Source of the DNA: Bacteroidia bacterium
GTDB lineage: Bacteria > Bacteroidota > Bacteroidia > Flavobacteriales > Flavobacteriaceae
Assembly: GCA_030427985.1 (NCBI GenBank)
Contig: JAUIBH010000032.1
Location: 1 to 35,450 of the forward strand
DNA length: 35,450 bases
Direction: 5' to 3'
Shown here: one piece after another, positions 1 through 35,450 of the stretch
Position numbering within the stretch: the first letter of the stretch is position 1
How the letters are laid out: the number at the start of each line of letters is the position of its first letter
Made by a program: the position numbers and the translations under genes
Notes under the pieces: generated by a model
Database searches by the model: none
The model's input: only the letters and a program-made list of their open reading frames with translations
Told to the model about the DNA's origin: nothing

Positions 1-315
1 ATCTTCTCCTACGTAAAACTGCACAATGGCCATTCCTTGCTCCTGCATGGAAGTGGTGTACACGTACTCTACGCCTTTAATGTTCGATATAATTTTTTCA
101 AGCGGTTTTGTGATCCTGGATTCCACCTCAGTTGGGCTGGCTCCAGGGTATCCCACAAAAATATCCGCCATGGGCACATCAATCTGAGGCTCCTCTTCCC
201 TTGGAATCAAAAAAGAACTGTACACCCCAATGACCATGAACACGATCATTAAGAGCACCGTTAATTTAGAGCTGATAAACCCTTTGGCTATTTTTCCTGC
301 TAGTCCGTCTTTCAT
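1..315 (-). CDS. RND efflux pump permease, N-terminal part (cut by window edge)
   Basis: Inner-membrane permease of a tripartite RND pump, which expels substrates with proton-motive force through an adaptor and a TolC channel. Only the first 105 codons are visible; the rest lies beyond base 1. Translating the minus strand from the ATG at 315-313 gives a short cytoplasmic lead, a first membrane segment at about residues 18-36, then IPREEEPQIDVP and GYPGASPTEVE, the signature of the HAE1-like RND family just after TM1. The start lies 16 bases after the stop of the adaptor gene, so this is the third gene of a TolC-adaptor-RND operon. Substrate unknown. The family call is firm; drug versus metal type cannot be decided from this fragment. 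Confidence 0.93.
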   Translation of the reverse strand, partial: MKDGLAGKIAKGFISSKLTVLLMIVFMVIGVYSSFLIPREEEPQIDVPMADIFVGYPGASPTEVESRITKPLEKIISNIKGVEYVYTTSMQEQGMAIVQFYVGED

Positions 316-331
316 TGTTAGCTTTTTAGGG

Positions 332-1423
332 TTATTGAATGCTTACTTTAGCTCCGTTGTACAGTTTTCCTTCGGCCGATACGATGTACTGGTCTCCCTT
401 GGACAAGCCCGACAATACTTCTACTTCTTCTCCGTAATTCTCGCCCAATCGCAACCAACGCAGCAAGGCCACGTTATCTTGGCCTAAAGTATACACTCCC
501 GTTAGCTGACCTTTGTGCACCAAGGCTTTGGATGGAACGGTAACAACTGTTTTGCCATTGCCTTGATTATCCGCCTCCAGCCTAACGGTTGCATACATAC
601 CTGACAGAATCTTGGCTTCCGTTTTGTCCAATGAAAGCTTCATTAAATATTGTCCGCCCGTGTTTTGTGCCGATGCACTCAATTCTGAAACTTCACCGGT
701 AATAGTGGTATCCAAGGTCTTGACCAAGATTTGGGCCTTAGTTCCAACCGTAATTCCCGAAATATTGTTCTCGGAAACCTTGGCCACTACTTCAAAACCG
801 CCTCCTGGGGACTCCACGGACACCAACGGAACACCAGGGTTGGCCATATCGCCCTCATCGATGTAGGTATTGGTAACCACTCCACTGAAAGGTGCCCTAA
901 TGTTAGCATAGGCAAATTGGGAGTTCACTTCGTTCTTCATTTGGTTCGCTGCTTCCAATCTGGCCTTGGCCATTTCGTAACGAGCAGTCATATCATCCAG
1001 TTCCTTTTGGGAGGCACTGCTTTCTTTAAAAAGGTTTTGAAATCTTTCGTAGTCCTTTTTTGCATTGTTGAAGGCTACCGTTGCTTCGGTAATGGAGGCT
1101 TCCACTTGTGCTTTTTTAGCTCTTAAATCCCCATTGTTGATGGAAATAAGCAGGTCCCCCTTGTTTACTTTCTGACCAATTTTAACGGGAAGTGACTCCA
1201 CATGGCCCATCATTCTGGTGCTCAACGTAGCACTGTTCACGGCTTTAATTTGACCACTTCCTGCCAAAATTGTTGAGCTATCGCCAGTATCCACATCAGC
1301 AATGGTTACCGGAACCGCTTCCGTGTTGTCCACCGTCTGTTTTTCGTCACTTCCACAGCCCATCAGGAAGAATCCCAAGGATGCGGTCAGTATGAAACTC
1401 TTATATATCGTAGTATTTTTCAT
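332..1423 (-). CDS. RND efflux periplasmic adaptor lipoprotein (membrane fusion protein)
   Basis: Periplasmic adaptor that links the RND permease to the outer-membrane channel. The protein has 363 residues, normal for the family. It starts with a lipoprotein signal ending LMGC (Cys23), so it should be lipid-anchored. A lipoyl/barrel-sandwich half (SLPVKIGQKVNKGDLLISIN) is followed by a helical hairpin at about residues 95-165, the second lipoyl half (ANIRAPFSGVVT) and a beta-barrel region. The gene begins 7 bases after the TolC stop and ends 16 bases before the RND start. Its promoter is the one upstream of TolC, so it is expected to follow the sulfur-block Crp/Fnr-type control. Confidence 0.93.
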   Translation of the reverse strand: MKNTTIYKSFILTASLGFFLMGCGSDEKQTVDNTEAVPVTIADVDTGDSSTILAGSGQIKAVNSATLSTRMMGHVESLPVKIGQKVNKGDLLISINNGDLRAKKAQVEASITEATVAFNNAKKDYERFQNLFKESSASQKELDDMTARYEMAKARLEAANQMKNEVNSQFAYANIRAPFSGVVTNTYIDEGDMANPGVPLVSVESPGGGFEVVAKVSENNISGITVGTKAQILVKTLDTTITGEVSELSASAQNTGGQYLMKLSLDKTEAKILSGMYATVRLEADNQGNGKTVVTVPSKALVHKGQLTGVYTLGQDNVALLRWLRLGENYGEEVEVLSGLSKGDQYIVSAEGKLYNGAKVSIQ

Positions 1424-1430
1424 CTTGCAA

Positions 1431-2732
1431 TTATTCTTTGGTTAAAAATGTGAGTAAGGATTGTGCTTGATTATATTCAAAAATGGTTTGATAATAGGCC
1501 AATTGCTTTTCTGCATAAGTGGCTTCGGCCATTAATAAATCGGTTGTTTTTTCCAATCCCTCTTTAAATCGGTTTGTACGTATTCTTAATGATTCTTCGG
1601 ATTGCTCCATAGCCAATTTTGAGGTCTGGAGCCTGCTTTCGGCATCTTCGACCATCCGCTTGGTGCGTTGAAGCTCCATAGTACTTTTGGCGATGTATTG
1701 TTCGTATTCCTGTTTCGCTTTTTCATAACTTGTTTTACTCTTTCCTGTTTTGGCGAAGCGTTGGGATCCTTTAAAAACATCCCAACTCAAACTTGCCCCA
1801 ATAATGTATCCTTTGGCATCGGCCTGAAAGATTTGGTCGTCATACATTTCATAGCTAGCAAAGGCATTCAATCGTGGCAAAAAGGTCATCTTGTCTGCCT
1901 TCATGTTTGCTTTATAGGCTTCGGATACCAAGTCCATGGCCTTCACATCCGCTCTGTTTTCCAATGAGCTTTCTACATTTTCGCCAAGATTGTCCGGCAC
2001 CAATTCTTCGGATGGTTCGTAGACCACATCCCCCTGTTCATTCATTAAAAAAGCCACATAGTCCGAAGCGTTTTTTACATTGCTCTTCGCAGTTTTTAAC
2101 TGGTCGGAAACTTCGGTCACCCTCACTTTTACTTCCAATAGATCTGCTTTTTGAAGCAATCCCTGATCAAAGCTGTTTTGCGCCATGTTCAAATTGGCGT
2201 TGGCTGCTTCATGGGCTTTTTGCAACACTGCTACTGCTCTGTGTGCCAATTGCAATTGTCCATAGGCTTTTTGGGCTTCAAAATCCAGATAATCCCTGGT
2301 TCGCATGGCTTGAAGCTCCTTGGCCTCCATGGTGGTCTTGGCCGCTTTGCGCTGATAAAACCCGTCCAAATTGATCAAGGGTTGCTCTACCGAAACTATG
2401 GTGGCATAATTCTCAATCTGATCGGGGTCGTTCAACAAGGCTGGGTTAAAATCCGCTTGGGTCAAAATCTCTTGGTTCAGTTTAGAACCGAAAGCCATCA
2501 ATGGGTTTGTGGTCGCCATCCCAGTATGCGACACAGCGATCTGCGGCAAAAAAATGGAGTTGGAATACCTATAATCGTATTTAGCCATTTGGGCTTCCTG
2601 CTCGGAAACCTTAATGCTAGCGTTGGACTCCTGCACCTTGGCCACGACATCCGCTAGGGAAATCTTGACATGGTCTTGGGCTTGAGCCACCTGCATTAAA
2701 CCAAATGCGATAAAAATGAATATATGCCTCAT
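1431..2732 (-). CDS. TolC family outer-membrane efflux protein
   Basis: Outer-membrane channel of the tripartite pump. The protein has 433 residues with a Sec signal (MRHIFIFIAFGLMQVAQA, cleavage before Gln19). Two long repeats rich in Ala, Gln, Lys and Glu follow, with the heptad-like helices typical of TolC (for example KAHEAANANLNMAQNSFDQG near residue 190 and a matching helix near residue 390). It is the first gene of the operon. Its promoter at 2752-2795 carries the GTAAC-N4-GTTAC box 22 bases from a perfect TAATTTTG element, leaving a leader of roughly 15 bases. The family call is secure; the substrate is unknown. Confidence 0.93.
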   Translation of the reverse strand: MRHIFIFIAFGLMQVAQAQDHVKISLADVVAKVQESNASIKVSEQEAQMAKYDYRYSNSIFLPQIAVSHTGMATTNPLMAFGSKLNQEILTQADFNPALLNDPDQIENYATIVSVEQPLINLDGFYQRKAAKTTMEAKELQAMRTRDYLDFEAQKAYGQLQLAHRAVAVLQKAHEAANANLNMAQNSFDQGLLQKADLLEVKVRVTEVSDQLKTAKSNVKNASDYVAFLMNEQGDVVYEPSEELVPDNLGENVESSLENRADVKAMDLVSEAYKANMKADKMTFLPRLNAFASYEMYDDQIFQADAKGYIIGASLSWDVFKGSQRFAKTGKSKTSYEKAKQEYEQYIAKSTMELQRTKRMVEDAESRLQTSKLAMEQSEESLRIRTNRFKEGLEKTTDLLMAEATYAEKQLAYYQTIFEYNQAQSLLTFLTKE

Positions 2733-2751
2733 TATTTGTTTTGTTTTGAGG

Positions 2752-2795
2752 CAAAATTAGGACGGTACAACCGCTCCCACAGTAACATTAGTTAC
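2752..2795 (-). promoter_or_regulatory. Crp/Fnr-type promoter of the TolC-adaptor-RND operon
   Basis: On the minus strand an inverted repeat GTAAC-TAAT-GTTAC (2795-2782) is followed by 22 bases and then TAATTTTG (2759-2752), a perfect Bacteroidota -7 element. The ATG of the TolC gene begins 20 bases further. Box, spacing and -7 element are the same as at four other promoters in this window. Binding by the Crp/Fnr protein at 11032-11664 is inference. Confidence 0.75.
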
Positions 2796-2876
2796 CATTG
2801 GGAACAGCCTACTAAAACCTGATCATGAGCTTAACATTTCACTCAAAATCAAGTTAAAAAGGGAAGTTGGAATGGA

Positions 2877-3005
2877 TTATTTGTTGCCGCTGTTCATCAA
2901 TGCCAAAACCGCAATCACTAGAACAATGACCACAAGAGCGAACACACCTATCATCCAGATGCCGTTCTCCCATGATACTAACGGAATGTTTACAAGTGCT
3001 TTCAA
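2877..3005 (-). CDS. Small single-span membrane protein, about 42 residues
   Basis: A short reading frame with coding character: a polar start, SWENG, then a hydrophobic span of about 22 residues (IWMIGVFALVVIVLVIAVLALM) broken only by Gly and Trp, and a polar end NSGNK. The first possible codon is TTG at 3005 (ATT lies just before it); the only in-frame ATG gives 25 residues and would remove most of the N-terminus. A possible promoter (TTG, 18 bases, TACATTTT) overlaps the TTG codon, so the true start is uncertain. It lies between the efflux operon and the DUF2892 gene. I do not recognise a named family. It may be a small membrane subunit or a stress peptide. Confidence 0.4.
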   Translation of the reverse strand: MKALVNIPLVSWENGIWMIGVFALVVIVLVIAVLALMNSGNK

Positions 3006-3120
3006 AATGTATTGGTTTTAAGTTTGCGTCAAATTTAATGGGCTCTAATTCATGAAAATATGATATTCCTCATGAAATCCATGACCAAACCATTTACTTT
3101 AAATGCTTAACAACCCTATA

Positions 3121-3150
3121 ATAAAAAAGCCGCTCTTAAAAGAGCGGCTT
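3121..3150 (-). terminator. Intrinsic terminator of the DUF2892 gene
   Basis: A perfect 11-bp stem AAGCCGCTCTT / AAGAGCGGCTT (3127-3137 with 3140-3150) is followed on the minus strand by a T run (AAAAAA at 3123-3128 on the plus strand). It starts 24 bases after the stop of the minus-strand gene at 3174-3380, so it ends that transcript before the small peptide gene. Confidence 0.85.
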
Positions 3151-3173
3151 AAACATCAACCAATCAAAAAAAC

Positions 3174-3380
3174 CTAATCCTTGACCTTGCAAGTACTTAC
3201 TCCAAAAAGGGTGTACAAAGGACAAAAACTCACTAAACTTGTTATTGCGAATATGCCTGCCAATATCAGCATTACTGTGGCCACGGTTCCGGTAATTATT
3301 CCAAAATAATACAGGCCAACCACAGCTAGCGCCACAATCAATCGAACTATGCGGTCCATACCGCCCATGTTTGTTTTCAT
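3174..3380 (-). CDS. DUF2892 (YgaP-like) small membrane protein
   Basis: A 68-residue protein with two membrane segments separated by a short Gly-rich turn. It starts MKTNMGGMDRIVRL and ends CPLYTLFGVSTCK, both typical of the DUF2892 inner-membrane family. The same domain is found fused to rhodanese in YgaP-type proteins, where it forms the membrane part of a sulfurtransferase. Here it stands alone beside rhodanese, persulfide dioxygenase and sulfite dehydrogenase genes, which fits a link to sulfur metabolism (inference). It is transcribed away from the sulfite dehydrogenase gene, and no GTAAC-N4-GTTAC box points towards it. Its own terminator follows at 3121-3150. Exact role unknown. Confidence 0.85.
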   Translation of the reverse strand: MKTNMGGMDRIVRLIVALAVVGLYYFGIITGTVATVMLILAGIFAITSLVSFCPLYTLFGVSTCKVKD

Positions 3381-3510
3381 AATTGACAGTTTATATTTTT
3401 ATTAAAAATTATTAAAGTACTGTAAATGAGATATATAAATCACTTAAACATCCATTCTTTTTACAACTCAATTTCATCGTTAAAACTACAATAAGCTTAT
3501 TAAGCTTTCG

Positions 3511-3554
3511 GTAACTTGGGTTACATAGCATTAGTTATTTTTACGGTACTTTTA
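3511..3554 (+). promoter_or_regulatory. Crp/Fnr-type promoter of the sulfite dehydrogenase operon
   Basis: An inverted repeat GTAAC-TTGG-GTTAC (3511-3524), then 22 bases, then TACTTTTA (3547-3554) as the -7 element. The ATG at 3567 is only 12 bases further, so the leader must be a few bases long. This layout rules out a TTG at 3516 as the start codon, because that TTG lies inside the operator. Confidence 0.75.
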
Positions 3555-3566
3555 ATCTTGAATTTT

Positions 3567-4787
3567 ATGGACAGAAGGGAATTTACTTTTGGGCTCTCCT
3601 TGGCAACCATGGCCAGTATTTTGGGTGTGGATATTGTGTATGGACATAAAATGCCCAAAGATTATCTACCCTTGGGTCTACAGGATCCAGACCCTTTTAA
3701 ACTATTCCACAAAGACAAGGAAATGGTGGTGCTCAACAACAAACCTTGGAATATGGAGGCCCAAGCCCATTTGTTGAACGACAAAATCACTCCCAACAAT
3801 TACATGTTTATTCGGAATAATGGAAGAATTCCTGAGGGAATTGATGCTTCAAACTGGACCTTGACCCTGGATGGCGAATCCATCAATACTAAGAAAACCT
3901 ATTCCATAGCAGATCTTAAAAGCAAATTCCAACACCATACCTATCAATTAACCTTGGAATGTGGCGGAAATGGACGCAGTGAGTTCAATCCACCTGCCAA
4001 AGGCAACCAATGGACCGTAGGTGCGGTTTCCTGTGCCGAATGGACCGGGGTTCGCTTACGGGATGTTCTGGAAGATGCCGGAATCAATTCTGATGCGGTT
4101 TATATCGGATATCATGCAGTGGACACCCACTTAAGTGGCGACCCCAACAAAGAGCCCATCTCTAGAGGGGTTCCCATGGACAAAGCACTTCAGGATGAAA
4201 CTTTATTGGCCTTTGCTATGAACGGCGAGGCTATTCCATTGGCACATGGCTATCCATTACGATTGGTCTGTGGAGGGTGGCCTGCTTCTACTTCGGGAAA
4301 ATGGATTAACCGAATCAGTGTACGCAACAAGGTGCATGATGGCGAAAAAATGGGCGGTACTTCGTATCGTGTACCATGCGAAACAGTTGCCCCGGGCAGC
4401 GAAGTTGCCGATTCCAACATGTGCATTATTGAATCCATGCCGGTTAAATCTTTGATTACCTACCCAAAAAGTGGGGCACTGATTAAGGAAGGTCAAAAAT
4501 TGAACATCAACGGACATGCTTGGGCCGGTGAGCTAGAGGTTTCAAAAATGGAATATTCCATTGATTTTGGCAGTACTTGGCGGAATTGTTCTCTTGAAAA
4601 ACCAGCAAATCGATTGGCATGGCAACATTTTAAGGCTACGGTTTCCTTTCCCAAAAAAGGATATTATGAGGTTTGGGCCAGAGCCACGGACTCCAATGGA
4701 AAAAGTCAACCCATGGTATTACCCGGTTGGAATCCGAAAGGGTATCTCAATAATGCCTGTCACAGAATAGCGGTCAAAATAGTATAA
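3567..4787 (+). CDS. sorA: Molybdopterin sulfite dehydrogenase catalytic subunit (SorA-like)
   Basis: Periplasmic molybdenum enzyme that should oxidise sulfite to sulfate. The chosen ATG gives 406 residues beginning MDRREFTFGLSLATMASI, a twin-arginine signal suited to export of a folded cofactor protein. The sulfite-oxidase fold shows LTLECGGNGRSEF with the molybdenum-ligand Cys132, then WTGVRLRDVLEDAG, the HLSGDPNKEP region and GYPLRLVCGGWPA; the C-terminal half is the dimerisation domain (ITYPKSGALI onward). The next gene encodes a membrane-anchored cytochrome c, the classical SorAB pair. Other members of this superfamily act on other substrates, but the surrounding persulfide genes support sulfite. 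Gene symbol assigned by analogy. Confidence 0.85.
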   Translation: MDRREFTFGLSLATMASILGVDIVYGHKMPKDYLPLGLQDPDPFKLFHKDKEMVVLNNKPWNMEAQAHLLNDKITPNNYMFIRNNGRIPEGIDASNWTLTLDGESINTKKTYSIADLKSKFQHHTYQLTLECGGNGRSEFNPPAKGNQWTVGAVSCAEWTGVRLRDVLEDAGINSDAVYIGYHAVDTHLSGDPNKEPISRGVPMDKALQDETLLAFAMNGEAIPLAHGYPLRLVCGGWPASTSGKWINRISVRNKVHDGEKMGGTSYRVPCETVAPGSEVADSNMCIIESMPVKSLITYPKSGALIKEGQKLNINGHAWAGELEVSKMEYSIDFGSTWRNCSLEKPANRLAWQHFKATVSFPKKGYYEVWARATDSNGKSQPMVLPGWNPKGYLNNACHRIAVKIV

Positions 4788-4788
4788 T

Positions 4789-5241
4789 ATGAAGGACAAA
4801 TTTCAAAAACAGGTAAGCGCCTTTTCCAAAGTCCTTCTTTCCTTTTTAGTATTGATTTTGGTACTCTTTGGAGGATTGTACTATTGGGTAAATCGTAAAC
4901 CAGAACCCAAAATTGAGGAAATTCCCTTGGAAGAATCAATCGAAGATTACGACAAAGTTGAAAATGGAATCCATGTGGCCACCGGATTTATTGATGATGA
5001 AGGAGTGGAAGCCACCATCCAGAATTGTACCAGTTGTCATTCTGCAAAATTGGTTACCCAGAATCGGATGAGCCGGGAAGGATGGAAAGCCACCATAACC
5101 TGGATGCAAGAAACCCAAAATCTATGGGATTTAGGTGCCAATGAAGAATTAATTTTGACCTATTTGGCCAAGAATTATGCTCCCACTGAAAAAGGTCGGC
5201 GGCAGAACTTGGAGGATATTGAGTGGTATGAGCTTAACTAG
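4789..5241 (+). CDS. sorB: Membrane-anchored monoheme cytochrome c (SorB-like)
   Basis: Electron acceptor for the sulfite dehydrogenase. The protein has 150 residues with an uncleaved membrane helix at about residues 12-33 and a periplasmic c-type domain. The heme site is CTSCH (Cys80, Cys83, His84); Met94 or Met106 (GWKATITWMQ) could be the distal ligand. The gene starts one base after the SorA stop, so the two are coupled. SorA enzymes pass electrons from molybdenum to a SorB c-heme; here the heme subunit would hand them to the respiratory chain (family knowledge). The symbol rests on context and heme motif, since SorB proteins vary in sequence. Confidence 0.8.
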   Translation: MKDKFQKQVSAFSKVLLSFLVLILVLFGGLYYWVNRKPEPKIEEIPLEESIEDYDKVENGIHVATGFIDDEGVEATIQNCTSCHSAKLVTQNRMSREGWKATITWMQETQNLWDLGANEELILTYLAKNYAPTEKGRRQNLEDIEWYELN

Positions 5242-5246
5242 CTATT

Positions 5247-6122
5247 ATGGAATATGTTGATGCGTTTGTAAATGGTTTTTTAGGTATGGTACGATGGACT
5301 TGGAAGTCCATTGTGTTTGATGTGCCCTGGTATACCAATTATTTTTGGGGATTGATTGCCATTTCGCTCTTTGTTTGGAGTTTGGAAATTCTCTTTCCGT
5401 GGCGAAAGGAGCAATCCATTTTTAGAAAGGACTTTTGGTTGGATGCCTTTTACATGTTCTTCAACTTCTTCATTTTTGCCATAGTTATAAGCGGCGTTTA
5501 CAAAGTGCTTGAAGTGCTTTTTGCAGATTTGGGCATCACTGCAAAAAGTTTGTCCATAGTAGATGTGACCCTTTGGCCGCAATGGGTACAGCTTTTGGTT
5601 TTCTTCGTTATTCTTGATTTTGTTCAATGGTTCACCCATGTGCTCCTGCACCGGGTACCGGCCTTTTGGGAATTTCATAAAGTGCACCACAGCGTTAAGG
5701 AAATGGGTTTTGCAGCGCATCTTAGATTCCATTGGATGGAGAACATCCTCTACAAACCTTTAAAGACTTTTGGTGTTATGATTCTTGGTGGATTTGAACC
5801 GGAACAAGCCTATATCGTCCATTTTGCAGCCATCGCCATTGGTCATTTTAACCATGCCAACATAAAACTGACCTGGGGACCTTTAAAGTATGTTTTGAAC
5901 AATCCGGTGATGCACCTGTATCATCATGCGTACAATCTTCCGGATGGACATAAGTATGGGATGAATTATGGAATCAGTCTCAGCCTTTGGGATTATATTT
6001 TCCGCACCAACTATATTCCAGAAAGCAGCGGTAAGATTCCATTAGGATTTCCGGGGGATGAAAAACTTCCGAAAGGGTTTTGGGGACAGTTGATTTACGG
6101 TTTCAAAAAGCCGAAAAAATAG
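5247..6122 (+). CDS. Sterol desaturase / fatty acid hydroxylase family membrane protein
   Basis: A 291-residue membrane protein of the non-heme di-iron hydroxylase superfamily. Several hydrophobic helices lie in the first 150 residues. The histidine clusters are HVLLH and HKVHH near residues 130-150, then HLYHHAYNLPDGHKYG near residues 223-240, which together bind two irons in the family. Known members hydroxylate or desaturate sterols, fatty acids or carotenoids. It starts 5 bases after the SorB stop, so it belongs to the sulfite dehydrogenase transcript. No lipid gene is nearby, and its link to sulfite oxidation is unexplained: it might modify a membrane lipid or act in redox balance (speculation). 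It converges on the DUF3365 gene with 9 bases between stops. Confidence 0.88.
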   Translation: MEYVDAFVNGFLGMVRWTWKSIVFDVPWYTNYFWGLIAISLFVWSLEILFPWRKEQSIFRKDFWLDAFYMFFNFFIFAIVISGVYKVLEVLFADLGITAKSLSIVDVTLWPQWVQLLVFFVILDFVQWFTHVLLHRVPAFWEFHKVHHSVKEMGFAAHLRFHWMENILYKPLKTFGVMILGGFEPEQAYIVHFAAIAIGHFNHANIKLTWGPLKYVLNNPVMHLYHHAYNLPDGHKYGMNYGISLSLWDYIFRTNYIPESSGKIPLGFPGDEKLPKGFWGQLIYGFKKPKK

Positions 6123-6131
6123 TTTCAAAAA

Positions 6132-6728
6132 TTATTTGGAAGCATCCGAAGTATTAAAAACAATACTCCAAATACCACGAACCTCATCAATTCCGTAGCC
6201 TGTTGCCTCATCTTCAGGATATAACTCAGACAAATGCTCCATTACTTCAGGCGTAATATTTTGATTGGGGGTTCCGTGGCAATTCAAACATAATGCGTTG
6301 GTAACAATCGGATAGTAAAAATGAACCTGCCCATCCCGTTCTTTTATTATAGGCACTATGGAATCTCCTGCAGCAATTTGCTTTTTAAATGTATTAATGT
6401 GTTCCAGTTCCGTGGCACTGGCCCTCTTCATGGGATTTCTGGTCTTGTCCGATACCCGCTTAATTTGTGCATGATAACGGGTTGCCATACTATCGGTGAG
6501 GGGGTAGGCACGCTCATTGCAAAAAACAACCGCTTCTGCAACACCTTTGTTTTGAATGGTCCCTTTCAAGTTTTTTCCCAGTACTTTTTGGGTCTCTTGA
6601 GCGTATATCATTCCTATTTTCGCGTAATTGGGTTGTGCGACTTCCACAACATCAGATTCTTTCGGGCGCTGTTTGCACGAAGAAAGAAATAGAACAGCAA
6701 CTAAAGGAATGACAATGTATTTCATCAT
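6132..6728 (-). CDS. DUF3365 (Tll0287-like) c-heme lipoprotein
   Basis: A 198-residue periplasmic lipoprotein (signal ending FLSSC, Cys18). The body matches DUF3365, a PAS-like heme fold: VVFCNERAYPLTDSMATRYHAQIKRVSDKTRNPMKRASATELEHI is the typical stretch (quoted here only as far as VVFCNERAYPL and RNPMKRA need be recognised), followed by CLNCHG with a covalent c-heme site (CxxCH) near residue 145. In the family the heme is thought to serve as a redox or gas sensor or an electron carrier. The gene follows the HMA-like gene by 43 bases on the same strand and may share its transcript from the rhodanese promoter. Two ATG codons are adjacent; the upstream one is used. Confidence 0.83.
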   Translation of the reverse strand: MMKYIVIPLVAVLFLSSCKQRPKESDVVEVAQPNYAKIGMIYAQETQKVLGKNLKGTIQNKGVAEAVVFCNERAYPLTDSMATRYHAQIKRVSDKTRNPMKRASATELEHINTFKKQIAAGDSIVPIIKERDGQVHFYYPIVTNALCLNCHGTPNQNITPEVMEHLSELYPEDEATGYGIDEVRGIWSIVFNTSDASK

Positions 6729-6771
6729 TGAAGCATTTTACCGTTGGTATAACTTACAAAATATTTTGTTT

Positions 6772-6981
6772 TTAGCCTCTATTGGAATCCCCTTTATCGA
6801 AGGCTTGTTGAACAAAGGAAGCGACATCGGCGCCTTGGTGTTCAAAGCTAACCGATGCGCTTTCCTTTTCCACAATCACACTTTGTATACCTTCCATTTC
6901 CAATAATTTATTGGAAAGGGATTTGTCTTTTCTGATTACTGGCTTAATAGCTCCATGTTCGGTAACCACCACGAAGGTCAT
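6772..6981 (-). CDS. Small HMA-like (copper-chaperone fold) protein, no CxxC
   Basis: About 69 residues if started at the ATG at 6981 (an earlier ATG at 6993 adds four). The part SNKLLEMEGIQSVIVEKE, then SASVSFEHQG and ADVASFVQQAFDKG, lines up with helix 1 to helix 2 of heavy-metal-associated domains, but the CxxC metal loop is absent. The start overlaps the end of the rhodanese gene by about 38 bases in another frame. From codon Ala at 6951 the frame reads AIKPVIRKDKS, so a single +1 shift after Trp112 of the rhodanese would fuse the two proteins. It could be a coupled gene, or the C-terminal half of a rhodanese-HMA protein split by an indel. Confidence 0.6.
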   Translation of the reverse strand: MTFVVVTEHGAIKPVIRKDKSLSNKLLEMEGIQSVIVEKESASVSFEHQGADVASFVQQAFDKGDSNRG

Positions 6982-7288
6982 ACACCTCCGCAAATCCCAT
7001 TTGCGCTAATCTTCTCGCTGCTTTCTGACTTCTATTTCCTGATTGGCAATAGAGGTAAACGGGTTTGTCTTTTTTCATCCTTGAAAAAGCGGACTCAAAG
7101 GCAGCCCCTTGAAAAAAATCGATATTGCTGGCTCCTTTAATGTGGCCTGAAGCAAATTCGGCACGGGTACGAACATCCACCAACTGTACTTTGCCATTGG
7201 AAATGGCTTTTTTATAGTCCTCCCTGTCCAAAATTTTAATAGTATCTGGAAGGTTTTGTTCTCCGAACAAAAAATTAAGTATCGACAT
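6944..7288 (-). CDS. Single-domain rhodanese sulfurtransferase
   Basis: A cytoplasmic rhodanese of 114 residues. Domain landmarks are VQLVDVRTRAEFASGHIKGA and the active-site loop YCQSGNRS with Cys81 as the sulfur-accepting residue, then VYDLRGGYRTW. It would carry persulfide sulfur between low-molecular-weight thiols and protein partners. The ATG at 7288 is 20 bases after the -7 element of its own promoter (7309-7352). The stop comes two residues after the last conserved Trp, and a second reading frame begins within the final codons, as described under the HMA-like gene. Likely operon: rhodanese, HMA-like, DUF3365. Confidence 0.9.
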   Translation of the reverse strand: MSILNFLFGEQNLPDTIKILDREDYKKAISNGKVQLVDVRTRAEFASGHIKGASNIDFFQGAAFESAFSRMKKDKPVYLYCQSGNRSQKAARRLAQMGFAEVYDLRGGYRTWSY

Positions 7289-7308
7289 AAATCCTATTTT
7301 TATTGGGG

Positions 7309-7352
7309 TAAAAGTAAATAGGTTGTCAGCAGTAGTCAGTAACGCGGGTTAC
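7309..7352 (-). promoter_or_regulatory. Crp/Fnr-type promoter of the rhodanese gene
   Basis: On the minus strand GTAAC-CCGC-GTTAC (7352-7339), 22 bases, then TACTTTTA (7316-7309). It lies in the gap between two rhodanese genes and points to the one at 6944-7288. The -7 octamer is identical to that of the sulfite dehydrogenase promoter. Confidence 0.75.
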
Positions 7353-7379
7353 ACAAGAAAAAATACTTTGAAATAAGAC

Positions 7380-7760
7380 CTAATCCTTGGAACTCCAATC
7401 CGTATAGCCTCCGGTGTAATCGTAAATCTGGGTGAATCCCTTGCTCTTTAGAAGCTCGGCGGCACGATTGCTCCTCCCTCCCATTTTGCAATACAGATAA
7501 ACCGGTTTGTTCTTGTCCAATGTCTCAATTTGGTTGAGGAAACCTTCATCGTTCACATTGAAATTGACCGCATCATCAATATGCCCTTCACTGTATTCCA
7601 TAGGTGTTCGCACATCCACCAATTGCACATCTTTTCCAATTACTTCGGATTGAACTGTGGCCTTATCTATTTTTTTGATGAATGGTTTTTGCTGTGATTG
7701 ACATGAAAAGACCCACAAGACCACAAAACTCATGAGGGAGAATCGAATTAATTTTTGCAT
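7380..7760 (-). CDS. Periplasmic rhodanese lipoprotein
   Basis: A 126-residue rhodanese with a lipoprotein signal ending WVFSC (Cys20), so it acts on the periplasmic side of a membrane. VQLVDVRTPMEYSEGHIDDA is the first conserved block and YLYCKMGGRSNRA holds the catalytic Cys91; YTGGYTDW closes the domain. It starts 7 bases after the persulfide dioxygenase stop and is therefore cotranscribed with it. A periplasmic rhodanese next to a cytoplasmic persulfide dioxygenase suggests sulfane sulfur is handled on both sides of the membrane (inference). It is similar to the neighbouring 114-residue rhodanese, which may reflect duplication followed by gain of a signal peptide. Confidence 0.9.
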   Translation of the reverse strand: MQKLIRFSLMSFVVLWVFSCQSQQKPFIKKIDKATVQSEVIGKDVQLVDVRTPMEYSEGHIDDAVNFNVNDEGFLNQIETLDKNKPVYLYCKMGGRSNRAAELLKSKGFTQIYDYTGGYTDWSSKD

Positions 7761-7767
7761 GATATGA

Positions 7768-9177
7768 TTATTTCAAGGTTGTTGGACAAACGTAATCGGT
7801 CATGGGAATGCCCGCCTCCTTCATGGCACTGAACCCTGAATCCACATCCACCAAATTGTGGATACCCCTACTTTTTAAAATGGAAGCTGCAATCATACTC
7901 CTGTACCCTCCCGCGCAATGGATGTAAAAGGTTTCCTTATCTGGAAATTCAGCTAAATGGTCATTCAGGAAATCCAATGGGGTTAAATTGGCATCCACGG
8001 CATGTTCAGCATTGTATTCGGATTCTTTCCTAACATCGAATACGGGTACTTTTTGTTCCATGAGCTGCTTCAATTCCTTGGCATGGACACTTTTTACGGT
8101 ATCCACTTCCTTGCCCGCTTTTTTCCAAGCTTCAATACCCCCTTTTAAATAACCCAATGTACCGTCAAAACCAACTCTGGAAAGACGGGTTACGGTTTCT
8201 TCTTCCCTCCCTTCTGGGGTCACCAACAAAATGGGTTGTTTTACATCAGCAATCAAGGCGCCTACCCAAGGGGCAAAACTCCCATCCAACCCAATAAAAA
8301 TTGATCTCGGAATATGGCCTTTGGCAAAATCATCTTGATGGCGCACATCCAACACTACGGCTCCGGTTTCGTTGGCAGCCACTTCAAAAGCTTCAGGACT
8401 TAAGGTTTGGGTACCACGCTCCAAAATCTCATCAATATCTTCATAACCCTCCTTGTTCATTTTCACATTTAACGGGAAATATTGGGGAGGAGGCAACAAA
8501 CCATCGGTTACTTCTTTAATAAATTCTTCCCGGGTCATATCTGCCCGTAGGGCATAATTTATCTTCTTTTGATTGCCCAAAGTGTCCACGGTTTCCTTCA
8601 TCATGTTTTTTCCACAAGCGGAACCCGCTCCGTGTGCTGGGTAGACAATTACGTCATCTGCCAACGGTATTATTTTGTTCCGAAGGCTATCAAACAGTGT
8701 TCCTGCCAATTCTTCTTGGGTCATGTGGGCGGCTTTTTGGGCCAAATCCGGTCTTCCTACATCTCCCAAAAACAGGGTGTCCCCACTAAAAATAGCATGG
8801 TCTTTCCCATTCTCGTCCTTTAAAAGATAGGTGGAACTTTCCATGGTATGCCCTGGCGTGTGCAGTACTTTTATGGTGACCTTTCCCAACTTGAACTCTT
8901 GGCCATCTTTTGCAATAATGGCATCAAAAGAGGGTTGGGCGGTGGGACCATATATAATGGGCGCTCCAGTTTCTTTGGACAAGGTTATGTGTCCGCTCAC
9001 AAAATCTGCATGAAAATGGGTTTCAAAAATATATTTGATGGTAGCCCCATTTTTTTCAGCTCTTTTTATGTATGGTTTTACTTCCCGTAAGGGATCAATA
9101 ATGGCCGCTTCGCCATCACTTTCTATACAGTAGGCCCCTTGGGCCAAGCATCCTGTGTATATCTGTTCAATCTTCAT
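7768..9177 (-). CDS. CstB-like persulfide dioxygenase with two rhodanese domains
   Basis: A 469-residue cytoplasmic enzyme. Residues 1-240 form an ETHE1-type metallo-beta-lactamase fold: HFHADF (His54, His56, Asp58), HTPGHT (His110) and SGDTLF (Asp133) supply the mononuclear iron site. A first rhodanese domain (about 262-352) has TPEGRE in place of the active loop and no Cys, so it should be inactive. The second (about 365-455) has HCAGGYR with Cys421. This order, dioxygenase, dead rhodanese, live rhodanese, is that of CstB, which oxidises low-molecular-weight persulfides to thiosulfate (family knowledge). Sulfite made by the dioxygenase could alternatively feed the sulfite dehydrogenase. It has its own promoter at 9195-9238. 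Confidence 0.9.
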   Translation of the reverse strand: MKIEQIYTGCLAQGAYCIESDGEAAIIDPLREVKPYIKRAEKNGATIKYIFETHFHADFVSGHITLSKETGAPIIYGPTAQPSFDAIIAKDGQEFKLGKVTIKVLHTPGHTMESSTYLLKDENGKDHAIFSGDTLFLGDVGRPDLAQKAAHMTQEELAGTLFDSLRNKIIPLADDVIVYPAHGAGSACGKNMMKETVDTLGNQKKINYALRADMTREEFIKEVTDGLLPPPQYFPLNVKMNKEGYEDIDEILERGTQTLSPEAFEVAANETGAVVLDVRHQDDFAKGHIPRSIFIGLDGSFAPWVGALIADVKQPILLVTPEGREEETVTRLSRVGFDGTLGYLKGGIEAWKKAGKEVDTVKSVHAKELKQLMEQKVPVFDVRKESEYNAEHAVDANLTPLDFLNDHLAEFPDKETFYIHCAGGYRSMIAASILKSRGIHNLVDVDSGFSAMKEAGIPMTDYVCPTTLK

Positions 9178-9194
9178 GTGATACTGGTTTTTAT

Positions 9195-9238
9195 CAAAAA
9201 TAGCATTGTGTACCCTAAACTTCAGTGACTAAAGTTAC
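9195..9238 (-). promoter_or_regulatory. Crp/Fnr-type promoter of the persulfide dioxygenase operon
   Basis: On the minus strand GTAAC-TTTA-GTCAC (9238-9225; one base off the repeat), 22 bases, then a perfect TATTTTTG (9202-9195). The box overlaps the last codons of the SulP gene. The ATG of the dioxygenase is 17 bases after the -7 element. Confidence 0.72.
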
Positions 9239-10968
9239 AAACTCTTGGTTTTGGACTGAAGTGATATCCGCTCCTGTATTTCACTTCTACCTTTTTGATT
9301 GGTGCAATAGTCCACAGCCTCAAATGTCTGTACAAAAAGGTTTTGCCGTCCGATGCAATCAATCAGCCCGCTGTTGTGGAAAATATCCCTTGTTGGGCCA
9401 CTTGCACCTGTGATGATGAATTGTATTCCTTTTGTTTTTAAGTCGTTCACAACACGCTCCAACATTACGGCCGCACTACTATCAATATAGTTGATGGCTT
9501 CGGCATTGAGAATAACATGTTTTAAAGCAGGTCCTTTTTTCTGAATTTGTTTATACAGTTCTTTTTTGAAGTAATCCTTGTTCCCGAAATACAACTGGGC
9601 ATCAAACCGGATGATAAGCTTGTCGTCATCAACCGTAACTTCTTCAGGAAACCTACTTACATTTTTGAAGTAGTCTGTTCCTTTGATTCTACCCAAAACC
9701 GCAATATGGGGATTGGAAATACGATATACCAATAACATGAGAGATAGCAACACGCCCAGTAGAATCCCCTCTATCAGACCAATGAATAAGGTCAACAAAA
9801 ATGTCGCCATCAACAAAAAGAATTCATCTTTTCGGTTTTTCCATAGCATTAGGGGATATTTAAGGTCAATCAACCCAAAAACGGACACAATGATGATAGC
9901 TCCGAGGGCTGCTGTAGGCAAATCATGAAACAGGGGGGTTAGAAACAACAAAATCCCTGCGATAAGCAAGGCACTAAAAATCAAGGCCATTCCGGTTCTT
10001 GCCCCAGACTGGTCATTGACGGCGGTTCTTGAAAAGCTTCCCGATACCGAAAAAGATTGAAAAAAAGATGCGGCTATATTGGACATCCCCAAGGCTCGTA
10101 GCTCTTGATTGGCATCCAATTCATACTCTGGGTGTTTTTCCTCCACAGTTTTTGCAATGGAAATGGATTCCATAAACCCAAAAAGGGCCACCGTAATGGC
10201 AATGGGAAGCAACTGCCCCAGTCTATCCATTTGGATTTCTGGAACCTGAAATGAGGGAAGTCCACTGGGAATCTTCCCTAAAACATGTATCCCCTTCGAC
10301 TCCAAGCCAAAAAAGAAAACCGCTAAAATACCTAGGATAATGACCAATAAAGGGGTTGGTATTTTTCTGCTGATTTTGTTCATGCCGAGAATAAAAACTA
10401 TGGCTACCACGCCCAAAATCAATGCATAAAAATTGATCTGCCCCAGACTTTCAAAAATATTACCAACAAGCACATGGATTCTACTGGACTGGGCAACATC
10501 GGTTCCCAAAATGTGTTTCAATTGACCGAGACCTATCAAAATTGCTGCGGCAGAGGTAAATCCACTAATGACGGGTTTGGACAAAAAATTGACAAAGAAT
10601 CCCATCTTCAACAGACCCAATACTAATTGGATGCTCCCTATCAACAGTGTTAAAAAAAGTACAGTTGCAATATAGGCCTCAACTCCTGTGAGTTGCAATG
10701 CTCCCACGCCTGCCGCCACCAGCAAAGAATCCATGGCCACCGGTCCTACCGCCAATTGTCTTGAGGTTCCTGTAAGTGCATAAACTACTTGGGGAACCAG
10801 AGCGGCATACAGACCATAAATGGGAGGCATCCCCGCAATCATGGCATAAGCCATCCCTTGGGGTACCAACATAATTCCCACGGTTACCCCTGCAATTAAA
10901 TCTCCATACAAATGAGAACGATTGTAGGTGGCCATCCAAGATAAGATAGGAAAAAACCGTTTGAGCAT
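9235..10968 (-). CDS. SulP family anion transporter with STAS domain
   Basis: A membrane transporter of 577 residues from the chosen ATG. Residues about 15-90 show the SulP signature (DLIAGVTVGIMLVPQGMAYA, PPIYGLYAALVP, TGTSRQLAVGPVA), followed by some ten further hydrophobic segments and a cytoplasmic STAS domain near residues 440-560 with NYIDSSAAVMLERV and FIITGASGPTRD. SulP proteins move sulfate, bicarbonate or other anions. Next to sulfite-oxidising genes, export or exchange of sulfate is plausible, but bicarbonate cannot be excluded. A TTG at 10986 would add six residues, but it lies inside the -7 promoter element, so the ATG at 10968 is preferred. Confidence 0.92.
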   Translation of the reverse strand: MLKRFFPILSWMATYNRSHLYGDLIAGVTVGIMLVPQGMAYAMIAGMPPIYGLYAALVPQVVYALTGTSRQLAVGPVAMDSLLVAAGVGALQLTGVEAYIATVLFLTLLIGSIQLVLGLLKMGFFVNFLSKPVISGFTSAAAILIGLGQLKHILGTDVAQSSRIHVLVGNIFESLGQINFYALILGVVAIVFILGMNKISRKIPTPLLVIILGILAVFFFGLESKGIHVLGKIPSGLPSFQVPEIQMDRLGQLLPIAITVALFGFMESISIAKTVEEKHPEYELDANQELRALGMSNIAASFFQSFSVSGSFSRTAVNDQSGARTGMALIFSALLIAGILLFLTPLFHDLPTAALGAIIIVSVFGLIDLKYPLMLWKNRKDEFFLLMATFLLTLFIGLIEGILLGVLLSLMLLVYRISNPHIAVLGRIKGTDYFKNVSRFPEEVTVDDDKLIIRFDAQLYFGNKDYFKKELYKQIQKKGPALKHVILNAEAINYIDSSAAVMLERVVNDLKTKGIQFIITGASGPTRDIFHNSGLIDCIGRQNLFVQTFEAVDYCTNQKGRSEIQERISLQSKTKSL

Positions 10969-10983
10969 GTGATGAACTTTAGG

Positions 10984-11027
10984 CAAAAATACAGTGCAAA
11001 AAAATGATTTTGGGTAACCTAGGGCAC
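10984..11027 (-). promoter_or_regulatory. Crp/Fnr-type promoter of the SulP gene
   Basis: On the minus strand GTGCC-CTAG-GTTAC (11027-11014; the upstream half is degenerate), 22 bases, then a perfect TATTTTTG (10991-10984). The half-site nearer the promoter is intact. The element places the transcript start just upstream of the ATG at 10968. Confidence 0.65.
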
Positions 11028-11031
11028 ATAC

Positions 11032-11664
11032 CTACAAATCCAAAATTTGGATATAGCTTCTGTGGAGTGCCACTTTTTTCATTTTTTCCAACTTCTTCAA
11101 CAATCTGGAAATGACAACCCGTGAGGTATGCAGATCGTATGCTATTTCTTGATGTGTATTGCGAATCTTGTTATCGTTGTTGACCGCTACTTTCTTTTTA
11201 AGGTACTCTACCAGTCGTTGGTCTAAATTTTTGAATGCGATACTGTCCACGGTCTGCAAAAGTTCGTTCAAACGATTGTGATAGCTTTCAAAAACATAGT
11301 TGCGCCAGCCCTTGTACTTTCCCATCCATTCTTCCATTTTTTGAACAGGCACCATGATAATCACAGTATCGGTCTCGGCAATGGCCCTGATCTCACTCTG
11401 GGTTTGCCCCATACAGCAGGCCATGGTCACCGAACAGGTTTCGCCCTGTTCCAAATAGTACAACAAAAGTTCATCACCATCTTCATCTTCGCGCAGCACT
11501 TTAATAGCTCCCGAAATTAGCAAGGGTATACTCCTAATGTAATTTCCAATATCCATGATAACCTCTCCCGCAGCCACTTCCACCAATTTGCCCACTTCAT
11601 TGATCTCATCAATAAGAGGTTGCTCAAAATAGGTGCTGAATGTTTCTAAAAGTTCTTCTTTCAT
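11032..11664 (-). CDS. Crp/Fnr family transcriptional regulator
   Basis: A 210-residue regulator: an N-terminal cyclic-nucleotide-binding-like barrel (residues 20-120, with GEVIMDIGNYIRSIPLLISG and YYLEQGE), a long dimer helix, and a C-terminal winged helix (NTHQEIAYDLHTSRVVISRL as recognition region). The cAMP-binding signature is not evident. Instead there are three cysteines after the barrel turn, GETCSVTMACCMG (Cys77, Cys83, Cys84), placed where a thiol or persulfide could be sensed. The start at 11664 is chosen because an earlier start at 11715 would lie within a terminator. The gene sits upstream of SulP on the same strand and is the best candidate to bind the five GTAAC-N4-GTTAC boxes. 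Confidence 0.9.
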   Translation of the reverse strand: MKEELLETFSTYFEQPLIDEINEVGKLVEVAAGEVIMDIGNYIRSIPLLISGAIKVLREDEDGDELLLYYLEQGETCSVTMACCMGQTQSEIRAIAETDTVIIMVPVQKMEEWMGKYKGWRNYVFESYHNRLNELLQTVDSIAFKNLDQRLVEYLKKKVAVNNDNKIRNTHQEIAYDLHTSRVVISRLLKKLEKMKKVALHRSYIQILDL

Positions 11665-11698
11665 AGGATTAAAATACCCTTCTAAGGTACATATTTTG

Positions 11699-11724
11699 AA
11701 AAAAAATGCCCTCAATTGAGGGCA
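11699..11724 (-). terminator. Intrinsic terminator of the GH43 gene
   Basis: A perfect 18-base palindrome TGCCCTCAATTGAGGGCA (11707-11724), followed on the minus strand by eight T residues (AAAAAAAA at 11699-11706 on the plus strand). It lies 27 bases after the GH43 stop and separates the glycan block from the sulfur block. Confidence 0.88.
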
Positions 11725-11750
11725 TAGTCTTAAGATGGTATGTTTTATTT

Positions 11751-12899
11751 TTACTGATTGGGTTCTACATACGCATTGATACGTTTTATGGTTCCATCTG
11801 GGTTATGGGTGAGTTCTGTCATTTTAACACTACGCAAGTGTGTTTTTCCTCCAGACATAGAACTATCGTGAAAGAACAACCACCACTTTCCTTGGTACTC
11901 CACAATAGAATGATGATTGGTCCACCCCAATACAGGGTCTAAGATAATACCTTGGTAGGTAAAAGGCCCATAAGGGTTGTCTCCTGTTGCATAGACAATA
12001 TTATGCGTGTCTCCTGTTGAATAGGATAGATAATATTTTCCATTGTATTTGTGCACCCAAGCTGCCTCAAAAAATCTACGATCATTGTCTGCTGTTGTTA
12101 TGGGTTCGCCATTTTCATCCAATATTATGGCATCTTTGGGTTCTTCAGCAAAGCTGACCATGTCATCCGCCATTAAAGCTACCTTTGGCATATGTGCTGG
12201 GGCATTAGCAGCAGGGTAGGTATCTTCTCCAATATATCTACCATTGTTCCACTTTTGAAGCTGTCCTCCCCAAATACCTCCAAAGTACATATAGTATTTG
12301 CCATCGGTATCTTCAAAGACCGAGGGGTCTACACTATAGCTTCCTTCAATTGGCTGATCCATAGGCTCAAAAGGGCCACTTGGGTTTTTGCTTTTGGCCA
12401 CACCAATACGAAAAACGTCCTCTTTGTCCTTTACGGGAAAGTATAGATAGTAATCATCGTCTTTTTTAGTAGCATCTGGGGCCCACATTTGTCTTCCGGC
12501 CCAAGACACATCATCAATATGTAGTGCCAATCCATGATCGGTGACCTCTCCACCTATACTATCCATGGAGAAAACATGATAATCTTGCATATTAAATTGA
12601 CCTCCATTCCCATCTTCTGGAACTCCAGATTCAAAATCATGCGATGGGTAAACATACACTTTTCCATTAAAAACATGTGCTGAGGGGTCTGCCGTATACA
12701 ATTTTGAAGTTAACGTGTATATGGTATTAGGAACTGCTCCAATGGCATCAACTGCGCTATCGATTTCGTTACTAACTTCAGTTGAAGAGTGTTTCTGTTG
12801 CTTACATCCCATTGTTCCCAAAACAAATAAGGATGATAAAAAATAAGGAAGAAAATCCCTGTTTAGATAATTTTTTCGCGCTTTAGCTGTGTTTTTCAT
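11751..12899 (-). CDS. Glycoside hydrolase family 43 lipoprotein
   Basis: An exported five-bladed beta-propeller glycosidase of 382 residues, lipid-anchored (signal ending LGTMGC, Cys32). The three GH43 catalytic positions are visible: general base Asp71 in LYTADPSAHVF, pKa-tuning Asp191 in YSVDPSVFEDTDG, and general acid Glu278 in RRFFEAAWVHKYNGKYYLSY. Family members act on alpha-arabinofuranosides or beta-xylosides. The blade-1 sequence ADPSAHVFNGKVYVYPSHD is of the kind common in Bacteroidota PULs; I cannot fix the subfamily. Transcribed away from SusC from a promoter carrying a variant LacI-type operator (12949-12960), and ended by the terminator at 11699-11724. Confidence 0.88.
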   Translation of the reverse strand: MKNTAKARKNYLNRDFLPYFLSSLFVLGTMGCKQQKHSSTEVSNEIDSAVDAIGAVPNTIYTLTSKLYTADPSAHVFNGKVYVYPSHDFESGVPEDGNGGQFNMQDYHVFSMDSIGGEVTDHGLALHIDDVSWAGRQMWAPDATKKDDDYYLYFPVKDKEDVFRIGVAKSKNPSGPFEPMDQPIEGSYSVDPSVFEDTDGKYYMYFGGIWGGQLQKWNNGRYIGEDTYPAANAPAHMPKVALMADDMVSFAEEPKDAIILDENGEPITTADNDRRFFEAAWVHKYNGKYYLSYSTGDTHNIVYATGDNPYGPFTYQGIILDPVLGWTNHHSIVEYQGKWWLFFHDSSMSGGKTHLRSVKMTELTHNPDGTIKRINAYVEPNQ

Positions 12900-12923
12900 A
12901 AGATAAAGGAAAGGTTTATTTGT

Positions 12924-12960
12924 TAAAAATACACTTATTTTAAAAATAACAATCGTTTGC
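12924..12960 (-). promoter_or_regulatory. GH43 promoter with variant LacI-type operator
   Basis: On the minus strand GCAAACGATTGT (12960-12949) matches 10 of 12 bases of the operator core GCAACCGATTGC seen at three other promoters. Its TTG serves as -33 element, followed by 18 bases and TATTTTTA (12931-12924) as -7 element. The ATG of GH43 is about 24 bases further. Confidence 0.55.
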
Positions 12961-13060
12961 TTAAAATTGAATTAAATTATATTTCATTGTTTTTCAAGCA
13001 TTTATAATCATAAAATGAATGGAGTACCCTGATTTATTGGGCAATAGTTAAAAAATTTAA

Positions 13061-13099
13061 CGCAACCGATTGCATCAATCAATATATTATGTATATTTA
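13061..13099 (+). promoter_or_regulatory. susC promoter with LacI-type operator
   Basis: GCAACCGATTGCA at 13062-13074, a near-palindrome with a central CG as in LacI/GalR operators. Its TTG (13070-13072) is the -33 element; after 19 bases comes TATATTTA (13092-13099) as -7 element. The SusC ATG is at 13175, giving a leader of about 70 bases. A repressor bound here would cover the -33 contact. No other feature is evident in the 12900-13174 gap apart from the divergent GH43 promoter. Confidence 0.7.
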
Positions 13100-13174
13100 T
13101 CACTTTCTAAATATTAGGCATGCTTTTTTGCCATAATAGAATTAATTAACTGAACAAAATCAAAACTTAGTAAC

Positions 13175-16100
13175 ATGACTAAACAATCATTATTTGTTTT
13201 TACAAATAGCAAGTGGTCTTCACCTTTGCATTTGTACCTAACAAGCTTTTTGTTATTTGTTTTTTGCACTACTGCTTTTGCACAGAACACCATTACGGTT
13301 TCGGGTACGGTTACCGATGAGTCTGGGGCACCTATTCCCGGGGTAAGTGTGGTTGTAGAGAACACAACAAATGGAACAACAACGGACTTTGACGGGAATT
13401 ATGTGATTGAGGCGGCATCCAATGCCTCCTTTGAGTTTCGTTATCTTGGATTCGTTACGCAAACGATTGCAATTAATGGAAGATCCACAGTGAACGTTCA
13501 AATGGCCGAAGACACCCAACAACTATCCGAGGTTGTGGTAATTGGGTATGGTACCCAAAGAAAAGAGTCCGTAACGGGTTCTGTGGTATCTATTAAAGGT
13601 GAGGAATTGAACGAAGTTCAAACCGCCAACTTCACACAAGCCCTTCAAGGTAGGGCGCCTGGTGTGCAGATTTCAACTACCGACACCAGCCCAGGAGCCT
13701 CACCGCAAATTCGTATTCGTGGTGTGCGATCTCTTTCTGGAAACAATGATCCTTTGATCGTTTTAAATGGTATTCCATTTTCCGGAGGACTTAGCGATAT
13801 CAACACCAATGATATTGAAAGTCTTGATATATTAAAGGATGCATCAGCCACGGCCATTTATGGTTCAAGGGGTGCAAACGGTGTTATTCTCATAACCACC
13901 AAGACCGGTACAAAAAATCAAAAAGCAAGGGTCACTTACAATTCATATTACGCCACAAAAGAGATCTACAGCAAATTTCCAATGATGAACGCTGCTGAAC
14001 TTACACAGTTGCGTGCCGATGTTGCTGCCAACAATGATGGAACTCCAATTTATGGTTTGGGAGGCGATGAAAGCCTAGAAAATGATACTGACTGGCAAGA
14101 TTTGATCTATGGCACTGGTCTCCAAACCAGCCATGATATCAGCATTACAGGAGGCACCGAAAATGGGTCCTTTAATATAGGAATGGGTTATTTTAAGGAA
14201 ACCTCTGTGCTGCCTAGTGATTCATTCCAGAGATATTCCTTGCGGGCCAACATTGAGCAAGAAGTTGGTGCCTTTCGTTTTGGTTTAAACTCAGTTATGA
14301 ACTTTAACAAAACTAGTAGTATTGTCGGTGCCAATATAGATGCTTCCCCACTTTTAAGTCCGTATGACGAAGATGGAAACTTTATTATCCCTTTGCGACT
14401 TCAGACCGAAGCAGATGACGTTTGGATTCCTACTAGAAGAGAGGTAAGCCAAACCGGAAAAGGACGGTATAACGATCAACTGGATTTTGGTACCTACAAC
14501 AACATCTTCGGAGAGGTTAAAATTCCTGGTGTTGAAGGATTGAAATACCGTTTGAACATTGGTTTGAACCTGCGTACCAGTAGAGACGGTAACTTTACCG
14601 GGGTGGGTGTTTTCAACTATAACCCACAAAGTAGATCATCTGCCAGCTACGATGCTTCTCTTACGCGCGATTATGTTATTGAGAACCAAATACTTTTTGA
14701 TAGAACATTTGCTGATAAACACCAAGTCAATTTTGTGGGGCTATTCTCTTCACAAAAAACAGAGTTTGACAATGTTGGGCTTGGAGTTCAAGATATTCCG
14801 AACGAAGACTTCCTGTTTTACAACTTGGATGCATCTTTAGCGGAAAACATCAACAGGTATGGTACCAATTATGAGTCCACAGGGCTGTTATCCTATATGG
14901 GTAGGGTCATGTATCAATATGACAACCGTTACCTGTTTACCGCTACCCTACGTTCCGATGGATCCTCTAGATTGGCCCCTGGGTTTAAATGGGTGACCTA
15001 TCCTGCGGTATCCGTGGGTTGGAATGTTGGCAACGAAGCGTTTATGGACAACGTGGAATGGGTAAACCTATTAAAACTGAGAGCAGGTTATGGTGAAACA
15101 TCAAACCAAGCTGTAGCCCCTTATTCCACACAAGGACGTTTGGAAGACGTTAACTACAACTTTGGAAGCAATTTTGCCACCGGTTATTACGTGGACAAAA
15201 TACCTAATGCCAGTTTAGGATGGGAGTTCTCTGAAACTTGGAACTACGGTTTGGATTTTGGATTGTTTAACAATCGATTGTCAGGTTCCGTGGAGTACTA
15301 TATTACAAAGACCAAAGATATCCTTTATGATTTGGGGCTGCCTGCAACTTCCGGTGTGGCTAACGTAACCAGTAATATTGGTGCAACAGAAAACAAGGGT
15401 ATTGAAATAGCCCTTAATGGTACCATTATAGATACCCCGGATTTTACTTGGGATGCAGGTATCAATGTTTATTCAAACAAAAATGAGATTACATCCTTGG
15501 CCACAGGTGAAGATGAAAACGTAGGACAACTTTGGTTCGTTGGTTCTCCGATCAATGTTATTTACGACCACAAGAAATTAGGCCTTTGGAATCAGTCCGA
15601 TCCAGAATACCAATATTTGGATATATTGGAACCAGGAGGTAACGAAGGAATGATTAAAGTGCAGTATACTGGAGAGTACAACCCAGATGGGACCCCAGTA
15701 AGAGCAATCAACTCTGAGGATAGGATCATACAAGACCCAACACCAGACTTTCAAGGTGGTTTTAATATGAATTTTAGATACAAGAATTTTGACCTCAGTA
15801 CTGTAGGAACCTTCCAAAAAGGAGGTATTGTGGTCAGTACATTGTACAGTTCCAATGGGTACCTAAACTTGCTTACAGGTAGAAGAAATAACGTGCGAGT
15901 TGATTATTGGACTCCCACCAACACAGATGCCAAGTACCCTGCCCCTGGAGGTGTGCAAAGTGGTGACAACCAAAAATACGCAAGCACCTTGGGTTATTTT
16001 GATGGGTCTTTCCTTAAAGTTAGGACCATTACATTGGGATACAACTTTGAGCAAGATTTCTTGAAGGATTTAGGAATACAAAACCTTCGTTTGTACGGAA

Positions 16101-16303
16101 CCGTTCAGAACCCATTTGTACTATTCTCAGATTTCACAAAAGAATCTGGAATGGATCATGAGACCAACTCTGGAGTTGACAATAATGGAAACCGTCAAAA
16201 CGTAGCTGTAAACACTACACAGATCTCAGATGGGATTCCCACTATTGGAACGAACAGGCCTACCACTCGTAATTATTTGATAGGATTAAACGTAACATTC
16301 TAA
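13175..16303 (+). CDS. susC: SusC/RagA family TonB-linked outer-membrane transporter
   Basis: Outer-membrane transporter that imports oligosaccharides with energy from TonB, in complex with SusD. The protein has 1042 residues. A signal peptide ends at TTAFA-Q, followed by a carboxypeptidase-regulatory-like domain (about 40-120: VSGTVTDESGAPIPGVSV), a TonB-box-like region EVVVIGYGTQ, the plug (about 130-240: LQGRAPGVQ, IRIRGVRSL, IYGSRGANGVILITTKTG) and a long barrel ending in the aromatic-rich NYLIGLNVTF. Twelve bases separate it from SusD, the normal pairing. Expression should depend on the LacI-type operator upstream. The specific glycan cannot be read from the sequence. Symbol by family. 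Confidence 0.96.
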   Translation: MTKQSLFVFTNSKWSSPLHLYLTSFLLFVFCTTAFAQNTITVSGTVTDESGAPIPGVSVVVENTTNGTTTDFDGNYVIEAASNASFEFRYLGFVTQTIAINGRSTVNVQMAEDTQQLSEVVVIGYGTQRKESVTGSVVSIKGEELNEVQTANFTQALQGRAPGVQISTTDTSPGASPQIRIRGVRSLSGNNDPLIVLNGIPFSGGLSDINTNDIESLDILKDASATAIYGSRGANGVILITTKTGTKNQKARVTYNSYYATKEIYSKFPMMNAAELTQLRADVAANNDGTPIYGLGGDESLENDTDWQDLIYGTGLQTSHDISITGGTENGSFNIGMGYFKETSVLPSDSFQRYSLRANIEQEVGAFRFGLNSVMNFNKTSSIVGANIDASPLLSPYDEDGNFIIPLRLQTEADDVWIPTRREVSQTGKGRYNDQLDFGTYNNIFGEVKIPGVEGLKYRLNIGLNLRTSRDGNFTGVGVFNYNPQSRSSASYDASLTRDYVIENQILFDRTFADKHQVNFVGLFSSQKTEFDNVGLGVQDIPNEDFLFYNLDASLAENINRYGTNYESTGLLSYMGRVMYQYDNRYLFTATLRSDGSSRLAPGFKWVTYPAVSVGWNVGNEAFMDNVEWVNLLKLRAGYGETSNQAVAPYSTQGRLEDVNYNFGSNFATGYYVDKIPNASLGWEFSETWNYGLDFGLFNNRLSGSVEYYITKTKDILYDLGLPATSGVANVTSNIGATENKGIEIALNGTIIDTPDFTWDAGINVYSNKNEITSLATGEDENVGQLWFVGSPINVIYDHKKLGLWNQSDPEYQYLDILEPGGNEGMIKVQYTGEYNPDGTPVRAINSEDRIIQDPTPDFQGGFNMNFRYKNFDLSTVGTFQKGGIVVSTLYSSNGYLNLLTGRRNNVRVDYWTPTNTDAKYPAPGGVQSGDNQKYASTLGYFDGSFLKVRTITLGYNFEQDFLKDLGIQNLRLYGTVQNPFVLFSDFTKESGMDHETNSGVDNNGNRQNVAVNTTQISDGIPTIGTNRPTTRNYLIGLNVTF

Positions 16304-16315
16304 TAAAAAATTATT

Positions 16316-18241
16316 ATGAAAAATTTAAAATTTAAACATATAACCTCTTCTATACTGCTAACAGGAGCCCTATTTTTAGGTTCTTGTTCAGAAGACTTTG
16401 TCTTGGATGAGACCCCGAGAAGTTCTTTTACCCCAGATTTCTTTTCCACAGAATTGGGGGTTCAAGGTGGTATTACCTCTTTGTATGAGAGATTAAGACA
16501 CTTATACGGTCAGCCGTATCACTACAATTCGCTTGAAACCGGTACCGATGAATACACCTATGGCCAAAGTGCCGACAACAACTTTCTGGATGCCGATTTA
16601 TCAGGCGTAGGTGGCGATATTATCGCAGACACCTATACCACAAGCGTTATTTGGAACACGGTATATCCTTCCATTAATACCGCCAGTGGAATTATTGAAA
16701 ATGCAGCCGCTGTTGGCATAGATCCTTCCGTGGTAGCCGAAGCAAGATTCTTCCGTTCCTTTTATTACTTCTTATTGGTACAGACCTATGGAGGTGTGCC
16801 ATTGGATCTTGGTTCAGGAGAATTGGCATTTAACACATCAGTCGTTAGAACTTCTGTTCGTAATACTGTTCCCGAAGTATATACCAAAGCTATATTTCCA
16901 GGTTTGGTCGAGGCGGTAAACGATCTTCCCGAAAGTCCTAGGCTTACCGGAACGGTAACCAAGAATGTGGCTAGATTAATGCTGGCAAAGGCATATTTGA
17001 CCTATGGATGGTGGTTGGAAAACCCAAATAACATTCCAACCTACCCAGAAGCTCCAAGAACCGATCCTGACGGACGCGATGCACAATGGTATTTCCAAGA
17101 AGCCTATGATATTGCTCTAACCGGTATCAATAACCCAGGCCCTTATGCCCTGCAAGAATACTTTTATGATGTGCACGCAGGACCCAACGATCGTAATAGC
17201 GAAATGATGCTTTATGCCGATCGTACAGAGGAAAGCGAAATATATAATGGTGGTAATTTAGGATGGAGCGGTACAGATCCAGGTACCAACACCTCTGTTT
17301 GGATGGTAACATCAAACTATACCACAATTAATGTAGATGGTGTTGCCGCTGTACAACGTGAAGCCGGCCAGAGCTACGGTAGACCGTGGACCCGTATGGC
17401 CCCTTCCATTAATGTATTTGAAGAAACCTTTGCTGAAAAAGATTTGGACTCCCGGTATGATGGTACGTTTGTATCAAGCTACAGAGGAAACTGGAATCTA
17501 GGAGGTGATCCAACACCCACCCTTACAGCTGCCAATGGCTTGGAAATAGCCCCCGGTGATGCCGTTATTTCATTTTTGGATGAATACGACCCTGCCGTTG
17601 ATTACAGTGTAAATGGAGGTAATATTGGAGCTGGGGAAATCCCCGGAAGATCGGATTACGTCATAAACCTTAACGAAATAAACCGAAGGTTTTACCCTGG
17701 TCTATGGAAGTTGGGAACCTATCGTACAGACAACAACGGAGGATTGGGTTCTCCCAATGGTGCACTAACACGACCTTTCCCAGTAGCTAAGTTTTCAGAA
17801 TTTTACCTGGTTGCGGCAGAGGCTGCTGTAAAAGGAGCATCTGGAGCTATGAGTGCTAGGGAATTGGTAAACGTGCTTCGTGCCCGTGCCGGTAAATGGC
17901 GTTTTGACAATGGCGAACAAGAAGAACGCATTGAGGACAACAGCGCTGCTATGACAGCTGCTACCCCAATGACCATTGATATTGACTATATTTTGGCAGA
18001 ACGCTCTCGTGAGTACTTTGGCGAAGGTGTTAGATGGTTCGATTTGGTTAGGACCCAAAAATGGGCTGAAATTGCTGCTTCCTATTCAATAGCAGGCAAT
18101 GATGCAACAGACCATTCTCCTCAAACATTTACCAGAACTATTCAAGACCACCATTATTTAAGGCCAATTCCTCAAAGTCAAATCGATGATTTGGATATGA
18201 CGGAAGCGGAAAAAGATGCCTATCAAAACCCTGGCTATTAA
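16316..18241 (+). CDS. susD: SusD/RagB family glycan-binding lipoprotein
   Basis: Surface lipoprotein that binds the glycan and forms the lid over SusC. It has 641 residues, with a lipoprotein signal ending LFLGSC (Cys24). The N-terminal half is helical with the TPR-like repeats of SusD (SVVAEARFFRSFYYFLLVQTYGGVPL near residue 140; only the FYYFLLVQTYGGVP core is needed to recognise it). The C-terminal half has FPVAKFSEFYLVAAEAA, ERSREYFGEGVRWFDLVR and the closing RPIPQSQIDD with QNPGY at the end, all diagnostic. Followed after 65 bases by a strong terminator, so SusC-SusD is a two-gene transcript. Confidence 0.96.
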   Translation: MKNLKFKHITSSILLTGALFLGSCSEDFVLDETPRSSFTPDFFSTELGVQGGITSLYERLRHLYGQPYHYNSLETGTDEYTYGQSADNNFLDADLSGVGGDIIADTYTTSVIWNTVYPSINTASGIIENAAAVGIDPSVVAEARFFRSFYYFLLVQTYGGVPLDLGSGELAFNTSVVRTSVRNTVPEVYTKAIFPGLVEAVNDLPESPRLTGTVTKNVARLMLAKAYLTYGWWLENPNNIPTYPEAPRTDPDGRDAQWYFQEAYDIALTGINNPGPYALQEYFYDVHAGPNDRNSEMMLYADRTEESEIYNGGNLGWSGTDPGTNTSVWMVTSNYTTINVDGVAAVQREAGQSYGRPWTRMAPSINVFEETFAEKDLDSRYDGTFVSSYRGNWNLGGDPTPTLTAANGLEIAPGDAVISFLDEYDPAVDYSVNGGNIGAGEIPGRSDYVINLNEINRRFYPGLWKLGTYRTDNNGGLGSPNGALTRPFPVAKFSEFYLVAAEAAVKGASGAMSARELVNVLRARAGKWRFDNGEQEERIEDNSAAMTAATPMTIDIDYILAERSREYFGEGVRWFDLVRTQKWAEIAASYSIAGNDATDHSPQTFTRTIQDHHYLRPIPQSQIDDLDMTEAEKDAYQNPGY

Positions 18242-18297
18242 AATGTAAGTTTAGTAATTTTTATATTATTAGTTTGAGTTAGTTATTTTAGTTGCGT

Positions 18298-18332
18298 AAA
18301 GAAGGAGGCTGTCCATAAAGACAGCCTTCTTT
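18298..18332 (+). terminator. Intrinsic terminator after susD
   Basis: An 8-bp stem AGGCTGTC / GACAGCCT (18306-18313 with 18320-18327) and a loop of six bases, flanked by AAGAAGG upstream and TCTTT downstream that can extend the stem. It ends the SusC-SusD transcript. The remaining bases up to 18421 hold no clear promoter for the next gene; TACCTTTA at 18409-18416 resembles a -7 element but has no TTG at a fitting distance. Confidence 0.8.
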
Positions 18333-18421
18333 GATTATTGCCGTTAATTAACAATGAATTATCAACTTAAAGATTAAGGGCCGTATCAAAATCTTATTTT
18401 AAAATAAATACCTTTAGTTAA

Positions 18422-20221
18422 ATGAGGATACTTGGGATTTCTGCATACTATCACGACTCTGCCGCTGCTATTATAGTGGATGGAAAGGTGTTGTTTGCCG
18501 CCCAAGAGGAACGGTTTTCCAGAATAAAAAATGACCCTTCTTTTCCTGAAGAAGCCATAAAATTTTGCCTGTCCGAATCGGGGTTTACATTAGAGGATTT
18601 AGATTACATCGCCTTTTATGACAAGCCCTTTCTAAAGTTCGAACGGCTTTTGGAAACGTATTATGCCTTCGCTCCACGAGGGTTCGGATCATTTGCCAAG
18701 GCTATGCCCGTTTGGTTAAAGGAAAAACTATTTACAAAACAGGTAATCCGGAAACAATTGAAAAAAATTGGGGGGCCACATGCCCGAAAAATTCGTATTG
18801 TTTTTCCAGAACACCATCTATCCCATGCAGCCAGTGCGTTTTACACCTCACCCTTCTCTAAAAGTGCGTTTCTTACAGTGGATGGCGTTGGTGAATGGAC
18901 CACAACTTCTTATGGTTTGGCTTCTGGCACTGAAGGAATCAAGGTTCTGGGAGAACTCCATTTTCCCAATTCTCTGGGGCTGTTATATTCATCCTTCACT
19001 TTTTTCTTGGGGTTTGAAGTGAACTCGGGTGAATACAAAATGATGGGACTCGCCCCTTACAGCAACCATCAGTCTGAGGCAGTACAACGTTTCATCGACA
19101 TTATCAAAAAAAAACTGGTAGACATCAAAGAAGATGGTTCCATCAACCTGAACCAAGACTATTTTGAATATCCCGTAGGTCTACGCATGGTCAATCCAAA
19201 AAAGTGGGAGAAACTTTTTGGGTTCAAAAAAAGAACGAACGATGAACCTTTAACACAAACACATGCCGATTTGGCCTTCGCTGCCCAAAAAGTTTTAGAG
19301 GAAATCTTAGTGAAGCTTACCCATCACATCAAAAAGGAGACCCAGGCAGCGTATCTTTGTTTAGCTGGGGGTGTAGCGCTCAACTGTGTTGCCAATTCAG
19401 TACTGTTCAACGAGAATATTTTTAAGGACATTTATGTACAACCTGCCGCCGGTGATGCTGGAGGAGCCATCGGAGCTGCCTTGGCCACGGCCCATCTCAA
19501 AGAAGATTTAACTTTTACCGGCCTAAAAAAAACATTCAATCCCTATTTGGGGCCCTGCGCTTCCCATCAAGAAATTGAAAGAGTGTTACGAAAGCATAAA
19601 TGCGAATATCAATATTTTGAATCAACTGAAGAGTTATTGAGTACCGTTGCCAATTATCTGGCCGATAAAAAGGTGGTGGGATGGTTCTGGGGGCGAACAG
19701 AATTTGGTCCAAGAGCATTGGGTAATCGGAGCATATTGGCAGACCCTACAGACCCAGAAATGCAATCCAAGCTCAACCTTAAAATTAAATTCAGGGAAAG
19801 TTTTAGGCCCTTTGCCCCTGCAGTTTGCGAAGAGGATTACGACTCCTATTTTGAGCCAGGCAAACGTTCGGCCTATATGCTGTTTACAAATCCCGTAAAG
19901 GAATCCCGGAGAAAGTCCTTACCCAAGAATTTTCACGAACTTAGTCTGGAAGAAAAACGGGGGAACCCAAAATCTGAACTGCCCGCCATTACCCACATAG
20001 ACTATTCGGCCCGTGTGCAGGTGATGAAAAAGGAAGTCAACCCCACATTTTGGAGTCTACTCCAGACCTTTAAAAAACTGACAGGGAACGGAGTGCTCAT
20101 AAATACCAGTTTTAATGTTAAGGATGAGCCGATTGTGAATACTCCAGAAGATGCCTACCAATGTTTCATGAACTCAGGTATGGATATTTTGGTTTTGGAA
20201 AATTACGTAATTGCAAAATAA
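18422..20221 (+). CDS. NodU/CmcH-type O-carbamoyltransferase (SxtI-like)
   Basis: Transfers a carbamoyl group from carbamoyl phosphate, through a carbamoyl-adenylate, to a hydroxyl on an acceptor. The 599 residues fit the family. The N-terminal Kae1-like ATPase fold starts MRILGISAYYHDSAAAIIVD and holds the metal site HHLSHAASAF (His131, His132, His135) and TVDGVGEW; LCLAGGVALNCVANS follows. The C-terminal domain carries WGRTEFGPRALGNRSILADP near residue 425 and FNVKDEPIVNTPEDA near the end. It is followed by a DUF5989 and an SxtJ-like gene with one-base overlaps, the set known as sxtI-sxtJ-sxtK in saxitoxin clusters. The acceptor here is unknown; a surface glycan is a reasonable guess. Confidence 0.93.
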   Translation: MRILGISAYYHDSAAAIIVDGKVLFAAQEERFSRIKNDPSFPEEAIKFCLSESGFTLEDLDYIAFYDKPFLKFERLLETYYAFAPRGFGSFAKAMPVWLKEKLFTKQVIRKQLKKIGGPHARKIRIVFPEHHLSHAASAFYTSPFSKSAFLTVDGVGEWTTTSYGLASGTEGIKVLGELHFPNSLGLLYSSFTFFLGFEVNSGEYKMMGLAPYSNHQSEAVQRFIDIIKKKLVDIKEDGSINLNQDYFEYPVGLRMVNPKKWEKLFGFKKRTNDEPLTQTHADLAFAAQKVLEEILVKLTHHIKKETQAAYLCLAGGVALNCVANSVLFNENIFKDIYVQPAAGDAGGAIGAALATAHLKEDLTFTGLKKTFNPYLGPCASHQEIERVLRKHKCEYQYFESTEELLSTVANYLADKKVVGWFWGRTEFGPRALGNRSILADPTDPEMQSKLNLKIKFRESFRPFAPAVCEEDYDSYFEPGKRSAYMLFTNPVKESRRKSLPKNFHELSLEEKRGNPKSELPAITHIDYSARVQVMKKEVNPTFWSLLQTFKKLTGNGVLINTSFNVKDEPIVNTPEDAYQCFMNSGMDILVLENYVIAK

Positions 20222-20370
20222 TGGAGTTTTTAAGAGAATTCTTTCTATTTCTAAAAGAACGCAAAAAGTGGTGGTTGGTACCTTTGATTATCGTATTTGT
20301 GCTATTTGGTATTCTTATTTTTCTGACCAGTAGTTCGGCTTTGGCACCTTTTATTTATACTTTATTTTGA
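20221..20370 (+). CDS. DUF5989 small membrane protein (SxtK-like)
   Basis: A 49-residue protein: basic amphipathic start MEFLREFFLFLKERKKWW, one membrane helix (VPLIIVFVLFGILIFLTS), and the conserved end APFIYTLF. This is the DUF5989 pattern, a tiny partner found directly behind NodU-type carbamoyltransferases. The ATG overlaps the stop of the carbamoyltransferase by one base (TAATG), and its own stop overlaps the next start by one base, so the three are translationally coupled. It probably anchors or scaffolds the carbamoyltransferase at the membrane (inference). The ATG at 20221 is preferred over the earlier ATG at 20161, which would add a 20-residue overlap out of frame with the enzyme. 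Confidence 0.85.
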   Translation: MEFLREFFLFLKERKKWWLVPLIIVFVLFGILIFLTSSSALAPFIYTLF

Positions 20371-20729
20371 TGAGCCGGGAAAAAGCTTTTGAGACCCTAA
20401 TTGTTCTGGCGTTGGCATCGCTCATCATCTCCCTGTGGTTAAATTTGGGGTGGCTGGTTTATGTGGCCATGGGATTTTTGGCCATTGGCATCCTTTCCAA
20501 AACAATTTCCTTCTTTATTGCCAAAATCTGGTTGGGGTTTTCACACTATTTGGGGTTGGTGATGAATTTTGTGCTGATGTTCTTCATCTTCCATTTAATA
20601 TTGATTCCCTTGGCTTTTTTACAGCGTCTATTTGGGAGCAATCAAATTAGGCGAAAAAATACCGAAGACACCTATTTTCACCCACGCAACCACCATTTTT
20701 CGAGCAAGGATATAGACAATCCGTGGTAA
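20370..20729 (+). CDS. SxtJ family membrane protein
   Basis: A 119-residue protein with three or four hydrophobic segments (about 8-24, 29-47, 62-88) and a polar C-terminal tail, matching the SxtJ family. The sequence runs SREKAFETLIVLALASLIIS, then GWLVYVAMGFLAIGILSKTI and RLFGSNQIRRK near the end of the membrane part. The start ATG shares one base with the preceding stop (TGATG); a TTG three bases earlier is less likely. Members occur with carbamoyltransferases in many bacteria and in saxitoxin clusters, and their function is not known. It ends 15 bases before the stop of the convergent SGNH gene. Confidence 0.82.
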   Translation: MSREKAFETLIVLALASLIISLWLNLGWLVYVAMGFLAIGILSKTISFFIAKIWLGFSHYLGLVMNFVLMFFIFHLILIPLAFLQRLFGSNQIRRKNTEDTYFHPRNHHFSSKDIDNPW

Positions 20730-20734
20730 GTGCC

Positions 20735-20754
20735 AGAGTAGGTTTTACTCTTTT
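20735..20754. terminator. Weak bidirectional hairpin between convergent genes
   Basis: A 6-bp stem AGAGTA / TACTCT (20735-20740 with 20746-20751) and five-base loop, followed by TTT on the plus strand. It overlaps the stop of the minus-strand SGNH gene. The stem is short, so it may be only a weak terminator for the SxtJ-like gene. Confidence 0.35.
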
Positions 20755-22442
20755 AAAGTTGTCAGGCTTTTAAGATACCTGCTTTTCCTGAAATAGTATT
20801 CGGCATAAGCTTGATCCTGTAGTTTGCGACACATATCCCCAGCCATTTCATATACTTTATATTGTTCTGGAAACTCAAAAATCAAAGTTTGGGCCACTTT
20901 TAGCGCACTCTTGTAATCACCCTCTTCTTTGTATTTGTTGTACGCTTGGGTCATTACGTATTGCCATTGCTCCTGATGTGTATATAGGTTGATGGCCTTT
21001 TCTTCCTCAAAGGTTGGATCCTCGGTCACATATTCAAAAGCAAGTGGTCTTCGTCCCGACATACTCAAATCATAAGGCCAGGATTCCTTTAGGATATCCA
21101 CCACCAATTTCCCCTTAATCGAATCTATTTTGGTCATGGGAATGTCATCAAAGGCTTCGTCATAGGAAATGTAATGTTCCCAATCTTCCAAGAGCTTTAA
21201 TTCTTTTATTTTTTCGTAAAACGCATCGGCCATTACAAAATAACCTTCTACATTAGGATGCACATGCTCAGCCACCAATTCGTTGCCCACAATACCATTA
21301 GAAACCCTTGATTCAAATATGTTCTTCATGTCTACCAAAGGTAATTTGCGTTCACGGGCCTGTTCTGTAATCACTTCATTGATTTTTTCGGGTGCCCTAA
21401 AACGCAATAAATCCAGTTCCTTGGCTAGGTGCAGGTACTTTTTGGCAGAATCTGGGCTTTTCTCCAGATAGTGTTGTCCCAAAATGTAGGCAGCATCCGC
21501 ATTTTTTTGTGCCAATTTGTGCGCATCAGATGGGTTAAATTTCATGGACTTGGCAAACTCTTGAATATCCAAATCTTCACTGATAAATGGCTTCACATCC
21601 TTTTCATTCGCCACCAAAGTTGACAAAATCACTGGGATTTCATGACTTTCGTATTTGTCAAGAATTCGTTTCAAATTACTTTGAAACTGTTTTATTCCAG
21701 CATTATAGGCCTCCGAATTCAAAGGTATTTCTTGTTCTTTGGCCATGACCTCCATTAAAGTGGTCTCGGAAGTCGACATGGTATTTTGGGCATCTGATTT
21801 CATCAAAGCCATCATCCCATTTTCGAGCAGTTGGAAAAAACGAAAGTTCTTCAACCTTAGATAGCTCCTCACCAAAGCAGGGTGACTTCCCACCGAAGCG
21901 GAAGACCCCACCCCCAAAGCACCATAATACTCATTATGGCCGGCATATATGATGACCAAATCGGGCTTCTGATCTATGATCTTGTCCCCAACGTCCCATA
22001 ATGTATAAGAGTTTACAGCAGTGATTCCGGTATTGACCACCTCAATATTCTTTTCGGGAAACGTTCGAGAGAGTCGGTGCTTCAATAGTCTTGGAAACGA
22101 ACCGGCTTGATAGAAAGGGTAACCTACAGCCGTGGATGCTCCTTGCACAAATACTCTAAAAGTGCTGTCTGATTTTTGCCGCAGAAACAAGTCGGATTGA
22201 CTATCCGCATTAAAATCTGTCCCTCTAAAATATTTATTGGACAGATTGGGATTGACAACCAGGTACTCAACGCCGTTTTCACCCTTTACCCTATTGAACA
22301 ATTGGTAGTTTTCTCCATAGCCAACCACCCGAAGTACCAATTCAAGTACAAGAATCAGCACAAATGGGAGCACAATAGCAAGAAGTTTAAATACTGTTTT
22401 TTTCAAAATAAGTTTATAAAGTTTAGGCCGTGATATTGCCAT
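20745..22442 (-). CDS. Membrane-anchored SGNH/GDSL hydrolase-like protein
   Basis: A 565-residue protein with an N-terminal membrane helix (about 18-40) and an extracytoplasmic SGNH domain. Block I is VFVQGASTAVGYP with candidate nucleophile Ser103 (GAS in place of GDS), then VVNTGITAVNSYT, the Asn block YAGHNEYYG, and EHVHPNVEGY near residue 393 with the catalytic His. The last 150 residues are helical and TPR-like (EQWQYVMTQAYNKYKEEGDY, EFPEQYKVYEMAGDM). Such proteins often lie beside carbamoyltransferase/SxtJ genes. It may esterify or de-esterify a glycan (inference). The promoter at 22475-22515 holds a LacI-type operator, so it is linked to the PUL regulon. Confidence 0.82.
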   Translation of the reverse strand: MAISRPKLYKLILKKTVFKLLAIVLPFVLILVLELVLRVVGYGENYQLFNRVKGENGVEYLVVNPNLSNKYFRGTDFNADSQSDLFLRQKSDSTFRVFVQGASTAVGYPFYQAGSFPRLLKHRLSRTFPEKNIEVVNTGITAVNSYTLWDVGDKIIDQKPDLVIIYAGHNEYYGALGVGSSASVGSHPALVRSYLRLKNFRFFQLLENGMMALMKSDAQNTMSTSETTLMEVMAKEQEIPLNSEAYNAGIKQFQSNLKRILDKYESHEIPVILSTLVANEKDVKPFISEDLDIQEFAKSMKFNPSDAHKLAQKNADAAYILGQHYLEKSPDSAKKYLHLAKELDLLRFRAPEKINEVITEQARERKLPLVDMKNIFESRVSNGIVGNELVAEHVHPNVEGYFVMADAFYEKIKELKLLEDWEHYISYDEAFDDIPMTKIDSIKGKLVVDILKESWPYDLSMSGRRPLAFEYVTEDPTFEEEKAINLYTHQEQWQYVMTQAYNKYKEEGDYKSALKVAQTLIFEFPEQYKVYEMAGDMCRKLQDQAYAEYYFRKSRYLKSLTTLKE

Positions 22443-22474
22443 CCATAAGACAAACTATAGCGAACAAAATAACT

Positions 22475-22515
22475 AAAAAATACTTCTTCCCATAAATTTT
22501 TTGCAATCGGTTGCA
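22475..22515 (-). promoter_or_regulatory. SGNH gene promoter with LacI-type operator
   Basis: On the minus strand TGCAACCGATTGCA (22515-22502), identical to the operator at 28219-28232. Its TTG (22506-22504) is the -33 element; 21 bases later comes TATTTTTT (22482-22475) as -7 element. In the plus direction, towards the FG-GAP gene at 22585, I find no matching -33/-7 pair, though the operator is only 70 bases upstream of that gene too. Confidence 0.65.
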
Positions 22516-22584
22516 TTTAACGAAAAATAGCCCCTTTTTTCACTCAAAATCACTATATTAAAACCTTTCCAATTTGCACTAAAA

Positions 22585-25500
22585 ATGAGCCATAAGCTTA
22601 GACATTCCACATTGTTCCTGTATTTACTTTTTTTATTTTCCTGTAACACCAAAAATGAGATCAAAAAGAAACAAACTACCAGCGACAAGCTGTTTACATT
22701 GTTGAGCAATGAACACACCAATGTTCATTTTAAAAACTCCGTTGAAGAAACAGCGGATTTTAATGTGTTAAACTATTACTACACCTACAACGGTGGTGGT
22801 GTCGCCGTTGGAGATGTGAACAACGATGGTTTGGATGACATCTATTTTACCTCCAACCAACAGTCCAACAAACTATACCTGAACAAGGGCGATTTTACCT
22901 TTGAGGATATTACCGATATAGCTAAAGTGTCCGATACCGAAGGATGGAGTACGGGCACAACCATGATCGATATCAATAATGATGGGTGGATGGATATTTA
23001 TGTGTGCAAGTCCGCCTCGTTGGACAATAACCTACTTCGCAGGAACAAACTTTTTGTAAATCAGAAAGATGGAACTTTTAAAGAGGAAGCCAAAAAATGG
23101 GGTCTGGACGATGATGGATTCTCAACACAATCCTACTTTTTTGATTATGACAAAGATGGGGATTTGGACATGTTCCTGATCAACCACCGAGCCGACTTTC
23201 TCAATTCCATAAACCTTGAAGTCATTCTTAGCGACAAGGAGTTCTATCCCCAAACTTCGGACCATTTATATAGAAACGATGGCGGAAAGTTTACCGATGT
23301 CACCATCAAAAGTGGGCTCATGAACAAAGAATTTAGCCTTAGCGCCGCCATTGGGGATTACAATAATGACGGCTGGCTGGATATCTTTGTGGCCAACGAT
23401 TTTATCACCCCCGACAAACTCTACATCAACAACAAAAACGGTACGTTTTCCAATCAAATAGATCAACGGTTAAAACACATTTCCTACAGCAGTATGGGTT
23501 CTGATATTGCTGATATCAACAATGACCTTTTACCGGATTTGATGGTCTTGGACATGTCAGCCGAAGATCATAGCAGAGGCAAACAAAACATGCCCAGCAT
23601 GAACACCAGTGGGTTTTGGTATATTGTGAGGTCTGGTTACCATTTTCCGTACATGTCAAACATGCTCAATTTGAACAATGGGAATGGATATTTTAGTGAT
23701 ATTGGCCAATTGGCCGGCGTATCCAAAACCGATTGGAGCTGGGGCCCACTGCTTGCCGATTTTGACTGCGATGGTCTCAAGGATATTTTCATCACCAATG
23801 GCATTAAACGTGAAATTGCCAATCAAGACTTTGGCAATTTTCTAGACACGGAACAAGAAACCGTCAAAAACATGTCCATTCAGCAAGTTTTGGACAGAAT
23901 GCCATCGGAAAAACTACAAAACTATGCGTTTAAAAATAATGGCGACCTGGCATTCTCTAAAGCAACCTCAACTTGGGGTTTTGAACAAACGGTAAATTCC
24001 AATGGTGCCGCTTATGCCGATTTAGACAATGATGGGGACTTGGATTTGGTCATGAACAATCTTGATGATGAGGCCAGCATTTATCAAAACAACGCCACCA
24101 ACAATTTCCTGTCAATTAAATTAGTTGGAAATGATCGCAACATCAACGCTATTGGGGCCAAGGTCAAAGTTTTTACCGAGAATACCTCTCAATATCAAGA
24201 GCTGTTCTTATCTAGAGGGTACCAATCCTCGGTTTCGCCCACTTTGAATTTTGGATTGGGCGATGAAACCACTATCAAAAAAGTAGAAATTATTTGGGGT
24301 GATGGACGCATGTCTGTTGGCGAAAACCTTTCGGCCAATCAAACACTCACCTTTAACCAAAAAGATTCAAAACCCAAAACAACGCAATCCCAATATGCCT
24401 TTTCAAATAACTTTAAAAGGATGAATCCAGAGGATTTGGGTATTCGATATCGACATAAAGAGAATGAATTCAATGATTTTTCAAAACAGGTGTTGTTGCC
24501 CCAAAAACAATCACAACCAGGACCTGCTTTCGCTGTAGCCGACATCAATAATGATGGTTTGGACGACCTATTTTTGGGTGGAGCCTTGAACCAGCCTTCC
24601 GAAATGTATCTCCAAAATCCAAATGGGACATTTGAGAGGTTAAACCCATCAATTTTTGAAACGGACAAGGTATATGAAGATGTTGGGGCACACTTTTTTG
24701 ATGCCGATAACGACCAAGATCTAGATTTGTATGTGACCAGTGGGGGATACGAATTGGATGAAAGCGACACCCTGCTCCAAGACAGACTATATCTGAATGA
24801 TGGGGAGGGAAATTTTACAAAATCGGACATGCTTCCGCGTTTGATTTCCAATACCAAAACTGTTCAATCCTTTGATTATGACGCCGATGGGGATTTGGAT
24901 TTGTTTGTGGGAGGCACCATGGTTCCTGGAAAATATCCTTTGCCATCTGCTTCTTATATTTTGGAAAATACAGGCACTCAATTTGTCGTTGCTACGGAAT
25001 CGATTGCTCCAGACTTAAAAAGTTTGGGGATTGTCAATGATTTTCTATTCTCTGATTACGACAAAGATGGTGACAAAGATCTGTTGGTTGTTGGGGAATG
25101 GATGCCCATTACCATTTTCAATAACACCAATGGCCTTTTTACCAAAACATCCCTGGAAAGTTTTGATGAAACAAGCGGTTGGTGGAACACCATTGCCGAA
25201 ATTGACTTTGACCTAGATGGCGACCTGGATTATTTTCTCGGGAATTTAGGGGGGAACAATAAGTTTCATCCCTCTTTGGAAAAACCACTACACGTTTATG
25301 GCACCAACTTGGGTGATGACAACAATTATGACATGTTTCTCAGCAAAAAATATCAAGGTAATCTGGTACCTGTAAGGGGTAAAGAGTGTTCCACACAACA
25401 AAACCCTTTTGTGAGCGAAAAGATAAAATCGTACAAAGAATTTGCCAATTCTACCTTGGAGGATATTTATGGAAGCAATGTTCTGGAGGCATCCTACCAC

Positions 25501-25875
25501 AAACAAGTAACCGAGTTTGAATCCGTCTATCTTGAAAACCATGGGAATGGAAATTTTGACATAAAACACCTGCCCAATTATGCCCAATTAGGGCCTACCC
25601 TCTCTTTTGTATTTGCCGATGTCAATCAAGATGGACATAGGGATGTTATTGGTTCTGGAGCAATTCATGAAAGTGAAGTGGAAACTGTGCGATACGATGG
25701 AAATATTGGTTATGTACTACTGGGCGATTCCAAAGGCGGATTTACACCTTACAAAGACGTGAATTTTTATAACGACCTCAATGCCAAAAACATGGAGCTG
25801 ATCAGCATTAAAAACAAGCCTTATATTGTTATAGCCAACAATGACCGCCCATTGACCATCTTCAAACTGAATTAG
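22585..25875 (+). CDS. FG-GAP/VCBS and ASPIC-UnbV repeat lipoprotein (1096 residues)
   Basis: A very large exported lipoprotein (signal ending LFLFSC, Cys20). I count thirteen calcium-loop motifs of the DxDxDG-xD kind, such as DVNNDGLDD, DYDKDGDLD and DFDLDGDLD, spread over residues about 70-1030, which form beta-propeller FG-GAP blades. An ASPIC/UnbV domain sits in the middle (about 506-592: LSIKLVGNDRNINAIGAKVK, SPTLNFGLGD, VEIIWGDGR), with a second propeller after it. Such CRTAC1-like proteins are common in marine Flavobacteria, but their function is unknown; binding of glycan or other surface partners is possible. It overlaps the convergent FG-GAP gene by four bases. Confidence 0.88.
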   Translation: MSHKLRHSTLFLYLLFLFSCNTKNEIKKKQTTSDKLFTLLSNEHTNVHFKNSVEETADFNVLNYYYTYNGGGVAVGDVNNDGLDDIYFTSNQQSNKLYLNKGDFTFEDITDIAKVSDTEGWSTGTTMIDINNDGWMDIYVCKSASLDNNLLRRNKLFVNQKDGTFKEEAKKWGLDDDGFSTQSYFFDYDKDGDLDMFLINHRADFLNSINLEVILSDKEFYPQTSDHLYRNDGGKFTDVTIKSGLMNKEFSLSAAIGDYNNDGWLDIFVANDFITPDKLYINNKNGTFSNQIDQRLKHISYSSMGSDIADINNDLLPDLMVLDMSAEDHSRGKQNMPSMNTSGFWYIVRSGYHFPYMSNMLNLNNGNGYFSDIGQLAGVSKTDWSWGPLLADFDCDGLKDIFITNGIKREIANQDFGNFLDTEQETVKNMSIQQVLDRMPSEKLQNYAFKNNGDLAFSKATSTWGFEQTVNSNGAAYADLDNDGDLDLVMNNLDDEASIYQNNATNNFLSIKLVGNDRNINAIGAKVKVFTENTSQYQELFLSRGYQSSVSPTLNFGLGDETTIKKVEIIWGDGRMSVGENLSANQTLTFNQKDSKPKTTQSQYAFSNNFKRMNPEDLGIRYRHKENEFNDFSKQVLLPQKQSQPGPAFAVADINNDGLDDLFLGGALNQPSEMYLQNPNGTFERLNPSIFETDKVYEDVGAHFFDADNDQDLDLYVTSGGYELDESDTLLQDRLYLNDGEGNFTKSDMLPRLISNTKTVQSFDYDADGDLDLFVGGTMVPGKYPLPSASYILENTGTQFVVATESIAPDLKSLGIVNDFLFSDYDKDGDKDLLVVGEWMPITIFNNTNGLFTKTSLESFDETSGWWNTIAEIDFDLDGDLDYFLGNLGGNNKFHPSLEKPLHVYGTNLGDDNNYDMFLSKKYQGNLVPVRGKECSTQQNPFVSEKIKSYKEFANSTLEDIYGSNVLEASYHKQVTEFESVYLENHGNGNFDIKHLPNYAQLGPTLSFVFADVNQDGHRDVIGSGAIHESEVETVRYDGNIGYVLLGDSKGGFTPYKDVNFYNDLNAKNMELISIKNKPYIVIANNDRPLTIFKLN

Positions 25876-28157
25876 GGTGAATGATGTTGATGTTCAGGCA
25901 TTTCTTTTTTAAATGAGAATTTAGGAAGATTGAGTTTTTGAATCTCCCCTCCTTCCTTAATCTTAATATGCTGATTGACCTCAACATTATTGAAAATAGA
26001 AACGGGCATGCTGTAGTGAGGCCATTTAATCTCCAATTTTTTAATGATGCTGGCTTGTCCCAAACCTATTTCGGCCATTAAACTATTGCCACCAAAACTC
26101 GCCCCAGAATCAACGGTATGGTATATTTTTCGTTCTGTTTGGTTTTCTTCAATGGTAATAATGATTTTGGCCCCAATCGCAGAGCGATTGCTTTGCTTCC
26201 CTTCCAACACCATATTGATCCAATTATTTTCATTACCCATGGGGTTTTCAAAAAGCAGGTTTCGGAAAACATCTCCTTCCACTGCCCCACCCATAACGGC
26301 ATAAATATCTTGGTCGCCATCCATATCCATATCCCCAAAACCAATGGCATGCCCTTTTTGAATATGCCCAAAACCACCACTATAGGTAACATCCTCAAAA
26401 CTTTTTCCATCCACATTGTGGTACATTTTGTTGGGAACTATGGAGAAGAAATCCGGATCTCCCGTTGCCAAATAAAAATCCAAAAAACCATCATTATCCA
26501 AGTCCCCGAAATTACAGCCCATGGTAGCGATAGGCTCTGTTAAGTTGGTTTTTAAGGATACTTCCGTAAAGGTGTTATCGCCATTATTTTGATAAAGAAG
26601 GGGTCTGTATTCTGTCGTGGTGGTCTTGAGGCTTCGAAGTAACATTTCAGATGGCAACACTTCCGAAGAAGAGTACCCGGAAACAAAAATATCTTCAAAA
26701 CCATCATTGTTGTAATCAAAAAACCAAGTTGGGAAACTCAATTTTGGTTCCGCCACACCAAAACTTTTCTCCGCAATTTTAAACGATGGTTTTCCGGTTT
26801 CTTTGGTAGTATTGATATACAAGGTGTTCAGACCATCGTAGTCGGACAAATAAAGGTCTGGATACAAATCATTGTTGACATCACCACTGGCCACGCCTTT
26901 AAAAAAGCCTGGAACGGTTATTCCTGCTGCTTTGGCTATGTTTTGGAATGTGCCATCCCCATTATTTAAAAACAACTCGCAAAAGCTTTGTTTCGCTTCA
27001 GACCATTCGTTGGCGATGAACAAATCCAGCCAACCATCTAAATTAACATCTACCCAAACGGCGGTTTGGGTTGGGCTAAGCGAATATACTCCAGCGGCCT
27101 TGGTCACATCAGTAAAGGTTCCATCGCCGTTATTGCGCATCAAGGAATTGGGGATGCTCCCATATATGGATAACCAAGCACCCCTTAAGATCATAAAATC
27201 CATATGGCCATCATTGTCGTAATCAGCATGTCTTAAGTTTAGGCCACCGGTGACTCCTTCCAGTCCTGCTTCGGTAGTTTTATCCGAAAAGCCGCCCATG
27301 GCATCGTTCTCAAAATACTTGATTTGATCATTCAAACCCCAGGAAGATGCAATGATATCCAAATAGCCATCCCCATTAAAATCATCCACGCATGTTCCTC
27401 CTGATAATTGGTTAACATCCACACCCAAATTCATGGCGATATCAGTAAAATGGGGAATCGTCCCCGAATTGGAAAAGTGTGATTCCGGTATCCTATAGTT
27501 GCTTGGCACCTGTTCAGGATATTGACCCAAGGTCATGTTCGCAATGTTCAACAAATATTGGCATTCCAAATCATTTGGATTTTGAGCAAGTAACTCGGTT
27601 AGCAACTTTATGGATTGCTGTGCTCCTTCTTTTAAAACATGCTGTGCTTTGGGACTTATAGGAATAATGCACGATTCATTGGTATGGTTGGCATTGCAAT
27701 TGTCCTGTTCGGCTTTTCGCATATAGGCAATGGCCAATTGTTTTTTGATATAAAAAATCAGCTCTTCTTTCGACTGTACATTTTTACTTTCCACAAGCTG
27801 CAATACTTGGGTCAAAATTGCAATGGATTGCTCTGTTTTACCAGCATTCAACAACTCCAAACCATAAGTGAACAATAGGTTTAATTGTTCGTTTCCACGA
27901 GCAACATTTAGCTTTTGTTTCAATAACGCAACTTTTCTGTTGTTAAAAATATAGGGGACGTTCTCTATGTTGATGGAAGCCATTCTTTGTTGGATGTCAT
28001 GGATCATCACTTGGGTGGAACTATCCCTTTCAACTGGCATTGTACTTGTTTCAACTTTGGAAGCATCATCGGTTTTGTTTGAGTTTATACAGCCGACCAG
28101 CAATACAGCCCATAAAACCGATATTCGAAAAACTCCATTTTTAATCAGAGAGTACAT
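25872..28157 (-). CDS. CRTAC1-like FG-GAP and ASPIC-UnbV lipoprotein (761 residues)
   Basis: An exported lipoprotein (signal ending LLVGC, Cys23). Residues about 70-230 are helical and TPR-like (LLFTYGLELLNAGKTEQSIA). Seven calcium-loop motifs follow (for example DFNGDGYLD, DYDNDGHMD, DLDNDGFLD), forming one propeller, and a C-terminal ASPIC/UnbV domain (about 660-745: NWINMVLEGKQSNRSAIGAK, HTVDSGASFGGNS, LEIKWP). It differs from its convergent neighbour in having one propeller, an N-terminal repeat domain, and UnbV at the end. The stops overlap by four bases (TTAG). Its promoter at 28208-28241 holds a LacI-type operator between the -33 and -7 elements, so it is repressed with the PUL. Role unknown. 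Confidence 0.88.
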   Translation of the reverse strand: MYSLIKNGVFRISVLWAVLLVGCINSNKTDDASKVETSTMPVERDSSTQVMIHDIQQRMASINIENVPYIFNNRKVALLKQKLNVARGNEQLNLLFTYGLELLNAGKTEQSIAILTQVLQLVESKNVQSKEELIFYIKKQLAIAYMRKAEQDNCNANHTNESCIIPISPKAQHVLKEGAQQSIKLLTELLAQNPNDLECQYLLNIANMTLGQYPEQVPSNYRIPESHFSNSGTIPHFTDIAMNLGVDVNQLSGGTCVDDFNGDGYLDIIASSWGLNDQIKYFENDAMGGFSDKTTEAGLEGVTGGLNLRHADYDNDGHMDFMILRGAWLSIYGSIPNSLMRNNGDGTFTDVTKAAGVYSLSPTQTAVWVDVNLDGWLDLFIANEWSEAKQSFCELFLNNGDGTFQNIAKAAGITVPGFFKGVASGDVNNDLYPDLYLSDYDGLNTLYINTTKETGKPSFKIAEKSFGVAEPKLSFPTWFFDYNNDGFEDIFVSGYSSSEVLPSEMLLRSLKTTTTEYRPLLYQNNGDNTFTEVSLKTNLTEPIATMGCNFGDLDNDGFLDFYLATGDPDFFSIVPNKMYHNVDGKSFEDVTYSGGFGHIQKGHAIGFGDMDMDGDQDIYAVMGGAVEGDVFRNLLFENPMGNENNWINMVLEGKQSNRSAIGAKIIITIEENQTERKIYHTVDSGASFGGNSLMAEIGLGQASIIKKLEIKWPHYSMPVSIFNNVEVNQHIKIKEGGEIQKLNLPKFSFKKEMPEHQHHSP

Positions 28158-28207
28158 AGCTTAAAACAATTGTAGACCCATAAGATTAATGAATTTAAAT
28201 GGATTGT

Positions 28208-28241
28208 CAAAAATATTATGCAACCGATTGCATATACAAAA
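28208..28241 (-). promoter_or_regulatory. CRTAC1-like gene promoter enclosing a LacI-type operator
   Basis: On the minus strand TTTTG (28241-28237), 21 bases, then a perfect TATTTTTG (28215-28208). The operator 28219-28232 lies wholly between the two elements, the classical position for a repressor. The ATG is at 28157, giving a leader of about 45 bases. Confidence 0.72.
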
Positions 28242-28259
28242 CTATATTACGTATCTTTA
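28219..28259 (+). promoter_or_regulatory. GH2 promoter with LacI-type operator
   Basis: TGCAACCGATTGCA (28219-28232), whose TTG (28228-28230) acts as -33 element, followed by 21 bases and TATCTTTA (28252-28259). It is divergent from the preceding promoter and shares the same operator. The leader up to the GH2 start is about 175 bases and holds nothing else I can recognise. Confidence 0.7.
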
Positions 28260-28439
28260 AGACATTCAATTAAATACGAATAAATCTCTGCATCTAATCT
28301 CAGGCGATAGGATTAAGTATATTAATCTGTTGTATGGAAAAGCTAGTTGTAATTTAGGCGAAGACCGCTTTGCTTTTGGCAAACGGTTTTCCTATTCAAG
28401 AATTATCAACTTTTATTCATTATCTTGAGGAAACATCAC

Positions 28440-31190
28440 ATGATTCATACTCAATTACCAAACATGATTCAAAGAACAAATCATTATTTCATTGCAATAA
28501 TGTTTTTATTTCTTGCAGCCTGCAATCCAAATCCTGCAATAAAAACGATTCAAAATCCCAGGGAGCATATTTCAATCAATAAAGATTGGAGATTTATTAA
28601 ATATGAATCTTCTACAATTGCTGATGATTTATATTATGACGTCCGTCCAGAAGTAACAAATGTCAACGACTCAAAAGCTGCCGATACGCCTGCAACGGAA
28701 GCAGAGAAATTAAAAGCATCGAAAAAAGTATTGAAACCATATATTTTACCAACTGCAAATGCTTTTATACAAGATAAATCCAAACATCACATAAGACCTG
28801 AGGGGAATCCTGGCATGGATTTTCCATTTGTGCAAAGCACTTTTGATGACAATGACTGGGAAAAAGTTACTATCCCTCACGATTGGGCCATAAAAGGGCC
28901 TTTTCAAGAAGGTGAAAATGCCGAAGTCACTGGCGGAATGGGCCGTTTGCCGAGTAATGGAGTGGCTTGGTATCGCAAAAAAATTGACATTACAAACGCT
29001 GATAAAAGCAAGTCTGTTTTTTTAGATGTAGACGGGATCATGTCATACGCCATGGTTTGGTTAAATGGCAATTTAGTGGGTGGGTGGCCTTACGGATACA
29101 ATTCATGGCGGCTGGATTTAACACCTTACCTTAATTTTGAAGGCGATAATCAATTGGCAATTCGTGTAGACAATCCCAACCATTCTGCACGTTGGTACCC
29201 AGGAGCAGGCATTTATCGCAATATTTGGTTGACCAAAACCAATAAAGTGCATATAGCACATTGGGGAACAACCGTTTCAACCCACAATGTTTCAGATGAT
29301 TCTGCGACAGTGGATTTTTCTGTTTCCGTGGACAATGATTCTGAAACAAGCGCCAAAATTGATGTGGTTACCGAAATTTATGCTTTGGAGGATAGTGTGT
29401 CGGCGGTTGCATTGCTGCCAAAAGAGACGTTGACAATAGCTTCGGGAAAATCAAAAAAAATATCTGGCAGGGCAACCATTGAAAACCCCAAGCTATGGGG
29501 CCCACCTCCAACACAAACACCAAACTTATATAAAGCCATTACGACAATTTCAAAAAATGGAAAAGTCATCGATTCATACGATACCTCTTTTGGAATTCGC
29601 TCATTGGAGTTCGACCCAAATCAAGGCATTCTGGTAAATGGCGAGCTAGTAAAAATAAAAGGTGTTAATGAACATCACGATTTGGGCGCATTGGGTGCTG
29701 CATTTAATGTTCAAGCCGCAGAACGCAAATTGGAAATCTTAAAAGAAATCGGGTGTAATGCCATCCGAATGGCACATAATCCACCTGCACCGGAGTTGTT
29801 GGATTTATGTGATGAAATGGGCTTTTTGGTCATTGATGAAGTTTTCGATTCCTGGGAACGTAAAAAAACGCCGCACGATTTTCATTTAATTTTTCCAGAT
29901 TGGTACGAAGCTGATGCACGGGCCATGGTACGTCGCGATAAAAATCACCCATCCATAATCATTTGGAGTTACGGCAATGAAGTAGGCGAGCAATATACTG
30001 ATGAAGAGGGCGCAGATATAGGAAGGAAATTAGTTGAAGTAATCAAAGATGAAGACCCCACACGTTTAACAACAAGCGCCATGAATTGGGCAAAATCCGA
30101 TATGCCATTTCCAACGGTAATGGATGTGATCAGTTTCAATTATCAAGGTGAGGGTATTCGACAAGACCCAGTTTTCGATACCGTTACAAATCGCATAAAG
30201 ACCAAGCCGCAATATGGACCTTTCCATGAAAAATTTCCCGACAAAGTGATTTTGAGCAGTGAAACAGCTTCTGCGGCCAGTAGTCGAGGAGTTTATTTGT
30301 TTCCCGTAACGGATAAAAAAAGTGCCCCAATGTTAAACGGAAATGGAAAGGACGATAGTATTTCGCAAGTAAGCGCGTATGAGTTGTATGCTGTGGATTT
30401 TGGGTCTTCGGCAGATAAGGTTTTTGCTTCACTAGATAAGCATCCTTATTCGGCAGGGGAGTTTGTTTGGACCGGATTTGATTATCTGGGAGAACCCACC
30501 CCCTACTATAATTGTAGAAGCTCATACAATGGCATTATTGATTTAGCAGGCTTTCCCAAAGATAGGTACTACCTGTACCAAGCCCGTTGGCGACCAAACC
30601 TGCCCATGGTGCATATTTTACCCCACTGGAACTGGCCAGACCGAATTGGTAAAATTACGCCAGTACATGTGTTCACCTCTGGTGATGAGGTGGAATTGTT
30701 TCTAAATGGTAAATCACTTGGAAAAAAGAAAAAAGGGGAGTTTGAATATCGGTTACGATGGGATGATGTGATATATCAACCAGGGGAATTAAAAGCTGTT
30801 TCCTATAAAAATGGGAAAGTTTGGGCTGAGGAAATTGTAAAAACTACCGGTGTTCCAGCAAAACTAGAAGCAGAGGTAGACAGAAATAACATTAATTCCG
30901 ATGGGTTGGATTTAGCCTACATAACTGTAAGGGTGCTGGATGAAGACGGAAATTTTGTAGCCAATGCTGAAAATGAAATTGAATTTACCGTTGATGGTCC
31001 AGGAGCGTTAATCGCAACCGATAATGGAAACCCATGCGATATGACCGAGTTTCCTTCACCCAAAAGAAATGCCTTTAGCGGATTGGCCTTGGGAATTGTA
31101 AGGTCAAAAGATGGCCAACCCGGTACGATTAAGGTAAAGGCAACCGCCAACGGATTGGAGTTGTCAACCGTTGAAATTGAGAGTAAATAA
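28440..31190 (+). CDS. Glycoside hydrolase family 2 lipoprotein (beta-galactosidase-like)
   Basis: A large exported glycosidase of 916 residues. The signal ends LFLAAC, so it is lipid-anchored; the ATG at 28464 (8 codons later) is an equally good start, and the TTG at 28425 is less likely. Domains in order: sugar-binding jelly roll (about 120-275, IPHDWAIKGPF, WYRKKI, VRVDNPNHSARWYPGAGIYRN), Ig-like domain (to about 385), TIM barrel (about 390-690), then DUF4982-type and Ig-like C-terminal domains. Acid/base is Glu514 in WSYGNEVGE; the nucleophile is probably Glu608 in LSSETAS, with Glu674 (GEFVWTGFDY) also conserved. Beta-galactosidase, beta-glucuronidase and related activities occur in this group. 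Confidence 0.92.
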   Translation: MIHTQLPNMIQRTNHYFIAIMFLFLAACNPNPAIKTIQNPREHISINKDWRFIKYESSTIADDLYYDVRPEVTNVNDSKAADTPATEAEKLKASKKVLKPYILPTANAFIQDKSKHHIRPEGNPGMDFPFVQSTFDDNDWEKVTIPHDWAIKGPFQEGENAEVTGGMGRLPSNGVAWYRKKIDITNADKSKSVFLDVDGIMSYAMVWLNGNLVGGWPYGYNSWRLDLTPYLNFEGDNQLAIRVDNPNHSARWYPGAGIYRNIWLTKTNKVHIAHWGTTVSTHNVSDDSATVDFSVSVDNDSETSAKIDVVTEIYALEDSVSAVALLPKETLTIASGKSKKISGRATIENPKLWGPPPTQTPNLYKAITTISKNGKVIDSYDTSFGIRSLEFDPNQGILVNGELVKIKGVNEHHDLGALGAAFNVQAAERKLEILKEIGCNAIRMAHNPPAPELLDLCDEMGFLVIDEVFDSWERKKTPHDFHLIFPDWYEADARAMVRRDKNHPSIIIWSYGNEVGEQYTDEEGADIGRKLVEVIKDEDPTRLTTSAMNWAKSDMPFPTVMDVISFNYQGEGIRQDPVFDTVTNRIKTKPQYGPFHEKFPDKVILSSETASAASSRGVYLFPVTDKKSAPMLNGNGKDDSISQVSAYELYAVDFGSSADKVFASLDKHPYSAGEFVWTGFDYLGEPTPYYNCRSSYNGIIDLAGFPKDRYYLYQARWRPNLPMVHILPHWNWPDRIGKITPVHVFTSGDEVELFLNGKSLGKKKKGEFEYRLRWDDVIYQPGELKAVSYKNGKVWAEEIVKTTGVPAKLEAEVDRNNINSDGLDLAYITVRVLDEDGNFVANAENEIEFTVDGPGALIATDNGNPCDMTEFPSPKRNAFSGLALGIVRSKDGQPGTIKVKATANGLELSTVEIESK

Positions 31191-31201
31191 TTTTATCTTT
31201 T

Positions 31202-32743
31202 TTAGCGAGGTGTTTTTTGATAGTTAAGAAACTTATTGGCCCATGGAATAAAATGTTTCATGTTGGGCCAATCCGTATGTCCTCCATCATGTTGACGCCA
31301 TGCCAGCTCACCATCAAGCATATCGGTATTGTGGGGTGGCATTTCTTCCTGTAAATAATCATTGGAAACACCTAGATCCTTCGCTCCCAATAATTTAAAG
31401 ACTTCACCGGCAGCAATAGTGGCCATATAACTCCCTTTTTGGTCCAACCAAAGGGCATCTCCCTGCTCAGGAATGCCATAACTGATAAATGTGGGTCTTG
31501 GCGCACAGAGTGCAATCAACTCATGGGAATCCACCGGAAGGTCACACCCTGTTTTGCTGCCAAAACTTGCCTTGGCTGCGCCATATTTTAAATAGTTGCC
31601 TGCCATCCAATGGCTTTCGCCTGCTCCTGTTAGGCTTTCAACGGCCTCCCCAAAAATCCTTCGGTGCAATGTTGCACCACCTTTTCCTGAAGATCCAATC
31701 AAACCTGTAGCAAAACGTTGGTCAAACGCCATAGTCACCAGAGCGGCCTTGCCATATCGGGAAACGCCTTCTATCCCTACTTTAGTGGCATCCACCAAGG
31801 GGTCAGTCTCCAAATAATCCAAAACGCGACTTGCTCCCCAACCCCAAGCACGCAATGCACCCCAATCATCGGGTTTACGATACTGTCCTTTGTTCACCAA
31901 ACCAATAATTCCACTCCTCAATCCAGCGGAATTGTCAGCCTGTATGCTTGCGGGCTCAAGGGTAACATAGCCCCAGCCTGCATTCAGCAATTGTTCGGTG
32001 GAGGGAAGATCGCCTTCTGGTAAAGGCTCCCAGAAATTTGGGCCAGGCAATTTTGTAATAGGACTATACGCTGGGTATTTGTCGAAAATCGCTTTTAGTT
32101 TGGGGTCGTGTTTGATCATCATCCCCTTAAAGGATGCATTGAGGGTTTCCATATCTTCTTCTGAAGGTTGTGCTGGAGCCGGAAACGAAGGTCGGCCGAA
32201 CATAATCAACACTGGCACCGGTCCTTCCACATTGGCTGGAACCACCAACATCGCGTTGATATCCACAGTAATGGAAGGATAGGAACTGTTATCCACATGC
32301 CCTACCAATTGTTTTACTACCACGGGTGTCCTACGGACAAACTCCTTGTCCTCTACTTTTACGGTCCAAGTGACGTCTGGTATGTTTTCAGGCAATCGAC
32401 CATATACCTCGCGTTCAAAATCCGCTACTAGTTCAGGACGGCGGACGTTCCACCAGTCATCGGCATCTTTTACTTTTTTCCCCTTCTTGGTAACCAAAAC
32501 CTCTGGTAATTCAGGACAAGGATTAGCAATGGATTCATCATAGTTGGCTGAATTGGGTGCTGTTGGGTCACCACTTGGTCCAGGCCGCAATGCTGCAATA
32601 CCCAATTGTTCCATCATATTTTCATGGTTTATTCGCCCTAATCGATTTATGCTATCTCGCTCTTCGGGAGACAAAAAGAATTGTGCATTTCCGTAAAAGC
32701 TGGTCAACACACAAATGAATACGATATAATGTGATGCTTTCAT
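31202..32743 (-). CDS. CE15-like glucuronoyl esterase
   Basis: An exported alpha/beta hydrolase of 513 residues with a Sec signal (cleavage near YGNAQ, residue 20). The nucleophile motif is EGVSRYGKAAL with Ser328; fungal CE15 enzymes have GCSRxGK, while many bacterial ones lack the Cys as here. GSSGKGGATLHRR, SHWMAGNY and CAPRPTFI follow, and the catalytic His is probably His489 in HDGGHTDW. CE15 enzymes cut esters between 4-O-methyl-glucuronic acid of xylan and lignin or alcohols. The N-terminal 130 residues are longer than the core domain and include a region RRPELVADFEREVYGRLP typical of the family. It begins one base after the stop of the next gene, so both form an operon. Confidence 0.85.
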   Translation of the reverse strand: MKASHYIVFICVLTSFYGNAQFFLSPEERDSINRLGRINHENMMEQLGIAALRPGPSGDPTAPNSANYDESIANPCPELPEVLVTKKGKKVKDADDWWNVRRPELVADFEREVYGRLPENIPDVTWTVKVEDKEFVRRTPVVVKQLVGHVDNSSYPSITVDINAMLVVPANVEGPVPVLIMFGRPSFPAPAQPSEEDMETLNASFKGMMIKHDPKLKAIFDKYPAYSPITKLPGPNFWEPLPEGDLPSTEQLLNAGWGYVTLEPASIQADNSAGLRSGIIGLVNKGQYRKPDDWGALRAWGWGASRVLDYLETDPLVDATKVGIEGVSRYGKAALVTMAFDQRFATGLIGSSGKGGATLHRRIFGEAVESLTGAGESHWMAGNYLKYGAAKASFGSKTGCDLPVDSHELIALCAPRPTFISYGIPEQGDALWLDQKGSYMATIAAGEVFKLLGAKDLGVSNDYLQEEMPPHNTDMLDGELAWRQHDGGHTDWPNMKHFIPWANKFLNYQKTPR

Positions 32744-32744
32744 T

Positions 32745-35438
32745 TTAGTTTGTTTTTGTCTTGGATTGATATGCTTTTATATTTTTTGCCACATCGATGA
32801 GCGGTGCGGTCCAAACTTCCCTATCGTGTTCTTTTAAATATTCCAGCAGTTGTTTGTGTGCCGGAAGCGAAACATTCATGGAATGTTCTCCACCCACACC
32901 ATGAAAAAGAAAGATGAGCAGGGAGTTAGTCTCCACAGCTTTCTTTACCATGTCTATCATCTCATCACCGGTGGCATCCACTATGGCATAGCTATCCATG
33001 CTGTAGAGGTCTACCTCATCGATGGTGTGCATTTCCGAACGCACGGCGCGGGCCGCTACCAAATCATCCTTTAATTCATCGATAAAGAAATCATTCCCAT
33101 TTACGGTAAAATCGCCACAGGTATATGCAAATGTTCTTTCCTTTTTCCCATCCAAGGCTTCCAACAGGGTATTGTTAATCTTGATTTCATCCACCATGCG
33201 TTGAACGGTATAGGTAGCCATGTCGTAATCTGGCTTTACCCATGGTCTGCTTTCTTTGCCAATACAAGGGTGAAAAATGGTGTGATTGGCCAGCTCATGG
33301 CCATTCCATGTGATCCGTTTCCAATCGTTCAGTCGATTTCGGAAGGCTTCCGAAAAAGTGGACACATAAAAAGTTCCCTTTAAACTTAGGGAATCCAACA
33401 AAGGAACCACATTGTCCAAATGAACGTTCAAGGCATCATCATACGTAAGGATGACCGCTGCTTTTTTCCCTTGCCAAGGCAATTGGTTCAGTGCTTCATT
33501 ATCAAAATTTTGAAATGGCGATGCTGGCAAACCGTCCTTGTTGTAGAGATTGGCTCCACGTGGATTATCGGACCATGCATAACGGACATAGGCCGGACGA
33601 GGAACTTGACCACTTTCAACCACTACGGTGTTTCCCACAATCTCAGCATCAGCCCACACAAATTCTTGGTCCTGCCCTGCAATTTCAAATCGGTGCAACG
33701 GTTCACCATCAATGGAAACCAATCCGCTTCCTACGGAATCAAAATGAAGTACAATTTTATCCCCCTGAATTTCTGAAGACTTGAAAATGGGGCCTGAATA
33801 CACCACATCTTCACCATAGGCCAGTTTTAAGGCGCCCAAAGCCAATCGTTTGCCCACCCCTTCCTTGTTCAACGGATGGATATCATTCCACTCGCCCAAA
33901 TCGATGATGACGGCCATGGCCGTATTGGGAACGGAAAGTGCCTTAAATTGAGAAAAACGGAGTTCTGCCCAGTTGCTCTCGGTGGGCAGATAATCCACAT
34001 CTTGAAAATTGGCCAATTGCACCCACAGAAAAGGGGCATTGGGTTTATTGAATTTTTCCCTCCAATCCTTGATAAGAGCCGGAAGGTAATCGGCATAGGC
34101 TTTGGGTTGACCTGTATTGGATTCGCCTTGGTACCACAACATTCCCTTAATGGACATGTTGGTCAATGGGGCAATCATGGCATTGTACAGGCTAGTGGGT
34201 TGGTTCTGTGCCCAAAATTGGTTGTATCCCCCTCCTCTTCTCCATCGGCGAATGGGTTTAAATACTTCGCCCACTTTATATTGCCACTCTCCTTTTAAAT
34301 CTACACTAATCCCCTTTGCAGTAAGCTCATAATTTTTGTCTGGGACAAAACCTCCCTTTCCACCAGAATTGGTAACTCGAACCACAACCAAGTTCTTCCC
34401 TTTCTTTAAAACCCCTTCGGGAACGGTATATCTTCGTGGTGGGTATTGGTAGGTGATATTCCCTATTCTGGTTCCATTTACGTATACTTCATCGGCATCC
34501 ACAATGCGTCCCATAAAAAGTTTGGCCTCAGCCCCTACCAATGCATCAGGTATTTCCAATTCTCTTCGGAACCACACCACGCCGTTCAGGTCTCTTAAGC
34601 CTTGATCTTCCCAAAATCCGGGGATGTAATAGTTGTTCCAACCTTTAGGTTGATATTCGTTTTCATACCATTTAATGGGACCGGTTAGCCCCTCATCCTT
34701 AATTTCAGGCTGCACATCAGGAGCAGGAGGTCTTGCAGTAAATTGACTTGTATAATTCTCATCCTTGTTTTTTTGGATGGTTGCCAAATCACTGGGAAAT
34801 TCCTTAAATCCATCTTCACTGATCCACGATTCTATGGGCGTACCTCCCACACTGGAATTGATGATTCCGATGGGAACATGATATTTTTCATAGAGATCTT
34901 TGGCAAAGAAAAAAGTGACCGCTCCCATTTGCATAATATCCTCAACAACTGCCGGTTTCCATTCTCCGGCAGGTAAATCTTTTTCGGGTTCGGCTACATT
35001 GGTAAGTGTGGGGATAAAGAAATTCCGAATTTCAGGATAGTTGGCATTGGCCACTTCATCGGGGTATTTTTCCTTGACCCGTTCCATGGGTGTCACCATG
35101 TTTGATTGCCCAGCTCCTAGCCAAACATCGCCAAACAGCACATCATTCACAGTAACTTCGTTCTTGCCCTTAAAGGTAATTTTGTAGGGTCCACCCGGCT
35201 TTTGCGGCGACAATTGAATGGTCCAATCCCCATTTTGGTCAGCGGTGGTGTTGTATTTTTTTCCTTTGAGGGTCATCTCCACTTGCTCATTGGGTGATGC
35301 CCATCCCCAAATCTTAATTTTCTCATTTCGTTGCAGTACAACACCGTCACTGATCAATCTAGGCAGTTTAATCTGGGCATTTCCAACAACTACCAATAGA
35401 AAAACTACGGTAAGTAATGTTTGTTTTAGAATTTTCAT
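32745..35438 (-). CDS. CE20-like acetylesterase fused to a CE4-like polysaccharide deacetylase
   Basis: An exported two-enzyme fusion of 897 residues (signal ends about VVGNAQ, residue 22). Residues 25-110 form a beta-sandwich; the SGNH (SASA-type) hydrolase has GAGQSNM (Ser112), GGTPIESW, WYQGESNTG (Glu439) and NDIHP (Asp519, His521). A jelly-roll of about 120 residues (near 265-390) is inserted, the layout described for CE20 acetylxylan esterases. The C-terminal part (about 655-890) is NodB-like: TYDDAL (Asp667, Asp668), NHTIFHP (His719, His723) and LIFLFHGVGGEH. Together it could remove acetyl groups from two positions or sugars. It is the first gene of the operon with CE15; its promoter is outside the visible upstream bases. 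Confidence 0.85.
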   Translation of the reverse strand: MKILKQTLLTVVFLLVVVGNAQIKLPRLISDGVVLQRNEKIKIWGWASPNEQVEMTLKGKKYNTTADQNGDWTIQLSPQKPGGPYKITFKGKNEVTVNDVLFGDVWLGAGQSNMVTPMERVKEKYPDEVANANYPEIRNFFIPTLTNVAEPEKDLPAGEWKPAVVEDIMQMGAVTFFFAKDLYEKYHVPIGIINSSVGGTPIESWISEDGFKEFPSDLATIQKNKDENYTSQFTARPPAPDVQPEIKDEGLTGPIKWYENEYQPKGWNNYYIPGFWEDQGLRDLNGVVWFRRELEIPDALVGAEAKLFMGRIVDADEVYVNGTRIGNITYQYPPRRYTVPEGVLKKGKNLVVVRVTNSGGKGGFVPDKNYELTAKGISVDLKGEWQYKVGEVFKPIRRWRRGGGYNQFWAQNQPTSLYNAMIAPLTNMSIKGMLWYQGESNTGQPKAYADYLPALIKDWREKFNKPNAPFLWVQLANFQDVDYLPTESNWAELRFSQFKALSVPNTAMAVIIDLGEWNDIHPLNKEGVGKRLALGALKLAYGEDVVYSGPIFKSSEIQGDKIVLHFDSVGSGLVSIDGEPLHRFEIAGQDQEFVWADAEIVGNTVVVESGQVPRPAYVRYAWSDNPRGANLYNKDGLPASPFQNFDNEALNQLPWQGKKAAVILTYDDALNVHLDNVVPLLDSLSLKGTFYVSTFSEAFRNRLNDWKRITWNGHELANHTIFHPCIGKESRPWVKPDYDMATYTVQRMVDEIKINNTLLEALDGKKERTFAYTCGDFTVNGNDFFIDELKDDLVAARAVRSEMHTIDEVDLYSMDSYAIVDATGDEMIDMVKKAVETNSLLIFLFHGVGGEHSMNVSLPAHKQLLEYLKEHDREVWTAPLIDVAKNIKAYQSKTKTN

Positions 35439-35450
35439 GTGGCTCTTTTT

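Follow-up and report, generated by a model that had tools for sequence, protein, structure and literature searches.

Here we report that six promoters in a 35,450-nucleotide stretch of DNA from a member of the Flavobacteriaceae (hereafter referred to as the window) carry a GTAAC-N4-GTTAC box, exact or nearly so, 22 bases from a Bacteroidota −7 element. The reading of these promoters as a sulfur regulon, put forward in an original prediction, is supported by the scarcity of the pattern, its placement ahead of sulfur genes, its conservation and its link to a regulator. It is highly likely that they form one regulon, whose members would serve the oxidation and disposal of sulfide, sulfane sulfur and sulfite, and that they are activated from a class II position by the Crp/Fnr-family protein encoded at positions 11032–11664, acting through GTAAC-N4-GTTAC; we infer both the binding and the activation.

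Promoters and genes of the window

The original prediction described five promoters with a shared box, and the five boxes, the exact 22-base gap and the octamers were all found at the claimed coordinates and on the correct strand. The promoter count is six, a promoter that reads one of the boxes in the opposite direction having been overlooked, and the box is exact at 2782, 3511 and 7339 but imperfect at 9225 (one mismatch) and 11014 (two). The exact box at 2782–2795 (minus strand; −7 element TAATTTTG at 2752–2759) precedes the efflux genes at 332–2732, which encode a TolC-like outer membrane protein (1431–2732) and an AcrA-like RND adaptor (332–1423) near the contig end at base 1. The exact box at 3511–3524 is read in both directions. 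On the plus strand, it is followed by TACTTTTA at 3547–3554 and by the genes for a SorA-like sulfite dehydrogenase catalytic subunit (3567–4787; 236 bits with the NCBIfam SorA model, below its cut-off of 600), directly after it a SorB-like c-type cytochrome (4789–5241; likewise below the cut-off) and then an FA_hydroxylase family membrane protein (5247–6122), homologs of which have sites ahead of them in some relatives. On the minus strand, the same 22-base gap leads to TAGTTTTA at 3481–3488 and to the sixth target, the gene for a YgaP-like transmembrane protein (PF11127; 3174–3380). A two-way box ahead of the YgaP-like and SorA-like families also occurs in two other genomes (G201 and G271).

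The remaining three boxes lie on the minus strand. The exact box at 7339–7352 (−7 element TACTTTTA at 7309–7316) precedes a rhodanese gene (6944–7288), and that at 9225–9238 (−7 element TATTTTTG at 9195–9202) precedes a persulfide dioxygenase-like gene (7768–9177), whose product combines a Lactamase_B domain with two rhodanese domains and scores 60 bits with the NCBIfam Blh-type model (cut-off 625), and a downstream gene for a rhodanese with a lipoprotein-like start (7380–7760). The box at 11014–11027 has both mismatches in its distal half and, with TATTTTTG at 10984–10991, precedes a gene for a SulP permease with a STAS domain (9235–10968, starting at 10968). Among 76 related loci, all 43 SulP boxes detected with up to two mismatches begin with GT and retain the proximal GTTAC, and 51 of the 62 sites ahead of persulfide dioxygenase-like genes carry one mismatch. 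Extra spacing peaks at 11 and 28 in these loci were set aside: they reflect additional TAnnTTTR matches within promoters, of which 33 of 33 and 19 of 20, respectively, also match at 22.

The prediction that equal spacings could not easily be chance was borne out: when the window was resampled 2,000 times with a first-order model (at most two box mismatches, N22, TAnnTTTR), the mean was 0.0195 sites and the maximum 2, against 6 observed, and all spacings from 10 to 39 other than 22 yielded 2 matches in total. Exact copies of the box are found at only four places in the 3.63-Mb genome, three of them in the window, and the reversed pattern at 24. The fourth exact box (C59:3275) lies within an atpC-like reading frame and was dismissed as chance. 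A search allowing up to three mismatches revealed that the regulon extends past the block, to SQR-like and DUF983 genes elsewhere in the genome, with 21 and 17 bases, respectively, between the −7 element and the start codon. Two-mismatch matches on C50 and C175 were dropped as lying within reading frames that resemble, by eye, an RNA methyltransferase and a phosphate transporter; sites at a Dps-like gene (C123) and on C99 fitted only loosely and were left uncounted.

A scan of 296 genomes of the order yielded 98 occurrences of the box–N22–octamer pattern against 2 of its reversed form, and other spacings gave 36 matches spread over 12 spacings, an average of 3 each. Of the three refuting results named in the prediction, two were looked for and not seen, namely an equal frequency at random positions and a lack of conservation in relatives: the pattern is scarce, kept in related genomes and placed ahead of sulfur genes. 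Of the 94 sites found in other genomes, 66 have one of the cluster's own gene families downstream, including a TolC homolog in 20; genes behind further sites include those for TauE, SQR-like proteins, cytochrome bd and thioredoxin.

The published −7 element TAnnTTTG spans −12 to −5 in a flavobacterium, as numbered in PMC9723704, which sets the box centre at −41.5. By that numbering, the predicted class II position stands, and the earlier estimate of about 40 bases before transcription becomes −41.5. Throughout the 98 sites, the box keeps a fixed phase with the −7 element. The site of E. coli CRP, a homolog of the window regulator, also has its centre at −41.5 at class II promoters. The −33 TTG, proposed to be dispensable, turns up in just 8 of 272 unique sites, although TG is retained in the −33 stretch of 106.

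The neighbouring Crp/Fnr-family regulator

The gene at 11032–11664 (minus strand) encodes a 210-residue protein with cNMP_binding and HTH_Crp_2 domains and a recognition helix reading SRVVISR. Its scores place it in the Crp/Fnr superfamily (PF00027, 40.2 bits against a cut-off of 27.5; PF13545, 30.1 bits against 27). The genome has three other Crp-type HTH proteins above the Pfam cut-off; their best domains reach 12.6–22.7 bits with the regulator profile, and no SRxxxSR helix was seen in them. The 11032–11664 protein is the best candidate binder of the boxes, and its naming as candidate activator gains support from its co-occurrence with the pattern and its usual adjacency, a site lying within 150 bp after the regulator in 64 of the 76 related loci. 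Within the family, a site was found in 29 of 30 genomes with a regulator match of at least 280 bits and in 1 of 20 without (p = 1.3e-11), this cut having been chosen after a gap between 232 and 282 bits had been seen; in one genus alone (g2), the counts were 6 of 6 and 1 of 19 (p = 4e-5). Of the 10 genomes outside the family that reach 280 bits, only 2 carry an exact site. The strict pattern overlooks four genomes (G039, G011, G036 and G084) because their octamer begins with TT rather than TA: each has an exact box beside the regulator, 22 bases from such an octamer (TTnnTTTG in the last three). G011, G036 and G084 were named among the eight out-of-family misses, but G036, at 279 bits, lies just below the cut (G084 scores 285).

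Furthermore, the recognition helix and the box differ together between paralogs. Position 183 is Val in 31 of 32 aligned regulators and Glu in one, and paralogs with Glu in place of Val adjoin GTGAC-N4-GTCAC boxes at the same 22-base gap. Where an exact box follows shortly after a Val-183 regulator, it is GTAAC in 35 of 35 cases, and residue 183 is Glu in all 9 regulators paired with an exact GTGAC-N4-GTCAC box, counts that were also made without near-duplicates; the Fisher values for this pairing are inflated because the GTGAC loci were selected by their box. A strict Val/Glu code holds only in part, since two Glu-183 regulators (L116 and L153) adjoin exact GTAAC boxes.

In E. coli CRP, cAMP is contacted by E72, R82 and S83. 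In the alignment with the window regulator, the Glu-72 counterpart is a gap; the R82 place holds Lys in 24 of 32 regulators and Gln in the window protein, and the S83 place holds Ser in all 32. E. coli CRP differs in its site, TGTGA-N6-TCACA, and in its Glu-181. FNR senses through a [4Fe-4S] cluster held by four cysteines, whereas the window regulator has just C77, C83 and C84. C77 and C84 are invariant among the 32 aligned regulators. C77 was ruled out as a marker of the regulon, being common to all 121 regulators read, site-less genomes included, and C83-C84 is absent in some genomes that bear sites. Gly-Gly replaces Cys-Cys in 22 Val-183 regulators, only 4 of which are in genomes with a site. 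The structure model of the regulator has a pLDDT of 83.8, low near residues 81–90.

Among solved structures, cyanobacterial NtcA is the second-best match to the window regulator by sequence (60 bits), and the recognition helix opens with Arg-Val in both. As described in PMC3898017, NtcA class II promoters have GTAN8TAC followed by a −10 element TAN3T, and at ilvG the 22-base gap and a centre near −41.5 match the geometry of the present boxes, as do the GTA and TAC half-sites. The window regulator scores below the equivalog cut-off for NtcA (NCBIfam NtcA, 42.2 bits against 245); NtcA controls nitrogen rather than sulfur genes, and its TAN3T stands where a Bacteroidota −7 element stands here. 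The target kinds resemble those of the reactive-sulfur regulators CstR, SqrR/BigR and FisR, which control SQR, persulfide dioxygenase and rhodanese genes. These belong to other families than Crp/Fnr: CsoR-like, ArsR and sigma-54 activator, respectively.

Alternative readings of the boxes

The box sequence itself was already known, being identical to the consensus GTAACnnnnGTTAC given for HcpR2 in PMC1274295. The sulfur genes could accordingly be side targets of an NO sensor in an HcpR2-type nitrosative-stress regulon, and in another order one match (L335) does lie ahead of a Prismane (hcp) gene, hcp being what HcpR2 controls. We consider this unlikely, as the residue matching CRP-181 is Pro in HcpR2 but Val-183 in the window regulator, as PF03063 has no match in this genome (88.9% complete), and as no Prismane gene is among the named genes behind the order's 94 sites. 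Repression, in which a protein bound at −41.5 would obstruct polymerase and be released by sulfane sulfur, would follow CstR and SqrR, reported to repress in PMC9774590 and PMC7315123, and would suit the TG kept at −33; it is nonetheless improbable, given that exact N22 phasing and a scarce −33 TTG are needed by class II activation and not by repression, and that PMC3898017 gives NtcA the 22-base gap at an activated promoter.

That another DNA-binding protein reads the boxes, the Crp/Fnr gene being a linked passenger, would account for the 8 of 10 out-of-family genomes without an exact site and for G119, where a site precedes a rhodanese gene yet nothing closer was found than a paralog of 223 bits with Glu-183. 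The within-family co-occurrence persists when site and regulator are on separate contigs (for example, in G087 and G196), and residue 183 changes in step with the third base of the box, which makes such a passenger very unlikely. Chance, or retention of the boxes only through block inheritance of the cluster, is scarcely credible: most of the 76 related loci are from Muricauda, Allomuricauda and Flagellimonas, but sites occur in 31 of 91 genera, at scattered positions and ahead of different genes, with spacer bases close to random and with the excess at N22 over every other spacing.

A candidate switch for sulfur oxidation

Under class II activation by the 11032–11664 protein, a dimer would bind GTAAC-N4-GTTAC centred at −41.5 and contact RNA polymerase at the TAnnTTTG −7 element, as the geometry suggests, a contact that may compensate for the absent −33 TTG. 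A reactive sulfur species would switch the regulator on, perhaps via the conserved C77 and C84. More tentatively, and with somewhat more doubt than confidence, we propose a previously undescribed Bacteroidota class II master switch of the Crp/Fnr family for sulfide, persulfide and sulfite oxidation, in which C77 and C83/C84 would sense sulfur in a loop of the former cyclic-nucleotide pocket and Val/Glu-183 would split GTAAC and GTGAC regulons that coexist in one cell. A description of the regulon was not found in the literature searched, nor was a Crp/Fnr regulator for Flavobacteriales sulfur-oxidation genes in the open papers covered.

Genes resembling those for persulfide dioxygenase, SQR, rhodanese and sulfite dehydrogenase occur in many Flavobacteriales genomes, in which the box provides a sequence rule for listing the regulon. 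Its unexpected members include TolC/RND efflux, DUF983, DUF2202 and fatty-acid-hydroxylase-like genes. Two paralogs sharing one cell, distinguished by a single key residue and by one box base per half-site, allow the Crp/Fnr recognition code to be tested in a natural setting. Collectively, the neighbouring Crp/Fnr-family protein is very probably a common switch that turns on sulfide- and sulfur-oxidation genes in many Bacteroidota.

Sites in the window and across its genome

The window, 35,450 bases long, spans an entire contig. All five boxes of the original prediction were found in it, at 2782–2795 (TolC), 3511–3524 (SorA-like), 7339–7352 (rhodanese), 9225–9238 (persulfide dioxygenase (PDO)-like) and 11014–11027 (SulP), each separated from its −7 octamer (TAnnTTTR) by exactly 22 bases (N22). 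Three match GTAAC-N4-GTTAC exactly, whereas one carries one mismatch and one carries two. The five promoters are present, but the total is six, since the box at 3511–3524 is readable on both strands: on the minus strand, N22 is followed by TAGTTTTA, pointing at a YgaP-like gene (3174–3380). Counted on the window sequence, the octamer lies 12 to 20 bases from the start codon of the five named genes and 100 bases from that of the YgaP-like gene. The TolC/RND efflux genes (332–2732) carry the box, and TolC is the second most frequent target in other genomes (20 of 94 sites). A small open reading frame (6775–6978, minus strand) overlaps the end of the rhodanese gene; its Pfam search gave no match, and it is possibly an extra member of the rhodanese operon.

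When the window was resampled 2,000 times with first-order base statistics, chance sites averaged 0.0195 with a maximum of 2, compared with six observed. The 3.63-Mb genome has the exact box at four places, three of them inside the window, and the reversed control pattern at 24; the fourth exact box sits within an atpC-like frame. With up to two mismatches, box-N22-TAnnTTTG occurs at nine places genome-wide: the six in the window, one located 17 bases upstream of a DUF983 gene (G000:C147:16941, L012), and two that fall within reading frames. Up to three mismatches give 38 places as against 110 for the reversed pattern, and therefore most of these matches are noise; among them, one lies 21 bases upstream of an SQR-like flavoprotein gene. 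Exact boxes are also present at DUF983 and SQR-like genes in relatives. The genome scan proposed with the original prediction adds putative DUF983 and SQR-like targets to those of the window, but is mainly noise at its loosest setting.

Conservation of the promoter pattern

The regulator of Muricauda sp. CP2A is 97% identical to the Crp/Fnr-family protein of the window (11032–11664, minus strand), a match that places the genome close to Muricauda/Allomuricauda/Flagellimonas. We analysed 76 named loci (1.45 Mb), mostly from these genera, among the regulator matches listed. In them the exact box has 191 occurrences, compared with 29 for the reversed control and 0 to 4 for three other palindromes. 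After boxes with at most one mismatch, 239 octamers lie at 22 bases, followed by 33 at 11 and 20 at 28; these lesser peaks reflect additional octamers in promoters already having a site (all 33 at spacing 11, and 19 of the 20 at spacing 28). With two mismatches allowed, the pattern is kept in 72 of the 76 loci (286 sites), so that the conservation in related genomes by which the prediction was to be judged is borne out. Four loci with regulators 48–58% identical (L106–L109) have zero sites even with two mismatches; other, equally distant loci do have some. In 64 of the 76 loci, the regulator match is followed by a site that starts no more than 150 bp away. The spacer sequence of 272 unique sites is nearly random; the departures are a weak T-G-[TA]-[AG] next to the box and an A near the spacer end. 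The genes downstream of the 286 sites are PDO-like (62), SulP (43), YgaP-like (40), FA-hydroxylase-like (26), TolC (25), SorA-like (19), rhodanese (14), Tll0287-like (3) and the regulator's own gene (2); the remaining 52 sites are followed by other genes, a few of them lacking a called frame. Scanned members of this last group include cytochrome bd, TauE, SQR-like, peroxiredoxin and heavy-metal-associated proteins; DUF983- and Sulf_transp-like members were named by eye from their likeness to scanned proteins.

In 296 genomes of the order, the exact pattern occurs at 98 places, spread over 44 genomes and 31 of the 91 genera, and the reversed pattern at 2. With the spacer free between 16 and 28, there are 134 places: 97 at 22, 36 over the 12 other spacings (mean 3) and one that is a short reading of a site listed elsewhere at 22. 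The reversed pattern gives about 69, or about 5 at each of the 13 spacings (counted by eye). All 94 sites outside the window's genome were fetched and their genes grouped by BLAST, groups without a window homologue being named by scanning one member each. Families of the window cluster follow 66 sites: PDO/rhodanese (33), TolC (20), Tll0287-like (5), SulP (3), SorA-like (2), YgaP-like (2) and FA-hydroxylase-like (1). Another 22 precede TauE (4), SQR-like (4), cytochrome bd (2), DUF2202 (2), thioredoxin (2) and eight single genes (Sulf_transp, redoxin, OsmC, DUF983, YeiH-like, CoA-disulfide-reductase-like flavoprotein, DUF6132 and methyltransferase); the names SorA, SorB, SQR, persulfide dioxygenase and YeiH correspond to scores under the curated cut-offs. 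Four sites have no clear target and two no reading frame.

A phylum-wide draw of 296 genomes gave matches in 29 (control, 0): 18 of 36 from the family and order, 10 of 37 from elsewhere in the class and 1 of 223 from outside it. One place was inspected in each of the 11 matching genomes beyond the order; six have genes resembling targets of the 94 sites, and three more have TauE, thioredoxin and Prismane genes downstream. The densest cluster found, eight exact sites in 26 kb, lies in another order (G533:C1:2653669–2679504).

The regulator and its putative mode of action

The predicted regulator has a cNMP-binding-type domain and a Crp-type HTH; among the four proteins of the window's genome whose Crp-type HTH exceeds the Pfam cut-off, it alone showed the recognition helix SRVVISR. 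Its candidacy holds within the family, where sites occur in 29 of 30 genomes whose best regulator match reaches at least 280 bits and in 1 of 20 others (p = 1.3e-11; the cut was placed in the gap observed between 232 and 282 bits), and in one genus (g2; 6 of 6 versus 1 of 19). Outside the family, however, just 2 of 10 genomes with such a match have an exact site, which counts against co-occurrence. Among the 121 regulators read out of the 152 best matches, Val-183 in the recognition helix goes with a site in 37 and with none in 33, and Glu-183 in 7 and 44; the figures are 30 and 12 for Val with Cys-Cys, and 4 and 18 for Val with Gly-Gly. In four of the 12 site-less Val and Cys-Cys genomes (G039, G011, G036 and G084), an exact box adjoins the regulator and N22 leads to an octamer beginning TT. 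Octamers beginning TT rather than TA stand 22 bases from the box at L128, L129, L140, L156 and L157, which suggests that some of these promoters can work with a weaker −7.

The original prediction put the box centre about 40 bases before transcription, at the class II position. By the numbering in PMC9723704, with TAnnTTTG at −12 to −5 in Flavobacterium psychrophilum, a 22-base spacer plus half the 14-base box set it at exactly −41.5. NtcA promoters (PMC3898017) have the same kind of site, centred near −41.5, with the 22-base gap at ilvG. This centre and the NtcA geometry make a class II activator the best reading of the putative regulator.

All 32 regulators aligned share C77 and C84, and nearly all have C83; the loop with these cysteines aligns with the phosphate-binding cassette of CRP. 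These conserved cysteines make a sensor of reactive sulfur plausible, in which reactive sulfur species would be sensed through C77, C84 and C83. C77 is, however, common to the wider family rather than special to site-bearing regulators, which weighs against the cysteine-sensor reading. Ser-90, together with mostly Lys-89, also preserves a potential anion site.

Glu-183 paralogues and the place of the proposed regulon

Position 183 aligns with CRP 181, and PMC1274295 ties CRP positions 180 and 181 to half-site bases; we therefore searched for GTGAC-N4-GTCAC-N22-TAnnTTTR. Fourteen of 296 genomes carry this pattern, at 15 places altogether; the reversed control gave 1. Nine adjoin a regulator paralogue, with Glu-183 in all nine, and are followed by YgaP-like genes (5), a similar protein some 280 residues long (3; L382, L383 and L384) or a gene without clear family (1); the scanned member of the 280-residue group belongs to DUF5777, a beta-barrel family without an assigned role. 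The other six, with no such regulator within 1.5 kb, precede rhodanese (2), Sulf_transp-like (1), thioredoxin (1), flavoprotein (1) and a gene without clear family (1). Counted within 200 bp downstream and with near-duplicates removed, an exact GTAAC box follows 35 Val regulators and an exact GTGAC box none of them, and of the Glu regulators 9 have GTGAC and 2 have GTAAC; the associated p = 5e-8 is overstated, as the GTGAC loci were located via their box. In the window's own genome, a GTGAC-N4-GTCAC box with an imperfect −7 lies upstream of a Dps-like gene (G000:C123:1239, L033).

The box consensus, identical to that of HcpR2, is already published (PMC1274295), as is the 22-base, approximately −41.5 geometry for NtcA (PMC3898017). 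Three spellings of the box, searched as exact text, returned PMC1274295 alone, and the literature searched, mainly open-access and partly in extract, describes no Crp/Fnr regulon that governs sulfide oxidation in Bacteroidota. The proposed class II Crp/Fnr regulon is of a known type; its targets are new and its regulator is undescribed.

DUF983 genes with a box occur in several genera (L012, L078, L086, L091, L101 and L292), and the box links DUF983, whose function is unknown, to sulfur stress. Both GTAAC and GTGAC kinds are present in G072, G241 and G256, where a Glu paralogue and a GTGAC box with N22 precede YgaP-like genes (G072:C2:437181–437863, L376; G241:C16:3445–4108, L374; G256:C12:717858–718521, L386), which would give these genomes a second, parallel regulon within the same cells.
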